NCBI RefSeq assembly: GCF_003312875.1
Contig: NZ_CP015163.1
Location: 4,774,001-4,838,000, forward strand
Length of the DNA: 64,000 bases
Origin: Amycolatopsis albispora
GTDB lineage: Bacteria; Actinomycetota; Actinomycetes; Mycobacteriales; Pseudonocardiaceae
Reading direction: 5' to 3'
Shown one piece after another: positions 1-64,000 of this stretch. Position 1 is the first letter of the stretch, and each line of letters opens with the position of its first letter. The notes beneath the pieces are model-generated. The model was not told where the DNA came from. It made no database searches and saw nothing but the letters and a program-made list of their open reading frames with translations. Both the position numbers and the translations under genes were made by a program.

Positions 1-2120
1 AGGTCGACGAAGGCAACGCGGTGATCGAGCAGAACGAGGCCAACAACGCGTTCAGCAGCCCGTCACCGCTGGTGGTGACGCCGGTGGCCAGCTCGGACCT
101 GCTCGCCGCACCGGTCGCCTGGACGCCGGGCAATCCGTCCGCCGGTACCGCGGTGAACTTCTCCGTGGCGATCAAGAACCAGGGTTCGGTCGCGTCGTCG
201 GCGGGTGCGCACGGGATCACGCTGACCATTTCCGACGCCACCACGGGAGCCGTGGTGCGCACGCTCACCGGCAGCCACACCGGCGCGATCGAGCCGGGCG
301 CCACCACCACGCCGGTCTCGCTGGGCAGCTGGCCCGCGGTGAACGGCAAGTACACGGTGAAAACGGTGCTCGCCAACGACGCCAACGAACTCCCGGTCAA
401 GCAGGCCAACAACACCACCAGCCAGCCGTTCTTCGTCGGACGCGGGGCGAACATGCCCTACGAGTCGATCGAAGCCGAAGACGGCACCGTCTCCGGTGGC
501 GCGACGGTCGTCGGTCCAAACAGGACGATCGGCCACGTAGCGGGTGAGGCCTCCGGTCGCCGGGCGGTGACGCTCAACAGCACCGGCAGCGCGGTCGAAT
601 TCACCACCAAGGCGAGCACGAACACGCTGGTCACCCGGTTCTCCATTCCGGACGCCCCCGGCGGTGGCGGGATCACCGCCACGCTGAACGTCTACGTCAA
701 CGGCACCTTCCTCAAGCCGATCACGCTGAGTTCGAAGCACGCGTGGCTCTACGGACCGGAAGCCGGTCCCGGCAACAGCCCCGGCGCCGGCGGGCCGCGG
801 CACATCTACGACGAGGCCAGCATGCTGCTCGGCACCACCGTGCCCGCGGGCAGCAAGATCAAGCTGCAGAAGGACGCCGCGAACACCTCGCAGTACGCGA
901 TCGACTTCGTGAACTTCGAGGAGGTGGCGCCCCAGGCGAACCCGGACCCGGCGCGGTACGCCGTGCCCGCCGGTTTCACCCACCAGGACGTGCAGAACGC
1001 GCTGGACAAGGTGCGGATGGACACCACCGGCACGCTCACCGGCGTCTACCTGCCCGCCGGCGACTACCCCACCTCGGCCAAGTTCCAGGTGTACGGCAAG
1101 CCGGTCGAGGTGGTCGGCGCGGGCGTCTGGTTCACCCGGTTCACCGCTCCGGCCAACCAGGAGAACACCGATCTCGGTTTCCGCGCCGACGCCACCGCGA
1201 ACGGCTCGAAGTTCTCGAAGTTCGCCGTGTTCGGCAACTACACCTCGCGCAACGACGGGCCGGGCAAGGTGTTCGACTTCTCGGGCGTGTCGAACATGAC
1301 CATCGACGACCTGTGGGTGGAGCACCAGATGTGCCTGCTCTGGGGCGCGAACACGGACAACACCAAGGTGTCCAACTCGCGCATCCGCGACCTGTTCGCC
1401 GACGGGCTCAACTTCACCAACGGCAGCACGGGCAACCACATCACCAACAACGAAGCCAGGTCCACCGGTGACGACAGCTTCGCGTTGTTCGCCGCCACCG
1501 ACAACAACTCCGGCAACCAGACCGGCAACGTCTACGAGAACCTGACCGCGATCCTGCCGTGGCGGGCCGCGGGCCTGGCGGTCTACGGCGGGTACGACAA
1601 CACCTTCCGCAACCTCTACCTCGCGGACACGCTGACCTACTCGGCCATCACCATCTCGTCGCTCGACTTCGGCTACCCGATGCACGGCTTCGGCCCCGGC
1701 ACCACGAACTTCGAGAACATCTCGGTGGTGCGGGGCGGCGGTCACTTCTGGGGCGCGCAGACCTTCCCCGGGATCTGGCTGTTCTCCGCGTCGAAGACGT
1801 TCACCGGGATCCGGGTGTCCGATGTGGACATCGTGGACCCGACCTACCACGGGATCATGTTCCAGACCGACTACGTCGGCGGCCAGCCGACCAACCCGGT
1901 GCAGGACACCGTGCTCACCAACGTCAGCATCAGCGGCGCGCGGCTGAGCGGCGACGAGTTCGAAGCGAAGTCGGGCTTCGGCATCTGGGCGAACGAGATG
2001 CCGGAACCGGGTGAGGGCCCGGCCATCGGGTCGGCCACCTTCAACAACCTGAAGCTGAGCAACAACCACATCGACATCCGCAACACCACACCCGGGTTCC
2101 AGATCGTGCGGAACCCGTAG
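1..2120 (+). CDS. Secreted alpha-1,3-glucanase (mycodextranase, GH87-like), 5' part missing
   Basis: The gene enters from the left edge; the reading frame is open from base 3, so the start and signal peptide lie outside. In order the visible part holds the tail of one CARDB-like Ig domain (VDEGNAV..NEANN), a second CARDB domain (about nt 78-440), a CBM6/35-like carbohydrate-binding domain starting YESIEAEDG (nt 460-930), and a right-handed beta-helix (nt 940-2100). In the helix, ADGLNF (Asp codon at 1401) and STGDDSFALF (Asp codons at 1470 and 1473) match the three-Asp arrangement known for GH87 alpha-1,3-glucanases, which cleave fungal and streptococcal alpha-1,3-glucan. A related pectate-lyase-fold enzyme is the alternative. 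Its stop codon directly abuts that of the convergent next gene. Confidence 0.72.
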   Translation, partial: VDEGNAVIEQNEANNAFSSPSPLVVTPVASSDLLAAPVAWTPGNPSAGTAVNFSVAIKNQGSVASSAGAHGITLTISDATTGAVVRTLTGSHTGAIEPGATTTPVSLGSWPAVNGKYTVKTVLANDANELPVKQANNTTSQPFFVGRGANMPYESIEAEDGTVSGGATVVGPNRTIGHVAGEASGRRAVTLNSTGSAVEFTTKASTNTLVTRFSIPDAPGGGGITATLNVYVNGTFLKPITLSSKHAWLYGPEAGPGNSPGAGGPRHIYDEASMLLGTTVPAGSKIKLQKDAANTSQYAIDFVNFEEVAPQANPDPARYAVPAGFTHQDVQNALDKVRMDTTGTLTGVYLPAGDYPTSAKFQVYGKPVEVVGAGVWFTRFTAPANQENTDLGFRADATANGSKFSKFAVFGNYTSRNDGPGKVFDFSGVSNMTIDDLWVEHQMCLLWGANTDNTKVSNSRIRDLFADGLNFTNGSTGNHITNNEARSTGDDSFALFAATDNNSGNQTGNVYENLTAILPWRAAGLAVYGGYDNTFRNLYLADTLTYSAITISSLDFGYPMHGFGPGTTNFENISVVRGGGHFWGAQTFPGIWLFSASKTFTGIRVSDVDIVDPTYHGIMFQTDYVGGQPTNPVQDTVLTNVSISGARLSGDEFEAKSGFGIWANEMPEPGEGPAIGSATFNNLKLSNNHIDIRNTTPGFQIVRNP

Positions 2121-3239
2121 CTAGCGCGCGCTGGCCACCGCGAGCGGCACCAGCTGCTCCGCGGTGGTCAGCGAGCCGTGCTGGCCGATCAGCGAGGACT
2201 CCACCGCCTCCGCGAGTTCCCGCACCATGCCGAAGGAATCCCTCGCCGCGGCGACCACGTCACCGATCCGGGGCCGGACGCGGTCGCTGACACTCGGCCC
2301 GAACAGCCCGCCCTCGATGGCTTCCTCACGGCTGTACACCCAGGCCCGCTCACCGAGGACCTCCCGCCACGCCGCCAGCACGTCGGCCGCGGCGCCGTCT
2401 TCGGCGTAGACGTGCCTGGCACGCGTCTCACCGCCGATCGCGCGGACCCCGGCCAGCAGCTCCGGCGTTTCGTCCAGGTCGAGTTTCTCGCCGATCCGCA
2501 CCATGCCGTGATCGGCCACCACCGCCAGCAGCGCGCCCGGCGGCAGTTCCTCCACAATGGACTCCACCAGCCGGTCCACCTGGCGCAGCTGCATCCGCCA
2601 CGCGGACGAGCCAGGACCGTAGACGTGGCCGAGGAAATCGAGCTGGCTGTGGTAGGAGTAGCAGAAGCTGCGCGGCTCGGCCAGCGCGTCGAGCGTGCGC
2701 GCGGCCAGGTCCCCGAGCGCGTGCACCCCGCGGTACCGCGCGCCGCGCTGCACCGCGTGCGTCAGCGCCGAATCCGCGAACTTCGCCTCGGAGACCACGC
2801 TCGTGTGCACCCCGGCCGCGGCGGCGGTGGCGAAGGTGGTCGGCAGCGGCTGCACCTGCTCCGGCGGCAGCGAACCGCGGAGGTCACCGCCGTCGTCGTG
2901 ACTGCACCAGCGCAACGCGTTCATCACCCCGGCGCCTGGCACCTCAAAGGTGTACCCGACCATGCCGTGCTCCCCTGACGAAAGCCCGGTGCCGATCGCG
3001 GCCAGCCCGGCGGCCGTGGTGGACGGGTAACCCACGCGCAGCTGGGACGACCGCAGCTCGTTCAGCACGGGCGCGTCCCCGGGGTGCGCCTTCAGCAGTT
3101 CCCAGCCGAGGCCGTCGATGAGCAGCACGCACACCCTCGACGCCTCGCCGAAGCCGAGCGTGTCGGCGAAACCGCCGACCCCGAGCGCGGCGAGCGCGGA
3201 GGGGACCACCTGGGACAGGTGCGGGTGTTCGGTCAGCAC
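2121..3239 (-). CDS. Alkaline-phosphatase-superfamily phosphodiesterase / nucleotide pyrophosphatase
   Basis: A 372-residue cytoplasmic-looking protein of the type I phosphodiesterase/nucleotide pyrophosphatase group. Metal-site motifs of the superfamily are visible in order: LLIDGLGWELL (first Asp), YPSTTAAGLAAIGTG (the Thr in STTA is the expected nucleophile), LDFLGHVYGPGS (Asp and His) and VVADHGM (Asp-His). The substrate cannot be told. The GTG at 3239 (VLTEHPHLSQV) was chosen because longer versions would run into the divergent FmdB gene at 3285. The gene is convergent with the glucanase with no spacer between the two stop codons. Confidence 0.78.
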   Translation of the reverse strand: MLTEHPHLSQVVPSALAALGVGGFADTLGFGEASRVCVLLIDGLGWELLKAHPGDAPVLNELRSSQLRVGYPSTTAAGLAAIGTGLSSGEHGMVGYTFEVPGAGVMNALRWCSHDDGGDLRGSLPPEQVQPLPTTFATAAAAGVHTSVVSEAKFADSALTHAVQRGARYRGVHALGDLAARTLDALAEPRSFCYSYHSQLDFLGHVYGPGSSAWRMQLRQVDRLVESIVEELPPGALLAVVADHGMVRIGEKLDLDETPELLAGVRAIGGETRARHVYAEDGAAADVLAAWREVLGERAWVYSREEAIEGGLFGPSVSDRVRPRIGDVVAAARDSFGMVRELAEAVESSLIGQHGSLTTAEQLVPLAVASAR

Positions 3240-3272
3240 GACGCCAGCTTCCCACTTCGCGGCGGCCGGCGC

Positions 3273-3278
3273 GATAAT
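3273..3278 (+). promoter_or_regulatory. Candidate -10 element of a leaderless fmdB-like transcript
   Basis: GATAAT lies 6 bases before the ATG at 3285 with no Shine-Dalgarno sequence between, which is the spacing expected of an actinobacterial leaderless mRNA. No clear -35 box is visible. Confidence 0.35.
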
Positions 3279-3284
3279 GACGGC

Positions 3285-3500
3285 ATGCCGACCTACGCCT
3301 ACCGCTGCCGGGAATGCACGGAGACCTTCGAGCTGGTCCGCCCGATGGCCGAGTCCGGCGCACCGGCGCCCTGTCCCGGCGGGCACGCCGACACCGTGAA
3401 GCTGCTGACCACCGTGGCGCTGACCGGCTCGTCCACCGCCCCCGCACCCGTCCCGTCCGGCGGCGGGGGTTGCTGCGGTGGCGGCTGCTGCTCGTCCTAG
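3285..3500 (+). CDS. FmdB-family zinc ribbon protein
   Basis: A 71-residue protein starting MPTYAYRC, the classic opening of the FmdB/CxxC_CxxC_SSSS regulatory zinc ribbon. YRCREC gives the first CxxC; the second half of the usual knuckle is replaced by CPGGH, and the tail is a Gly/Cys/Ser stretch (GGGGCCGGGCCSS). These proteins are small putative regulators with no proven function. It is divergent from the phosphodiesterase gene (45-bp gap). Its TAG overlaps the stop codon of the convergent dehydrogenase gene in a CTAG. Confidence 0.82.
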   Translation: MPTYAYRCRECTETFELVRPMAESGAPAPCPGGHADTVKLLTTVALTGSSTAPAPVPSGGGGCCGGGCCSS

Positions 3501-5272
3501 GTGTAGTCGCGGAAGCCCTTGCCGGTCTTGCGGCCCAGCCTGCCCGCGGTGACCAGGTGCTCGAGCAGCGGCGCCGGCGAGAACCCGGCCTCGCGGAACT
3601 CGTTGTACAGCGTGCGCTGGATGGCCAGTGACACGTCCAGCCCGACCACGTCGAGCAGTTCGAACGGTCCCATCGGCAGGCCGCAGCCGACCTTCATCGC
3701 GGTGTCGATGTCGGCCGCCTCGGCGTAGTGCGCCTCCAGCATCTTCACCGCGTCGTTGAGGTACGGGAACAGCAGCGCGTTGACGATGAACCCGGCCCGG
3801 TCACCGCAGTGCACCGGGTGCTTGCCGACCGACCGGCAGACCTCGTGCGCGGTGGCCACCACCTCCGGCGCGGTGGCGATCGTGTGCACCACCTCGACCA
3901 GCTTCATCACCGGCGCCGGGTTGAAGAAGTGCAGGCCGACCACCTCGGTGGGCCGGGAGGTGGCCGCGGCGCACTCGATCACCGGCAGCGACGAGGTGGT
4001 GGTGGCCAGCACCGCGCCCGGCTTGACCGCCTCGTCCAGCGCGGCGAACACCGCGCGCTTGACCTCCAGGTCCTCGGCGACCGCCTCGACCACCAGGTCC
4101 ACGTCGGCCAGCTCGGCGAACTCGACCGCGGGCCGGACGCGCTCCAGCGCGGCGGCCGCGTCCTCCGCGGTCAGCCGCCCCTTCTTCACCTGGCGGTCCA
4201 GCGACTTGCCGACCTTGCCCAGCGCGGCCTGCGCCTTCTCCTCGCTCCGGGCACGCAGCACCACGTCGAACCCGCGCTTGGCGAAGACCTCCGCGATGCC
4301 GGTGGCCATGGTGCCGGTGCCGACCACGCCGACCGTCCGCACCGCACGCGGCGTCGCGTCCACAGTGGACGATGTGGCCGCGGTTTCCTCGACCACCACC
4401 GGCGAATCCGGTGCCTGGTAGGGGTAGAAACCCCGGCCCGACTTCCGGCCGAGCAGCCCGGCGGTGATCATCTGCTTGAGCAGCGGCGCCGGCGCGTGCA
4501 GCCGGTTGCGGGACTGCCGGTACATCGATTCGAGGATCTCGTAGGCGGTGTCCAGCCCGATCAGGTCGAGCAGCGCCAGCGGGCCCATCGGGTAGCCGCA
4601 ACCGAACCGCATCGCCGCGTCCAGGTCCTCGCGGGTGGCGTACCGCGACTCGTACATCCGCACGGCGTGGTTCAGGTAGCCGAACAGCAGCGCGTTCGCG
4701 ATGAACCCGGCGCGGTCGCCGGTGACCACCGGCTCCTTGCCGAGCCGCCGCGCGAAGGCCACCACGTCGGTGACCACGTCCGGCTCGGTGACCACCGTGC
4801 GCACCACCTCGACGAAGTTCAGCACCGGCGCGGGGTTGAAGAAGTGCAGGCCGACCACCTTGCCCGGCCGGGAGGTGTGCACGCCGATCTCGGTCACCGA
4901 CAGCGAGGAGGTGTTCGAGGCGAGGATCGCGTCCGGCCGGATGACCTTGTCCAGCTGGGTGAAGACGTCCGCCTTCAGTTCGAGGCTCTCCGGCACGGCC
5001 TCGATCACCAGGTCCACGTCGGCGAGTTCGGCCAGCGAAGTGGTGCAGCGCACGCGCCCGAGCAGCGCGGCGCGGTCGTCCTCGGTCAGCTTGCCCTTGG
5101 CCACCGCGCGGGCGGTCGAGTGCTCCAGGTGGCCGCGGCCCCTGGTGATGCCGGTGTCGTCCACCTCGACGGCCACCACGTCCAGTCCGCTCCTGGCGAG
5201 CACCTCGGCGATCCCCGCGCCCATCGTGCCCAGCCCGACCACGCCCACGCTCGAGAACTCCCGTGCCACCAT
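3497..5272 (-). CDS. Double-domain 3-hydroxyacyl-CoA dehydrogenase
   Basis: A 591-residue fusion of two complete 3-hydroxyacyl-CoA dehydrogenase units that oxidise 3-hydroxyacyl-CoA to 3-ketoacyl-CoA with NAD+. Unit 1 (residues about 1-295) has the dinucleotide motif VGLGTMGAGIAE and the catalytic segment VVGLHFFNPAPV; unit 2 (about 315-591) repeats them as VGTGTMATGIAE and VVGLHFFNPAPV. Each unit ends with the C-terminal dimerisation domain (CGYPMGPLALLDLIGLD and CGLPMGPFELLDVVGLD). Ordinary FadB2/PaaH enzymes are about 285 residues, so this is a tandem duplication; no hydratase domain is present. Start is the ATG at 5272. No neighbour suggests a specific pathway. Confidence 0.9.
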   Translation of the reverse strand: MVAREFSSVGVVGLGTMGAGIAEVLARSGLDVVAVEVDDTGITRGRGHLEHSTARAVAKGKLTEDDRAALLGRVRCTTSLAELADVDLVIEAVPESLELKADVFTQLDKVIRPDAILASNTSSLSVTEIGVHTSRPGKVVGLHFFNPAPVLNFVEVVRTVVTEPDVVTDVVAFARRLGKEPVVTGDRAGFIANALLFGYLNHAVRMYESRYATREDLDAAMRFGCGYPMGPLALLDLIGLDTAYEILESMYRQSRNRLHAPAPLLKQMITAGLLGRKSGRGFYPYQAPDSPVVVEETAATSSTVDATPRAVRTVGVVGTGTMATGIAEVFAKRGFDVVLRARSEEKAQAALGKVGKSLDRQVKKGRLTAEDAAAALERVRPAVEFAELADVDLVVEAVAEDLEVKRAVFAALDEAVKPGAVLATTTSSLPVIECAAATSRPTEVVGLHFFNPAPVMKLVEVVHTIATAPEVVATAHEVCRSVGKHPVHCGDRAGFIVNALLFPYLNDAVKMLEAHYAEAADIDTAMKVGCGLPMGPFELLDVVGLDVSLAIQRTLYNEFREAGFSPAPLLEHLVTAGRLGRKTGKGFRDYT

Positions 5273-5363
5273 GGCCTCCGTTGGTTACTCGCGGGTAAGT
5301 GCACTGATGGTGACACGGGATCGGGGTATCGGCAGTTCGGGATCGAGCAAGATGGGGGCAGAC

Positions 5364-6356
5364 TCACGCGGGCAGGCGAGGGAACGCCGTGTTCGCCACG
5401 TTGCGCAGCACGCCACACGGGTCGGTCCCGCCGCGGTACATCGACACGAACAGCGACACCGTCTCCACCTCACCGTTCTTCGCGCCCGGCCACGGCTTCA
5501 GCGGGACCTGCGCCGAGCAGTAGCTGCTGCCGCTGCTCGCCCACACCATCGCCGGGCGCCCGCCCAGGGTTTCCGGCACATATCCCTCGGGAGGGGTCGG
5601 CTTGTCGATGGAGAAGTACATCGACACGTAGTCGCTGCCGGAGCGGCCCCAGCGGCAGTTGTGCTTGGTCGGCGACCTGCGCGCGGTCCCTTCGGCACCC
5701 AGGTGCGTGCCGACCTCGGCTTCGCTGATGAGCGTGCAGGCGTCCACCGTGCCGAGCGAACCGGCCGGGAAGTCCAGGTGCTCCACGCGCTTGTCCACCA
5801 CCGCCGTCGCGGCGTGCTCCAGCGAGTTCTCGACGAGCGGGCACAGCCGCTCGGACGACAGGGTGCCGTTCAGGGTGCTGACACTGCTCTGCAGGCTGAA
5901 CTCGTCGGCGAAGACGAGGTAGCGGTTGCAGTTGCCGTCGTAGTCACTGGACGGCTTTTCGATGGTGAGCCGCCGCTTGAGCTCCGGCGCGTTGTCGATC
6001 TCGGTGGTGGTCGTGTACTCGTTGCGTGCCTTCTCGTCGACCACACCGCCGAGCCAGAGCTCGGCCTCCTGTCCGTCCACCTTCACCCGGACGGTGCAGT
6101 GGTCCATCGACACCCCCGGCTGCTCCACCACCTCGGTCACCCGGCCCAGTGCGGCGGCGTCCAGCAGGGAGCAGTAGTCGATGGTGGTGAAGTCGCCGAA
6201 CGCGGCCGCCGCGGTCAGCGGTGACCGCTCGTCCTCGATCCGCGCCAGCTCCGCCCGATCGGGCGACGGCTTGCCGATGATCGTGCTCGCGCACCCGCTG
6301 AGCAGCGTGACCAGCACCAGGATTCCGGCCGCCCAGCGAGCCCGGTTTCTTCGCAT
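5364..6356 (-). CDS. Lipoprotein with two DUF3558-like repeats
   Basis: A 330-residue surface lipoprotein: Arg-rich N-terminus, hydrophobic segment and lipobox LLSGC (Cys at about residue 22). The rest reads as two related units. Unit 1 opens IDYCSLLDAAALGRV and unit 2 opens VDACTLISEAEVGTHL; each then has further Cys residues at similar spacing and ends in a Cys-containing helix (SERLCPLVENSLEHA and TDPCGVLRNVANTAF). This resembles the DUF3558 lipoproteins common in Pseudonocardiaceae, whose function is unknown. A paralogue with the same two-unit plan lies at 8805-9818, across the dha operon. Confidence 0.7.
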   Translation of the reverse strand: MRRNRARWAAGILVLVTLLSGCASTIIGKPSPDRAELARIEDERSPLTAAAAFGDFTTIDYCSLLDAAALGRVTEVVEQPGVSMDHCTVRVKVDGQEAELWLGGVVDEKARNEYTTTTEIDNAPELKRRLTIEKPSSDYDGNCNRYLVFADEFSLQSSVSTLNGTLSSERLCPLVENSLEHAATAVVDKRVEHLDFPAGSLGTVDACTLISEAEVGTHLGAEGTARRSPTKHNCRWGRSGSDYVSMYFSIDKPTPPEGYVPETLGGRPAMVWASSGSSYCSAQVPLKPWPGAKNGEVETVSLFVSMYRGGTDPCGVLRNVANTAFPRLPA

Positions 6357-6417
6357 GCGTCACGCTAACGCGGCCGGAACCCGTTGGGAGACGGCAATTA
6401 CACCGGTTCGGCCACAC

Positions 6418-7092
6418 TTATTCGCCGAAGTTGCCCGCCACCAGTTCCGTGGCCCGGCGAATGGCTTCGGCGGCCTGGGCGCCCCTGGCGTCCAGGTGGA
6501 TGGTGTCGCCCTGGCGCGCGCCCAGCGACATCAGGCCCAGCACGCTCCGCGCGTCGACCTCCGCATCACCGAGCCGCACCCGCACCTCGGCGTCCACGTC
6601 CGCCAGCGTCCGCGCGAGCAGCGCCGCCGGGCGGGCGTGCAGGCCGACGTCGTTACGCAGGGTCAGCTCCGCGGTCTCCTCCGCCGGGGTCCGGCCGGCC
6701 TCCGCCAGGTCCGGCGCCGACCCGGCCGACGCGGCGGCGTAGACCACCGCCGTCTTGTCACCACCGCCCTGCGCCGCCACCGCGGCCGCGATCGCGCCCT
6801 CGACCAGTGGCGCGTCGGCCACCACCGCGGCGTTCGGATCGGCCAGCGATTCGGTGGCCAGTTCGGCGGTCATCTGCGCGCTGCCGAGGTCGTAGAGCAG
6901 CACCACGCCGCTGCCCGAATCGGCCCGCTGCACCGCGGCGACCACCGCGTCGTAGTCGGTGCCGAGCCCGCCTTCGGCCAGCCCGCCCGCCGGGATCACG
7001 GTCACCTCGGGCGCCATCTCGGCGGCCAGTTCGGCCACGCCTTCGGCGAGCTTGGCGCTGTGCGAAACGAGGACCAGCCCCACGCGGCTCAT
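6418..7092 (-). CDS. dhaM: Dihydroxyacetone kinase phosphotransferase subunit DhaM, EIIA-HPr fusion
   Basis: A 224-residue phosphoryl carrier that re-energises the ADP bound to DhaL using phosphate from PEP via the PTS. The N-terminal EIIA-mannose-like domain (about 1-130) carries VSHSAKLAEG with the phospho-His. The C-terminal HPr domain (about 138-224) carries NDVGLHARPAALL with the second phospho-His and GLMSLGARQGD. The enzyme I fragment found at the end of E. coli DhaM is absent, so a separate EI must phosphorylate it. The start overlaps the end of dhaL by 4 nt (ATGA), so it is translationally coupled and last in dhaKLM. Confidence 0.92.
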   Translation of the reverse strand: MSRVGLVLVSHSAKLAEGVAELAAEMAPEVTVIPAGGLAEGGLGTDYDAVVAAVQRADSGSGVVLLYDLGSAQMTAELATESLADPNAAVVADAPLVEGAIAAAVAAQGGGDKTAVVYAAASAGSAPDLAEAGRTPAEETAELTLRNDVGLHARPAALLARTLADVDAEVRVRLGDAEVDARSVLGLMSLGARQGDTIHLDARGAQAAEAIRRATELVAGNFGE

Positions 7093-7721
7093 CGGGCCGC
7101 CTCCGCGAACGCACGCAGCAGCAACGCTGTCGAGCGCGCGCCCGGATCGGCGTGGCCCACCGCCCGCTCGCCCAGGTAGGAGGCCCTGCCCTTGCGCGGC
7201 ACCAGGTCCACTGTGGACTCGTAACCCCGGTCCGCGGCGTCCGCGGCGGCGGTCAGCACGGCGGCGATGTCGGCCCCTTCCTGCTTCGCGGCCGCCTCGG
7301 CGGCTTCCACCGCGGGCGCCAGCGCGTCGATCATGGTCGCGTCGCCGACCTCCGCCTTGCCGCGGGCCTTGACGCCCTCCAGCCCGGCGCGCAACGCGGC
7401 GACCAGCCCGTCGATGTCCACTTCGGACGCGCTGCCCAGCGCGCCGGAGGCACGCAGGAAGGCCGTGCCGTACAGCGGCCCGGCCGCGCCGCCCACCTTC
7501 GAGATCAGCGTGGTGGCCACCGTCTTCAGCACCGCCGCCGGGGTTTCCGGCGGGCCGGCGTCCAAAGCGGACAGCACGGCGGTGAAGCCGCGGTTGAGGT
7601 TCTCACCGTGGTCGGCGTCACCGATCGCCCGATCGAGCTCGACCAGCTCGGCCCGGTGCTCGGCCACCACCGCGGCCGCCGCGCGGATCGCCCGGCCGGT
7701 CCCGTTCGCGTCGCAGGCCAT
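7089..7721 (-). CDS. dhaL: Dihydroxyacetone kinase ADP-binding subunit DhaL
   Basis: A 210-residue DhaL/Dak2-domain protein that holds ADP/ATP as a tightly bound coenzyme and passes phosphate to dihydroxyacetone on DhaK. The Mg-nucleotide motif is visible as IGDADHGENLNRGF, with the conserved Asp residues, followed by GGAAGPLYGTAF. Its ATG comes 1 nt after the dhaK stop, and its stop overlaps dhaM, so the three genes form one operon. Confidence 0.93.
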   Translation of the reverse strand: MACDANGTGRAIRAAAAVVAEHRAELVELDRAIGDADHGENLNRGFTAVLSALDAGPPETPAAVLKTVATTLISKVGGAAGPLYGTAFLRASGALGSASEVDIDGLVAALRAGLEGVKARGKAEVGDATMIDALAPAVEAAEAAAKQEGADIAAVLTAAADAADRGYESTVDLVPRKGRASYLGERAVGHADPGARSTALLLRAFAEAAR

Positions 7722-7722
7722 C

Positions 7723-8724
7723 TCAGACCCCCCACCGCAGCGCCGGCGTGTTGACCCACGCGTCCCACAGCTCGACCAGTTCGTCGTCCAGTTTCAGCAG
7801 CGTCAAGCTGATCCCCTGCATTTCCAGGCTGGTGATGTACGGCCCGACCAGTCGTCGTGCCACGGTGATGCCCTGCTCGGCGAGCAGGCGTTCGGCGATG
7901 CCGTGTGCCAGGTACAGCTCGACCTGCGGCGTGCCGCCCATCGAGTTGGTGAACAGCAGCACCCGGTCGCCGCGCTCGAACGGCAGGTCCTCGGTGATCG
8001 CGGCGAGCATGCGGGCCACCAGCTGGTCGGCGGGCTCGGCCGGGATCCGCTCGCGGCCGGGTTCCCCGTGGATGCCGATGCCGAACTCGATCTCGTCGTC
8101 GGCCAGGGTGAAGCTCGGCTCACCGGCGTGCGGCACGGTCGGCGGGGTGAGCGCGACGCCGATCGAGCGCACCTGGCCGATCACCCGGCGGGCGACGGCC
8201 TCCACGGCGTCGAGCGAGTACCGGCGCTCGGCGGCGGCCCCGGCGATCTTCTCCAGCAGCACGGTGCCGCCGACACCGCGGCGGCCCGCGGTGAAGGTGG
8301 AGTCGGCCACGGCCACGTCGTCGTCGATCACCACGCTGCGCACGTCCGCGCCCTCGGCGGCGGCCAGTTCCGCGGCGGTCTCGAAGTTGAGCACGTCCCC
8401 GGTGTAGTTCTTCACGATCAGCAGCGCGCCCGCCGCGGAGGTGGTGGCCTCGACGGCGGCCTGCACCGCGTCCGGCGTCGGCGAGGTGAACACCGCGCCC
8501 GGCACCGCGGCGTCGAGCATGCCGGGCCCGACGAACCCGCCGTGCAGCGGCTCGTGCCCGGACCCGCCGCCGGAGATCACCGACACCTTGCCGTCCACCG
8601 GCGCGTCCGCCCGGACCACCAGTGCCGGGTCCTCGACCACCCGGAGCACCCCGGCGTGCGCGGCGGCCAGGCCTCTGAGCGATTCGACGACCACGTCGGC
8701 CGGGTCGTTGATGATCTTCTTCAT
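7723..8724 (-). CDS. dhaK: Dihydroxyacetone kinase substrate-binding subunit DhaK
   Basis: A 333-residue Dak1-domain protein that binds dihydroxyacetone through a covalent hemiaminal to a His. It has the family motif SGGGSGHEPLHGGFVGPGML near residue 55 and FGIGIHGEPG, whose His is the expected covalent site. The ATG at 8724 (MKKIINDP) was chosen because GGGAGG lies 6 nt upstream; an in-frame ATG 15 nt earlier has no such site. First gene of dhaKLM; the product, dihydroxyacetone phosphate, enters glycolysis. Confidence 0.93.
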   Translation of the reverse strand: MKKIINDPADVVVESLRGLAAAHAGVLRVVEDPALVVRADAPVDGKVSVISGGGSGHEPLHGGFVGPGMLDAAVPGAVFTSPTPDAVQAAVEATTSAAGALLIVKNYTGDVLNFETAAELAAAEGADVRSVVIDDDVAVADSTFTAGRRGVGGTVLLEKIAGAAAERRYSLDAVEAVARRVIGQVRSIGVALTPPTVPHAGEPSFTLADDEIEFGIGIHGEPGRERIPAEPADQLVARMLAAITEDLPFERGDRVLLFTNSMGGTPQVELYLAHGIAERLLAEQGITVARRLVGPYITSLEMQGISLTLLKLDDELVELWDAWVNTPALRWGV

Positions 8725-8804
8725 CGAAGCCTCCCGCATTGGACAACCGCTGCGGGACCCTTCCTACCGCCCCGGGCCACCCGGCGCCAAGGAAGACGCG
8801 CGCG

Positions 8805-9818
8805 TCAGGGTTTCGGCAGCTTGGCGGCCACCGTCTTGGCCACCTTGACCGCCTTGTCGCAGGAGCCGTCGGACGCCGCGGTGCCGTCGGCGCCGTTGTA
8901 GTCCACTTCGACCTGCTCGCCGGTCTCCATGCCGTACTCGTCGGTGCCGATCACCCGGTGCCGCCAGGTCACCGTGCACTCCGGCTCGTCGTCCACCCTG
9001 GTCTTGGCGAAGCCCCGCACCCCGCCACCGAGGTCCACCGGCGTCGAGCCGTCCTCTTCCGGCGGCGCGGAGGTGGGCCGGAAGTTGATCATCACCTGCG
9101 GGGTGCGGGAGCGCAGGGCGCAGCCGTGCAGGCCCATCGGCGACGGGTCGTCCAGCTTGCCGCCGAGCACCTCGGCGACCACCGCGGTGTCCACGCTGGT
9201 GCACGCGTCGACGCCGATCACCGTGCCCGGCGGGTCCGGGTGCTTCTTCGGGTTGCTGTGCAGCGCCTTGACCAGGCGCTGCATCGCGGTGCGCCCGGCA
9301 CCGCACGGGTCACCGCCGGGGTAGTCGGCCTGCAGCACGATGCCCGACTTCGGCTCCTTCGAGGTCACCGCGGTGACGGTGCAGCTTTCGCCGTCCTTCT
9401 TCTCCAGCTGCGGCAGGCCCTCGACGGCGGTTTTCGCGTCCTCGATCCTGCCGATGATGATGCCGCCGATCTCCAGCGAGATCTTGAGCTTCTTCTGCCC
9501 GGCGTCGGTGACGTCGGCGGTGCAGCGGTCCCAGCCGCTCGGCCGCGGTTCGCCGGGGGTGCCGATCCCGCTGAAGGTCTCGGCCGAGAGCAACGCGCAG
9601 GGCTCGATCATCCGCAGCGCCTTGGCCGCCACCGCCGGGTCCTTGATCTCCCCGTCCGGGGCCGGGCCGGTGCCGCCCGAGGCGCCCGGCTCCGGCGGCA
9701 CCGTGGTGCGCTGGAAGTTCGACCGGGCCAGGTCGGCACCGCATCCGGCGACCGAACCGAGCAGGAGCACACCGGCTACCGCGGCCACCACGGTCCGGAA
9801 ACGCACAGCTGAAGACAC
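8805..9818 (-). CDS. Lipoprotein with two DUF3558-like repeats, paralogue of 5364-6356
   Basis: A lipoprotein of about 337 residues with hydrophobic signal segment and lipobox SVAGC. Two related units follow: IEPCALLSAETFSGI ... GGDPCGAGRTAMQRLVKAL and VDACTSVDTAVVAEVL ... SDGSCDKAVKVAKTVAAKL. The opening Cys-containing helix, the middle Cys and the closing Cys-helix match the plan of the lipoprotein at 5364-6356. Function unknown; probably exposed on the outer face of the membrane. The start is uncertain: GTG at 9818 (VSSAVRF) is used, but GTGs at 9827 and 9806 are also possible. Confidence 0.68.
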   Translation of the reverse strand: MSSAVRFRTVVAAVAGVLLLGSVAGCGADLARSNFQRTTVPPEPGASGGTGPAPDGEIKDPAVAAKALRMIEPCALLSAETFSGIGTPGEPRPSGWDRCTADVTDAGQKKLKISLEIGGIIIGRIEDAKTAVEGLPQLEKKDGESCTVTAVTSKEPKSGIVLQADYPGGDPCGAGRTAMQRLVKALHSNPKKHPDPPGTVIGVDACTSVDTAVVAEVLGGKLDDPSPMGLHGCALRSRTPQVMINFRPTSAPPEEDGSTPVDLGGGVRGFAKTRVDDEPECTVTWRHRVIGTDEYGMETGEQVEVDYNGADGTAASDGSCDKAVKVAKTVAAKLPKP

Positions 9819-9872
9819 GGGTTGCACGGTAGCGGCCCGGGGGCCGCCACGCGTGCACAACCCGTCATTCGC

Positions 9873-10124
9873 TCATTCGTCCGCCGGTGGCGGCACCGCC
9901 AGCGGCCGCAGCTTCGCCCACAGCACGAAGACCGCGGTGAAGATCAGCATGCCGATGCCTGCCCACAGGTTGATGTTCAGCCCGTCGGCCCGGTTCAGCT
10001 CCTCTTCGGTGGTGAACCCGATGCCCATCACCAGCAGCACCAGGCCGTACACCCCCATCAGCAGGGCGATGATCAGCCGGATGTCGAAGCCGCCGGCCCG
10101 GCGCGGGGTGGATTCCGTGCTCAT
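9873..10124 (-). CDS. Small two-helix membrane protein paired with the symporter
   Basis: An 83-residue protein with two predicted membrane helices (IRLIIALLMGVYGLVLLVMGI and LWAGIGMLIFTAVFVLWAKL) joined by an acidic loop (TTEEELNRADG), and a Pro-rich tail. It begins 12 nt after the symporter gene and is very likely co-transcribed. Not recognised as a named family; by position it could be an accessory subunit of the transporter. Confidence 0.62.
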   Translation of the reverse strand: MSTESTPRRAGGFDIRLIIALLMGVYGLVLLVMGIGFTTEEELNRADGLNINLWAGIGMLIFTAVFVLWAKLRPLAVPPPADE

Positions 10125-10136
10125 GTCCCGGCCCTC

Positions 10137-11819
10137 CTAGAAGATGATGTTCAGCAGGATGGTGATCGCCAGCACGATGCCGGCCAGCAGGCCCGGCTTG
10201 CGGTACCAGCCACTGTCCTCGCCGGTGTCCGAGTGCTTCAGCGAGTCCTTCGGCGTCAGCGAGTACACCAAGCCGACCAGCTGCGCCTCCGGCTTGGGCT
10301 GGGTGGCGTAGGTGACCGCCACGCTGACCGCCACGTCGACCACGAATGCCGCGCCGGCGCCGATGAAGCTGGCGCCCTGGCCGGGCAGGTCCCACACGCC
10401 GGTCTCGGCGAGGATGAACACGCCGACCGCGGCGAGCGTGCCCGAGACCAGGCCGGTCCAGCCCGCGGTCGCGGTCATCCGCTTCCAGAACATGCCCAGG
10501 ATGAACGTGGCGAACAGCGGCGCGTTGAAGAACGAGAACAGCTGCTGCAGGTAGTCCATCAGGTTCGAGTAGCTCGAAGCGATGAACGCGGTGCCGATGG
10601 CCAGGATGGTGCCGGCGGCGGTGACCAGGCGGCCGAAGCTGAGGTAGTAGGCGTCCGGCTTGTCCTTCTTCACGTACGACTGCCAGATGTCGTAGGTGAA
10701 GACCGTGTTGAACGAGCTGAGGTTCGCCGCCATGCCCGCCATGAACGAGGCCAGCAGGCCGGCGATCGCGATGCCGAGCATGCCGTTCGGCAGCAGGTCC
10801 CGCATCAGCAGCAGCAGCGCGTAGTTGTAGTCCACGCCTTCTACGTTGGCGCCGCCCTTGAACTGCACCAGCTCGGTGACGGTGACCGCGGCGATCATGC
10901 CGGGCACGATCACGATGAACGGGATCAGCAGCTTCGGGAAGGCTCCGATGATCGGCGTGCGGCGCGCGGCCGACATGCTCTTCGACGCCATCGCGCGCTG
11001 GACCTCGACGAAGTTGGTCGTCCAGTACCCGAACGAGAGCACAAAACCGAGACCGAAGACCAGGCCGACCACGGAGAGGAAGCTGTTGCTGAACCCGGTC
11101 AGCTCGTTGCCGGGCCACGAGTTCAGCTGCTCGGCGCCGCCGGGGCTGGCGGTCACCTTGTCGACCAGGCCCTGCCAGCCGCCGACCTTGTACAGGCCGA
11201 CGAAGGTGAGCGGCACCAGCGCGGCGACGATCACGAAGAACTGCAGCACCTCGTTGTAGATGGCGGCGGACAGGCCGCCGAGCGCGGTGTAGGCGAGCAC
11301 GATCACCGCGGCCAGGATCACCGACACCCAGATCGGCCAGCCGAGCAGCAGGTTCACCACGGTGGCCAGCAGGAACAGGTTGGCCCCGGCGATCAGGATC
11401 TGCGCCACCGCGAAGCTGATGCCGTTGACCAGGTGGGCCGGTTTGCCGAACCGCCGGAGCATGAACTCCGGCACGCTGCGCACCTTGGAGCCGTAGTAGA
11501 ACGGCATCATCACGATGCCGAGGAAGAGCATCGCGGGGACCGCGCCGATCCAGAAGTAGTGCGCGGTCGGCATGCCGTACTGCGCGCCGTTCGCCGACAT
11601 CCCCATGACCTCGATCGCGCCGAGGTTCGCCGAGATGAAGGCGAGACCGGTCACCCAGGCGGGCAGCGACCGGCCGGACAGGAAGAAGTCGAGACTGGTC
11701 GACACCTGCCTGCGGGCGAGGTAGCCGATGCCCAGTACCAGAACGAAGTAGAACGCGAGCAGGACGTAGTCCACCGCGTTCGCGTCTAGCCGCAGGTTCG
11801 CCTCAGCGAGCACACCCAC
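10137..11819 (-). CDS. Sodium:solute symporter (SSS family, SGLT-like)
   Basis: A 560-residue polytopic carrier with the SSS-family layout of about 14 helices. Diagnostic segments include DFFLSGRSLPAWVTGLAFIS near the N-terminus, ANLGAIEVMGMSANGAQYG, FYYGSKVRSVPEFMLRRF and the long SSS signature around LGWPIWVSVILAAVIVLAYTALGGLSAAI. It takes up a solute, perhaps a sugar, with Na+; the substrate cannot be read. The GTG at 11819 follows GGAGG by 6 nt. It is the first gene of a two-gene unit with the small membrane protein at 9873. Confidence 0.85.
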   Translation of the reverse strand: MGVLAEANLRLDANAVDYVLLAFYFVLVLGIGYLARRQVSTSLDFFLSGRSLPAWVTGLAFISANLGAIEVMGMSANGAQYGMPTAHYFWIGAVPAMLFLGIVMMPFYYGSKVRSVPEFMLRRFGKPAHLVNGISFAVAQILIAGANLFLLATVVNLLLGWPIWVSVILAAVIVLAYTALGGLSAAIYNEVLQFFVIVAALVPLTFVGLYKVGGWQGLVDKVTASPGGAEQLNSWPGNELTGFSNSFLSVVGLVFGLGFVLSFGYWTTNFVEVQRAMASKSMSAARRTPIIGAFPKLLIPFIVIVPGMIAAVTVTELVQFKGGANVEGVDYNYALLLLMRDLLPNGMLGIAIAGLLASFMAGMAANLSSFNTVFTYDIWQSYVKKDKPDAYYLSFGRLVTAAGTILAIGTAFIASSYSNLMDYLQQLFSFFNAPLFATFILGMFWKRMTATAGWTGLVSGTLAAVGVFILAETGVWDLPGQGASFIGAGAAFVVDVAVSVAVTYATQPKPEAQLVGLVYSLTPKDSLKHSDTGEDSGWYRKPGLLAGIVLAITILLNIIF

Positions 11820-12052
11820 CGGCCACCTCCAAGTTCAAACATTATCCAACAAGACCCACCAACGGGCGGACCTTACTGCATCTGGCTGAACCGGTACAGG
11901 GCAGGTTTGAAGAAGCGTTGCCTCTTCATGAAGGCAGCCCGGAGACCGGAGTCGCGGGTGAGCGTACGACTCCGGAGCGTGTTCCGCTGGTCAGCGCGGA
12001 ATGACGGGGCTCCGGCGAGCGGCGATCGCGCCCGGCGGGGTGGCGGGGTCGG

Positions 12053-12712
12053 TCAGAAGAGGCGGAACTCGTCCGACTCGGTGCCGCGCAGCTTGTCGTA
12101 GTCCAGGGTCAGGCAGCGGATGCCGCGGTCCTCGGCGAGCGTGCGGGCCTGCGGCTTGATCTGCTGCGCGGCGAACACCCCGCGCACCGGCGCCAGCAGC
12201 GGGTCCCGGTTGAGCAGTTCGAGGTAGCGCGTCAGCTGCTCGACCCCGTCGATCTCACCGCGCCGCTTGATCTCCACCGCCACCGACTTGCCCTCGGCGT
12301 CGCGGGCCATGATGTCGACCGGGCCGATCGCGGTCGGGAACTCCCGGCGGACCAGCGAGTAGCCCTCGCCCAGCTCGCTGATGTGCTCGGCGAGCAGCTC
12401 CTGCAGGTGCGCCTCCACGCCGTCCTTGACCAGACCGGGCTCGGCGCCCAGTTCGTGCGCGGAGTCGTGCAGCACCTCGGCGAGGCTGATCACCAGCTTC
12501 TCCCCCGCTTTGTTCTGCACGGTCCAGATGTCGCGGTCCTCGATCAGCCAGCACGGCGGGCTCATCCAGTTCAGCGGCTTGTAGGCCCGGTCGTCCGAGT
12601 GGACCGAGACCGAACCGTCGGCCTTGATCAGCAGCAGCCGGGTGGCCATCGGCAGGTGGGCGGTGAGGCGGCCGGCGTAGTCGACCTGGCAGCGAGCGAT
12701 GACGAGACGCAC
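12053..12712 (-). CDS. nucS: Mismatch-specific endonuclease NucS (EndoMS)
   Basis: A 219-residue protein matching NucS/EndoMS, which cuts both strands at G-T, G-G and T-T mismatches and replaces MutS/MutL repair in many actinobacteria. The N-terminal DNA-binding half starts [16 protein letters not shown]; the C-terminal nuclease half has [21 protein letters not shown], with the Asp and the E-x-K of the active site, then the [10 protein letters not shown] helix. The protein ends DEFRLF, resembling the C-terminal clamp-interaction motif reported for bacterial NucS. The start is the GTG at 12712. It is divergent from the Nudix gene with a 57-bp gap. Confidence 0.93.
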
Positions 12713-12769
12713 CCGGCGAGGGTAGGGCAACGCTGCGCGACGGCGAGCAGACACCCCGATACTGGGTGG

Positions 12770-13300
12770 GTGATCGAACGCATCAGCTCCCGCGAGGTGT
12801 ACCGCAACAACTGGCTCACCGTGCGCGAAGACGGCATCCGCCGCCCCGACGGCAGCACCGGGATCTACGGCGTGGTGGACAAGCCCGAGTTCGCGCTGGT
12901 CATCCCGCTCGACGGGGACCGGCTGCACCTGGTCGAGCAGTTCCGCTACCCGCTCGGGGAACGCAGCTGGGAATTCGTGCAGGGCACCGCGCCGGACCGC
13001 GCCGAACTCGACCCCGCCGAACTGGCCGTGCGCGAACTGCGCGAGGAAACCGGGCTCGAAGCCGGTTCGATGACCGAACTCGGCAGGCTGTCGCTGGCGC
13101 CGGGCCTGACCAGCCAGCGCGGCCGGATCTACCTCGCCACCGAACTGCGGGAAGGACCACCGCAGCGCGAGCACGAAGAACAGGACATGCGCACCGAATG
13201 GTTCACCCGCGAGAAGTTCGAGCAAATGGTGCTCGGTGGGGAAATAACCGACACTCCGACAATTGCCGCATACGGCCTGCTCCAATTGCGCGGACACTGA
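12770..13300 (+). CDS. Nudix hydrolase, ADP-ribose pyrophosphatase-like
   Basis: A 176-residue Nudix protein. The Nudix core [12 protein letters not shown] is intact, although the upstream Glu of the 23-residue box is shifted by one residue. The N-terminal strands ([18 protein letters not shown]) and the segment [18 protein letters not shown] fit ADP-sugar pyrophosphatases. It probably cleaves ADP-ribose or another nucleoside diphosphate derivative. The start is the GTG at 12770. Sharing a short divergent promoter region with nucS may mean co-regulation, but nothing shows this directly. Confidence 0.85.
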
Positions 13301-13455
13301 AAGACAATAAAAGTCAAGCGGCCGAAAATCCGTTCCCAGCAACGTGAAGTTCCGGTAGGTTGGACCTTGAACAGGGGGCGGCGGCGCAAATTCGGGGAAT
13401 ACGCCGCCGTTGTTCTCGGGAATTCGAATCCGTGCTATCCGACCAAGGGACGGTT

Positions 13456-14415
13456 ATGTCTTTGCGCAATTCTGTGCTCGGAATGGCGGCCGCGGCGCTG
13501 ACCGCGCTGGCGCTCGCGCCGGCCGCTTCGGCCGCACCGGACGGGCCGTTCTCCGGCCGCGACCGGGATTTCACCCTCGACGCCAAGGAGGATCTGCTCT
13601 CCCGCAAGGGCAATGGGCAGCTGGCCGTCTCACCGCACAACGGCGCGACGGGGTACGGCCTCCCGGTGGCGATCAACAACGGCTGGAACAACGCGCACTG
13701 GCTCTCCGCCGGTGACGTCACCGGCGACGCGAAACCCGACGTGCTCGCCGAGGTCAACGGCATCATCACCGCGCACAAGCACTCCGGTGCCTACAGCGCG
13801 GCCAGTCCCTTCGGCACGCTGAACGGCACCGAGCAGTACGGCGGCTGGGGCTGGAACTTCTTCGACCTCAAGGTGCTCTACGACGAGGACGGCAACGGCC
13901 TGGTCGACGTCACCGCGCGGGAGACCGCCACCGGCAAGATGTTCGTCTGGCTCACCGGCATCGAGAACGGGAAGATCGTGGTCAGCCCGGCGTTCGAGAT
14001 GGGCAGCGGCTGGGGCGTGATCGACCAGCTCGACATCGCCGACGTGAACTTCGACGGGCTCAGTGACTGGGTGGTCCGCCAGGGCACCGAGCTGGTCGCC
14101 TACTACGGCCAGCCCGCACCGGCCGCGAAGTCGGCGGGCCTCGCGCCCAAGCGCGCGGCCACCAACGCGGCGACGCCGGGCGTGGCGGCCGCCGCGCCGT
14201 TGACGCAGGTCCTCAGCGGCGGCTGGGACCTGGCGAACGCCTTCGAGATCAAGGACGTCAACCTCGACGACAAGCCCGACCTGCTCGGGCGGCTGGCTTC
14301 GAACGGGCAGCTGGTGGCGTTCCACAACACCACCACCGAGGTCGGCGGGGAGACCTGGTACTCGGGGCAGAACCCGCTGGGCACCACCTGGGCCGGCGAC
14401 AGCTTCCTGAGCTAG
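13456..14415 (+). CDS. Secreted FG-GAP/VCBS-repeat protein
   Basis: A 319-residue exported protein. The signal peptide runs to about residue 28 (ALAPAASA, then APDG). The mature part has repeated beta-propeller blades with Ca-binding-like loops: GDVTGDAKPDVLAEV, DEDGNGLVDVTARE, ADVNFDGLSDWVVRQ and DVNLDDKPDLLGRL. Such proteins are extracellular, with roles in adhesion or binding; no catalytic motif is seen. The ATG at 13456 follows AAGGGA by 5 nt. A strong hairpin follows the stop codon. Confidence 0.82.
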   Translation: MSLRNSVLGMAAAALTALALAPAASAAPDGPFSGRDRDFTLDAKEDLLSRKGNGQLAVSPHNGATGYGLPVAINNGWNNAHWLSAGDVTGDAKPDVLAEVNGIITAHKHSGAYSAASPFGTLNGTEQYGGWGWNFFDLKVLYDEDGNGLVDVTARETATGKMFVWLTGIENGKIVVSPAFEMGSGWGVIDQLDIADVNFDGLSDWVVRQGTELVAYYGQPAPAAKSAGLAPKRAATNAATPGVAAAAPLTQVLSGGWDLANAFEIKDVNLDDKPDLLGRLASNGQLVAFHNTTTEVGGETWYSGQNPLGTTWAGDSFLS

Positions 14416-14419
14416 GCAA

Positions 14420-14458
14420 CCGGGGCGCGCGCTCACTGGGGGTGGGCGCGCGTCCCGG
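14420..14458. terminator. Bidirectional hairpin between convergent genes
   Basis: Arms 14420-14432 and 14446-14458 pair over 13 bp with a single G-U pair (CCGGGGCGCGCGC with GCGCGCGTCCCGG), around a 13-nt loop that contains the stop codon of the minus-strand gene. There is no U tract, as is common for high-GC terminators. Confidence 0.6.
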
Positions 14459-15047
14459 GGCCAGCGGCGAAGGGGACTCGGCGGCCCAGATAGGCGGCGA
14501 GCCGCGTGTACGCGTCGGCCGTGTCCGACGTGGGGACGACCGGTCCGAACGGGCCCCGCCCGTCGCGCTCCTCCGGTGGCGCGAACTTCTGGAACGCGTC
14601 GAGGGCTTGTACCGCCAAGTCGGCATCGAGACCGGCGAGCTGGTCGATGGCGGCCGCCAGGTCCCAGCAATGGGCGGTGAACTCGTGCGTGTAGGCGTCC
14701 AACGCCACCCGGCCGGGCAGGGTCGCCCACGGCAGGGTGACCGAACGGTCGAGCAGCTCGTCGTTGGCCCAGATCCGCTCGACCTCGGCACGGGCCTCGG
14801 CGAAGGCACCGTTCCAGTCGTCGATGCCGTCGAGCACGTCCGGCACCTCGCGTGCGTCGGTTCCGACGCCGGCGCGGACGAGCTTGTGCAGCACCGAAAC
14901 CACATGCCCGAGCAGTGCGCGGACGTCGTAGTCGGCGCAGGGCGTGCGGTGGTCCAACTGCCCGGGACGCACGGCCGCGATCAGCCGCCCGGTCTGGTCC
15001 AGCGAGCGGGCGAAGAGCGGACGTGGATCACGGACCGGCTGAGTCAT
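14433..15047 (-). CDS. TIGR03086-type DinB-like metal-binding protein
   Basis: A 204-residue protein of the mycothiol-dependent maleylpyruvate isomerase/DinB-like four-helix family. The N-terminal signature RTPCADYDVRALLGHVV carries the first His, and AYTHEFTAHCWDLAAAI carries the others, forming the expected divalent-metal site. In this subfamily the reaction is generally unknown; thiol (mycothiol) transfer is a plausible role. The start is the ATG at 15047. No operon partner is obvious. Confidence 0.82.
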   Translation of the reverse strand: MTQPVRDPRPLFARSLDQTGRLIAAVRPGQLDHRTPCADYDVRALLGHVVSVLHKLVRAGVGTDAREVPDVLDGIDDWNGAFAEARAEVERIWANDELLDRSVTLPWATLPGRVALDAYTHEFTAHCWDLAAAIDQLAGLDADLAVQALDAFQKFAPPEERDGRGPFGPVVPTSDTADAYTRLAAYLGRRVPFAAGPGTRAHPQ

Positions 15048-15088
15048 GCCGGGCAGCCTACGAACGCACCCCGACAATTCCGGGAAAC

Positions 15089-15862
15089 CTAGTCGGGCCA
15101 GACCGGCTGGCGCTTCTCCAGGAACGCCGCCATGCCCTCCTTCGCCCCCGGCAGCTGCGACGCGGCCGCCATCACCTCCAGCGCGATCGTGTAGGCGTCG
15201 GCCTCCGGGCGGTCGAGCTGCGCGTACAGCGTCTGCTTCCCCAGCGCCTTGCTCGCCCGGCTGCCCCTGGTCGCCCTGGCCAGCAGCTCCGCCACCGCGT
15301 CGTCCAGCTCGGCGTCCGGCACCACGCGGTTGACCAGTCCCCACTCCAGCGCGGTCGCCGCGTCCACCACGTCGCCGGTCAGCGCCAGCTCCATCAGCCG
15401 CTTGCGCCCGATCACCCTGGCCACCGGCACCGCCGGGGTGTGGCAGAACCAGCCGCCCTTGCCACCGGGCAACGCGAACCCGGCGGACTCCGCGGCGATC
15501 GCCAGGTCGCACGAAGCGACCAGCTGGCAGCCCGCCGCCGTGGCCAGGCCGTGCACCCGCGCGACGACCACCTGCGGCACCGACTGGATCGTGCGCATCA
15601 GCTCGGTGCACAACCGCAGCAGCTCCCGCACCCCCGGCAGGTCACGTGCGGCGACGTCACCGAAGTCGTGCCCGGCCGAGAACACCGGACCGGCGCCGGC
15701 CAGCACGATCCCGGTCGCGTCGGACTCACCGGCTTCGCGGAACGCCGCGAGCAGTTCGGCGAGGTGCTCGGCGGACAGCGAATTCCGCCGCGACGCCCGG
15801 TTCATCGTGATGGTGACGGTCTCGCCGTCCCGCTTGGTCAGAAGGTGCTGGTACTCGCCCAT
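15089..15862 (-). CDS. ECHDC3-like crotonase-fold protein
   Basis: A 257-residue crotonase-superfamily protein. The oxyanion-hole segments are present (VFSAGHDFGDVA and VHGLATAAGCQLVASCDLA), but the two Glu residues used by classic enoyl-CoA hydratases are replaced: the first is Gln in GCQLV, and the second is missing from FALPGGKGGWFCHTP. That pattern, with FC-TP, is typical of the ECHDC3-like group rather than of true hydratases, so ordinary beta-oxidation hydratase activity is doubtful. The start is the ATG at 15862, divergent from the ATPase pseudogene. Confidence 0.82.
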   Translation of the reverse strand: MGEYQHLLTKRDGETVTITMNRASRRNSLSAEHLAELLAAFREAGESDATGIVLAGAGPVFSAGHDFGDVAARDLPGVRELLRLCTELMRTIQSVPQVVVARVHGLATAAGCQLVASCDLAIAAESAGFALPGGKGGWFCHTPAVPVARVIGRKRLMELALTGDVVDAATALEWGLVNRVVPDAELDDAVAELLARATRGSRASKALGKQTLYAQLDRPEADAYTIALEVMAAASQLPGAKEGMAAFLEKRQPVWPD

Positions 15863-15926
15863 GACCACGACCGTATGCGTCACCGCGCACACCCTCAACC
15901 ACCGCGCGTTGTGGCAGGCTGAGCAC

Positions 15927-17373
15927 GTGCTGCTCGATCTACTCGGGGTCGAAGACCCGCAGACCCTCAAGACCGCGTGGAGCACCGGACTCGACCTCCG
16001 CACCCCGCTCGGGCACGGGGAGACCGGAGAACCGGTCGAACTCGACCTCGCCGCGCACTGCGTCTGCGTCGGCATGCCGGGCAGCGGGAAGTCCGAGCTG
16101 GTGCGGACCGTGGTCACCGGCCTGGCCGTGCGCAACTCCCCCGAATGCCTCAACTTCCTGCTCGCCGGGACCGCCGACGGGCTGGCCAGGCTGCCGCACG
16201 TGGCCACCGTGGCCCGCGACGCCGACCAGCTGACCGACCTGCTCGACGACGAGATCCGCCACCGCATCCGGCTGCGCGACTCCGGTGACATCGGCCGGGC
16301 ACCGGCACTCGTGGTGGTGGTCGACGAGATCGGTGAGGCGAGCAGCCGGAAACCCCTGCTCGCCGACGCGCTGCTGCGGGCCGCGCAACTCGGCGACGAG
16401 CTGCGCGTGCACCTCCTGCTGACCGGCCGCACCACGCCGACCGGCGCGATGCGCGGCCTGTACGCCTTCGCGCCCTGCCGGATCGCGCTGCCCGGCGCCA
16501 CGCGGTCCGCGGACGGCCAGATCCTCGGCGTACCGGACGTCGAACCGCTGCCCGCGCTGCCCGGCAACGGCTACCTCAAGAGCGACTTCACCCAGCCGCC
16601 GCTCCGGTTCGAGCTGGCCAGGGTGCCCGAGGGCATGCTCGCGCAGCTCGGCGAGCTGATGGCGGTGCACGGCAACCGCGCGGCCGCTGTGGCCGCCGCT
16701 GGGCACGGTCACCTACGACGTGGTGAACGAGCGGCACGAGGGCGGCGGCATCCCGTTCGCGCTGCCGGAGGAGTACTACGCGCCGCTGGAGCTGGACTTC
16801 AAGGCCGACCCGCACCTGCTGGTCTTCGGCGGGCCGCGCACCGGGAAGACCTCGGTGCTGCGGACCGTCCTCCGCGGGATCCGGACCCAGTACACCGTCG
16901 CGGAGGCGGTGGTCATCGTCGCCGACTTCCGCGACCGGCTGCGCGGCATTCTCGAACCGGAGCGCGAACTCGCCTTCGCGACCAGCCCCGACGAGCTGCG
17001 CACCGTCGTCGCCGACGCGGTCACCTCGATCCGCAAGCGGCTCGGCCAGGACTGGCACGGGCCCGACCTGTTCATCGTGGTGGACGACTACGACGCCATG
17101 CCGCCGGGAGCCGACGAGCTGCAGCCGCTGGTGGACCTGCTCGGTTACGGCAAGCAGATCGGCCTGCGGTTCGTCGCGGCCGGCACCGACGCGATGACGG
17201 CGAACCCGATCGTCACCGCCCTGCGCGAGGCACCGGCGGTGCGGCTGACCGGCGAGGTGCTGCCCGGCACCGCACCCGGCGGACGGCCGGGGCTGCCCGC
17301 GGTGGGCGAGGCGGAGTACCGCGGTGAGACGGTCCGCGTGCCGTGGCACCAGAACCTAGGCGAGCCCGCGTGA
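15927..17373 (+). pseudogene. EccC-like FtsK/SpoIIIE ATPase fragment with a frameshift
   Basis: Two ATPase domains like domains 2 and 3 of the type VII secretion ATPase EccC, but in different frames. Part 1 (15927 to about 16690) has LLGVEDPQTL, Walker A GMPGSGKSELVRT, RLPHVATVARDADQL and Walker B ALVVVVDEIGE. Part 2 (about 16660-17373) has PLWPPLGTVTYDVVNE, Walker A GGPRTGKTSVLRT and Walker B LFIVVDDYD. The switch needs a 1-nt shift between 16660 and 16690, near CGCGCGG; part 2's frame has a TGA just before. The membrane region and first ATPase domain of EccC are missing, and no other type VII gene is near. A sequencing error at the shift cannot be excluded. The end overlaps the mutase gene by 18 nt. 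Confidence 0.65.
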
Positions 17374-19374
17374 CTCCCGGACCACGGTGACGATCTCGTC
17401 CATGATCTCGGTCAGTTCGTAGTCCTTCGGGGTGAACACCCTGGCGATGCCACGCTCGGTGAGCAGCTGGGCGTCGTCGGGCGGGATGATGCCGCCGACG
17501 ATCACCGGCACGTCACCGGCCCCGGCCGCGCGCAGGCCGTCGACCACCTCCGGCACCACCTCCAGGTGCGAGCCGGAGAGCACGGACAGCCCGATCACGT
17601 GCACGCCCTCCTGCACGGCGGCCGCCACGATCTGTTCGGGCGTGAGCCGGATGCCCTGGTAGATGACCTCGAACCCGGCGTCGCGCGCGCGCACGGCGAC
17701 CTGCTCGGCGCCGTTGGAGTGCCCGTCCAGGCCGGGCTTGCCGACCAGGATGCGCAGCCGCTCGCCGAGTTCGCCGCCGGTCTCCCTGACCCGCGTGCGC
17801 ACCCGCTCCAGCTGCTCACCGGACTCCCCGGAGCTGGACGCGGCGGTCACGCCGGTCGGCGCGCGGTACTCGCCGAAGACCTCCCGCAGCGCGCCCGACC
17901 ACTCCCCCGTGGTCACCCCGGCCGCCGCGCAGGCGAGCGTGGCGTCGAACAGGTTCTCGCTGGTCTTCGCGACCGCGCGCAGGTGCTCCAGCGAGCGCTC
18001 GACGGCCTCGCTGTCCCGCGTGGTCCGCCATTCCTCCAGCGCGGCGACGGCCTGCTTCTCGACCTCCGGGTCGATCGTCTCGATCGCCTTCGCGCCCTCG
18101 GCCTGCAGCGGGCTCGGCTCGGTGGTGTCGAACTTGTTCACCCCGACCAGCACCTGTTCGCCGGACTCCACCTTGCGCCGGTAGTCGGCGAAGGAGGCCA
18201 CCAGCTGCGACTTCATGTAGCCGCTTTCCACCGCGGCCACCGCACCACCCATGCCGAGCACCTGGTCGATCTCCTCGCGTGCCCCGGCCACGATCTCGTC
18301 CACCTTGGCCTGGATCACGTGTGAGCCGTCGAAGATGTCCTCGTACTCCAGCAGGTCCGTCTCGTAGGCGAGCACCTGCTGCATGCGCAGCGCCCACTGC
18401 TGGTCCCACGGCCGCGGCAGGCCGAGCGCCTCGTTCCACGCCGGCAACTGGATCGCGCGCGCCCGCGCACCACGCGAGAGCGACACGGCCAGCATCTCCA
18501 GCACGATCCGCTGCACGTTGTTCTCGGGCTGGGCTTCGGTCAGGCCCAGCGAGTTGACCTGCACGCCGTAACGCAGCCGCCGCGCCTTCGGGTCCTCGAC
18601 GCCGTAGCGCTCCCTGGTGATCTCGTCCCAGAGCGCGGTGAACGCGCGCATCTTGGACATCTCCTCGACGAACCGCACGCCGGCGTTGACGAAGAACGAG
18701 ATCCGCGCGACCACCTTGGCCATGTCGGACGGCTCCACCTGACCGGAGTCGCGCACCGCGTCGAGCACCGCGATCGCCGTGCACAACGCGTAGGCGACCT
18801 CCTGCGTCGGCGTCGCCCCGGCCTCCTGGAGGTGGTAGCTGCAGATGTTGATCGGGTTCCAGCGCGGCACGTGGTGCACCGTCCAGGCGATCATGTCGGT
18901 GATCAGCCGCAGGCTGGGGCCCGGCGGGAAGATGTAGGTCCCGCGGGAGAGGTACTCCTTGATGATGTCGTTCTGCGTGGTGCCGGTGAGCTTCGCCAGC
19001 ACCTCGTCCACATCGCGGCCTTCGGCCTCGGCCTGCTCCTTCGCCACGGTGACGTAGAGCGCGAGCAGCCACATGGCCGGCGCGTTGATGGTCATCGAGG
19101 TGTTCGCCTCGGCGAGCGGGATGCCGTCGAACAGCCGCCGCATGTCGCCGATGTGCGCCACCGGCACGCCGACCTTGCCGACCTCGCCCTTGGCGAGCTT
19201 GTGGTCGGCGTCGTAGCCGGTCTGCGTCGGCAGGTCGAAGGCCACGGACAGGCCGGTCTGCCCCTTGGCCAGGTTGCGCCGGTACAGCTCGTTCGACGCG
19301 GCGGCCGAGGAATGGCCGGCATAGGTGCGCATCACCCATGGCCGATCGCGTTCGCGGTCCGTCGGATAGGGCAC
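17356..19374 (-). CDS. meaA: Ethylmalonyl-CoA mutase (MeaA/Ecm), coenzyme B12-dependent
   Basis: A 672-residue single-chain acyl-CoA mutase. The catalytic barrel begins WVMRTYAGHSSAAASNELYR and contains LSVAFDLPTQTGYD; the C-terminal cobalamin domain has KPGLDGHSNGAEQVA (DxHxxG base-off motif). The signature VFGEYRAPTGV and the overall pattern fit ethylmalonyl-CoA mutase (Ecm, called MeaA in Streptomyces) better than methylmalonyl-CoA mutase; it converts ethylmalonyl-CoA to methylsuccinyl-CoA in C2 assimilation. The GTG at 19374 follows GGAGG by 5 nt. Other ethylmalonyl-pathway genes are not adjacent. Confidence 0.88.
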   Translation of the reverse strand: MPYPTDRERDRPWVMRTYAGHSSAAASNELYRRNLAKGQTGLSVAFDLPTQTGYDADHKLAKGEVGKVGVPVAHIGDMRRLFDGIPLAEANTSMTINAPAMWLLALYVTVAKEQAEAEGRDVDEVLAKLTGTTQNDIIKEYLSRGTYIFPPGPSLRLITDMIAWTVHHVPRWNPINICSYHLQEAGATPTQEVAYALCTAIAVLDAVRDSGQVEPSDMAKVVARISFFVNAGVRFVEEMSKMRAFTALWDEITRERYGVEDPKARRLRYGVQVNSLGLTEAQPENNVQRIVLEMLAVSLSRGARARAIQLPAWNEALGLPRPWDQQWALRMQQVLAYETDLLEYEDIFDGSHVIQAKVDEIVAGAREEIDQVLGMGGAVAAVESGYMKSQLVASFADYRRKVESGEQVLVGVNKFDTTEPSPLQAEGAKAIETIDPEVEKQAVAALEEWRTTRDSEAVERSLEHLRAVAKTSENLFDATLACAAAGVTTGEWSGALREVFGEYRAPTGVTAASSSGESGEQLERVRTRVRETGGELGERLRILVGKPGLDGHSNGAEQVAVRARDAGFEVIYQGIRLTPEQIVAAAVQEGVHVIGLSVLSGSHLEVVPEVVDGLRAAGAGDVPVIVGGIIPPDDAQLLTERGIARVFTPKDYELTEIMDEIVTVVRESRGLA

Positions 19375-19497
19375 GGGAACCTCCGACCAGTGCAGTGGGC
19401 GTTTCCGCGAGTGTACTCGCCGGTAACATAACCCGCCGAGCACTGTGACCGAAATCGGCGGGCGTCGCGGGCGGTTCACCCGATAGCCTCAACCACC

Positions 19498-20124
19498 GTG
19501 ACCTGGAGTGTGTACGGCAGCTATCTCGCGGTGGTGGTGGCGGTGGTGCTGGCCCCCGGGCCGGACACCATGGTGGTGCTGAAGAACTCGCTGGCCGGCG
19601 GGTTCCGCGGCGGCCTGGTCGCCAGTACCGGCATTCTCGTCGGCAACCTGGCGCAGGGCACCGCGGCGGCGCTCGGCCTCGGCGCGGTGATCGCGCACTC
19701 GCAGCCGCTGTTCCTCACGCTCAAGTGGCTCGGCGTCGCCTACCTCTGCTACCTGGGCTTCCAGGCGCTGCGTGGCGCGTGGAAGGGCGACTACCAGGCG
19801 CTCGACGAGGGCGAGCAGAGCAAGGCACGCGGCTTCCGGCGGTTCCGCGAAGGCTTCCTGTCCAACGTCACCAATCCGAAGGTGCTGATCCTCTACCTGT
19901 CGGTGCTGCCGCAGTTCCTCGACCCGGCGGTGACCACCACGCTGGACGCGCTGCTGCTCGCCTACACCGTGGGTGTGCTGGGCTTTCTCTGGCTGCTGGT
20001 GTTGTTGTTCTTCGTGCACCGGGTGCGGGTGTGGCTGCGGCGCCGCCGGGTCCGCCGCACGCTGGACGCGGTCACCGGCGGCGCGCTGATCGGCTTCGGC
20101 GGCCTGCTCGCCGCCGAAGCCTGA
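19498..20124 (+). CDS. LysE/RhtB-family amino-acid exporter
   Basis: A 208-residue membrane protein with about six helices and the family signature LAPGPDTMVVLKNSLAGGFRGG near the N-terminus, then SNVTNPKVLILYLSVLPQFL. It exports an amino acid or analogue; the substrate is unknown. The start is the GTG at 19498, divergent from the mutase gene (123-bp gap). Its stop lies 4 bp from the stop of the convergent oxidase-fold gene. Confidence 0.85.
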   Translation: MTWSVYGSYLAVVVAVVLAPGPDTMVVLKNSLAGGFRGGLVASTGILVGNLAQGTAAALGLGAVIAHSQPLFLTLKWLGVAYLCYLGFQALRGAWKGDYQALDEGEQSKARGFRRFREGFLSNVTNPKVLILYLSVLPQFLDPAVTTTLDALLLAYTVGVLGFLWLLVLLFFVHRVRVWLRRRRVRRTLDAVTGGALIGFGGLLAAEA

Positions 20125-20128
20125 GCGG

Positions 20129-20557
20129 TCACGCCTTGCGGTAGTCGGTGCTGAGCCAGCGCTCCGGGCGCATCCTGATCAGCACCGAGCCCTCGGCCTG
20201 GAAGTTCTCCGCGAAGAACTTCTCGCCCTCTTCCTGGCCCAGGTAGCGGATGGCGATCGCGCGGACCTCGTCGGCGGGCGCGGGCTCGTCGAAGCCGACC
20301 ACCGGCCCTTCCGCGGTCACGTACCGGTACGGCCAGTCCTCCACCTGCGCGGTGATGGCGAACCGCCCGGCCGCCTTGATCAGCTTGCCCTTGACCGAAT
20401 CGGGGCTGGTCCAGAGCAGGACCTCACCGCCGGGCCGGTAGCCGTACCAGATCGGCACGGCCAGCGGCGCGCGATCCGGGCGCTCGATCGCCACCACACC
20501 GACGTGGACCTCGGCGAGAAAGGCTTCGCGTTCCTCGGCGGTCATCGTGAACGACAT
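20129..20557 (-). CDS. Pyridoxamine 5'-phosphate oxidase-fold (split beta-barrel) protein
   Basis: A 142-residue flavin/F420-binding split-barrel protein. The N-terminal helix (MTAEEREAFLAEVHVGVVAIE) leads to the strand pair PLAVPIWYGYRPGGEVLLWTSPDS and SVKGKLIKAAGRFAITAQ, typical of PPOX-class proteins. The cofactor (FMN or F420) and substrate cannot be told from sequence. The start is the ATG at 20557. Confidence 0.78.
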   Translation of the reverse strand: MSFTMTAEEREAFLAEVHVGVVAIERPDRAPLAVPIWYGYRPGGEVLLWTSPDSVKGKLIKAAGRFAITAQVEDWPYRYVTAEGPVVGFDEPAPADEVRAIAIRYLGQEEGEKFFAENFQAEGSVLIRMRPERWLSTDYRKA

Positions 20558-20585
20558 CGGGTTCCCCTGTTCCCTCGTGGACGGG

Positions 20586-21863
20586 TCAAACGGCGCGGTC
20601 GGGGTCCCCCGCGACACGTTCGATGCGGGCCCCCAGCCGGTTCAGATTCTCCACGAAATGCGGGTAGCCGCGGTCGATGTGGAAGACGTCCCACACCTCG
20701 GTGACACCGTCGGCGCACAGCCCGGCCAGCACCAGCCCGGCGCCGGCGCGGATGTCGGAGGCCCAGACCGGTGCGCTGGAAAGCCGCTCGACGCCGCGGA
20801 CCACCGCGTGGTGGCCGTCGGTGCGGGCGTCCGCGGACAGCCGCACCATCTCCTCGATGAACCGGAACCGCGCCTCGTAGACGTTCTCGGTGATCATCGA
20901 GGTGCCGTCGGAGACCGCGGACAACGCCACCGCGAACGGCTGCAGGTCGGTCGCGAAGCCCGGGTAGGGCAGGGTCACCCAGTCCACCGCGGTCGGCCGC
21001 TCGGCCTGCACCACGCGGAAACCCTTGTCGTCGAAGGTGGTCACCTCGGCACCGGCCAGGCGCAGCTTGTCCAGCACCAGCTCCAGGTGGTGCGGGTTGA
21101 CCCCGCGCACGGTCAGGTCACCGCGCGTCATCGCGGCGGCGAAGGCCCAGGTGGCGCCCACGATCCGGTCGCCGATCACCTGGTGGCGGGTGGGGTGCAG
21201 CTGGTCCACGCCGTGCACGGTGAGCGTGGAGGTGCCGGCGCCCTCGATCTTGGCGCCCATCTCGGTGAGCATCTGGCAGATGTCGACCAGCTCCGGCTCG
21301 CGCGCGGCGTTGTCGATCACCGTGGTGCCCTCGGCCAGCACGGCCGCCATCAGGATGTTCTCGGTGGCGCCGACGCTCGGGAAGTCCAGCCAGATCTGCG
21401 CGCCGTGCAGGCCCTCGGCCTCGGCGACCACGCAGCCGTGCTCGATGGTGCTGGTGGCACCCAGCTTGCGCAGGCCGTTCTGGTGCATGTCCAGCGGCCG
21501 CTGGCCGATCGCGTCACCGCCGGGCAGCGCCACCACGGCCTTGCGGAGCCTGCCGACCAGCGGGCCGAGCACGCAGACCGAGGCACGCAGCTTGCCCATC
21601 GCCGGCGAGTCGGCGCGGTGCGACAGCTCGGCGGGGGTGGTGATGCGCACCGTGCCGCCGTCCAGTTCCACCTCGCAGCCGACGCTGCGCAGCACGTCCG
21701 CCATCAGCGGCACGTCGAGGATCTGCGGGCAGTTGGTGATGGTGGTGGTGCCCTCGGCCAGCAGGGCCGCGGCCATCAGCTTGAGGACGCTGTTCTTCGC
21801 CCCCACCACGTCGACCTCACCGACCAGCCGGGCGCCGCCATGGACGTCGAAGTGCTCGCTCAT
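20586..21863 (-). CDS. murA: UDP-N-acetylglucosamine 1-carboxyvinyltransferase with Asp at the active-site Cys position
   Basis: A 425-residue enolpyruvyl transferase that adds enolpyruvate from PEP to UDP-GlcNAc, the first committed step of peptidoglycan synthesis. [16 protein letters not shown] holds the conserved Lys-Asn, and [11 protein letters not shown] is intact. The active-site loop reads [15 protein letters not shown], with Asp117 where most bacteria have the Cys alkylated by fosfomycin. The same Cys-to-Asp change is known in Mycobacterium tuberculosis MurA and explains intrinsic fosfomycin resistance, so resistance is predicted here. The start is the ATG at 21863; it is divergent from the adenosyltransferase gene. 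Confidence 0.95.
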
Positions 21864-21933
21864 GGGCGCCAATAATGCCTGCCGCGCAAGGAGCACCGGT
21901 GAACGGGTCGGCTCGCAGGCTAACCTCGGCGGT

Positions 21934-22512
21934 ATGCCTGTACGGATCAACCGCGTCTACACCAAGGTCGGCGACAACGGCACGACCGCGCTCGGTGACG
22001 GCTCCCGGGTGCCGAAGACCTCGGCGCGCCTCGGCGCCTACGCCGACGTCGACGAGACGAACTCGGTGCTCGGGCTGGCGATGGCCGTCGGCGGCCTGCC
22101 GGACGAGCTCACCGACGTGCTGCGGGCGGTGCAGAACGATCTGTTCGACGTGGGCGCGGACCTGTGCGCGCCGGTGGTGGAGGACCCGCCGTACCCGCCG
22201 CTGCGCATCACCGAGGCGTACGTGGAACGACTGGAAGGCTGGTGCGACTCGTTCAACGAGCGGGTGCCGAAGCTGACGTCGTTCATCCTGCCCGGCGGCA
22301 CCCCGGGCGCGGCTTTCCTGCACCAGGCGCGCACGGTGGCGCGGCGGGCGGAACGCTCGGGCTGGGCGCTCGTCGAAGCCGAGCCGGAGCGGACGAACGA
22401 GGTGGCGGTGAAGTACCTGAACCGCCTGTCGGACCTGCTGTTCATCCTGGCCCGCCTGGCAAATCCGGACGGCGACATCCTCTGGACCCCCGGCGGCGCG
22501 GACCGCCCGTAG
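21934..22512 (+). CDS. Cob(I)alamin adenosyltransferase, PduO type
   Basis: A 192-residue ATP:corrinoid adenosyltransferase of the PduO group. The N-terminal ATP-binding motif is [21 protein letters not shown]; later come [16 protein letters not shown] and the C-terminal RRAERSGW ... [17 protein letters not shown]. It makes adenosylcobalamin, the cofactor needed by the mutase at 17356-19374. The start is the ATG at 21934. A murA/adenosyltransferase pair facing apart also occurs near the atp operon of M. tuberculosis. Confidence 0.93.
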
Positions 22513-22621
22513 GCAGTGGCTGACCGGGCAGTGCTGGAAAACGGCTGGCAGCGAGGTCTGGCCGCGCAGTAGGCTCCGGCGCCGTCAGCATGATCCACTT
22601 GACGGAGCGAAGGGGTGCCCG

Positions 22622-22981
22622 GTGGTTCAGCAGGAGGCAACGCCGACCACCGTGCTGTGGCGGCCGACCGGCCCGGATGAGTTGGAACTCGTCCAGCAGT
22701 CCGGCTGGCGGGCCTGGCCACCCCGTCTCCCCGAGCAACCGATCTTCTACCCGGTGCTCAACGAGGAGTACGCGATCAAGATCGCCCGGGAGTGGAACGT
22801 CCCGCACAGCGGGGTCGGCTACGTCACGCGCTTCCGGGTCGAATCGGAGTTCCTGCGGCGTTATCCGGTGCAGCAGGCCGGTGGCCGGACCATTCTGGAG
22901 CTGTGGGTGCCGGCCGAGGAACTCGAGGAGTTCAACGCGCACCTGGTCGGCCCGATCGAGGTCGTGCACGAGTTCCGGTGA
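22622..22981 (+). CDS. Conserved actinobacterial protein of unknown function
   Basis: A 119-residue soluble protein (VLWRPTGPDELELVQQSGW ... FYPVLNEEYAIKIAREWNV ... VGYVTRFRVESEFLRRYPV ... ELWVPAEELEEFNAHLVGPI). I recall close relatives in Streptomyces and Amycolatopsis that are sometimes labelled 'ADP-ribosylation/crystallin J1', but no catalytic motif supporting that name is visible. The GTG at 22622 is preceded by GAAGGGG. Two long palindromes follow it, before the convergent DUF2550 gene. Confidence 0.75.
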   Translation: MVQQEATPTTVLWRPTGPDELELVQQSGWRAWPPRLPEQPIFYPVLNEEYAIKIAREWNVPHSGVGYVTRFRVESEFLRRYPVQQAGGRTILELWVPAEELEEFNAHLVGPIEVVHEFR

Positions 22982-23038
22982 GCCGGAAGCTCCGTCGAGG
23001 GTGGCAGCGGCCGAGCGCCACGTGATCCGGCTCGGAGG

Positions 23039-23093
23039 TGTCACGAATGTGGCTTTCGAGACGTCTGGCGTCTCGAAAGCCACATTCGTGACA
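23039..23093. repeat. Long palindromic repeat, copy 1
   Basis: Perfect 25-bp arms (23039-23063 and 23069-23093) around the 5-nt loop TCTGG. The outer part reads TGTCACGAATGTGGCTTTCG. Same family as the elements at 23168, 31665 and 36603. Lies between convergent genes. Confidence 0.95.
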
Positions 23094-23167
23094 TCGGGCC
23101 CACCCCTGCGGGCAAATTCCGCGGTCGCCGTATCGCACGGGTCGTGAACGGCGGCCGCCGGACCCCG

Positions 23168-23224
23168 TGAACACGAATGTGGCTTTCGGGGCGGAAAACG
23201 CTCCGAAAGCCACATTCGTGTTCA
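23168..23224. repeat. Long palindromic repeat, copy 2
   Basis: 26-bp arms (23168-23193 and 23199-23224) with one G-T pair around the loop GAAAA. It shares ACGAATGTGGCTTTCG with the other copies, but the outer bases are TGAAC instead of TGTC, and the inner stem is GGGCG. It ends 5 bp from the stop codon of the last gene of the atp operon, so it may act as its terminator. Confidence 0.95.
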
Positions 23225-23229
23225 GTCAG

Positions 23230-23661
23230 TCAGCCCCAGTGGACTCGGCGGCCCGGCGGGGCGGATTCCAGCCAGGACAGGAAACCGGTCAGCGCCCCCG
23301 GGCCCATCGCGATTTCGATCGGGTTCCCGCCGCCCAGATCGCAGCGGAGCACCTTCGAACCGGCGGGCACGGCATACGACTCGTACCCCTCCGGATCACG
23401 CCGGTCCGCGATCTCCAGGTTCTCCCGCCGGTACACCCGGTCCGGCTTCAGCCGCAGGCTCCACACCCGGTACCAGACGAACTCCTCGCCCTCGTACCGG
23501 CCGATCCCCAGGTGCCAGCCTTCCCGGCTGTCGTCCGGCCGCCAGCGCAGGGCGACGCTCACGCCACCCCCGCGCCGCATCCGGACCCACCGCAGCGCGT
23601 ACCAGACCGCGACCAGCAGCAGGACCAGCGGAAGCCACAAGACGATCAAACTGACGTCCAT
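23230..23661 (-). CDS. DUF2550 membrane-anchored protein
   Basis: A 143-residue protein with one N-terminal membrane helix (LIVLWLPLVLLLVAVWYALRW), a short Arg-rich stretch and a soluble domain containing WHLGIGRYEGEEFVWYRVWSL. It matches DUF2550, the family of M. tuberculosis Rv1312, which likewise lies directly after atpC. Function unknown. It is the last gene of the atp operon, 28 bp after atpC. Confidence 0.85.
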   Translation of the reverse strand: MDVSLIVLWLPLVLLLVAVWYALRWVRMRRGGGVSVALRWRPDDSREGWHLGIGRYEGEEFVWYRVWSLRLKPDRVYRRENLEIADRRDPEGYESYAVPAGSKVLRCDLGGGNPIEIAMGPGALTGFLSWLESAPPGRRVHWG

Positions 23662-23689
23662 GGCCGGCTCCCGCTCGTCGCCCGCTCGC

Positions 23690-24055
23690 TCAGGCCGTCT
23701 GCCCGGCCGCCCGCAGCCTGGCCGCCGCCCTGGTCCGCTCGGCCTCGTCCTCGGCCTGGAGCGCGGACCTGGCCTCGGCCACGTCGATCTCCTCGGCCAG
23801 CTCGGCCGACTCGGCCAGGATGATCACCGCGGTCGCCGTCACGGACAGGAAGCCGCCGTGCACCGCGGCCACGAAGGTCTCGCCGTCGGTGGTGTTCACC
23901 TTGACCACGCCGCCCTCGATCAGCTGACCGAGCACCGGCTCGTGGCCCGGCATGATGCCGATCTCACCTTCGGTGGTCTGGGCGACCACGAACGTGGCCT
24001 GGCCCGACCAGAGGCGACGCTCGACCGCGACAAGCTCAACGGACATCTCAGCCAC
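23690..24055 (-). CDS. atpC: ATP synthase F1 epsilon subunit
   Basis: A 121-residue epsilon subunit of the central stalk. The N-terminal beta-sandwich carries [39 protein letters not shown] and [19 protein letters not shown], followed by a shortened C-terminal helical region. The GTG at 24055 (VAEMSVE) was preferred because GAAGGAG lies 6 nt upstream; an in-frame ATG follows at 24046. It is separated from atpD by 127 bp containing a strong hairpin. Confidence 0.93.
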
Positions 24056-24133
24056 GTGGCTCTCCTTCACATCGGGCGCGCTTGTTCATGAGTGTAATAG
24101 CAGGCCCGCCGCGCGCCGGTCCCGCTACCAGAA

Positions 24134-24170
24134 GGCGGGGCCGGAGTCCAATCAGGACTCCCACCCCGCC
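24134..24170 (-). terminator. Hairpin between atpD and atpC
   Basis: GGCGGGG (24134-24140) pairs with CCCCGCC (24164-24170) and GGAGTCC (24143-24149) with GGACTCC (24155-24161), with a 2-nt internal loop and a 5-nt apical loop. It lies inside the operon, with no U tract downstream, so it may be an attenuator or an mRNA-processing/stability element rather than a full terminator. Confidence 0.5.
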
Positions 24171-24182
24171 GTCGAGCGAGCA

Positions 24183-26554
<2,372 letters not shown>

Positions 26555-26560
26555 GGCGCT

Positions 26561-28201
26561 CTACTTCTTCGGGGCGGGCTTGTTGACCTTCACGGTCTCC
26601 TGCCCGACCTTGTCGGCGTCCATCGCTTCCGCCTCGGTCTCGACCAGGCTGTGGCCCTCCGAGGTGGTGAAGCCCTTCTTGTACTCCTCGATCGCGTCGG
26701 CGAGCGCCTTGGCGTCCTCGTCCTCGAACTGCTTCGTCTCGCGGATGCGGCCGAGGACGTCGGCGTGCTTGCGGCGGAGCGAGTCCATGAACTCGGTGTT
26801 GAACCGGCGCACGTCCTCGGTGGGCACCGAGTCGTAGTGGCCGTTGGTGCCCAGGTACACGATCGCGACCTGCTCCTCGGCGGGCAGCGGCGAGTACTGC
26901 GGCTGCTTGAGCAGCTCGTACAGCTTCTCACCGCGGTCCAGCTGCGCCTTCGAGGCGGCGTCGAGGTCGGAGGCGAAGGCGGCGAACGCCTTGAGCTCCT
27001 GGTACTGCGACAGGTCGATCCGGAGCGAACCGGAGACCTTCCGCATCGCCTTGATCTGCGCCGAACCACCCACGCGGGACACCGAGATGGTCACGTCGAC
27101 CGCCGGCCGCTGACCCGAGTTGAACAGGTCCGACTGGAAGAAGCACTGGCCGTCGGTGATCGAGATGACGTTCGTCGGGATGTAGGCCGACACGTCGTTG
27201 GCCTTGGTCTCGATGATCGGCAGCCCGGTCAGCGAACCGCCACCCAGCTCGTCCGACAGCTTCGCGCACCGCTCGAGCAGCCGCGAGTGCAAGTAGAAGA
27301 CGTCGCCGGGGAAGGCCTCGCGGCCCGGCGGGCGGCGCAGCAGCAGCGACAGCGCGCGGTAGGCGTCGGCCTGCTTCGACAGGTCGTCGAACACGATCAG
27401 GACGTGCTTGCCCTCGTACATCCAGTGCTGGCCGATCGCGGAACCGGTGTACGGCGCGATCCACTTGAAGCCGGCGGAGTCCGAGGCCGGGGCGGCGACG
27501 ATGGTGGTGTACTCCATCGCGCCGGCTTCCTCGAGGGACCGCTTCACCGACGCGATGGTGGAGCCCTTCTGGCCGACGGCGACGTAGATGCAGCGCACCT
27601 GCTGCTTCGGGTCGCCCGACTCCCAGTTGGCCTTCTGGTTGATGATCGTGTCCACGCAGACCGCGGTCTTGCCGGTCTTGCGGTCGCCGATGATCAGCTG
27701 GCGCTGACCGCGGCCGATCGGGGTCATCGCGTCGATCGCGGTGATGCCGGTCTGCAGCGGCTCCTTCACCGGCTGGCGCTCGACCACCGAAGCGGCCTTG
27801 ACCTCCAGCGGGCGGCGCTCGGGGGCGTCGATGTCACCCAGGCCGTCGAGCGGCTTGCCCAGCGGGTCCACCACGCGGCCGAGGTAGCCCTCGCCGACCG
27901 GGACCGACAGCACCTGGCCAGTCCGCTTGACCTGCTGGCCCTCCACGACCGTCTCCGAGTCACCCAGGATGGCGACACCGATCGACCGCGCGTCCAGGTT
28001 CAGCGCCACGCCGAGCACCCCGCCGGGGAACTCGAGCAGTTCGTTCGCCATGGTCGAGGGCAGGCCCTCGACGTGGGCGATACCGTCACCAGCGTCTACG
28101 ACGACGCCGACCTCTTCCCGGCTTACGTCCGGGGCGTAACTCGAGACGTAGTTCTCGATCGCGTGGGCGATCTCACCCGAGGAGATCGTCAGCTCCGCCA
28201 T
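26561..28201 (-). CDS. atpA: ATP synthase F1 alpha subunit
   Basis: A 546-residue non-catalytic nucleotide-binding subunit: Walker [17 protein letters not shown], preceded by [30 protein letters not shown] and [19 protein letters not shown] follow. The tail (residues about 515-546) is a charged extension common in actinobacteria. The ATG at 28201 (MAELTISS) was chosen over in-frame codons further upstream, which give no family similarity. Confidence 0.98.
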
Positions 28202-28256
28202 GTCCGTTCCCGCTCTCGCTTCGTTCTTGCCAGTGTGCAAAGTAGTTGTGCCAGGG

Positions 28257-29075
28257 CTAGGCCAGCTGGCGCCGCAGCGCGTCCAGCCTGCCCGCGGCCG
28301 TGCCGTCGATGACCTCGTCGCCGACCTTGACCTTCAGGCCGCCGATCAGGGACGCGTCCACCTCGACGTGCAACGCGATCGGCCGGGAGTAGATCCGCTG
28401 CAGCTTTTCGGCCAGCTGGCTCTGCTGCTCCTCGGACAGCTCGCTGGCGCTGGTCACGTACGCCACCGAGCGCTCACGCCGCTCGGCCGCCAGTGCCACC
28501 AGCTCGTCCAGCCCGAAGCTCACGCTCCGGCCGCGGTTGCGGAGCACGACCTGCTCGGTCAGCAACTGGACCACCGGGTCGACCTTGTCCGCGAACAGCG
28601 TGCGGACCAGGGTGCGCTTGGCCTCGGCGGGCGCGGCCTGCTCCGACAGCGCGCGCTCGAGCTCCGGCTGACCGGCCACGATCCGGGAGATCCGGAACAG
28701 CTGGTCCTCCACCGAGTCGAGGTTCCCGGCCTTTTCCGCGCTGGTCAGCAGCGCGGACCGGCCGAGCGACTCGAGCCCCTCGGTCAGCTCACGCGGGCTG
28801 GACCAGCGGTTGCCGGCCACCGCGTCGAGCACCGCCAGGGTCGGGGCGCTGATCTTGTTCCCGAGCAGCCCCCTGACCAGTTCCCGGCGTGCCTCCGGTG
28901 CGGCGGACCCGTCCGCGACCGCCCGGCGCAGGCCGAGTTCCCGGTCGAGCAGTGCCACCACGGCGAGCAGTTCCTCGCCGACAGCTGACGGGTCGGTGCC
29001 CGCCTCACCGAGGACCTCGCCGAGACGGGTCTCGGCGAGGTCAAGAGCCTCCCGGCTCGCAGCATGCAGCGTCAT
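28257..29075 (-). CDS. atpH: ATP synthase F1 delta subunit
   Basis: A 272-residue delta subunit of the peripheral stalk, longer than the roughly 180 residues of E. coli but usual for actinobacteria with separate atpF and atpH. The conserved C-terminal segment [20 protein letters not shown] appears here as [20 protein letters not shown]. Mycobacteria instead fuse a b-like domain to delta; that fusion is not present here. It lies 6 bp after atpF. Confidence 0.95.
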
Positions 29076-29081
29076 GCGTCT

Positions 29082-29633
29082 CTACTTCCTGGCTCCGGCC
29101 ACACCGTTGGCATCGAGTTCGGCGAGGAACCTGTCGACCGTCCCGCGGCGGCGCGCTTCTTCTTCCAGCGACTCACCGACGATCCGGCTGGCCAGCTCGA
29201 CCGCGTTGCGGCCGAGTTCGGACCGCAGCTCGGCGATGATCTGCGCCTTCTGCGCCTGCAGCTGGGCTTCGCCCTGCTGCACGATCCGCCGCTGCTCGGC
29301 TTCGGCTTCGGCCCGCAGCTCCGCCTTGATCTGCTCGGCTTCGAGCCGGGCGTCGTCGCGGATCTTCGCGGCCTCGGACCGGGCTTCGGCCAGCTGCGCC
29401 TTGTACTGCTCGAGCGCCTCTTCGGCTTCGGCCTGGGCCTTTTCCGCCTTCTCGATCCCGCCCTCGATCTTCGCCGTCCGCTCTTCGTAGAGCTTTTCGA
29501 AGCGGGGCACCGCGTACTTGCGGAGCAGGAACAGCAGGATCAGGAACGCGATGAGGCCGAGAATGATCTCCGACGGGTGCGGAATGATCGGGTTCGGCCC
29601 TTCCGCGGCCAACACCATCTGAGTGTTCAGCAC
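29082..29633 (-). CDS. atpF: ATP synthase F0 b subunit
   Basis: A 183-residue peripheral-stalk protein: a short N-terminal lead, one membrane helix (IILGLIAFLILLFLLRKYAVP) and a long charged coiled coil rich in Ala, Glu, Arg and Gln (residues about 50-160). The ATG at 29633 was chosen from the family start. It lies between atpE and atpH. Confidence 0.95.
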   Translation of the reverse strand: MLNTQMVLAAEGPNPIIPHPSEIILGLIAFLILLFLLRKYAVPRFEKLYEERTAKIEGGIEKAEKAQAEAEEALEQYKAQLAEARSEAAKIRDDARLEAEQIKAELRAEAEAEQRRIVQQGEAQLQAQKAQIIAELRSELGRNAVELASRIVGESLEEEARRRGTVDRFLAELDANGVAGARK

Positions 29634-29664
29634 AGCGTCTCCTTACTCTGAGAAGGAGGCGAGA

Positions 29665-29976
<312 letters not shown>

Positions 29977-29980
29977 TTAT

Positions 29981-30775
29981 TCAGTGGTCGGCGGACAGCG
30001 CCGCGCCGATGTAGTTGGCCGACAGCAGGGCGAAGATGTACGCCTGCAGGACCTGGATCAGGGCTTCCAGGAAGGTCATGGCGATGGCCATGCCGAACCC
30101 GAAGACCGAGAACACCGGGAAGATCCCACCGCCCGCTTCGAGCAGCAGGTACTCGCCACCGAGAGTGAAGACCAGCAGCAGCAGGTGGCCGGAGAACATG
30201 GCCGCGAAAACTCGGAGGGCCAGGGTGGCCGGCTGCAGGATGAACTTCGAGAAGAACTCGATCGGGATCAGCAGCGGCAGCACGAAGCCCGGGGCCCCTG
30301 GCGGGATCAGCTGGTTCTTCATGTACCCGGCGAACCCGTGGCGCTTGATGCCCACGTAGTTGTAGATCGGGTAGACGATGAGAACCGAGATCGCCAGCGG
30401 GAAGCCGAAGTGGGCCATCGTCGGGAACTGCACCACCGGGATGATCCCGAAGATGTTGTTCACCAGGATGAAGGTGAAGATCGACAGGATCAGCGGCACG
30501 AACGGCCGGAAGTCCTTGGAACCGATCTGCTCGCGGGCGATGTTGTTCCGGCCGAAGTCGTAGACCGACTCGGCGATGAACTGGGCCTTGCCCGGAACGA
30601 TCTTCAGCTTCCGCGAGGAGATCAGGAAGAACGCCGCGATGATGATCACCGAAAGGATGACCAGCAGCATCGGCTTGGTGAGAAAAGTGCCCTCGCCGAA
30701 GATCGGGCCGAGGTCGAAGTCCTTCGCACCCGGGGCGACGAACTCGCCACCCTCGGCTAGTACCAGCGCGCCCAA
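29981..30775 (-). CDS. atpB: ATP synthase F0 a subunit, TTG start
   Basis: A 264-residue membrane subunit forming the proton half-channels. The essential Arg is in LALRVFAAMFSGHLL, in the usual fourth helix. The only good start is TTG at 30775 (LGALVLAEGG), 5 nt after a strong GGAAGGAG ribosome-binding site; an in-frame ATG is not available near it. First F0 gene after atpI, from which it is separated by 331 bp. Confidence 0.95.
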   Translation of the reverse strand: MGALVLAEGGEFVAPGAKDFDLGPIFGEGTFLTKPMLLVILSVIIIAAFFLISSRKLKIVPGKAQFIAESVYDFGRNNIAREQIGSKDFRPFVPLILSIFTFILVNNIFGIIPVVQFPTMAHFGFPLAISVLIVYPIYNYVGIKRHGFAGYMKNQLIPPGAPGFVLPLLIPIEFFSKFILQPATLALRVFAAMFSGHLLLLVFTLGGEYLLLEAGGGIFPVFSVFGFGMAIAMTFLEALIQVLQAYIFALLSANYIGAALSADH

Positions 30776-31106
30776 CTGGGCTCCTTCCGGTTCTCCCGGC
30801 CGGCGTTCACTCCGCCGGGGGAATCGTCACGATCTGGACTTAACGTACCCGACACGGATCGGGCACCCGGAGGCGGATACCACTGTGGGTAGACCAGGGC
30901 CTGACTTCCCGGGATGGGCCAGCCGGACGCGGTGGGCAGAGGGCGATCCGACTGGTTCGCCTCTTCGCGTTCCGGGGCCTTGACCCGGGAGAACGGCCTG
31001 AGCGCCGCCTCCATGCGCGGACGATACCAGCCGGTAAAACCGTGCCGTACGCCCGTACTCCTAAGCGCCCGTCACGGTGCTGATCAGGGCGTTCCCGACC
31101 GGGTGA
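30776..31106 (-). other. Gap between atpI and atpB
   Basis: 331 bp without a convincing gene. It must hold the atpB ribosome-binding site (GGAAGGAG at its left end) and perhaps a second atp promoter; TACGTT on the minus strand (30842-30847) is -10-like, but no matching -35 box is seen. Two TGATCA palindromes at 31081-31086 and 31104-31109 flank the atpI stop codon. Confidence 0.4.
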
Positions 31107-31568
31107 TCAGGCGGGGATGATCGTCGGGATCTTGGTGCGCCGGAAGGCGCGCATCTCGGCCACCGCGGCGATCAGGATGACCGCGATCATGGTGATGCCG
31201 ACCGACAGTTCGTGCAGATAGGTGACGTAACGCAGGGCGAACATCACCCCGAAGAGGATGAACAGCTTCACCGCGTAACCACCCAGCGCGACCACCAGCA
31301 CGAAGCTCGGCGGCAGGTACGCGGTCTTGCGCATCATCAGGATGGTGCCGACCGCGGACAGCAGCGCGATGATGCCGCCGACCAGCGCGCTGACCAGGCC
31401 TGGCAGACCCTGCCAGATGGTCGCGGTGACCACCGCGACGGCCACCACCGCACCGCCGGCGATCAGCATGTCCCGCTGCATCGCCGCGGCCAGCTTGAGC
31501 ACGGATTCGGCGTGCGGATCCGGCTTCTCGGCGGCGGTCTCCGGCTCGGTCGTTTCGGCGTCGCTCAC
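31107..31568 (-). CDS. atpI: AtpI-like F0F1 assembly protein
   Basis: A 153-residue small membrane protein with four predicted helices (MLIAGGAVVAVAVVTATIW, LPGLVSALVGGIIALLSAVG, FVLVVALGGYAVKLFILFGVM and ITMIAVILIAAVAEM) and an acidic N-terminus. Position immediately before atpB and the helix pattern identify it as the AtpI/Rv1303-like protein, which helps assembly of the c-ring or Mg uptake. The start is the GTG at 31568. Confidence 0.85.
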   Translation of the reverse strand: MSDAETTEPETAAEKPDPHAESVLKLAAAMQRDMLIAGGAVVAVAVVTATIWQGLPGLVSALVGGIIALLSAVGTILMMRKTAYLPPSFVLVVALGGYAVKLFILFGVMFALRYVTYLHELSVGITMIAVILIAAVAEMRAFRRTKIPTIIPA

Positions 31569-31664
31569 CCCCGCAGTGTAGAACCGGCCGGAACCGGCCC
31601 GTCGCGAGTGGTCACGATCGCGCTTTTCACCCACTGTTCACCCGCCCGCCGCCGCGGGGGCCCG

Positions 31665-31721
31665 GTGTCACGAATGTGGCTTTCGAGACGTTTGGCGTCC
31701 CGAAAGCCACATTCGTGACAC
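31665..31721. repeat. Long palindromic repeat, copy 3
   Basis: 26-bp arms (31665-31690 and 31696-31721) with one A-C mismatch around the loop TTTGG; same core ACGAATGTGGCTTTCG. It lies between wecA and atpI, which are both on the minus strand, so here it separates tandem genes rather than convergent ones. Confidence 0.95.
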
Positions 31722-31753
31722 CCGGGCGGGGTCGCCAGACGCGCGGCGAGTCG

Positions 31754-32905
31754 CTAGACGCGTTGCTTCGAGCGCAGGCGCGGGATCGCCGAGACCAGGA
31801 TGGCCAGCAGCAGGCCCGCGCCGACGAGCCAGAAGACCGCGGCCGTGTCGAACAGGGTCACCGAGACCACCCCGAAGGCGAGCACACCCGCCCACAGGTA
31901 GATGAGCATGACCGCGCGGCGCTGCGAGTGGCCGATCTCCAGCAGCCGGTGGTGCAGGTGCATCTTGTCCGCGGCGAACGGGCTTTCGCCGCGACGCGTG
32001 CGGCGCACCACGGCGAGCAGCAGGTCCAGCAGCGGCACGAACAACACCGCCGCCACCACCAGCAGCGGCGCCAGCAGCGCCAGCGTGTCGGTCGGGTCCA
32101 CCTGCGAGTACGGGATCTTGCCCGAGGCCGACGTACTGGCGGCCGCCAGCATCAGCCCGATCAGCATCGAGCCGGAGTCGCCCATGAAGATCTTCGCGGG
32201 CTGGAAGTTGTGCGGCAGGAACCCGAGGCACGCCCCGGCCAGCGCGGCGGCGATCAGCGCGGGCGGGTAGCTGCCCACGTCCCCACCGGTGTCGTGCAGC
32301 ACGCCGAGCGAGAAGGCGCAGGTGGCCGCGGCGGCGATGAAACCGAGCCCGGCGGCCAGCCCGTCGAGCCCGTCGACGAAGTTCATCGCGTTGATCATCA
32401 GCACCACCAGGAACACGGCGAGCAACCCGCCCTGGTTCTTGTCCAGCACCAGCACCGAGCCGAGCCCGTCGCCCTCACCCCACGGCACCCAGAACGAGAC
32501 CCACTGCAACCCGAACAGCACCAGCAGCCCGGCGCACATCACCTGGCCGGCCAGCTTGGTCCAGGCGTCCAGCTCGATCCGGTCGTCGAGCGCGCCGATC
32601 AGCACGATCAGCCCGCCGCCGATCAGCACGCCGACCGGGTCCAGCGAGTACTCGAAGGCCCGCCGCAGCACCGGCAGCTGGTGCGCCAGCGCCATGCCGC
32701 CGACCACGCCGAAGTACATCGCCAGCCCGCCCATCCGCGGGATCGGGATGACGTGCACGTCGCGGGCGCGTGGATTGGCCACCGCGCCGATCTTGATCGC
32801 GAACCGGCGCACCAGGCCGGTCAGCAGGAAGGTCAGCGCCGCCGCGGTGAGCCCGACGAGCAGGTACTCGCGGATCGGCAGGCCTTGGGTGATCGTGGGG
32901 GGCAC
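31754..32905 (-). CDS. wecA: Undecaprenyl-phosphate GlcNAc-1-phosphate transferase-like protein
   Basis: A 383-residue MraY/WecA-family membrane enzyme that transfers a sugar-1-phosphate (GlcNAc-1-P in WecA) to a polyprenyl phosphate to start cell-surface glycan synthesis. About eleven helices; family motifs are PIPRMGGLAMY, LIGALDDRIELD, MNFVDGLDGLAAG, FMGDSGSMLIG and HLHHRLLEIGHS. In mycobacteria the gene in this place (Rv1302) starts arabinogalactan linker synthesis; the same role is likely. The start is the GTG at 32905, 12 nt after tsaC. Confidence 0.92.
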   Translation of the reverse strand: MPPTITQGLPIREYLLVGLTAAALTFLLTGLVRRFAIKIGAVANPRARDVHVIPIPRMGGLAMYFGVVGGMALAHQLPVLRRAFEYSLDPVGVLIGGGLIVLIGALDDRIELDAWTKLAGQVMCAGLLVLFGLQWVSFWVPWGEGDGLGSVLVLDKNQGGLLAVFLVVLMINAMNFVDGLDGLAAGLGFIAAAATCAFSLGVLHDTGGDVGSYPPALIAAALAGACLGFLPHNFQPAKIFMGDSGSMLIGLMLAAASTSASGKIPYSQVDPTDTLALLAPLLVVAAVLFVPLLDLLLAVVRRTRRGESPFAADKMHLHHRLLEIGHSQRRAVMLIYLWAGVLAFGVVSVTLFDTAAVFWLVGAGLLLAILVSAIPRLRSKQRV

Positions 32906-32916
32906 GGGGAGGTCTC

Positions 32917-33570
32917 TCAGGTTCGGGAAGTCGACACGGGGACGCCGAGCACTTCGGACACCGCGTCCACGCGCACCGCGCCCTCGCGCAGCACCACCGG
33001 CTGGTCGCCGGTGAGGTCGACGATGGTCGACGGCACGGGGTCGCCGCTGGGCCCGCCGTCGAGGTAGACCGCCACCGAATCACCGAGCTGGTCCTTGGCC
33101 TCCTGCGCGGTGGCCGCGGGCGGCTGGCCGGAGACGTTGGCGCTGGAGACCGCCATCGGCCCGACCTCGCGCAGCAGTTCCAGCGCCACCGGGTGCAGCG
33201 GCATGCGCAGCATGACCGTGCCGCGGGTGGTGCCGAGATCCCAGCGCAGGCTCGGCGCGTGCGGGAGCACAATGGACAGATCGCCCGGCCAGAACGCCTC
33301 GATCAGCGCCCGGCCCTGTGGTGGCACGCCGAGTACCAGACCGTCCACAGTGGACCAGGAGCCGACCAGCACGCCGACCGGCATGTCCGGGCCGCGGTTC
33401 TTCGCCCGCAGCAGGGACTGCACGGCGGCGGCGTCGAAGGCGTCCGCGCCGATGCCGTAGACCGTGTCGGTCGGCAGCACCACCAGCCTGCTCGAGCGGA
33501 CCGCGCCGGCCGCCGCGGTCAGTCCGTCGGCTCGGGAATCGGGTTGGCTGCAGTCATACACCGCGCTCAT
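32917..33570 (-). CDS. tsaC: L-threonylcarbamoyladenylate synthase (Sua5/YrdC/TsaC)
   Basis: A 217-residue YrdC-domain enzyme that makes threonylcarbamoyl-AMP from Thr, bicarbonate and ATP for the t6A modification of tRNA. Motifs include VVLPTDTVYGIGADAF, LLRAKNRGPDMPVGVLV, FWPGDLSIVLPHA, TVMLRMPLHPVALELL and SSANVSGQPPAATA. It lacks the extra Sua5 domain, so it is the short TsaC-like form. The start is the ATG at 33570. Confidence 0.93.
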   Translation of the reverse strand: MSAVYDCSQPDSRADGLTAAAGAVRSSRLVVLPTDTVYGIGADAFDAAAVQSLLRAKNRGPDMPVGVLVGSWSTVDGLVLGVPPQGRALIEAFWPGDLSIVLPHAPSLRWDLGTTRGTVMLRMPLHPVALELLREVGPMAVSSANVSGQPPAATAQEAKDQLGDSVAVYLDGGPSGDPVPSTIVDLTGDQPVVLREGAVRVDAVSEVLGVPVSTSRT

Positions 33571-33676
33571 GCCCCGCAGCCTACTGCGCCCGCTCAGTCA
33601 CCGAACGGCGCCTACGTCGTGCCCGGCGGGCAGCGGAACCGCCGGCCGTGGGCACCGAACAAGGCCGGAGAAATCC

Positions 33677-34540
33677 CTAACCGCGGCGGGCGGTGGTGAA
33701 CCTGGGACGGCCGGTGAGGTCGGGATGGCAGCGGACGTCGGTGAGCACGCGGCGCGCGGCGATCAGTTCGGGCACCACCGTGCCGTGGGTGTCGTCGTGT
33801 TCGATGGCCAGGCCGCCGGTCGGCTTGAGCAGGCGGGCGCCCGCGGCCACCGCGTACCGGATCACCTCGAGCCCGCCCTCCTGCGCGAAAACCGCCTGCG
33901 GCGGGTCGAAGTCGGCGACCTCCGGCGGCACCTCGGTGCTCGGCGGCACGTACGGCGGGTTGCACAGCACCAAGTCGACCAGGCCGTCCAGCTCGGCGAA
34001 CATGCTGCCGTCGGCGATGTCCCCCGAGTACAACCTGATCGCGGTGTCCCCGGCGGCCGCCCTGGCTTCGGCGTTGTGCCGCGCCCAGGCCAGCGCCTGC
34101 GGATCGATGTCCACCGCGTAGACCACCGCGTCCGGCCGCTCGTGTGCGACGGCCAGCGCGAGCGCGCCCGAGCCGGTGCACAGGTCGACCACCACCGGGT
34201 ACTCGCGGCCCTCGATCACCGACAGGCCCCATTCGAGCAGCAGCTCGGTCTCCGGCCGTGGCACAAAAACCCCGGCGCCGACGTCCACGGTGATCCGGCC
34301 CATCGGCGCCCAGCCGGTCAGGTGCTGCAGCGGCACGCGCTTGGCGCGCTGGTGCACCAGCTGGCCGATGGCCTCCACCACCGGCTGGTCGACCAGCGGC
34401 ACGAGCGGCAGTCGCGAGCGCTCCACGCCCAGCACGTGCGACGCGATCAGCTCGGCGTCCGTGCGCGGGGACGCGACCCCGGCGCGTTCGAGGATCCTCG
34501 TCGCTTCGATGATCGCCAGCCGGAGTGGTTGCCGCTTCAC
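33677..34540 (-). CDS. prmC: Peptide chain release factor N5-glutamine methyltransferase
   Basis: A 287-residue SAM-dependent methyltransferase that methylates the Gln of the GGQ motif of release factors; its target RF1 is encoded at 37622-38689. The SAM motif is VVVDLCTGSGALALAVA and the catalytic motif LVLCNPPYVPPS. The N-terminal helical domain (residues about 1-85) and GVFVPRPETELLLEWG are as expected. The start is the GTG at 34540. Confidence 0.94.
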   Translation of the reverse strand: MKRQPLRLAIIEATRILERAGVASPRTDAELIASHVLGVERSRLPLVPLVDQPVVEAIGQLVHQRAKRVPLQHLTGWAPMGRITVDVGAGVFVPRPETELLLEWGLSVIEGREYPVVVDLCTGSGALALAVAHERPDAVVYAVDIDPQALAWARHNAEARAAAGDTAIRLYSGDIADGSMFAELDGLVDLVLCNPPYVPPSTEVPPEVADFDPPQAVFAQEGGLEVIRYAVAAGARLLKPTGGLAIEHDDTHGTVVPELIAARRVLTDVRCHPDLTGRPRFTTARRG

Positions 34541-34553
34541 ACGCGCCAGCCTG

Positions 34554-34898
34554 TCACACGCCGGGCAGATAACCGGCGAGCGCACCGCGGTTGCGGCGCA
34601 GTGTGTCGATCCGCTCATCCATTTCGGCGAGTTCCGCGCGCAGCGTGCGCACCAGGCTCGGGCAGAGGTCGAGCCGGCCGAGGTTCTCGATCGTGCAGGG
34701 CAGCACCTCGCGGATCACCTCGGTGGACAGGCCGAGGCCGAGCAGCTGCCGGATGTGCCGCACGGTGCCCACCGAATCCTCGCCGTACCGGCGGTAGCCC
34801 TTCGCGTCGCGCCGCGCGGTGAGCAGGCCCTGCTGCTCGTAGTAACGCAGCATCCGCTGGCTGACCCCGGTGCGGGCCGACAGTTCACCGATCAGCAT
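34554..34898 (-). CDS. MerR-family transcriptional regulator
   Basis: A 114-residue MerR-type regulator: winged helix LIGELSARTGVSQRMLRYYEQQGLL, wing AKGYRRYGEDSVGTVRHIRQLLGLGLS, then a short dimerisation helix with two Cys residues (LPCTIENLGRLDLCPSL) that could sense a thiol-reactive compound or metal. The ATG at 34898 is used, with GGTGG about 6 nt upstream. It faces the hydrolase gene across a 58-bp region with a MerR-type promoter and probably controls that operon and itself. Confidence 0.88.
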   Translation of the reverse strand: MLIGELSARTGVSQRMLRYYEQQGLLTARRDAKGYRRYGEDSVGTVRHIRQLLGLGLSTEVIREVLPCTIENLGRLDLCPSLVRTLRAELAEMDERIDTLRRNRGALAGYLPGV

Positions 34899-34918
34899 GA
34901 GATCCACCCCACGTGAGC

Positions 34919-34950
34919 TTGCCCCTGACATCGATGTGAGTGCTTAACGT
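34919..34950 (+). promoter_or_regulatory. Candidate MerR-type promoter with 20-bp spacer
   Basis: TTGCCC (34919-34924) and TAACGT (34945-34950) are separated by 20 bp, the long spacer that MerR regulators untwist. The spacer is centred on the palindrome ACATCGATGT. The -10 box ends 6 bp before the ATG at 34957, so the mRNA would be leaderless. Confidence 0.5.
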
Positions 34951-34956
34951 CGCCGC

Positions 34957-35730
34957 ATGGCTGAACATTTCGCGCACCTGGTCCGCGGTTCCGGGCCCGG
35001 CCTGCTGCTCGCGCACGGCGGTGGCGGCGGCATCGAAGGCAACTACGGCATGATCGTCGACGACCTCGCCCGGACGCACACCGTCGTCGGGCCCGACTAC
35101 CCCGGCTCAGGAGCCACCCCGCGCAGCGAAACCCCGCTCGACCTGACCGCGGTGGCGGACGAGGTGGTCCGCGTCGCGGTGGACGCGGGCGTCGAGCGGT
35201 TCGCCGTTCTCGGTTATTCGCTCGGCACCGCGGTCGCCGTGCGGGCCGCGACCCGGCACCCGGACCGGGTCACCGGGCTGATCCTGACCTCCGGCTTCAG
35301 CCATCCCGACAACCGGCTGCGCCTGGCCGCCGACGTCTGGCAGGCGCTGCTGGCGCAGGGCGACCGGCGGTTGCTGGCGAAGTACCTGCTGCTGATGGGC
35401 AGTGGCGAGCGGGCGGTGAACGCGCTGAGCGAAGCCGAACTGGAGGCGGCGCTCGACGGGCTCGCGGACTTCATCCCGGCGGGCAGCCCGGAGCACGTCG
35501 ACCTGGTCGCGTCGGTGGACACCCGCGACGAACTGGCCCGGATCTCCGTGCCCACGCTGGTGATCGCCACGCTCGCGGACGGGCTGGTGCCGCCTTCGCT
35601 GTCGGCCGCGCTCGCCGCCGGAATTCCCGGTGCGCGGTACACCGAAATCGACGCGGGCCACAACATCGGCGCCGAAGCGCGTGAAGAATGGTTGAATTCG
35701 ATCCAGCAGTTCCTCTCCGAGATTGGCTGA
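34957..35730 (+). CDS. Alpha/beta hydrolase
   Basis: A 257-residue alpha/beta-fold hydrolase: oxyanion region LLAHGGGGGIEGNYG, nucleophile elbow VLGYSLGTAVAV (Ser), the acid probably in ATLADGLVPP, and the catalytic His in IDAGHNIGAEA. Substrate unknown. First gene of a two-gene unit with the LLM oxidoreductase 2 nt downstream, under the divergent MerR regulator, which suggests inducible breakdown of a small molecule. Confidence 0.87.
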   Translation: MAEHFAHLVRGSGPGLLLAHGGGGGIEGNYGMIVDDLARTHTVVGPDYPGSGATPRSETPLDLTAVADEVVRVAVDAGVERFAVLGYSLGTAVAVRAATRHPDRVTGLILTSGFSHPDNRLRLAADVWQALLAQGDRRLLAKYLLLMGSGERAVNALSEAELEAALDGLADFIPAGSPEHVDLVASVDTRDELARISVPTLVIATLADGLVPPSLSAALAAGIPGARYTEIDAGHNIGAEAREEWLNSIQQFLSEIG

Positions 35731-35732
35731 CC

Positions 35733-36548
35733 ATGGACCTGCAAGTTGTGCTGCCGAACGAATCGCCGGAAATGCCGGCGGACCGCCCGGCCCAGATCGC
35801 CGTGGCCGCCGAGGAACTCGGTTACCACACGGCCTGGCTGCCCGATCACGTGCTGCCGCCGGAGGAATACGGCAGCTTTTACGGCGGCGTTTACGAACCG
35901 CTGATCACGCTGTCCGGCATCGCCGCGCGGACCAGCCGCATCCGGCTCGGCACCTCGGTGCTGGTGCTGCCGTTGCGTGACCCGTTCTCGCTGGCCAAGC
36001 AGGTCGCCACGCTGGACAGGCTGTCCGGCGAACGGCTCACGCTCGGACTGGGCGTCGGCTGGGACAAGAAGGAATTCGAAAACGTCGGCTCGGATTTCCG
36101 CACCCGCGGTGCGCGGACCGACGAAGCCATCGACCTGATGCGTGCGTTGTTCGCCGGCCAGCGTTCTTTTGACGGCAAGTACTACGGATTCGACGGCGGG
36201 GTTTTCGAACCGCGACCGCGGGGAAATGTCCGCCTGATGGTCGGCGGGATCAGCGATGCCGCGCTGCGCCGGGCCACCAGGGTGGCGGACGAATGGCAGA
36301 GCGTGGCTGCCGACCCGGCCGAATTCGCCGCGCAGGTCGCGCGACTGCGCACCTTCGCGGACCGCCCCATCCGCGTCGGCACGCGGATTTCCTGGGACGG
36401 CCTCGAATCGACCACTTCGCTGGCCCGCGCCCTCTCGGACGCGGGCGCCGAATTCCTCGCCGTCTGGTTCGGCGAGGACAACGGTTACGAAGACCGCATG
36501 GCCGCCTTCCTCGACGCCATGCGCCCTGCGTTACGCCTTTCCGACTGA
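35733..36548 (+). CDS. LLM-class F420-dependent oxidoreductase
   Basis: A 271-residue luciferase-like TIM-barrel protein. Features typical of F420-dependent members are LGYHTAWLPDHVLPPEEYG, RIRLGTSVLVLPLRDPFSLAKQVATLDRLSGERLTLGLGVGW and VRLMVGGISDAALRRA. The substrate is unknown. It starts with the ATG 2 nt after the hydrolase stop, so the two are co-translated. A long palindrome follows the stop. Confidence 0.9.
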   Translation: MDLQVVLPNESPEMPADRPAQIAVAAEELGYHTAWLPDHVLPPEEYGSFYGGVYEPLITLSGIAARTSRIRLGTSVLVLPLRDPFSLAKQVATLDRLSGERLTLGLGVGWDKKEFENVGSDFRTRGARTDEAIDLMRALFAGQRSFDGKYYGFDGGVFEPRPRGNVRLMVGGISDAALRRATRVADEWQSVAADPAEFAAQVARLRTFADRPIRVGTRISWDGLESTTSLARALSDAGAEFLAVWFGEDNGYEDRMAAFLDAMRPALRLSD

Positions 36549-36602
36549 GGGCATGGACCCGTCTCCGCTGGGCATCCTGAAGTCCTGACCCCTCCTGGCT
36601 GG

Positions 36603-36657
36603 TGTCACGAATGTGGCTTTCGAGACGCCAAACGTCTCGAAAGCCACATTCGTGACA
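36603..36657. repeat. Long palindromic repeat, copy 4
   Basis: Perfect 25-bp arms (36603-36627 and 36633-36657) around the loop CCAAA. The arms are identical in sequence to those of copy 1 (23039-23093); only the loop differs. Lies between convergent genes. Confidence 0.95.
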
Positions 36658-36681
36658 TGCACCCGCCCTGCGCTCGCCGCG

Positions 36682-37569
36682 CTAGCAACTGCTTTCGGTC
36701 GGGATGGGGGCGGCGGGATCGAAGTGCTCGGGCGGGCGCTTGCCGTCCGGGGTGCCGTATCTCGGCTCGCTGTAGCTGGGCGCCAGCAGGCCCTGGTTCG
36801 CGGGACCGCAGGCGATCGAGTAGCTGTACCCCACCCCGGACGGCTTGTCGAGGCCAAGATCCTTCTTGTACCACTCCCCGCCGTCCCGGTAGACGAACTC
36901 CAGGTCCCACCGGGTGCTGGCGACCACGTCCAGCGGCGTGGTCGCCCGGCCGGGGTCGTCGATGTCGAAGGCGTAGGCGAACACCAGGTTCGTCTTGATC
37001 AGCAGTTCGCCCTTCCGCGCGCCCGGTTCGACACGGACGGTCCCGTCTGCCTTCGGCCCGGCGGGCAGCAGCTGGAAGCCCGGCGCGAGCTTGGTGGCGT
37101 AGCTGTCCGGCCAGGTCGCGGGTGAGCTCAGCTCGGAGCGCAGTGATTCGCGCGCGCTGGGCGCCAGCGGGGCGAGCAGCGGCTCGATGTCCCCGCCGCC
37201 CAGCACGGTGCGGTTCACCCGGCCCGCGACCAGGAACTCCTTCACCTTGGCCAGTGCGACCCCGACCTGCTTGGCCGAGAAGTCACCGGTGGCCACGGGT
37301 TCCGGCAGCCGGATGGCCGCCTCGCCCTCGGCCCAGTCCTGCGCCGGGGTGCCCAGGAACGGCTGGTTCTTGTCCAGCGACCACATCGCCTGCGCGAGAT
37401 CGGCGTCCGCACCGGCCGGGCGCTCGTCCTGGGCGGCCCGCGCGAAGTAGATGCCCGCCCCGGCGGCGGCCAGCACCACCACCGCCAGCACGACCAGCCA
37501 CGCCTTGCCGCGCCGCCGCGGCGGCCCGTTTTCCGGCAGGATGGTCCGGCCGTACTGATCCGTCTGCAT
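36682..37569 (-). CDS. Single-pass membrane protein of unknown function
   Basis: A 295-residue protein with a short cytoplasmic N-terminus (MQTDQYGRTILPENGPPRRR), one membrane helix (AWLVVLAVVVLAAAGAGIYFA) and an extracytoplasmic domain of about 245 residues. The domain has a helical part (DFSAKQVGVALAKVKEFLVAGRVN) and a beta-rich part (RWDLEFVYRDGGEWYKKDLG) and ends in a Pro-rich tail with a terminal Cys. Not recognised. The ATG at 37569 follows GGGGGA. It lies just downstream of prfA, within an otherwise conserved gene block. Confidence 0.72.
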   Translation of the reverse strand: MQTDQYGRTILPENGPPRRRGKAWLVVLAVVVLAAAGAGIYFARAAQDERPAGADADLAQAMWSLDKNQPFLGTPAQDWAEGEAAIRLPEPVATGDFSAKQVGVALAKVKEFLVAGRVNRTVLGGGDIEPLLAPLAPSARESLRSELSSPATWPDSYATKLAPGFQLLPAGPKADGTVRVEPGARKGELLIKTNLVFAYAFDIDDPGRATTPLDVVASTRWDLEFVYRDGGEWYKKDLGLDKPSGVGYSYSIACGPANQGLLAPSYSEPRYGTPDGKRPPEHFDPAAPIPTESSC

Positions 37570-37621
37570 TTGTCCCCCTGTGCCGAGTTCGCACTCTTGA
37601 TCGGCGGTCAGGGGCGAATCG

Positions 37622-38689
37622 TTAGCCGGAGTGCGCGGCCAGTCGTTCGTCGCGGTCGGCGGCACGCAGCGCGTCGAGCACGCCGTCGAGGTCACCGTCG
37701 AGCACCTGGTCGAGGTTGTACGCCTTGTAGTTGACCCGGTGGTCGGAAATGCGGTTCTCCGGGAAGTTGTACGTGCGCACCCGCTCCGAGCGGTCCACCG
37801 TGCGCACCTGCGACCGGCGCGCGTCCGAAGCCTTGGCCGCGGCCTCCTCCTCGGCGATGGCCTGCAGCCGCGCCTGCAGCACCTGCAGCGCGCGGGCGCG
37901 GTTCTGGATCTGCGACTTCTCGTTCTGGCAGGAGACCACGATGCCGGTCGGCAGGTGCGTGATGCGCACCGCCGAATCCGTGGTGTTCACGCTCTGCCCA
38001 CCGGGCCCCGACGAGCGGAACACGTCGATCCGCAGGTCGTTCGGGTCGATTTCGACCTCGACCTCCTCCGGCTCCGGGTAGATCAGCACGCCGGCCGCCG
38101 AGGTGTGGATGCGGCCCTGCGACTCGGTGGCGGGCACGCGCTGGACGCGGTGCACGCCGCCTTCGAACTTCAGCCGCGCCCACACGCCGTCCGCGTCGGT
38201 GCCCTTGCTCTTGATGGACACCGTGGCGTCCTTGAAGCCGCCGAGATCGGAGTCCACCGAGTCCAGCACCTCGGCCTTCCAGCCGTGCCGCTCGGCGTAC
38301 CGCAGGTACATGCGCAGCAGGTCGCCCGCGAACAACGCGGACTCCTCGCCGCCCTCCCCCGACTTGATCTCCATCACCACGTCGGAGCCGTCGTACGGGT
38401 CGCGCGGCAGCAGCAGCTCGGTCAGCCGCGCCTCCAGCACCGGGATGCGCTCGGCCAGTTCCTCGGCCTCGGCCGCGAACGACGGGTCCTCGGCCAGCTC
38501 GCGGGCGGCTTCGAGGTCCTCCCTGGCCGCGTCCAGCTCACCGATCACCCGGACGACCGGGGTGAGCTCGGCGTAGCGGCGGCCGAGCTTGCGCGCCCGG
38601 CCCTGGTCGGCGTGCACCGACGGGTCCGCGAGCTGCTTCTCCAGCTCGGCGTACTCGTCGAGCAGCCCACGCAACGAACTCGAATCCAC
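37622..38689 (-). CDS. prfA: Peptide chain release factor 1
   Basis: A 355-residue RF1 that ends translation at UAA and UAG. The codon-recognition loop is in [19 protein letters not shown] (PAT), and the peptidyl-release motif is [17 protein letters not shown]. The GTG at 38689 follows GAGGGA by 6 nt. A strong intrinsic terminator lies just upstream after rpmE, so prfA probably has its own promoter or relies on read-through. Confidence 0.97.
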
Positions 38690-38725
38690 GGTCTGTCCCT
38701 CTTCCGGAGTACCTGGGTGACCCAC

Positions 38726-38762
38726 AAAAACGGCGCCCACCCGCAGAGCGAGTGGGCGCCGT
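38726..38762 (-). terminator. Intrinsic terminator after rpmE
   Basis: On the minus strand the 11-bp perfect stem ACGGCGCCCAC/GTGGGCGCCGT (arms 38752-38762 and 38730-38740, 11-nt loop) is followed by TTTTTG (38730-38725). This is a canonical rho-independent terminator, unusual in having a true U tract for this GC content. Confidence 0.85.
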
Positions 38763-38770
38763 CGGTGCAG

Positions 38771-38998
38771 CTACTTGGCGTCGGCGTCCTTCTTGCGCTT
38801 GCCGTAGCGGGCCTCGAAGCGCGCGACCCGGCCACCGGTGTCCAGAATCTTCTGCTTGCCGGTGTAGAACGGGTGGCAGTTCGAGCAGATCTCGACGTGG
38901 ATGTCGCCGCTGGTCTTGGTGCTACGGGTGGTGAAGGTGTTGCCGCAGCCGCAGGTCACCGTGGTGACCACGTACTCGGGGTGAATGCCGCTCTTCAT
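38771..38998 (-). CDS. rpmE: 50S ribosomal protein L31, zinc-binding type
   Basis: A 75-residue L31 starting [20 protein letters not shown]. The zinc-binding form is shown by TCGCG and [15 protein letters not shown] (CxC and CxxC). It ends in a basic tail ([12 protein letters not shown]). The ATG at 38998 follows AGAGGA. Downstream is the intrinsic terminator at 38726-38762; upstream lies the secreted protein gene on the opposite strand. Confidence 0.97.
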
Positions 38999-39166
38999 GG
39001 TGTCCTCTCTTGGCTGGCCGCCGGGTCCCCGGGATTTCACGGGGTGAACCGGAGCCGGACGTCAGCGGGTGATTCTGCCAGACGCGCCGGTACCCGCATC
39101 AACAGGGCCCGGCCTGCGGTTATTCCCCGGCTTGTACGGATCTTGTACATCTTCACGAGATGGTAT

Positions 39167-39191
39167 CCAAGTTGGTTATTCGGCAACTTGG
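39167..39191. promoter_or_regulatory. Inverted repeat before the secreted CHAP-like gene
   Basis: CCAAGTTG (39167-39174) and CAACTTGG (39184-39191) form perfect 8-bp arms around 9 nt, ending 5 bp before the AAGGAG ribosome-binding site. Just upstream the direct repeat CTTGTAC occurs twice (39131 and 39142). It could be an operator or a leader hairpin. Confidence 0.45.
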
Positions 39192-39208
39192 ACGCGAAGG
39201 AGTGAACG

Positions 39209-39733
39209 ATGCGCATCAGGAGACTGCTGGTCGGGACCGCGGTGGCGGTGGCGCTCGCGGGCGCCGCGGTGGCCCCGGCCCAGGCGAGCCCGATGTCGCC
39301 GGGGATCACCGCGGCCGACATCAACCCGGCCGCCGGCACGTTCACCACCGTGCCCGAGTCCGACCTGGCCGCGCTCGGCGCCGGTGACGGCACGCCGGCC
39401 GGGGCGGTGGCCTGGTTCAAGGCGAAAATGGGCAGCACCGCCTACCAGGGCCTCTGCGAGAAGGCGGTGGAGAACGCCTACGGCACCACCGGCGTCTGGG
39501 CCTCGGCGAACGCGCACTGGAACGGCGCCAGCCCGAAGCACACCGACGGCAGCAGGCCGCCGAAGGGCGCGTTCGTCTACTGGAACATCAGCCAGTGGGG
39601 CCACGTGGGCATCGCCGACGGCAACGGCGGCATCTACGCCACCAGCATCGGCGGCAAGATCGGCCACGCCTCCAGCGTGAACTATTTCAACAACTACCGC
39701 GGCTGGACCCCGGCGGCCGTCCCCCACCAGTAA
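39209..39733 (+). CDS. Secreted CHAP-like peptidase-fold protein
   Basis: A 174-residue exported protein with a clear signal peptide (MRIRRLLVGTAVAVALAGAAVAPAQA, cleavage about residue 26). The mature domain has YQGLCEKAVENAYG with a candidate nucleophile Cys and KGAFVYWNISQWGHVGIADGNGGIYATS with a candidate His, the order and spacing of CHAP/NlpC-like papain-fold amidases. Cell-wall hydrolysis is plausible but not shown. It lies on the plus strand between rpmE and rho, which are usually adjacent; AAGGAG precedes the ATG. Confidence 0.75.
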   Translation: MRIRRLLVGTAVAVALAGAAVAPAQASPMSPGITAADINPAAGTFTTVPESDLAALGAGDGTPAGAVAWFKAKMGSTAYQGLCEKAVENAYGTTGVWASANAHWNGASPKHTDGSRPPKGAFVYWNISQWGHVGIADGNGGIYATSIGGKIGHASSVNYFNNYRGWTPAAVPHQ

Positions 39734-39772
39734 CCTGGGCCATAGACCTCTTGGTGGGGACCGGAGGAAAGC

Positions 39773-39808
39773 GAAGGGGGCTGCACCCGCTCGGGTGCGG
39801 CCCCCTTC
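39773..39808. terminator. Bidirectional terminator between the CHAP-like gene and rho
   Basis: 16-bp arms (39773-39788 and 39793-39808, GAAGGGGG... with ...CCCCCTTC) with one G-T pair and a 4-nt loop GCTC. It lies between two convergent stop codons and could serve both strands. Confidence 0.75.
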
Positions 39809-39821
39809 GTGGTCAAACCAC

Positions 39822-41843
39822 TCAATCCTCGTCGGGACCGAGTGCGGTCTTCGAGACCTGCATCAGGAACTCGATGTTCGTCTTCGTCTTGCGCAGGCGG
39901 GACAGCAGCAGGTCGATCGCCTGCTGCGAGTCCAGCGCGTGCAGGACGCGGTGCAGCTTCAGCGTCACCGCCAGCTCGTCCGGCGAGAGCAGCAGCTCCT
40001 CCTTGCGGGTACCGGACGGGTTGATGTCCACCGCGGGGAAGACGCGCCGCTCGGCGATCTTGCGGTCCAGCTTGAGCTCGGCGTTGCCGGTGCCCTTGAA
40101 CTCCTCGAAGATCACCGTGTCACCGGTGGACCCGGTTTCCACCATCGCCGTGGCGAAGATGGTCAGCGAGCCGCCGTTCTCGATGTTGCGCGCCGCGCCG
40201 AGGAAGCGCTTCGGCGGGAACAACGCGGTCGAGTCGACACCACCGGACAGGATGCGCCCGGACGCCGGGGCCGCCAGGTTGTAGGCGCGGCCGAGGCGGG
40301 TGATCGAGTCGAGCAGGACCACCACGTCGAGGCCCATCTCGACCAGGCGCTTGGCCCGCTCGATGGACAGCTCGGCGACCGAGGTGTGGTCTGACGGCGG
40401 GCGGTCGAAGGTGGAGGCGATGACCTCGCCCTTCACCGACCGCTGCATGTCGGTGACCTCTTCCGGCCGCTCGTCGACCAGCACCACCATCAGGTGGCAC
40501 TCGGGGTTGTTCGTGGTGATCGCGTTCGCGATGTCCTGCATGATCGTGGTCTTGCCGGCCTTCGGCGGCGACACGATCAGCGCGCGCTGCCCCTTGCCGA
40601 CCGGCATCACCAGGTCGATCACGCGGGTGGTGAGCTTGTGCGGCTCGGTCTCCAGCCGCAGGCGCTCGTTCGGGTACAGCGGGGTCAGCTTGGTGAAGTC
40701 CGGGCGCTTCTTCGCCTGGTCCGGCTCGAGGCCGTTGATGCTGTCCACGCGCACCAGCGGGTTGAACTTCTGCCGCTGCTGCTCGCCCTCGCGCGGCTGG
40801 CGCACCACACCGGTGATGGCGTCACCGCGGCGCAGGCCGTACTTGCGGACCAGCGACAGCGAGACGTACACGTCGTTCGGCCCGGCCAGGTAGCCCGAGG
40901 TGCGGACGAACGCGTAGTTGTCCAGCACGTCCAGGATGCCGGCCACGGGCAGCAGGACGTCGTCCTCGCGCACCTCGGTGTCCGGGCTGCCGCCCTCACC
41001 GCGGCCACCGCGGCGGCGGCGGTCGCGGAAGCGGCGGCCCCGGCGGCCGCCCTCTTCGTCGTCGTCGGACTGCGCGTTGCCGCGGTTGTCCTGCTGACCA
41101 CGCTGGCGGTCGTTCTGCCGGTCGCCGCGGTCGTTGCGGTCACCCCGGTCGTTGCGGTCGCCGCGCTGGCGGTCCCCGCGCTGCTGCTGGTCACCGCCCT
41201 GCTGGCGGTCACCGCCCTGGCGGTCGCCACCCTGCTGGCGCTCGCGGCGCTGCTCGCCGGAGCCACCACCGGAGGCGTCGCCCTGCCGGTTCGAGCCGCG
41301 ACGGCGGCGCCCGCCCTCACGGCGGCCACCGTCCTCGCCGGAGGAGGACTGGTCGCCGGACGGCGCCTCGCCCTCGGTCTCCTTGCGCTCGGCCGGGCGC
41401 TCGGCCTGCTGCGGCTCGGCGCTTTCCTGGACCTTCGCGGCGGGAGCGGCGGGAGCGGGCTCGGCCTGCTCCGGCTTGGTCTCCGCCTTCGGCTGTTCCG
41501 GGGCCTTCTCCTTGCGCGGGGCGCGGGTCTTCGCCTCGGCGGGCTTGCCGGCGTCGATGCCGTCGAGCGGAAGCGTGTCCGCGCTGGTGGCGGTCGCGGC
41601 GGCGCTGGTGCGCCGCTTGGTCTTGCCCTGGCGCTCGCGGATGGCCGCGATCAGGTCCCCCTTGCGCATTCCCGCGGTGTCGCTGATGCCGAGTTCACCG
41701 GCCAGCGAGCGCAGGTCCGCGATGACCATTCCGGACAGACCGCCGGGTCGGCGTTTCGGCGCGGCGGTGCCGTTCGCCTGCGGCTCGGCCCCAGCATCAG
41801 CGCTGGGAGCCGCGTCGCCGCTCAGTAGATCGGTGTTGCTCAC
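39822..41843 (-). CDS. rho: Transcription termination factor Rho with large basic N-terminal insertion
   Basis: A 673-residue hexameric RNA helicase. Residues about 28-85 form the SAP-like N-terminal domain; then comes a long low-complexity stretch (about 85-300) rich in Glu/Ala/Pro and then in Arg, Gly, Asp, Gln and Asn (many GDR, GDRQ and DRND repeats). The RNA-binding fold follows from about 300, and the ATPase has Walker A SPPKAGKTTIMQ and VVLLDSITRLGRAYN. Such an insertion is typical of actinobacterial Rho and binds RNA. The start is GTG at 41843, with AAGGAAGGA 5 nt upstream, after a 378-bp gap. Confidence 0.95.
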   Translation of the reverse strand: MSNTDLLSGDAAPSADAGAEPQANGTAAPKRRPGGLSGMVIADLRSLAGELGISDTAGMRKGDLIAAIRERQGKTKRRTSAAATATSADTLPLDGIDAGKPAEAKTRAPRKEKAPEQPKAETKPEQAEPAPAAPAAKVQESAEPQQAERPAERKETEGEAPSGDQSSSGEDGGRREGGRRRRGSNRQGDASGGGSGEQRRERQQGGDRQGGDRQQGGDQQQRGDRQRGDRNDRGDRNDRGDRQNDRQRGQQDNRGNAQSDDDEEGGRRGRRFRDRRRRGGRGEGGSPDTEVREDDVLLPVAGILDVLDNYAFVRTSGYLAGPNDVYVSLSLVRKYGLRRGDAITGVVRQPREGEQQRQKFNPLVRVDSINGLEPDQAKKRPDFTKLTPLYPNERLRLETEPHKLTTRVIDLVMPVGKGQRALIVSPPKAGKTTIMQDIANAITTNNPECHLMVVLVDERPEEVTDMQRSVKGEVIASTFDRPPSDHTSVAELSIERAKRLVEMGLDVVVLLDSITRLGRAYNLAAPASGRILSGGVDSTALFPPKRFLGAARNIENGGSLTIFATAMVETGSTGDTVIFEEFKGTGNAELKLDRKIAERRVFPAVDINPSGTRKEELLLSPDELAVTLKLHRVLHALDSQQAIDLLLSRLRKTKTNIEFLMQVSKTALGPDED

Positions 41844-42221
41844 ACAAGTCCTTCCTTACCGATCCACGCCTCCAGGTGGATCAGCGGACTGCCGCCCGCG
41901 TCCGAATCACGAGACGGCTAGTTGTTCCCGTGGCCGGAAGCCAGATCCAGCCGAGACGTACGAGTCACGGCGGGAGAACCGCCGACACGGGAAGTACGTG
42001 CCCCATACGGCACACGCGAAATCCGTCACCGCGACCGCACCGGAGCCCGTTGCCGTACCCCAGGACCCCCGCAGGACCCTGGACTGGACGGGAAAATGCG
42101 ATCCGGGCTGAACCCCCGGAACCTGCACCGGGTGCGGACTGCGCACGGTGATCGAACGCCCCCGAGGGTAGACCGGCCCGCTTCACCGTGCAACAACCAC
42201 CCCTACTTTGCGTTCGGCGTG
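41844..42221 (-). other. Long leader/spacer between thrB and rho
   Basis: 378 bp with no convincing gene. Near rho it holds the AAGGAAGGA site and the hairpin GATCCAC/GTGGATC (41861-41867 with 41876-41882); a second hairpin is CGGCGG/CCGCCG (41968-41984). A long untranslated leader would fit rho self-regulation by premature termination, as known for rho genes elsewhere. No promoter is clear. Confidence 0.4.
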
Positions 42222-43100
42222 TTATGCCACAGCGACCTGTACGCCGGCCGCGTCCACGGGCAGCGCGATGACCTCGAAGGAGTCAACGTCGACCGCGGCC
42301 GGGAGTATTCCCGTCGTGGTCAGCGCCAGAACCGTCGGCCCGGCACCGGAAATCGCCGCCGCCACGCCGTGTTCGCGCAGCTGCGCCACCAGCCGCGCGC
42401 TGGCCGGGTAGGCCGGGGCGCGGTAGCTCTGGTGCAGCCGGTCCTCGGTGGCGGTGAGCAGCAGTTCCGGCCGGGATGTGAGAGCGCGCACAGCCAGCGC
42501 GGCGCGTCCGGCGTTGAAGGCGGCGTCGGCGTGCGGCACGTGTTCCGGCAACAGGCCGCGGGTGGCGTCGGTGGAGGACCGCTGCGCCGGCACGGCCAGC
42601 ACCGGCTTCAGGTCCGGGTGCGGGTCGAGCCGCTCGGCGCCGAACCGGCCGCCGTCCTGCCAGGCGATGACCAGCCCGCCGAGCAGGCTCGCCGCCGCGT
42701 TGTCCGCGTGCCCCTCGAAACCGGCGGCCAGCTGCAGCGCCTCGTCGTCGAGTTCACGCCCGGCCAGCGCGTACCCCGCGGCCACCCCGGACACCACCGC
42801 CGCGGCCGAGGAGCCGAGGCCGCGGGCGTGCGGAATCGCGTTGTGGCAACGCAGGTGCAGCCCCGGCGGGGAGAACCCGAGGTGGTCGCACGCGCGGCGC
42901 AGCGCGCGCACCACGAGGTGCGTCTCGTCGGTGGGCACGTCGGCCACCCCGCCCGCGCCCGCGTCGATCACCTCGACCTTGAGCCCGGCGTCGGTGACCC
43001 GCACCTCGACCACGTCGTGCAAGCCCAGCGCCATGCCCAGCACGTCGAAGCCCGGCCCGAGGTTCGCCGTCGAGGCCGGGACGGTGACCCGCAGGTTCAC
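42222..43100 (-). CDS. thrB: Homoserine kinase
   Basis: A 292-residue GHMP-family kinase that phosphorylates L-homoserine in Thr synthesis. Motifs are [21 protein letters not shown] at the N-terminus, the ATP loop [17 protein letters not shown] and [13 protein letters not shown] near the end. The GTG at 43100 overlaps the thrC stop by 4 nt (GTGA). Last of the coupled hom-thrC-thrB run. Confidence 0.96.
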
Positions 43101-44143
43101 GCGAGCTCCAGCGCCGCGGCCACCGCGGTGGGGTCCACCGCCAGCGGTTCCACCTCGACCACGCCGTTCAGCGCGGTGGCCGGGTCCTTGAGACCGTGCC
43201 CGGTCACCGTGCAGACCACGGTCGAGCCACGCGGGATCCGGCCGTCCGCGGCGGTGATCAGCAGGCCCGCCACGCTGGTCGCCGAGGCGGGCTCGACAAA
43301 AACGCCCTCCTTGCGGGCCAGCAGCCGGTAGGCCTCGAGGATCTGCTCGTCGGTGGCCTTCTCGAACAGGCCGCCGGAGGCGTCCTTGGCCTTGACCGCC
43401 TTGTCCCAGGAAGCCGGGCTGCCCACGCGGATCGCGGTGGCCACGGTCTCCGGCTCGGTCACCGGCTCGCCGTCGACCAGCGGCGCGGCACCGGCGGCCT
43501 GGAAGCCGAACATGCGTGGTGTGCCGTTGACCACACCGTCGGCCGCGTACTCGGCGTACCCGGCCCAGTAGGCAGAGATGTTGCCCGCGTTGCCGACCGG
43601 CAGGCAGTGGATGTCCGGCGCCGCGCCGAGCACGTCGCAGACCTCCCACGCCGCGCTCTTCTGGCCGACCAGGCGCACCGGGTTGACCGAGTTCACCAGG
43701 GTCACCGGGTAGTCGGCCGCGGTTTTGCGCGCCAGCTCCAGGCAGTCGTCGAAGTTGCCCTCGACCTGCAGGATCTTGGCGCCGTGCGCGACCGCCTGGG
43801 CCATCTTGCCCAGCGCGATCTTGCCCTCGGGCACCAGTACCGCGCTGGTCAGCCCGGCGCGGGCGGCATAGGCCGAAGCCGAGGCCGAGGTGTTGCCGGT
43901 GGAGGCGCAGATGACCGCCTTGAGCCCGCTGGCCAGCGCGTGCGTGATGGCCACGGTCATGCCGCGGTCCTTGAACGAGCCGGTCGGGTTGGCGCCCTCG
44001 ACCTTCAGGTACACCTCGCACCCGGTCAGCTGCGACAGGTGCGGCGCGGGCAGCAGCGGGGTGTTGCCCTCGCCGAGGGTGACGATCTTCGCGCCCTCCG
44101 GCACGGGAATGCGGTCGGCGTACGCCTCGATGATCCCGGTCAC
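43097..44143 (-). CDS. thrC: Threonine synthase
   Basis: A 348-residue PLP enzyme (fold type II) that converts O-phosphohomoserine to threonine. The PLP Lys is in [16 protein letters not shown]; other motifs are [20 protein letters not shown] and [15 protein letters not shown] (phosphate-binding loop). It is the short actinobacterial form. The GTG at 44143 overlaps the end of hom by 4 nt. Confidence 0.96.
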
Positions 44144-45441
44144 TGGTCTTCGCCTTCCACGCGCATAACACTGACCACTTCCCGCACCACGTCCATCTTC
44201 CCGATCTCGTCCACTGTGGACTCGAGGGCGGCGTCCGGGGCCAGGTGGGTGACGATCACCAGGCTCGCGGTGGACAGCCGGTCGCGCTGGCGGACCGCGG
44301 CGATGCTCACCCCGTTCGCCGCGAACACCTGCGCCACCTGGGCCAGCACACCCGGCCGGTCGGCCACGTCCAGGCTGACGTGGTACCGCGTCGGGGTCTG
44401 CCCCATCGGGCGGACCGGCAGCCCGGCGTGCGCGGACTCACGCGGGCCGAGCCCGCCGAGCACCCGGTTGCGGGCCACCGCGACCAGGTCGCCGAGCACC
44501 GCGCTGGCGGTCGGCGCGCCACCGGCGCCCTGGCCGTAGAACATCAGCTCCCCGGCGGCGTCGGCTTCGACGTAGACCGCGTTGAACGCACCGCTGACCC
44601 CGGCCAGCTGGTGCGCGCGAGGGATCATCACCGGGTGCACGCGGGCGGAAACCGACTCACCGCCGTCTTCGCTGGTGACCCGCTCACAGATGGCGAGCAG
44701 CTTCACCGTGCGGTTGAGCATCTTCGCCGCGGCGATGTCCGACGCCGTCACCGCGGCGATGCCCTCGCGGTGCACGTCGGCCGCGGTCACCCTGGTGTGG
44801 AAGGCCAGCGACGCGAGGATCGCGGCCTTCGACGCGGCGTCGTAACCGTCCACATCGGCCGTCGGGTCCGCCTCGGCGTAACCCAGCCTGCTCGCTTCGT
44901 CGAGCGCTTCGGCGTATCCGGCGCCGGTGGAGTCCATTGCGGACAGAATGTAGTTCGTGGTGCCGTTGACGATGCCCATCACGCGGGTGATCCGGTCACC
45001 GGCCAGCGACTCGCGCAGCGGGCGCAGCAGCGGGATGGCCCCGGCGACGGCGGCCTCGAAGTAGAGGTCGGCGCCGGAGGCGTCGGCGGCCTCGGACAGC
45101 TCCGCCGAATGCTCCGACAGCAGCGCCTTGTTCGCGGTGACCACGGACTTGCCCGCGCGCAGGGCGTCCAGCAGCCAGGTGCGGGTCGGCTCGATGCCGC
45201 CGATCAGCTCGACGACCACGTCCACGTCTTCGGCGGTGACCAGCTTCGCCGCGTCCGCGGTGAGCAGTTCCGGCGGCAGCTCGGGGTGCTTGTCCGGGCG
45301 GCGGACGGCGATGCCGGCCAGCTCGACCGGCGCACCGGCGCGGGCGGCCAGCTCGCCCGCCTGCTCGGTGAGCAGCCGCGCGACCTCACCGCCGACCGTG
45401 CCGCAGCCGAGCAGGGCCACGCGAATGGGTTCGGACCTCAC
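44140..45441 (-). CDS. hom: Homoserine dehydrogenase with ACT domain
   Basis: A 433-residue enzyme that reduces aspartate semialdehyde to homoserine. The NAD(P) motif is [13 protein letters not shown]; the catalytic region includes [16 protein letters not shown] and [22 protein letters not shown]-terminal ACT domain ([20 protein letters not shown]) points to allosteric feedback by Thr. The GTG at 45441 overlaps the lysA stop by 4 nt (GTGA). Confidence 0.96.
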
Positions 45442-46874
45442 GACACCTCCAAGCCCAGCATGTCCTCGGTGGTTTCCCGCCGCAGCAGCAGCCGCGCCCC
45501 GCCGTTGCGCACCGCGACCACCGCCGGCCGCGGCTGGCGGTTGTAGTTGCTGGCCATCGAGTAGCAGTAGGCGCCGGTCGCGGCGACCGCGATCAGGTCA
45601 CCGGGAGCCAGGTTCTCGGGCAGCCAGCAGTCGCGGACCACGATGTCGCCGGACTCACAGTGTTTTCCCACCACGCGGGACAAGGCGGCGTTCGCTTCGC
45701 CGTCCTGGCCGTCACCGGCCGCCCGCGAAACCAGCCGCACGTCGTAGACCGCGTCGTAGAGCGAGGTGCGGATGTTGTCGCTCATCCCGCCGTCGACGCT
45801 GACGTAGCGCCGCACCGCGTTGTCCCCGAGCGTGACGTCCTTGATCGTGCCGACCTCGTAGAGGGTGACCGTGCCCGGACCGGCGATGGCGCGGCCGGGC
45901 TCACCGGCGATGCGCGGCACCGGCAGCCCGGCGAAGGCGCACTCCTTGCGCACGATCTCGCGGATCTGGGTGACCATCTGCGCGGGCGGCGGCGGGTTGT
46001 CCCGGTCGGTGTAGGCGATGCCGAACCCGCCCCCGAGGTCCACAATGGATAGCTGGTCCACCAGTTCCGGGCCGTGCTCCTTGCCCAGCTCGGCGAGCAG
46101 CCCGATGATCCGGCGCGCGGCCACCTCGAAGCCGTCGGCGTCGAAGATCTGCGAGCCGATGTGGCTGTGCAGCCCGATCAGCTTGAGCGAACCGGCGTTG
46201 AGCACCCGGCGCACCGCCTCGGCGGCGTCCCCGGAAGCCAGCGAGAAGCCGAACTTCTGGTCCTCGTGCGCGGTCGCGATGAACTCGTGCGTGTGCGCCT
46301 CGACGCCGACGGTGACCCGCACCAGCACCTGCTGGGTGATCTCGTGGCGGGCGGCCACCTCGGCCAGCCTGGCGATCTCGAAGTACGAGTCGAGCACCAC
46401 CGTGCCCACCCCGGCCTGGACGGCCATCTCCAGCTCGGCGACCGACTTGTTGTTGCCGTGGAAGGTGATCCGCTCCGGCGGGAACTCCGCGCGCTGCGCG
46501 ATGGCCAGCTCGCCGCCGCTGCACACGTCCAGGCTCAGCCCCTGCGCGGCCACCCAGCGGGCGATCTCGGTGGACAGGAACGCCTTGGACGCGTAGTGCA
46601 CCAGCGCCGGGTCGTCGAAGGCCTCGGCGTACTCGGCGCACCGCGACTTGAAGTCGGCTTCGTCGATGACAAAAAGCGGCGTGCCGTAGGTCTCGGCCAG
46701 CTCGCGCACGTCGACCCCGGCGATCCGGACCACACCGTCCGGCGCGCGGAAGGCGTTGCGGGGCCACACCTTCGGGTAGAGCCGGTCCAGTTCGCCCGAG
46801 GTGGACGGCGGGAACCCGGCGGTGTCCGCATGGGCATGGACCTCGGCGTACCGGGGTCCCGCGGGGTGAGCCAT
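45438..46874 (-). CDS. lysA: Diaminopimelate decarboxylase
   Basis: A 478-residue fold-type III PLP enzyme, last step of lysine synthesis. PLP Lys is in [54 protein letters not shown] and the active-site Cys region ([15 protein letters not shown]) are present, with [15 protein letters not shown] near the end. The ATG at 46874 ([16 protein letters not shown]) lies 5 nt after argS and gives the normal actinobacterial length. Confidence 0.96.
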
Positions 46875-46879
46875 GGAAA

Positions 46880-48535
46880 CTACATCCGTTCCGGCGCCGA
46901 AACGCCCAGCAGTTCGAGACCGTTGGCGAGCACCTGGCGCGCGGCCTCGCACAGCGCGAGGCGGGCGAAGGTGAGCGGCGTGGGGTCCTCCCCGCCCTGC
47001 GGCAGCACGCGGGCCACGTCGTAGAACTTGTGGTAGGCGCTGGCCAGGCTCTCCAGGTACCGGGCGACGCGGTGCGGTTCCCGCAGTTCGGCCGCCTTCC
47101 TCAGCATTTCCGGGAACTCGCCGATCGTTCGGATCAGGTCACCTTCCCGCGGGTGGGTGAGCAGGCTCAGGTCCGGCTCCCCGTCGGCCTTGAGGCCGAG
47201 TTCGGCGGCGTTGCGCTGCAGCGAGGCCAGCCGTGCGTGCGCGTACTGCACGTAGTAGACCGGGTTCTCGTTGCTGTGCTTGCGCAGCAGGTCCAGGTCG
47301 ATGTCCAAAGTGGAGTCGACGGAGTAGCGGGCCAGCTCGTAGCGGGCGGCGTCCACGCCGACCGCCTCGACCAGGTCCTCCATGGTGATCACGGTGCCGG
47401 CGCGCTTGCTCATCCGCACCGGCTTGCCGTCGCTGACCAGGTTGACCATCTGGCCGATCAGCACCTCGACCACGGCCGGGTCGTCGCCCAGCGCGGCGGC
47501 GGCCGCCTTCAGCCGGACGATGTAGCCGTGGTGGTCCGCGCCGAGCATGTAGATGCACAGGTCGAAGCCGCGCTGCCGCTTGTCGTGCAGGTAGGCGATG
47601 TCACCGGCGATGTAGGCCGGGTTGCCGTCCTGCTTGATCACCACGCGGTCCTTGTCGTCGCCGTGGTCGGTGGTGCGCAGCCACCAGGCGCCGTCGGCGA
47701 AGTACAGCGAGCCCTCGTCCTTGAGCTTGGCCACCAGCCGGGCGACCTCGCCGCTCTCGTGCAGCGAGTTCTCCTGGAAGAACACGTCGAAGTCGGTGCC
47801 GAACTCGTGCAGGGTCTTCTTGATCTCGGCGAACATCAGCTCGATGCCGACCTTGGCGAAGGTCTCGCGGCGCTCGTCCTCGGGCAGCGAAAGCGCGCTG
47901 GGCTCCTTCCGCAGCACCTCGGCGGCGATGTCGGAGATGTAGGTGCCCGCGTAACCGTCCTCCGGCACGGGCTCGCCCTTGGCGGCGGCGATCAGCGAGT
48001 TGGCGAACCGGTCGATCTGCGCGCCGGCGTCGTTGAAGTAGTACTCGCGGGTGACCTCGGCGCCCTGCGCGGCCAGCACCCGGCCCAGCGCGTCACCGAC
48101 CGCGGCCCAGCGGGTGCCGCCGAGGTGGATCGGCCCGGTCGGGTTGGCCGAGACGAACTCGAGGTTGATCTTGAGCCCGGCGAGCGCGTCACCGCGGCCG
48201 TAGGCGGCACCGGCCTCGAGCACCTGGGTGATCTGCGCGCCCTGGGCACCGGCACCGAGCCGCAGGTTCAGGAAACCGGGCCCGGCCACCTCGGCGGCCT
48301 CGACGCCGTCGGCCTTGGCCAGCGAGCCGGCCAGCGCGTCGGCGAACTCACGCGGCTTGAGCCCGGCCTTCTTCGCCACCTGGAGGGCCAGGTTCGTGGC
48401 ATAGTCACCGTGCTCCGGGTTCCGGGGTCGCTCGATCGTCACCGCGTCGGGCAGCACCGCCGGGTCGAGACCACGGGCGGTCAGGACCTCCACGGCGGAG
48501 TTACGGACAAGTTCGGCGAGATCGGCGGGAGTCAC
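46880..48535 (-). CDS. argS: Arginyl-tRNA synthetase
   Basis: A 551-residue class I tRNA synthetase. The ATP-binding HIGH-like motif is [21 protein letters not shown], the KMSKS-like loop is [13 protein letters not shown], and the C-terminal DALR anticodon-binding domain ends in [11 protein letters not shown]. The GTG at 48535 lies 7 nt after a -10-like TAGAAT, suggesting a leaderless mRNA. First gene of the argS-lysA-hom-thrC-thrB series. Confidence 0.97.
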
Positions 48536-48542
48536 CTGCAGA

Positions 48543-48548
48543 ATTCTA
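48543..48548 (-). promoter_or_regulatory. Candidate -10 box of leaderless argS transcript
   Basis: TAGAAT on the minus strand fits TANNNT and lies 7 nt before the GTG of argS; no Shine-Dalgarno sequence is present between them. No good -35 box is seen. Confidence 0.4.
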
Positions 48549-48608
48549 GGTGTGCCCCGCCGACCGGCACGAAGACGGTCCCGGGACCGGGTGAAAGGCG
48601 TACAGGGG

Positions 48609-49301
48609 ATGCGATCGACGACGACTGCGCTGGTCATCGCGCTGGTGAGCGTGCTGGTGGCGGGGGCGGGGCTGACCGGCGTGGCGCTGCTCACCGCGGA
48701 GCGGGCGGTGGCCGGGCAGGCCACCGTGTCCGAACGCGACCGCGAGCTGACCGCGTTCATGCCATCGGAGGACAACCCGGACCCGTCGGGCGCCATTCCC
48801 GGCATCGTGCGGCGGGACTACGACCCCGGGCTGCACGTGGTCGCGCCGCAGCGGGTGGCCTACGACCACTCGCCGCCCTTCGGCGGCAGGCACGACCAGG
48901 TGTGGGCCAACTGCAACGGCGTGGTGTACCCCACGGCGGTGCGCACCGAGCACCTCGTGCACTCGCTGGAGCACGGGTCGGTGTGGATCGCGTACAACCC
49001 CGATCGGGTCACCGGTGACGAGCGCGCGAAGCTGGCCGAGCGGGTCGAGGGCAAGCCGTACCTGGTGATGTCGCCCTATCCCGGACTGGACCAGCCGATC
49101 TCACTGCAGTCGTGGGGCCACCAGCTCAAGGTGCCCACCGCCGACGACGAGCGGATCGACCAGTTCATCACCGCGCTGCTGCTGAACCCGGCCACCTATC
49201 CGGAGCCGGGCGCGCCGTGCGACAGCATCGGCTTCGACCAGGACGCGCCGCCGCCGTTCGACCCCACTCCCCCGGGCCCGGACGCCCAGCCGCCGATCTA
49301 G
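48609..49301 (+). CDS. DUF3105 membrane-anchored protein
   Basis: A 230-residue protein with an N-terminal membrane anchor ([24 protein letters not shown]) and an extracytoplasmic DUF3105 domain: [38 protein letters not shown], with His, Glu and Cys residues that could bind metal. It ends in a Pro-rich tail. Function unknown. The ATG at 48609 is used; an in-frame GTG at 48591 is an alternative. A paralogue follows at 49461. Confidence 0.82.
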
Positions 49302-49460
49302 GGAGCTTTCCGCCACCCGCACCGCCACGCAGAACACAAGCTCTAGACCTTTGGTAGCAGCACCCTCCGAAGCGCCCTACACCGACCAGACATGCCATCC
49401 CTACACTGGCCGGGGTGCTCCATGACCGGGGCGACGACGAGACGAGGTCGGTACAGCACG

Positions 49461-50333
49461 ATGGCAAGCGGCACGAAGAAAAAGGGCAGGCCGAAGAACG
49501 CCGTGAAATCGGCCCGCAGCTCCGTGGTGTCCAAGAAGGGCACGCCGTGGGGCACGATCATCGCGGTGGTGGCGATCCTCGCCCTCGCCGGGGTCGTATT
49601 CGGCTACTACTACGTCAACTCGGCGGACAAGCGCGAGCAGAAGAGCCGTGAGGAAGCGGCCGCCGCCTTCGCGCCGTCGGCGGAGAACCCGGACCCGTCG
49701 CTGAAGATCCCCGGCATCGTCACCCAGCAGTACGAGGCGAGCGTGCACGTGCTGCCCACCGAGCGCGTCGCCTACGACAAGACCCCGGCCTTCGGCGGTC
49801 CGCACGACGGCTTCTGGGCCGCCTGCACCGGCATCGTCTACCCGAACCCGGTGCGCACCGAGAACATGGTCCACTCGCTGGAGCACGGCGCGGTCTGGAT
49901 CGCCTACAACCCCGACCAGGTCACCGGCGACGCGGTGAACAAGCTGCGGGTGCGCGCCGAGGGCAAGCCGTACACGATGATGTCGCCGTACCCCGGCCTC
50001 GACAAGCCGGTCTCGCTGCAGGCGTGGGGGCACCAGCTCAAGCTCGACTCGGTCGACGACGAGCGCATCGACCAGTTCATCGCGGCGCTCCGCCTGAACC
50101 CGAGCACCTACCCCGAGCAGGGTGCCTCCTGTGACGCGCTCGGCCCCGGCCGGTTCGACGTGGACGCCCCGCCGCCGTTCGACCCGGCGCCGCCGGGTCC
50201 GGACGCCAAGCCGATGGACTACAAGGGCACCGAAGGCGCCGAGCCGGACACCACCGGCATGCCCGGCGGCGTGCCGGGCGGCGTGCCCGGTCAGCAGCCC
50301 CCGGCCGGTCAGCAGCCCCCGGCCGGCGGATGA
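49461..50333 (+). CDS. DUF3105 membrane-anchored protein, second paralogue
   Basis: A 290-residue paralogue of the protein at 48609. A strongly basic N-terminus (GTKKKGRPKNAVKSARSS) precedes one helix (TIIAVVAILALAGVVFGYYYV) and the DUF3105 domain ([50 protein letters not shown]). The C-terminus has Pro/Gly/Gln repeats (PGGVPGGVPGQQPPAGQQPPAGG). The ATG at 49461 is the likely start. It overlaps the DUF305 gene by 4 nt, so the two are co-translated. Confidence 0.84.
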   Translation: MASGTKKKGRPKNAVKSARSSVVSKKGTPWGTIIAVVAILALAGVVFGYYYVNSADKREQKSREEAAAAFAPSAENPDPSLKIPGIVTQQYEASVHVLPTERVAYDKTPAFGGPHDGFWAACTGIVYPNPVRTENMVHSLEHGAVWIAYNPDQVTGDAVNKLRVRAEGKPYTMMSPYPGLDKPVSLQAWGHQLKLDSVDDERIDQFIAALRLNPSTYPEQGASCDALGPGRFDVDAPPPFDPAPPGPDAKPMDYKGTEGAEPDTTGMPGGVPGGVPGQQPPAGQQPPAGG

Positions 50334-51091
50334 GTTCGGACCGGCCTGACGAAGAACGGGCGGAACTCGGCGAGCCCGGTGTCGTCGATGTCGACACCGA
50401 CGCTCCCGAGCCCCGCCCGGCCTGGTCGCGGGTGGTCATCCTGGGCGCCGCGACGCTCGCGGTGCTCCTGGTCGGCGCCACCATCGGCATGTTCCTCAGC
50501 CAGTCGCTCGGCCAGGACACCGATTCCGCGAACCCGGCGCCCGGCCCGGTGGAGGTCGGCTTCGCCCAGGACATGGCGGTGCACCACCTGCAGGCGGTCA
50601 CCATGGCCAACTGGGCGCGCGACCACTCCACCGACCCGCAGGTCCAGCAGCTCGCCTTCGACATCGCCAGCACCCAGCTCGAGCAGGTCGGCCGGATGAA
50701 GGGCTGGCTGATGCTGTGGAACAAGCCGGAGCAGGCCATCGGCGGGTACATGACCTGGATGACCGAGTCCGCCGGGCACGGCCACGGCGGGCACGCGGCG
50801 GCGACCGGGCAGGCCGCGCCCGGCGAGCCGCCGATGCCCGGCATGGCCACCAACGACGAGCTGGCCAAGCTGCGCTCGCTGTCCGGCAAGGAGCTGGACG
50901 TCTACTTCCTGCAGCTGATGCTCCGCCACCACCAGGGCGGCACGGAGATGGCGCAGTACACCCAGGACCACACCGGGATGTCCGCGGTGAAGTCGCTGAC
51001 GAACAGCATTCTCAAGTCGCAGGGCGCCGAGGTCCGCGTGATGACCGGCATGCTCGCGGACCGTGGCGCCACGCCGCTGCCGTTCAGCTGA
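50330..51091 (+). CDS. DUF305 ferritin-like membrane-anchored protein
   Basis: A 253-residue protein: acidic N-terminus, one membrane helix (VVILGAATLAVLLVGATIGMF) and an external DUF305 four-helix domain. The two paired His motifs FAQDMAVHHLQAVTMA and FLQLMLRHHQGGTEMA are typical; a His/Gly-rich loop (SAGHGHGGHAAATG) and several Met suggest metal, perhaps copper, binding. The ATG overlaps the DUF3105 stop (ATGA). Its end overlaps the convergent dehydratase gene by 8 nt. Confidence 0.86.
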   Translation: MSSDRPDEERAELGEPGVVDVDTDAPEPRPAWSRVVILGAATLAVLLVGATIGMFLSQSLGQDTDSANPAPGPVEVGFAQDMAVHHLQAVTMANWARDHSTDPQVQQLAFDIASTQLEQVGRMKGWLMLWNKPEQAIGGYMTWMTESAGHGHGGHAAATGQAAPGEPPMPGMATNDELAKLRSLSGKELDVYFLQLMLRHHQGGTEMAQYTQDHTGMSAVKSLTNSILKSQGAEVRVMTGMLADRGATPLPFS

Positions 51092-52778
51092 GCGGTTTCC
51101 GCAGGAAGTCGAAGTCGCAGCCGTCCGGTGACTGGAGCACGTGCCGGTGGTACAGCAGCTCGTAACCGCGTAACGGTGCTGGCGGCGGGGTGAACTCGGC
51201 CTTGCGGCGCTCGAGTTCTTCGGCCGGGACAAGCAGTTCGAGGCGACCGGCGTCGACGTCCAGCTCGATCAGGTCGCCGTCGCGGACCAGCGCGAGCGGG
51301 CCGCCGACCGCGGCCTCCGGCGCCACGTGCAGCGCGACCGCGCCGTCGGCGGTTCCGCTCATCCGGCCGTCCGAGATCCGCACCATGTCCTCGACGCCGG
51401 CGCGCGCGAGCTTCGCCGGGATGGGCACGTGGCCGACCTCCGGCATGCCGGGACCGCCGACCGGGCCGACCCCGCGCAGCACCAGCACCGAATCGGCGTC
51501 CACCGGCAGGTCGGGGTCGTCGATGCGGGCGTTCAGGTCGGTGACGCCGTCGAACACCAGCGCGCGGCCGGTGTGCCGCAGGAACCGGTGGTCCATCGCG
51601 GACCGCTTGATCACCGCGCCGTCGGGGGCGAGCGACCCGGTCAGCACGGCCAGCGCGCCACCGTCGGCCACCGGCTGGTCGAACGGGCGCAGCGCGGCAC
51701 CGGTCTTCGGCTGGACGTCGGCCACCTCCTCGGCCCAGGTCGCGCCACTCGCCGACGGCCGGTCGAGGTGCAGCACGGGTGCGAGTTCCTTGACCACGGC
51801 CGGGATGCCGCCCGCTTCGGCGAGGTCCTCGAGCAGGTGCGGCCCGGACGGCCGGACGTCGCCGAGCAGCGGGGTCGTCTCGCTCCAGCGGCGGAAGTGC
51901 GCGGCGTCCGCCGGTGCGCCGATCCGGCCGGCCATCGCCGCGAGGTGCACCATCGCATTGGTCGAACCACCGATGGCACACACCACGCGGAAGGCGTCCT
52001 CGATCGCCTCGGCGGTGACCACCTCGGCGGGCGGGCGGCCTTCCTCCGCCAGCGCGACCGCCCTGGTGCCGGTGCGCACGGCGGCGTCCTGGCGGGCCGA
52101 GCCGGTGGCGGGCAGCAGGGTCGAGCCGGGCAGCGCCAGCCCGAGCACCTCGGCGATGGTGGCCATGGTGGTCGCGGTGCCCATCACGTTGCAGGTGCCC
52201 ACCCCGCCCATCAGGCAGCCCTCCAGGCGGTTCCAGTCCTGATCGGACAGTTCACCGCGGCGGCGCCGGGCGGCGAGCGGCCAGAAGTCGTCGACGGTCA
52301 GCGCTTCGCCGTTCCACCGCGCCACCGGGCGGGGCCCGGCGGCGATCAGCAGGGCGGGCTTGCCCGCGCTGAGCGCGCCCATCACCTGCGCGGGAATGGT
52401 CTTGTCGCACCCGCCGAGCAGCACGACCGCGTCGACCGGACTGGAGGTGATCATCTGCTCGACGTCCATCGCCATCAGGTTGCGGAGGAACATCGAGGTG
52501 GGGCGCACGAACGCCTCGGAGATGGAGATGGTCGGGAACACCACCGGCAACCCGCCCGCCGCGAGCACGCCGCGCTTGACGGACTCGGCCACCGTGGAAA
52601 GCCCGGCGTTGCAGGGGTTCAGCTCACTGGCCGAGGAGCAGATGCCGATCACCGGGCGCTGCCGCACCTCCTCACCGGAGCGGCCGGTCGCCCGCAGGAA
52701 CGCCCGGTGGAGGAACCCGTCGATCGAGTCCTCATTGAACAGTGATCCATCCCCGCGGCGCGTTTCCTCTTGGGACAC
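51084..52778 (-). CDS. IlvD/Edd-family dehydratase
   Basis: A 564-residue Fe-S dehydratase of the dihydroxy-acid/sugar-acid group. The three cluster Cys residues are in ASELNPCNAGL, VVLLGGCDKTIPAQ and GGVGTCNVMGTATT; SDGRMSGTADGAVALHVAPEA is near the C-terminus. The long acidic insertion and the GTCN variant fit sugar-acid dehydratases (arabinonate, xylonate or gluconate) at least as well as IlvD, so the substrate is open. The GTG at 52778 follows GGGAG by 5 nt. Directly upstream lies one copy of the 32-bp repeat. Confidence 0.85.
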   Translation of the reverse strand: MSQEETRRGDGSLFNEDSIDGFLHRAFLRATGRSGEEVRQRPVIGICSSASELNPCNAGLSTVAESVKRGVLAAGGLPVVFPTISISEAFVRPTSMFLRNLMAMDVEQMITSSPVDAVVLLGGCDKTIPAQVMGALSAGKPALLIAAGPRPVARWNGEALTVDDFWPLAARRRRGELSDQDWNRLEGCLMGGVGTCNVMGTATTMATIAEVLGLALPGSTLLPATGSARQDAAVRTGTRAVALAEEGRPPAEVVTAEAIEDAFRVVCAIGGSTNAMVHLAAMAGRIGAPADAAHFRRWSETTPLLGDVRPSGPHLLEDLAEAGGIPAVVKELAPVLHLDRPSASGATWAEEVADVQPKTGAALRPFDQPVADGGALAVLTGSLAPDGAVIKRSAMDHRFLRHTGRALVFDGVTDLNARIDDPDLPVDADSVLVLRGVGPVGGPGMPEVGHVPIPAKLARAGVEDMVRISDGRMSGTADGAVALHVAPEAAVGGPLALVRDGDLIELDVDAGRLELLVPAEELERRKAEFTPPPAPLRGYELLYHRHVLQSPDGCDFDFLRKPLS

Positions 52779-52796
52779 AAGCGCTCCCTTCACTCC

Positions 52797-52828
52797 TCCA
52801 CGAGCCGTGCGGCTCTGCCGTGACGGTA
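52797..52828. repeat. Direct repeat copy A bounding the regulator module
   Basis: TCCACGAGCCGTGCGGCTCT and following bases match 54943-54974 at 30 of 32 positions, the first 23 exactly. Read on the minus strand this copy encodes YRHGRAARLV and then EE-stop, like the sigma factor tail encoded by copy B (YLHGRAARLVDG-stop). It contains the palindrome GAGCCGTGCGGCTC. Confidence 0.9.
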
Positions 52829-52894
52829 GCTTGTCCGCTCGAGCGACCGCGCCGACCTCGCCCGTCGGCTGGGCGTGGGCAGGTGGTGAGCACG

Positions 52895-53173
52895 CTACAA
52901 GCAGCGCCTCCGAGTGGTGTCCGCGTTCCGGTCCTTCGCCGGAGCCGGGAGCAGATCGCGTAGTTCGAGCCACGTTTCCGCCATTTTCCGAGCCCGCACC
53001 GGGTCGTGGACGCCGATCTCCTGGCGTTCCGGTTTCTCGGCGCATTCCAGAAGCCAGGGGTATTTGCGCTGGGGCGTCGCGCGCAATCGCCACCATCGGC
53101 CGCGCCAGAGGATCTCGGAATGGTTGGCCCGCGTGATCCACGAAGGCTTGTTGTGCTGGGCTTTGCTGGTCAT
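52895..53173 (-). CDS. Small Trp/Arg-rich protein of unknown function
   Basis: A 92-residue basic protein with many Trp residues in its first half (PSWITRANHSEILWRGRWWRLRATPQRKYPWLLE) and a helical second half (DPVRARKMAETWLELRDLL). Third codon positions are mostly G or C but less strictly than in housekeeping genes here, which supports coding on this strand. It faces away from the XRE regulator and lies within the direct-repeat-bounded module. Not recognised. Confidence 0.5.
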   Translation of the reverse strand: MTSKAQHNKPSWITRANHSEILWRGRWWRLRATPQRKYPWLLECAEKPERQEIGVHDPVRARKMAETWLELRDLLPAPAKDRNADTTRRRCL

Positions 53174-53235
53174 AGCGGAACCGTCGCCAGTACACCAGCG
53201 CTACCAGATACCACCGTGCATGTCACGCACGCGGT

Positions 53236-53260
53236 TTGCGAGATGCGCAACAAGTCTTGT
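53236..53260. promoter_or_regulatory. Two adjoining inverted repeats, possible operator
   Basis: TTGCG-AGATG-CGCAA (53236-53250) is joined to ACAAGTCTTGT (53250-53260), in the 114-bp space between the divergent small gene and the XRE regulator. Position and symmetry fit autoregulation by the XRE protein. Confidence 0.45.
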
Positions 53261-53287
53261 ACCGAGCGGGGTGACTGTGGGTGTCCG

Positions 53288-54532
53288 GTGAGGCACACTC
53301 TGGACGTGCAGGTGCCCGATCTCGGTCCGGTGATCCGCGCCGCCAGAGTCGCGGCCGGGTTGACCCTGCGCTCCGCCGGGGCGCGGATCGGCTACTCGGC
53401 GTCGACGCTGTCCCGGGTGGAGACCGGTCACCAGCAGCCCGACCTGGCGATGCTGTGGCGGCTGGTGGAGTTGTACGGGCTTTCGCCGAGCCGGGTCGGG
53501 CTCAGTACCGTGACCGGCACGGACAACGGCTCGGCGGACGGTGACGGCATGCGACGCAGGCTCCTGCTGGCTGGCGTGCTGGGTTCCGCCGCGACCGCGC
53601 TCCTGCACCCGGAGCCCACCGGCAAGCCCGTCAGCGTCGCCGGGCTCCGCGCCCGGATCCACACCGCGCAGGGTGACTACCTGGCGTGCCGCTACGCCCA
53701 GGTCACCACGGCCCTGCCCGGCCTGTTGCAGGACGCGCAGGTACTCGTGCACGAAGCAAAGGCCGACACCAAGAGCGCGGCGTGGACGCTGCTCGCGTAT
53801 GCCTATCGGCACACCGCGTGGCTGGCCCTCCGGCTGGGCGACGAGGGACTGGCGTCAGGCATGGCGCACCAGCTGCTGACCGCCGCCCGCGCCGCCGATG
53901 ATCCGCTGGTGGCGGCGGATGCGGCCCAGCTCGGCGCCGTGCTGCTGCGCCGTTCGGGAGAGCCGGGAGGGGCTGCCGAGCTGGTCACCGGTGTCGCGGA
54001 CCGCCTGCACGCCGGGCTCGCCGAGCAGGCCGATCGAGCCCACGCCGAGCACGCCGCCGCGTTCGGCGGCCTGCTGGCGGCGGCCGCCTACACCGCGGCC
54101 ACCGATTCCGACCGAGCCCGCGCGGTCACCCTCTACGCCGAAGCCACCAGCGCCACTCAGGGCATCCAGGTGCCGGCGGGCTCGCTCACCCAGACAGCCG
54201 CCGAAGCCCGGTTCCTCCCGCTGTACGGAGTGAGCATCGCGCGCGCACTCGGCGACTACGGCACCGCGATCGAACGGGCACGCGCCATCCGCCCGGAAAC
54301 CATCACCATTCCCGAACGGCGTGCACGCTATTGGCAAGAGGTCGCGCAGGCCTGGCACGGCTGGGGAAAACCAGAAGCCGCCTTCCGCGCGGTGCGGCAA
54401 GTCGAACGCTGCGCCCCTCAGGAACTGAACCGCCCGTGGGCGCGCCAACTCACCCGCGAACTGCTCGGGGCACCTCGCGCGAATCCCTTACCCGGCTTGC
54501 GGGAATTCGCCGCGCGCGTCGGCGTCACCTGA
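53288..54532 (+). CDS. XRE-family regulator with TPR-like C-terminal region
   Basis: A 414-residue regulator. The N-terminal helix-turn-helix is [44 protein letters not shown] (residues about 15-60), followed by a linker with LLLAGVLGSAATAL and about 300 residues of Ala/Leu/Arg helices that look like TPR repeats. This architecture is common in Streptomyces-type regulators paired with a small protein. The start is uncertain among GTGs at 53288, 53306 and 53312. It is 35 bp before the next small gene and probably in one transcript with it. Confidence 0.82.
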   Translation: MRHTLDVQVPDLGPVIRAARVAAGLTLRSAGARIGYSASTLSRVETGHQQPDLAMLWRLVELYGLSPSRVGLSTVTGTDNGSADGDGMRRRLLLAGVLGSAATALLHPEPTGKPVSVAGLRARIHTAQGDYLACRYAQVTTALPGLLQDAQVLVHEAKADTKSAAWTLLAYAYRHTAWLALRLGDEGLASGMAHQLLTAARAADDPLVAADAAQLGAVLLRRSGEPGGAAELVTGVADRLHAGLAEQADRAHAEHAAAFGGLLAAAAYTAATDSDRARAVTLYAEATSATQGIQVPAGSLTQTAAEARFLPLYGVSIARALGDYGTAIERARAIRPETITIPERRARYWQEVAQAWHGWGKPEAAFRAVRQVERCAPQELNRPWARQLTRELLGAPRANPLPGLREFAARVGVT

Positions 54533-54567
54533 CAAACCGATCCGAACCCAAAGAAAGGACGCCATTG

Positions 54568-54939
54568 GTGGCCGAAATCGAAGCAGGCAAAGTCTTCCGC
54601 GAAGCATGGATCGCCGGTGTGAAGCGCCATTATCCCGGTGAACCCAAGGCCAGCTACATCACGCCTTGGGAGGACACTCCGGACTGGGAACGCCAGGCGG
54701 CCGCGGCCGTCTATCACCAAATCCGTGCGTTCGTCGAGGCCACCGGTGGTGCGACCGGAAAACTCAGCCGCGAGCAACGCGGACGCTTCGTCGCGCTCTG
54801 CTGGATCGGCCAGATACACCGGCACTTCGCCGATCCGAAGCCGGGGTACGTAGCCGACTGGGAAGCGATGCCCGAATGGCAACGGCAGACCGATGCCGAC
54901 ATCTTCGATCACGTCGAAAACAGCAACCCGGTGGCTTAA
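54568..54939 (+). CDS. Small protein with an internal duplication, partner of the XRE regulator
   Basis: A 123-residue protein made of two similar halves of about 50 residues. Half 1 has W-x-x-x-V-KRHYPGEPKASYITPWEDTPDWERQ; half 2 has W-x-x-x-I-HRHFADPKPGYVADWEAMPEWQRQ; both end with a helix (AAVYHQIRAFVE and ADIFDHVENSN). I recall similar unnamed proteins next to XRE regulators in actinobacteria, but know no function. AAAGGA precedes a TTG at 54565 and the GTG at 54568; the GTG is used. Its stop overlaps the stop of the convergent sigma factor gene. Confidence 0.78.
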   Translation: MAEIEAGKVFREAWIAGVKRHYPGEPKASYITPWEDTPDWERQAAAAVYHQIRAFVEATGGATGKLSREQRGRFVALCWIGQIHRHFADPKPGYVADWEAMPEWQRQTDADIFDHVENSNPVA

Positions 54940-56162
54940 CCATCCACGAGCCGTGCGGCTCTGCCATGAAGGTAACGCTGTTGCGGCAGGCTCGTCGCGC
55001 GGGCTGCCGCGGCCGCATAGGACTCGCGGGCGCCGGCCCGGTCTCCTGCCAGTTCCAGTAGGTGGGCCCGCACGGCAGGCACCCGGTGGTCACCCGGCAA
55101 CCGACCGTCCACTTCGGTCAGCAATTCCAGTCCGGCACGCGGGCCCCGTGCCATGGCAACCGCGACGCAGTGGTTCAACGCCACCACCGGGTTGTCGGAC
55201 AACCGCATCAGAGCCTCGTACAGCGCGACGATCTGCGGCCAGTCGGTCTCCTCCGCGCTCGGCGCTTCGTCGTGCACGGCGGCGATCGCCGCCTGGAGCT
55301 GGTATTCGCCGACCGGGCCGCGGGGCAGCGCGGCGGTGATCAGCTCGACGCCCTCGGTGATGGCGCGCTGGTCCCACCGGCTCCGGTCCTGTTCGGACAT
55401 CGGCACCAGCGCGCCGTCGGGGCCGGTGCGCGCGGCGCGCCGGGCGTCGGTGAGCAGCATCAGCGCGAGCAGCCCGGCCACCTCGCTGTCCTCGGGCAGC
55501 AGCTCCCGCACCATCCGCGTCAGCCGGATCGCCTCGGCGGTCAGCTCGGTCCGCTGCAGGTCCGGGCCCGCGGTGCTGGCGTACCCCTCGTTGAAGATCA
55601 GGTACAGCACGTGCAGCACGGCCGCCAGCCGCGCGGGGTCCGCGGGCAAGCCGAACGGCACACCGCTGTCCTTGATCCGCTGCTTGGCGCGGCTGATGCG
55701 CCGGGTCATCGTCGCTTCCGGCACCAGGAAGGCCCTGGCGATCTCGGCCGTGGTCAGCCCGCCGACCGCGCGCAGGGTGAGCGCGATCTGCGACGCCGGG
55801 GACAGCGACGGGTGGCAGCACAGGAACAGCAGCACCAGCGTGTCGTCCGCGGGCTTCGCGGCCCGGTCCGCGGCGGGTGCCAGCCATTCCTCGGGCAGCA
55901 CCTGCCGTGCCACGGTGTCCTCGCGACGGCGGCGGGCGTACTCGCTGCGCAGCAGATCGGTCAGCCGCCGGGAGGCGACGGTGATCAGCCAGCCGCGCGG
56001 GTTGTCCGGTACGCCGCCCTCCGGCCACTGCGTGGCGGCGGCCAGCAGCGCCTCCTGCACCGCGTCCTCCGCGGTGTCGAAGTGCCCGAACCGCCGGACC
56101 ACCGCACCGAGGACCTGCGGCGCGAGAGTCCGCAGCAGGCCGTCCACCTCGGTACCGGGCAT
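54936..56162 (-). CDS. ECF sigma factor with long C-terminal domain (DUF6596, ECF42-like)
   Basis: A 408-residue ECF sigma factor. Region 2 includes GHFDTAEDAVQEALLAAATQWPEGGVPDNPRGWLITVASRRLTDLLR, and region 4 includes ALTLRAVGGLTTAEIARAFLVPEATMTRRISRAKQRI. Beyond it lies a helical domain of about 220 residues (VLYLIFNEGYASTAG ... YQLQAAIAAVHDEAPS ... VALNHCVAVAMARGPRAGLE) ending in the HGRAARL motif. This form (ECF42) works with YCII/DGPF proteins rather than an anti-sigma factor, and one is encoded just upstream. The ATG at 56162 is 2 nt after that gene. Confidence 0.92.
   Translation of the reverse strand: MPGTEVDGLLRTLAPQVLGAVVRRFGHFDTAEDAVQEALLAAATQWPEGGVPDNPRGWLITVASRRLTDLLRSEYARRRREDTVARQVLPEEWLAPAADRAAKPADDTLVLLFLCCHPSLSPASQIALTLRAVGGLTTAEIARAFLVPEATMTRRISRAKQRIKDSGVPFGLPADPARLAAVLHVLYLIFNEGYASTAGPDLQRTELTAEAIRLTRMVRELLPEDSEVAGLLALMLLTDARRAARTGPDGALVPMSEQDRSRWDQRAITEGVELITAALPRGPVGEYQLQAAIAAVHDEAPSAEETDWPQIVALYEALMRLSDNPVVALNHCVAVAMARGPRAGLELLTEVDGRLPGDHRVPAVRAHLLELAGDRAGARESYAAAAARATSLPQQRYLHGRAARLVDG
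54943..54974. repeat. Direct repeat copy B, the 3' end of the sigma factor gene
   Basis: Matches 52797-52828 at 30 of 32 positions. On the minus strand it encodes the last residues of the ECF sigma factor (RYLHGRAARLV). It would be the gene-side copy if the pair is an attachment-site duplication. Confidence 0.9.
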
Positions 56163-56164
56163 CC

Positions 56165-56572
56165 TCAGAAACCGATGTCGTCCACGGACTCCATCAGCGG
56201 CCGGACGTCCGCGTAGGCGCCCTCGGCGAGCGCGGCCGGCGCCGGGCACTCCGACAGCCGCGCGGCGATCTCGGTGGCCCGGTCGAGGCTCTCGCATTCG
56301 ACGATCCAGTAGCCGGCCAGCACTTCCTGCGTTTCGGCGTACGGGCCGTCCGTCCACACGGGAACGCCGTCCTGGCGGCCGTGGACGCGCCGGGTGTGCA
56401 CGGGCGCGTTCAGCCCGCGCGTCTCCACCAGCTCACCCGACGCCTCCAGCTCTGCGTTGAACTTCGTCATGAACTCGTGCATCCCGGCGAAGTCCTCCGG
56501 CCGGTAACCACCCTTGCCCGCCATGGCGTCGTAGTCCTGCTGCGAGCCGTAGCTGAGGATCATGTACTTCAT
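56165..56572 (-). CDS. YCII-related (DGPF) protein
   Basis: A 135-residue protein with the YCII fold: MKYMILSYGSQQDYDAM at the N-terminus and the signature VPVWTDGPYAETQEVLAGYWIVEC. YCII proteins have a possible His/Asp active site of unknown reaction. It is the partner of ECF42 sigma factors, transcribed together with the one downstream. The ATG at 56572 follows GAGGAG by 6 nt. Confidence 0.9.
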   Translation of the reverse strand: MKYMILSYGSQQDYDAMAGKGGYRPEDFAGMHEFMTKFNAELEASGELVETRGLNAPVHTRRVHGRQDGVPVWTDGPYAETQEVLAGYWIVECESLDRATEIAARLSECPAPAALAEGAYADVRPLMESVDDIGF

Positions 56573-56649
56573 CGTGGTCTCCTCGATCGTCGGTGCCTTC
56601 CACCGGAGACGTCGGAGCGGCGGCGCCCGTCCGGACACCCATTCTCACC

Positions 56650-57318
56650 TCAGTACGCGAATTCCGGGCCGGTTCGGCTGAGGATCGCCGACCTGGGTTG
56701 CCCCAGCTCCTGCCCCAGGGCGCTGACCAGCGAAGACACGTCCTCCGCGGCGGTCTCATGCAGGGCCTCGGCAACGATCAGCACGGTCTGGGTGCCCTCC
56801 CGGACCGCCGACCGCCCGCTCTGGCGGTTCGTCCAGCGGCGGGCGTGCGCCTGCCCGGCCTCGTCCGCGAAGACCACCTCACCCGGCTGCGGGTGCTCGA
56901 CCTCGCCGCCGAAGGTCAGGTACTCCTCCCGTCCGGTGGCGTACCGCACTTCGAGGTCACCGGCGATGTGCGCCAGGTCGAGCACGGCCACCGGAATGGC
57001 GTAGGCGAGGGAAACCGCGTTGCACAGGTCGATCACCGGGTGGATGCGCGGCAACACCTTGTCCTTGCGGAACCGGCGCAACAGGGCCTCCGAAGCGCAG
57101 CGGTACTGCGTCGGCTTGAGGCCGAGTTGCGTGTAGGCGCGGCGCCAGGCCTGGATCTCGGGGAGCTGGGTTTCGGTGGTGCCGTCGAGCCGCTGCTCGG
57201 CGATCTCCAGGTACTTGGTGAGGTCGTAGGTGCCGTCGAAGCTTTCGACGTGCAGCACACCGGGCACGAGCTGCGGGAAGTCGGCCCAGAGCGCGTCGGC
57301 GTGGCGGAACGTGCTCAT
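56650..57318 (-). CDS. B3/B4-domain protein (phenylalanyl-tRNA synthetase beta-like)
   Basis: A 222-residue protein with the stand-alone B3/4 domain found in PheT: AWRRAYTQLGLKPTQYRCASEALLRRF, then HPVIDLCNAVSLAYAIPVAVLDL, GEEV-type strands and DEAGQAHARRWTNRQSGRSAV. It may edit misacylated tRNA or amino acids, but this is unproven for the free domain. The ATG at 57318 overlaps the LysE-type gene by 4 nt. Confidence 0.85.
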   Translation of the reverse strand: MSTFRHADALWADFPQLVPGVLHVESFDGTYDLTKYLEIAEQRLDGTTETQLPEIQAWRRAYTQLGLKPTQYRCASEALLRRFRKDKVLPRIHPVIDLCNAVSLAYAIPVAVLDLAHIAGDLEVRYATGREEYLTFGGEVEHPQPGEVVFADEAGQAHARRWTNRQSGRSAVREGTQTVLIVAEALHETAAEDVSSLVSALGQELGQPRSAILSRTGPEFAY

Positions 57319-57923
57319 GCTTCGGTCACCGCCAGCTTGACGGCCAGCCCGGCGAACGCGGCGGAGAAGGTGCGCCGGGTCCAGGCGAGCACCTTCGGGC
57401 GGGTGATGACGTGGTCGCGCAGGGCCGCGGCGAAGGCGCCGTAGCCGAGGAAAACGACCAGCGTGAGGCCGGTGAACACGGCGCTCAGCTCCACCATCCG
57501 CCACACCGGCTCGCCGGGCTGGACGAACTGCGGCAGGAACGCGAAGAAGAAGATGGTCAGCTTGGGGTTGAGGAGGTTGATCAGCACGCCTTCGCCGATC
57601 ACCTTCATCGCGGAGGCGGGTGCCCGGCGCGGTTCGAAGGTGCTCTTGTCGCGGAGCGTGGCCCACGCCAGGTACAACAGGTAGGCGACGCCCAGGTACT
57701 TCAGCGCCTCGAAGGCGACGGCGCTGGTGTGCAGCAGCGCGGCCAGCCCGGTGATCGCCGCGAGCAGGTGGGGCAGGGTGCCGAGGGTGCCGGCCAGTGC
57801 CGCCACCGCGCTCGCGCGGAACCCGCGGCTCAGCCCGGCGGCGACGGTGTACAACGCCCCGGTGCCCGGCGTGGCCACGATGACCAGCGCGGTCAGGAAG
57901 AACTCGATACTCACGAGGTTCAT
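57315..57923 (-). CDS. LysE-family amino-acid exporter
   Basis: A 202-residue membrane protein with about six helices. The N-terminal signature is VIVATPGTGALYTVAAGLSRGFRAS (Thr-Pro-Gly in place of the usual Pro-Gly-Pro), and NLLNPKLTIFFFAFLPQFV is typical. The start is the ATG at 57923. It is coupled to the B3/B4-domain gene, so the pair may deal with an unwanted amino acid by export and tRNA editing. Confidence 0.85.
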   Translation of the reverse strand: MNLVSIEFFLTALVIVATPGTGALYTVAAGLSRGFRASAVAALAGTLGTLPHLLAAITGLAALLHTSAVAFEALKYLGVAYLLYLAWATLRDKSTFEPRRAPASAMKVIGEGVLINLLNPKLTIFFFAFLPQFVQPGEPVWRMVELSAVFTGLTLVVFLGYGAFAAALRDHVITRPKVLAWTRRTFSAAFAGLAVKLAVTEA

Positions 57924-57982
57924 CCTGCCGGGTGACGTGGCCCAGCGAACAGGTCCAATCAAGCCCCGCCGAACTGGTCCAC

Positions 57983-59032
57983 TCAGCCGATCGTCAGGTC
58001 GCCCTTGGTCACCTGGCGAATGTGCTCACTGGCGAGCATCTCGTGGGGGAAGCCGAGTCCGATGGCGCTGGCGTCGTCGAGCCGGGCCAGTTGGGACGCG
58101 GTGAAGTCGACGTCCAGCGCACCGAGGTTGTCCTCCAGCTGCGCGGTGGTGCGCGCACCGATGATCGGGGCCGTCACGCCGGGGTTCCGCAGGGTCCAGG
58201 CCAGCCCGACCTGCGCGGGCGTGCGGCCCATCTCCGTGGCGACCTCCCGCACCACGTCGGCGATGGCGAGGTTGCGTTCGGTGACCGTGCCGAGGGTGAA
58301 GTTGAAGTTCTTCCGGGTGCCGTCGCCCGCCGCGGCCGCGGTCAGGTCGCCGCGGGTGTACTTGCCGGTGAGCACGCCGCCCGCCAGCGGTGAATACGGG
58401 ACCACGCCCAGCCCCAGTGCACGCGCCATCGGGATCAGGTCGCGTTCGCCGGTTCGCTCGATCAGGTTGTATTCGATCTGCAGCGCCACCAGCGGTGACC
58501 AGCCGCGCAGGTCGGCGATCGCCTGCATGCGCGAGATCTGCCAGGCCGGGGCGTTGGACATGGCCACGTACAGCACCTTGCCCTGGCGGACCAGATCGTC
58601 CATGCCACGCAGGATTTCCTCGACCGGCGTCGTGAAGTCCCAGACGTGCAGGTAAAGCAGGTCGAGGTAGTCCGTGTTCAGCTGACGCAGGCTGGCTTCC
58701 ACCGACGTGAACAGGCTTTTCCGGTGTGCACCACCGGAATTCGGGTCGCCGGGTCGTCGCTGGGTGGTGTACTTGGTCGCCAGCACCAGGCTTTCGCGGT
58801 GGTCGCGGGTGAATTCGCCGAGCAGGCGCTCGGAACTGCCGTTGGTGTAGGTGTTGGCGGTGTCGATGAAGTTGCCACCGCGCTCGACGTAGGTGTCGAA
58901 CAGCTTGCGTGCCTCGTCCTGCTCGGCGCCCCAGCCCCATTCGGTGCCGAAGGTCGCCGTGCCCAGTGCCAGCGGGGAGACCCGCAGCCCGGACCGGCCC
59001 AGCAGCCGGTAGGTGTCGAGGGTGAGCGGCAT
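57983..59032 (-). CDS. Aldo/keto reductase
   Basis: A 349-residue NADPH-dependent reductase. The catalytic tetrad is visible: Asp and Tyr in NFIDTANTYTNGSSERLLG, Lys in LVLATKYT and His in DLLYLHVWD. The cofactor region IIGARTTAQLEDNLGALDV is near the C-terminus. The ATG at 59032 follows GGAGGAG. Divergent from the regulator gene at 59150, which probably controls it. Confidence 0.92.
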   Translation of the reverse strand: MPLTLDTYRLLGRSGLRVSPLALGTATFGTEWGWGAEQDEARKLFDTYVERGGNFIDTANTYTNGSSERLLGEFTRDHRESLVLATKYTTQRRPGDPNSGGAHRKSLFTSVEASLRQLNTDYLDLLYLHVWDFTTPVEEILRGMDDLVRQGKVLYVAMSNAPAWQISRMQAIADLRGWSPLVALQIEYNLIERTGERDLIPMARALGLGVVPYSPLAGGVLTGKYTRGDLTAAAAGDGTRKNFNFTLGTVTERNLAIADVVREVATEMGRTPAQVGLAWTLRNPGVTAPIIGARTTAQLEDNLGALDVDFTASQLARLDDASAIGLGFPHEMLASEHIRQVTKGDLTIG

Positions 59033-59149
59033 GGTCTCCTCCTGTGCTCGTGATCCGTTGCCGAACACGAGTCTCGGCGGGCCGCGAGCCGGGGGTAAGG
59101 GAAGGAAGATCCTGGGAACACCAGTCCCACCCGGGCGGTTGGACCGGAC

Positions 59150-59995
59150 ATGACAACCACCGGCGTGGACCCCGCTCAGGAGCTGGCCGTGTTCCTCCGT
59201 GCCCGGCGGGAACGCCTGGATCCAGGGGATTTCGGCCTGCCGTCGCGCCGGCAGGCCAGGCGGACCCCGGGTCTGCGCCGTGAGGAGGTCGCCGAACTGG
59301 CCGGGGTGAGCACCGACTACATCGTGCGGCTGGAACAGGCACGCGGCCTGCGGCCGTCGGCGGCGGTGGTGGAGTCGCTGGCCAGGGCGCTGCGACTGGC
59401 CCCGGCCGAACGCGCCTACCTGTTCGACCTGGCCCAGCAGCGGCCCCGCACCGCCGACAAGCCCGCGACCACCCCTGCACCGCAGCTGGCCGAGCTGGTC
59501 GCCGAGTTGTCGCCGCTGCCCGCCATGCTGCTGAACCACCGGTACGACATCCTGGCGTGGAACACCGAAATGACAAGGCTGCTGGTGGATTTCGAGGCGT
59601 TGCCGCCGTCCCAGCGCAACGCGATGTGGTTGTGCCTGCGGCACCCGAAGATCCGTGAGTACTACGTGGACCGCGAACGCGTTGTGCGGGAGGGAATCGC
59701 CCACCTGCGCGCGGCCTGGGCAGTGCACCCGGACGACCGGGCCCTGTCCGGCCTGATCGCCGATTTCCTTGCCCACGACGAGGAATTCGCGCGCCTGTGG
59801 GCGGAACGCGATGTCCAGGTCAACGCCCGAGGCCGCAAAGTGCTGCGGCGCCCAGATGCCGGTGAAATCGCCCTGAACTTCGAAGTGCTCATGCCCCTCG
59901 AAGACCCGGACCAGCGCCTGCTGCTCTACCGCGCCGCGGACGAACAAAGCCGCGCCACCCTGAATCGTTTAGTGAGCACCCAGCCGAGCCACTAA
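59150..59995 (+). CDS. XRE-family regulator with MmyB-like ligand domain
   Basis: A 281-residue regulator: helix-turn-helix LRREEVAELAGVSTDYIVRLEQARGLRPSAAVVESLARAL (residues about 42-82), preceded by the family lead FLRARRERLDPGDFGLPSRRQARRTPG, then a PAS-like MmyB domain with PAMLLNHRYDILAWNTEMTRLL. This type usually represses a neighbouring oxidoreductase, here the divergent aldo/keto reductase. The start is the ATG at 59150. Its 3' end overlaps the convergent sigma factor gene by 27 nt. Confidence 0.9.
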   Translation: MTTTGVDPAQELAVFLRARRERLDPGDFGLPSRRQARRTPGLRREEVAELAGVSTDYIVRLEQARGLRPSAAVVESLARALRLAPAERAYLFDLAQQRPRTADKPATTPAPQLAELVAELSPLPAMLLNHRYDILAWNTEMTRLLVDFEALPPSQRNAMWLCLRHPKIREYYVDRERVVREGIAHLRAAWAVHPDDRALSGLIADFLAHDEEFARLWAERDVQVNARGRKVLRRPDAGEIALNFEVLMPLEDPDQRLLLYRAADEQSRATLNRLVSTQPSH

Positions 59996-60847
59996 CGCGG
60001 CGTCACCGAACACGGTCACCCCGGCGATGCCGTCGCGGCGGACGTCGAGCACCGCGACGCCGAATGGTTGCCCGTGCAGGTGGACGGCAACCGCCGGCTG
60101 GCCGTTGACCACCAGCCGGTCCATCCGCCAGTCGCCGGGTTGCCCCACCGCTCCGGCAAAAACCCGGGAACATTCGGCCATTCCGGCAAACCACGCTCGA
60201 TTCGGCAGCAGTTCCAACGTCGCGTCCGCACACAATGCGGTCGTCAGGACACCGACGTTCGCCGTCTCAAACGCGGTCACGTACGCGTCGAGCAGCCGCC
60301 GCGCCTGCGGGGAACTGGGCTCGACCACGTCGTCGGGCTCGACATCGACGTCCGCGAGCCGAGCACGGGCGCGCTGCAGGCTGCTTTTCACCGCGGCGAC
60401 GGACATGCCCATCATCTCGGCGACTTCGGCGGCCGGGAACGCCAGCACCTCGCGCAGCAGCAACACCGCCCGCTGGGCGGGTGGCAGCGTCTGCATCGCG
60501 GCGATCAACGCCAGCCGCAGGTCGGCGCGGTCGCCGGGGAACGGCTCGAGCCACGTGTGCGGCGGCAGCACCTCCGCTGGCCCGTCGATGGTGGTGGGTG
60601 CGCTGATCCCCGACGGCAGGGCTCGGCGGCCACGATCACGCAGGGCGTTGAGGCAGACGTTGGTGGCGATGCGGTGCAGCCACGTTCGCACCGAAGACCG
60701 TTCTTCGAAGCTCTCCCAGGCACGCCAGCCGCGCAGGTAGGTTTCCTGGACCGCGTCCTCGGCCTCGTGCCACGACCCGAGCATCCGGTAGCTGTGCGCC
60801 AGCAGTTCACCGCGCAGCGCGGCCGTCGCCCGCTCGAAGTCCGTCAT
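59969..60847 (-). CDS. ECF sigma factor with SnoaL-like C-terminal domain
   Basis: A 292-residue sigma factor. Region 2 is LLAHSYRMLGSWHEAEDAVQETYLRGWRAWESFEERSSVRTWLHRIATNVCLN; region 4 is LPPAQRAVLLLREVLAFPAAEVAEMMGMSVAAVKSSLQRARARL. The tail (about 200-292) is a SnoaL-like domain (LLDAYVTAFETANVGVLTTAL ... GMAECSRVF), as in SigG/SigJ-like factors, and may sense a ligand. The ATG at 60847 shares a base with the stop of the hydrolase gene (TGATG), so the two are coupled. Confidence 0.92.
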   Translation of the reverse strand: MTDFERATAALRGELLAHSYRMLGSWHEAEDAVQETYLRGWRAWESFEERSSVRTWLHRIATNVCLNALRDRGRRALPSGISAPTTIDGPAEVLPPHTWLEPFPGDRADLRLALIAAMQTLPPAQRAVLLLREVLAFPAAEVAEMMGMSVAAVKSSLQRARARLADVDVEPDDVVEPSSPQARRLLDAYVTAFETANVGVLTTALCADATLELLPNRAWFAGMAECSRVFAGAVGQPGDWRMDRLVVNGQPAVAVHLHGQPFGVAVLDVRRDGIAGVTVFGDAALVARLGAH

Positions 60848-61692
60848 CACCCCAGTGTCGACCGCAGCCACGATCCCGCCTCCTCGACCGCTTCGCCTGC
60901 CGCCTTGGTGCGCCCGGCCGCCATCTGGAACGTGTGGACCTGGTCCGGGTACTCGTCGAGCCGCACCTCGACACCGGCGTTCCGCATCCTCCCGGCCAGC
61001 CGCCTGCTGTCGTCCAGCAAGGATTCCTCGGCGCCGACCTGGAGGTACACCGGCGGCAGGCCTCGCAGATCGGCGTGCACCGGCGCCGCCAGCGGGTCAC
61101 GCGGGTCCGCCCCGGCCAGGTAACCGGCCGCCAGCCCGCGGACCAGCTCCCTGGTGAAGAACGGATCGCTGCCCGTGTCGTAGGAGGCGCCTTCGGCTTC
61201 GAGATCGGACCACGCCGACAACAGCAACAAGGAGGCTGGTCCCGGCAAACCTTCCTGCCGGAGTCGTACCGCGAGGCCGACCGCCAGTGTTGCACCGCAG
61301 GAATCACCGGCCACCGCGATCGGACCGGCACCGCTGTCCAGCAACCACCGATACGCCGCCATGACGGTGTCGAGCTGGCTGGGGAACACGTGCTCCGGCA
61401 CGAGCCCGTAGTCGACGGCGAACGCGTGCACCCCGGACGCCCGTGCCAGGTGGCCGAACATCCGCCGGTGGGTGGCCGCCGATCCGCCGACAAAACCGCC
61501 GCCGTGGATGGCCAGGATCACCGGCCCGGCCGGGGCCCCCGGCGGACGCAGCCACAACCCGGCGGGCTCGGTCACCGCCTCGGTCTCGACGCCGTCCGGT
61601 CCGGTGGCCAGCGTTTCCCACAGCGGTTCCTGCGCCCCGCGGGCCCGCGCTTCCCAAAGCGCACGATTGGGTTCCTTCGCCATTTCGGTCAT
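60847..61692 (-). CDS. Alpha/beta hydrolase of the hormone-sensitive-lipase type
   Basis: A 281-residue esterase-like protein. ILAIHGGGFVGG is the HSL oxyanion motif, GPIAVAGDSCGATLAVGL holds the nucleophile Ser, and DPLAAPVHADLRGLPPVYLQVG with PDQVHTFQMAAG give the Asp and His. The substrate is an ester or lactone, not identified. The start is the ATG at 61692. Co-transcribed with the downstream sigma factor. Confidence 0.9.
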   Translation of the reverse strand: MTEMAKEPNRALWEARARGAQEPLWETLATGPDGVETEAVTEPAGLWLRPPGAPAGPVILAIHGGGFVGGSAATHRRMFGHLARASGVHAFAVDYGLVPEHVFPSQLDTVMAAYRWLLDSGAGPIAVAGDSCGATLAVGLAVRLRQEGLPGPASLLLLSAWSDLEAEGASYDTGSDPFFTRELVRGLAAGYLAGADPRDPLAAPVHADLRGLPPVYLQVGAEESLLDDSRRLAGRMRNAGVEVRLDEYPDQVHTFQMAAGRTKAAGEAVEEAGSWLRSTLG

Positions 61693-61775
61693 GACAAACA
61701 GACCCCGCACCCCCACCAAAGGAATCGCCCCCCAACACCTGCACACACACCCACAGATGCTGATGGGTCGGGGGT

Positions 61776-61819
61776 CCGGGGGCTCGCCCCCGGCGGGGGC
61801 CTGGGGGCTCGGCCCCCAG
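61776..61819. repeat. Two GC-rich hairpins sharing a GGGGGCTCG core
   Basis: CCGGGGG-CTCG-CCCCCGG (61776-61793) and CTGGGGG-CTCGG-CCCCCAG (61801-61819) are separated by 7 bp. They lie between the tRNA terminator and the hydrolase gene and may form a further termination block on either strand. Confidence 0.7.
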
Positions 61820-61871
61820 AAAACACAAAACGGGCGATCCAGTTCGCGCTTTCCGCGAACACAGACCGCCC
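61820..61871 (-). terminator. Intrinsic terminator after tRNA-Arg
   Basis: GGGCG (61832-61836) pairs with CGCCC (61867-61871) and GTTCGCG (61842-61848) with CGCGAAC (61854-61860), with an internal mismatch. On the minus strand the stem is followed by the T-rich run GTTTTGTGTTTT (61831-61820). It lies directly after the tRNA. Confidence 0.75.
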
Positions 61872-61879
61872 ATCGAACG

Positions 61880-61952
61880 TGCCCTCGGCAGGATTCGAAC
61901 CTGCGACACCTGCCTCCGGAGGGCAGTGCTCTATCCCCTGAGCTACGAGGGC
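61880..61952 (-). tRNA. tRNA-Arg (anticodon CCG)
   Basis: A 73-nt cloverleaf on the minus strand. The acceptor stem is GCCCTCG/CGAGGGC with discriminator A; the D arm has AGCTCAGGGGATAGAGC, the anticodon arm CTGCC-CTCCGGA-GGCAG gives CCG, and the T arm is GCAGGTTCGAATCCTGC. CCA is not encoded. It reads the Arg codon CGG. Confidence 0.97.
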
Positions 61953-62082
61953 CCATCGCCTCAGCGACATCGTGAAGCCTAGCGCATGCCCGATACGCCC
62001 TCACAGCGGGTTGACGATCCCGCCGGGCGGGAAACCCCGGTTGGGGGGTTGGGCGGGCCGGGCCGGCGTCGTAACGTCGGCC

Positions 62083-62102
62083 GTGAGCTTAGGCTCACCT
62101 CT
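62083..62102 (+). promoter_or_regulatory. Candidate DtxR/IdeR-type metalloregulator box
   Basis: GTGAGC-TTAG-GCTCAC (62083-62098) is a perfect inverted repeat, and 62084-62102 agrees with 14 of 19 positions of the DtxR/IdeR consensus (TTAGGCT..CCT). It lies just upstream of the -35 box of the metal exporter gene. Confidence 0.45.
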
Positions 62103-62103
62103 A

Positions 62104-62132
62104 TTGCACTCATGCGCATGTCACTATATATT
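62104..62132 (+). promoter_or_regulatory. Promoter of the CDF exporter gene
   Basis: TTGCAC (62104-62109) and TATATT (62127-62132) are 17 bp apart, a good housekeeping-sigma promoter. Transcription would start near 62139, about 20 bp before the ATG. The spacer contains the palindrome CATGCGCATG (62111-62120). Confidence 0.6.
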
Positions 62133-62160
62133 CCCGGGCAGTCGATACGGGAGGCAGCGA

Positions 62161-63078
62161 ATGGGCCACGGGCACGGCCACGGCCAGGTCCCCTCAGCGG
62201 GCGCGTCCGGCAGGTACGTCAAGGCGCTGACCGCCGCGCTGCTGATCGGTGCCGTCTTCATGGTGCTGGAGTTCGCCGTCGGGTTCGCGACCTCGTCGCT
62301 GGCGATGATCTCCGACGCCGCCCACATGTTCACCGACGTGCTCGGCGTCGGCATGGCGCTCACCGCGATCCTGCTGGCCCGCCGCAGCGGTCCCACCTTC
62401 AGCCGGACCTTCGGCCTCTACCGCGCCGAGGTGCTCGCCGCGCTCGCCAACGCCGTGCTGCTCTTCGGCGTCGCCGGGTACGTGGTCTACGAGGCCGTCA
62501 CGCGCATCACCGACCCGCCCGAGGTGCCCGGCCTGCCGGTGATGATCGTCGCGGCGATCGGGCTGGGGGCCAACGTGGTGTCCTTCCTGCTCCTGCGCGG
62601 CGGCGCCAAGGAGAGCATCAACGTCCGCGGTGCCTATCTCGAGGTCATGGCGGACATGATCGGCTCGTTCGGCGTGCTGCTCAGCGGGCTCATCACGCTG
62701 ACCACCGGCTGGCGCTACGCCGACCCGATCATCGGTGTCGCCATCGGCCTGTTTGTGCTCCCCCGCACCTGGACGCTGGCCCGCCGCGCGCTGCGGATCC
62801 TGTTCCAGCACGCGCCCCACGGCGTGGACGTCGGCCGCATCAGCGAGGAACTGGCCGCCCTGCCCGGGGTCACCGACGTGCACGACCTGCACGTCTGGAC
62901 GCTCACCTCCGGCATGGAGGTCGCCTCCGCCCACCTCACCGTCGAGCCCGCCGCCGAGCACTCCGACGTGCTGGTCGGGGCGCAGAACCTGCTCGCCGGC
63001 AACTACGGCATCGAGCACGCCACGCTGCAGGTCGAGCCGAGCGAGTCGGCCCGACGCTGCAGCGAGCTCTCCTGGTAG
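62161..63078 (+). CDS. Cation diffusion facilitator metal exporter
   Basis: A 305-residue CDF transporter with six membrane helices and a cytoplasmic domain that starts near residue 215. A His-rich N-terminus (MGHGHGHG) precedes helix 1; the transport-site residues are in SLAMISDAAHMFTDVLG (helix 2) and EVMADMIGSFG (helix 5). The CDF C-terminal domain carries VTDVHDLHVWTLTSG. It exports Zn2+ or a similar ion; the promoter suggests that Fe2+ or Mn2+ should be considered. The ATG follows GGGAGG by 5 nt. Confidence 0.93.
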   Translation: MGHGHGHGQVPSAGASGRYVKALTAALLIGAVFMVLEFAVGFATSSLAMISDAAHMFTDVLGVGMALTAILLARRSGPTFSRTFGLYRAEVLAALANAVLLFGVAGYVVYEAVTRITDPPEVPGLPVMIVAAIGLGANVVSFLLLRGGAKESINVRGAYLEVMADMIGSFGVLLSGLITLTTGWRYADPIIGVAIGLFVLPRTWTLARRALRILFQHAPHGVDVGRISEELAALPGVTDVHDLHVWTLTSGMEVASAHLTVEPAAEHSDVLVGAQNLLAGNYGIEHATLQVEPSESARRCSELSW

Positions 63079-63081
63079 CCC

Positions 63082-64000
63082 CTACTTCACCTGGCGGGAC
63101 AGCCACCGCTGCAGGGTGACCACGATCAGCAGGATCGTGCCGCTGACCACCGCCTGCCAGTTCGAGTTCAGCGAGCCGACCTGGTTGATCACGTTCTTGA
63201 TCACCTGGAGCAGCAGCACCCCGACCAGCGTGCCGAGAATGGTGCCGGCACCGCCGGTGAGCAGCGTGCCGCCGAGCACCACCGCCGAGATCACCTCCAG
63301 CTCCATGCCGACGCCGAGCACGGTCACCCCGGACGAGGTGTACGACGCGATCAGCAGCCCGCCGAACCCGGCCAGCAGCCCGGACGCCAGATAGGTGACC
63401 ACCTTCGCCCGCGCCACCGGCAGGCCCATCAGGTCGGCGGCGTCCTCCTGCCCGCCGATCGCCAGCACGGTCGAGCCGTAGGTGGTCCGGTGCAGCACCA
63501 GCGCCCCGGCGCCGAAGGCGACCACCACGATCCAGATCGGGTAGCCGATGCCCAGCAGGCTGCCCTGCGCCAGCTCGCGGAACGCCGAATCCGGCGGCAC
63601 CTTGTACGTGGTCGCGCCTTCGTCGCTGATCAGCAGCAGCACCCCGCGGGCGAACAGCAGGCCGGCCAGCGTCACGATGAACGGCGGCAGCCCGCCGCGC
63701 GCGATGATCAGCCCCTGCACCAGCCCGATCGCCCCGCACACCAGCAGCGGCAGCAGGATCGCCACCCAGGTGCCGTACTGCGCACCCCACGCGGCCAGCA
63801 CCCCGCCGAGCGCGAACACCGAGCCCACCGACAGGTCGATGCCGCCGGTCATGATCACGAAGGTCATGCCGAGCGCGACCACCGCGAGGAACGAGGCCTG
63901 CAACGCGATGTTGGTCAGGTTGCCGGTGGTGCCGAAGGAATCGAAGGCGAAGGTGGACGCGACCACCGCGACCACCAGGATCACCAGCGCGCCCTGCCGC
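63082..64000 (-). CDS. Sugar-type ABC transporter permease, 5' part beyond the window
   Basis: At least 300 residues of an RbsC/YtfT-like inner-membrane permease with about ten helices. The signature ALGMTFVIMTGGIDLSVGSVFALGG marks the BPD_transp_2 family of ribose, galactose and simple sugar importers; GGTLLTGGAGTILGTLVG is the usual coupling-loop region. The frame stays open to the edge (RQGALVILVV), so the true start and the ATPase and binding-protein genes are probably outside. It ends 3 bp from the convergent CDF gene. Confidence 0.9.
   Translation of the reverse strand, partial: RQGALVILVVAVVASTFAFDSFGTTGNLTNIALQASFLAVVALGMTFVIMTGGIDLSVGSVFALGGVLAAWGAQYGTWVAILLPLLVCGAIGLVQGLIIARGGLPPFIVTLAGLLFARGVLLLISDEGATTYKVPPDSAFRELAQGSLLGIGYPIWIVVVAFGAGALVLHRTTYGSTVLAIGGQEDAADLMGLPVARAKVVTYLASGLLAGFGGLLIASYTSSGVTVLGVGMELEVISAVVLGGTLLTGGAGTILGTLVGVLLLQVIKNVINQVGSLNSNWQAVVSGTILLIVVTLQRWLSRQVK

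What the first reader, a model, noticed from the sequence alone, without database searches (positions are those of the whole stretch)
52797..54974. A 2.1-kb regulator module bounded by a 32-bp direct repeat that matches the end of a sigma factor gene
Positions 52797-52828 and 54943-54974 agree at 30 of 32 bases (23 exact in a row). The right copy is the 3' end of the ECF42-like sigma gene (RYLHGRAARLVDG-stop); the left copy encodes a displaced tail (YRHGRAARLVEE-stop) followed at once by the ribosome-binding site of the dehydratase. Between them lie a Trp-rich small gene, an XRE regulator and a duplicated-domain small protein. This is the pattern left when an element inserts at a gene's 3' end and restores it, yet there is no integrase. 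It suggests a minimal mobile or recombined regulatory cassette, or a satellite using another element's integrase. Homologous recombination between two sigma genes is the alternative.
Basis: partly seen in the sequence, partly recalled or inferred. Interest (0 to 1): 0.8.

Follow-up and report, generated by a model that had tools for sequence, protein, structure and literature searches.

The report
Inserted regulator cassette behind sigma gene
A foreign three-gene regulatory cassette was inserted cleanly between a sigma-factor gene and its downstream neighbour, and its small partner protein may share the fold of the nucleotide-binding domain of ryanodine receptors.

Summary
The 32-bp direct repeat is as described. 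Two relatives (G053, G057) have the empty site: one repeat copy, sigma gene directly followed by the dehydratase. Joined window flanks align with both without a gap (91%), so 2,146 bp were added and no host base was lost. Identity shows no unusual drop along the sigma gene up to the junction, which argues against import of a second sigma gene's end. No recombinase profile match lies within 500 kb, and no comparable pair of sites was found in 390 genomes. The likeliest mechanism is site-specific integration by a recombinase now lost; recombination of a circle over 23-32 bp of chance homology is a real rival. The small 123-aa gene belongs to a large unnamed actinobacterial family (1,138 homologues), usually behind an XRE-type regulator that is divergent from variable genes, three of its closest relatives beside FxLD lanthipeptide clusters. 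The layout resembles whiJ-bldB (XRE-DUF397) loci. The small protein is a tandem repeat whose best structural matches are RyR domains, with one invariant Trp per repeat: a nucleotide-sensing partner is suggested, not shown. The insertion splits the sigma-dehydratase pair and may put the dehydratase under the cassette's promoter.

The parts
52797..52828 (-). left repeat copy; native 3' end of the sigma gene (...RAARLVEE-stop), displaced by the insertion; outer side is host, inner side is element
   Evidence: outer side matches the empty sites of G053/G057, the two mismatches lie on the inner side
54943..54974 (-). right repeat copy; current 3' end of the sigma gene
   Evidence: sigma side matches the empty sites, element side does not
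52829..54942 (.). inserted segment, 2,114 bp between the repeats (2,146 bp added, counting one repeat copy)
   Evidence: joined flanks align gap-free with G053 and G057, and the insert has no blastn match (E 1e-3) in those two fetched loci
52895..53173 (-). small Trp-rich gene (92 aa), divergent from the XRE gene; putative target gene of the module
   Evidence: weak relatives in 13 other genomes of 390; a word-based protein search finds only itself. Relatives lie near DUF5753 regulators in 3 of 8 loci typed, near DUF6879 in 2 of 8
53174..53305 (.). 132-bp divergent promoter region with the perfect palindrome ACAAGTCTTGT at 53250-53260 (candidate operator, inference)
   Evidence: that motif is in 0 of 54 other XRE upstream regions, so it is not a family-wide operator
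53306..54532 (+). XRE-type regulator, HTH plus long C-terminal region (408 aa)
   Evidence: HTH_31 E 7.8e-14; phrog_5823 transcriptional regulator, residues 5-408, E 2.3e-52
54568..54939 (+). 123-aa tandem-repeat small protein, RyR-like by predicted structure; its stop overlaps the sigma stop in TTAA 54936-54939
54936..56162 (-). ECF sigma factor with DUF6596 region, target gene of the insertion
   Evidence: Pfam; a match at E <= 1e-100 in 80 of 80 genomes of the genus (in many the best match may be a paralogue)
51084..52778 (-). dihydroxy-acid/6-phosphogluconate dehydratase-family gene, directly behind the sigma gene in the empty sites
   Evidence: Pfam ILVD_EDD_N, ILV_EDD_C; adjacent to sigma in G053, G057
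56165..56572 (-). YCII-family gene upstream of sigma (context)
   Evidence: Pfam

Best explanation
A 2.1-kb foreign regulatory module (XRE regulator, tandem RyR-like partner protein, divergent small gene) entered the 3' end of an ECF sigma gene in this lineage by one clean recombination between a circular form and the host over a shared 23-32-bp site. Shown: clean insertion, empty sites, restored frame, no lost host base. Inferred: a tyrosine-type recombinase did it and its gene is now absent, so the module is an att-flanked remnant (CIME-like). Inferred for function: XRE controls the divergent promoter at 53174-53305, and the partner protein, through a two-repeat cleft with one invariant Trp per repeat, modulates XRE in response to a small ligand, probably an adenine nucleotide. 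Also inferred: the dehydratase, cut off from its sigma partner, may now be read from the module's divergent promoter.
Confidence: 0.5

Rival explanations
1. A circular or circularised donor fragment entered by RecA-dependent or end-joining recombination over chance homology of 23-32 bp; no site-specific recombinase was involved.
For: No recombinase match within 500 kb; the site pair was seen in no other genome of 390; repeats are not a general feature of the pairs (8 of 93 loci exceed the shuffle maximum of 18, most of them by paralogous genes or a palindromic repeat).
Against: Not one host base was lost or added besides the repeat; 23 bp is short for RecA (general knowledge); the junction restores the frame with a stop two codons on.
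Confidence: 0.3
2. Homologous recombination between two sigma genes brought the module in together with a foreign sigma 3' end.
For: The element side of the site still resembles sigma coding sequence (YRHGRAARLV against YLHGRAARLV).
Against: Along the sigma gene identity to G053/G057 is 84-95% per 150 bp, and 84.0 and 86.7% in the last 150 bp, where the two relatives themselves differ to 85.3%. Seven of 31 other near-matches to the core were read and none is a sigma gene end.
Confidence: 0.08
3. A transposition with an unusually long target-site duplication of 23-32 bp.
For: Clean insertion with a direct repeat and no target loss.
Against: No transposase gene recognised and no terminal inverted repeat among the 16 inverted pairs listed; both mismatches sit at the element-side edge, as for att sites.
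Confidence: 0.05
4. The module is ancestral and was precisely excised in the relatives.
For: Precise excision would leave the same empty site.
Against: The more distant G026 and the other examined relatives lack it too: 0 of 20 loci.
Confidence: 0.05

Closest known systems
XRE-DUF397 pairs (whiJ-bldB, Scr1-Scr2)
   Same: XRE regulator next to a small partner gene, divergent target gene, copies at unrelated places; regulators of antibiotic production and development (PMC10364602 abstract and passages; PMC10294661 abstract and passages)
   Different: partner is a 123-aa tandem helical repeat with no DUF397 match; the XRE shows no DUF5753 match
CIME (cis-mobilizable element: decayed ICE/IME that kept attL and attR)
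   Same: flanked by a direct repeat at a gene 3' end, no integration or transfer genes (definition from one passage of PMC5704250)
   Different: only 2.1 kb, no related ICE/IME or recombinase known for this site, mobility untested
RyR-domain proteins (PF02026): ryanodine receptor Repeat12, phage RyDEP
   Same: predicted tandem helical-repeat fold; one invariant Trp per repeat (W14, W79) and an invariant Asp (D109) that my hand alignment places on RyR ligand residues (residues from passages of PMC12627627 and PMC13232231)
   Different: no Pfam match; the position of the RyDEP catalytic His reads Arg11 in the first repeat by that hand alignment, so a glycosidase is not expected

Membership tests
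Site-specifically integrated element (CIME-like) | direct repeat (attL/attR) at both ends with a single copy in empty relatives | tested here: met
Site-specifically integrated element (CIME-like) | related autonomous element or recombinase that uses the same site | tested here: inconclusive
   none found: site pair in 1 of 390 genomes, no recombinase match within 500 kb; one genome per species only
Site-specifically integrated element (CIME-like) | excision or mobilisation | not testable with these tools
   needs PCR for the circular form
XRE-DUF397 regulator pair | XRE HTH regulator with adjacent small gene | tested here: met
XRE-DUF397 regulator pair | partner with DUF397 domain | tested here: not met
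   no DUF397 match for the small protein or 15 relatives
RyR domain (PF02026) | match to the family HMM | tested here: not met
   no match at E 0.1 for the window protein nor at E 10 for 16 members
RyR domain (PF02026) | RyR fold, tandem as in Repeat12 | tested here: inconclusive
RyR domain (PF02026) | adenine-nucleotide binding | not testable with these tools
   needs ITC or a co-crystal

The most novel reading that the evidence does not exclude
A large, undescribed class of actinobacterial regulator pairs exists in which an XRE regulator is controlled by a tandem RyR-like nucleotide sensor. Here such a pair with its target promoter forms a minimal plug-in cassette that inserts at a gene end and takes over the gene behind it.
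Probability: 0.25. Interest if true: 0.75.

Novelty: new variant of a known kind. Interest (0 to 1): 0.5.

Why it matters
It gives a clean case of a regulatory cassette inserted between two adjacent co-directional genes, with empty sites for comparison. It also points to a frequent but unnamed regulator pair near RiPP and other specialised-metabolite genes, whose partner protein offers a testable ligand hypothesis. Nucleotide binding by a RyR-type fold has lately been reported in phage anti-Thoeris proteins (preprint PMC13232231, abstract and passages), so a use in transcription control would be a new role.

Tried and rejected
Flanking repeats as a general property of the pairs: 93 loci tested, 8 exceed the shuffle maximum of 18. 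L088, L103 and L178 repeat an HTH gene that lies on both sides and L138 a paralogous small gene (65 of 82 residues identical); L170 is a palindromic repeat 3 bp after the stop; L132 (a long repeat), L164 and L140 (20 bp, 7 bp after the stop) were not followed up. The 93 loci hold some genomes twice, as L087-L106 and L114-L193 overlap.

Recombinase beside the pair: a strict motif scan gave 0 of 80 named loci, but it would miss the variant seen in L106 (1 of 20 first loci). A looser scan gave 5 of 80, none of which reads like an integrase to me, and 1 of 8 later loci, L253, about 8 kb off. These are pattern scans and do not cover serine integrases.

Donor search: the closest XRE relatives are 42-51% identical. 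No sequence within 8 mismatches of the 32-bp repeat was found in 107 loci holding the pair. Plasmid records: 5 hold the small gene; phage records: none. Viral contigs: 6, of which only open reading frames were listed. With the first core pattern the relative G057 shows a second weak match (3 mismatches) 3 Mb away on the other strand; with the second pattern 34 of 390 genomes have a match, and reversed-pattern controls also give scattered matches, so most are chance.

Operator search: the window's palindrome is in 0 of 54 regions, and no other palindrome in more than 6 of 54. Promoter scan: none; one terminator-like site inside the small gene on the minus strand, none between the Trp-rich gene and the dehydratase. 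PHROGs and PADLOC gave nothing for the two small proteins. Sequence search of solved structures with the small-protein profile: none at E 1. Print searches; the six rows listed of 165 do not hold the term RyR domain. PMC5512222, PMC7824862 and PMC7016017 were searched for RyR and gave nothing used.

Full report
Observation. The repeat is as reported, far above shuffled flanks (score 26 against at most 15 in 15 shuffles), and its core occurs only as this pair in the complete 9.12-Mb genome.

Empty site. The sigma protein was sought in 80 genomes of the genus. Loci were returned for 29 other genomes, and 20 of these were fetched at 14-15 kb. The module genes were seen in 0 of the 20 (tblastn E 1e-5, matches over 30% identity printed). 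In G053 and G057, 90-91% identical in the sigma protein, the sigma gene is followed directly by the dehydratase, its stop 11 nt before the GTG start. G026 lacks both the module and the dehydratase there. Joining the window's flanks gives gap-free alignments with both empty sites (1,556 bp at 91.1%, 1,557 bp at 91.3%). Thus 2,146 bp were added and nothing was lost. The sigma side of the right copy and the dehydratase side of the left copy match the empty sites, and the two mismatches lie at the element edge of the left copy, so the exchange fell in the 23-bp core. The old C-terminus ...RAARLVEE became ...RAARLVDG.

Mechanism of insertion. Identity to the relatives along the sigma gene is 84-95% per 150 bp; the lowest value lies in the last 150 bp (84.0 and 86.7%), but there the two relatives themselves differ to the same degree (85.3%). 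So the sigma 3' end was not visibly replaced. The genome has 12 PF00589 and 7 PF00239 matches, the nearest more than 500 kb away. A core pattern with up to 3 mismatches matches in 34 of 390 family genomes but as a pair only in this one; seven of the 31 unrelated matches were read and none is a sigma gene end. The pattern is that of att sites left by a tyrosine-type recombinase, with inverted arms GAGC/GCTC in the core, but no recombinase is found. I give about 0.5 to the combined reading with the recombinase lost and 0.3 to recombination of a circle over chance homology.

The module. The small gene has 1,138 homologues in the protein database, occurs in 100 of 390 family genomes, and is well conserved (63-73% identity to the window protein in 15 sampled members), although no Pfam or NCBIfam family covers it. 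A common XRE/TPR-like regulator is the next gene upstream on the same strand in 18 of 20 first loci; an HMM built from these XREs and the window's recognises one directly upstream in 47 of 80 named loci (66 of 100 with the first 20, which overlap). In 40 of 43 named loci with such an XRE and readable flanks, the next gene upstream is divergent. Of 94 divergent-side proteins, up to three per locus, 7 match radical SAM, 3 PCMT, and single ones lanthipeptide dehydratase and LanC families. The window's XRE itself lies outside the common cluster. Of the eight fetched loci of its closest relatives in the family (42-49% identical), seven hold the small gene next to XRE. Three of them have a lanthipeptide dehydratase (Pfam) and an FxLD-family precursor (TIGR04363) on the divergent side. 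In the window the divergent gene is the Trp-rich one. It has weak relatives in 13 other genomes of 390, near DUF5753 XRE regulators in L200, L203 and L210 and DUF6879 genes in L200 and L203 (20 proteins from 8 of 12 loci were typed).

Consequence at the locus. The insertion parts the dehydratase from the sigma gene. It now lies about 117 bp behind the Trp-rich gene on the same strand, with no terminator-like site predicted between them, so read-through from the module promoter is possible. The small gene and the sigma gene overlap by four bases (TTAA) at their stops.

Verdict. A genuine, clean insertion of a regulatory cassette; recombinase unknown; regulator pair widespread and, in the searches, not met in print with a RyR-like partner.

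Noticed in passing
own genome G000:C1 3253006-3255686, 6381988-6384668, 6478086-6480766 (L260-L262): Three roughly 6-kb copies, 97-98% identical, of an element with two PF00589 matches side by side and a small gene that looks coiled-coil, reminiscent of Tn554-type TnpABC (recalled label).
   Followed up: partly
L037, L038, L045, L047, L048 (relatives' sigma loci): Six palindromes of about 42 bp, CGTGAGTGG...CCACTCACG, in relatives; in G044 (L038) one overlaps the end of the orthologous sigma gene. Half-sites: 21 in 303 kb, which one of 30 shuffled 9-mers exceeds (26), so only the full palindromes stand out; none in the window.
   Followed up: partly
L035 (G026): The dehydratase is absent between the sigma gene and the next gene, so gene content behind this sigma gene has varied more than once.
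   Followed up: no
L138 (Actinomadura terrae): The pair lies between two directly repeated small genes, 65 of 82 residues identical.
   Followed up: partly
L252, L254, L258: The pair sits divergent to class I lanthipeptide clusters with FxLD-family precursors.
   Followed up: partly
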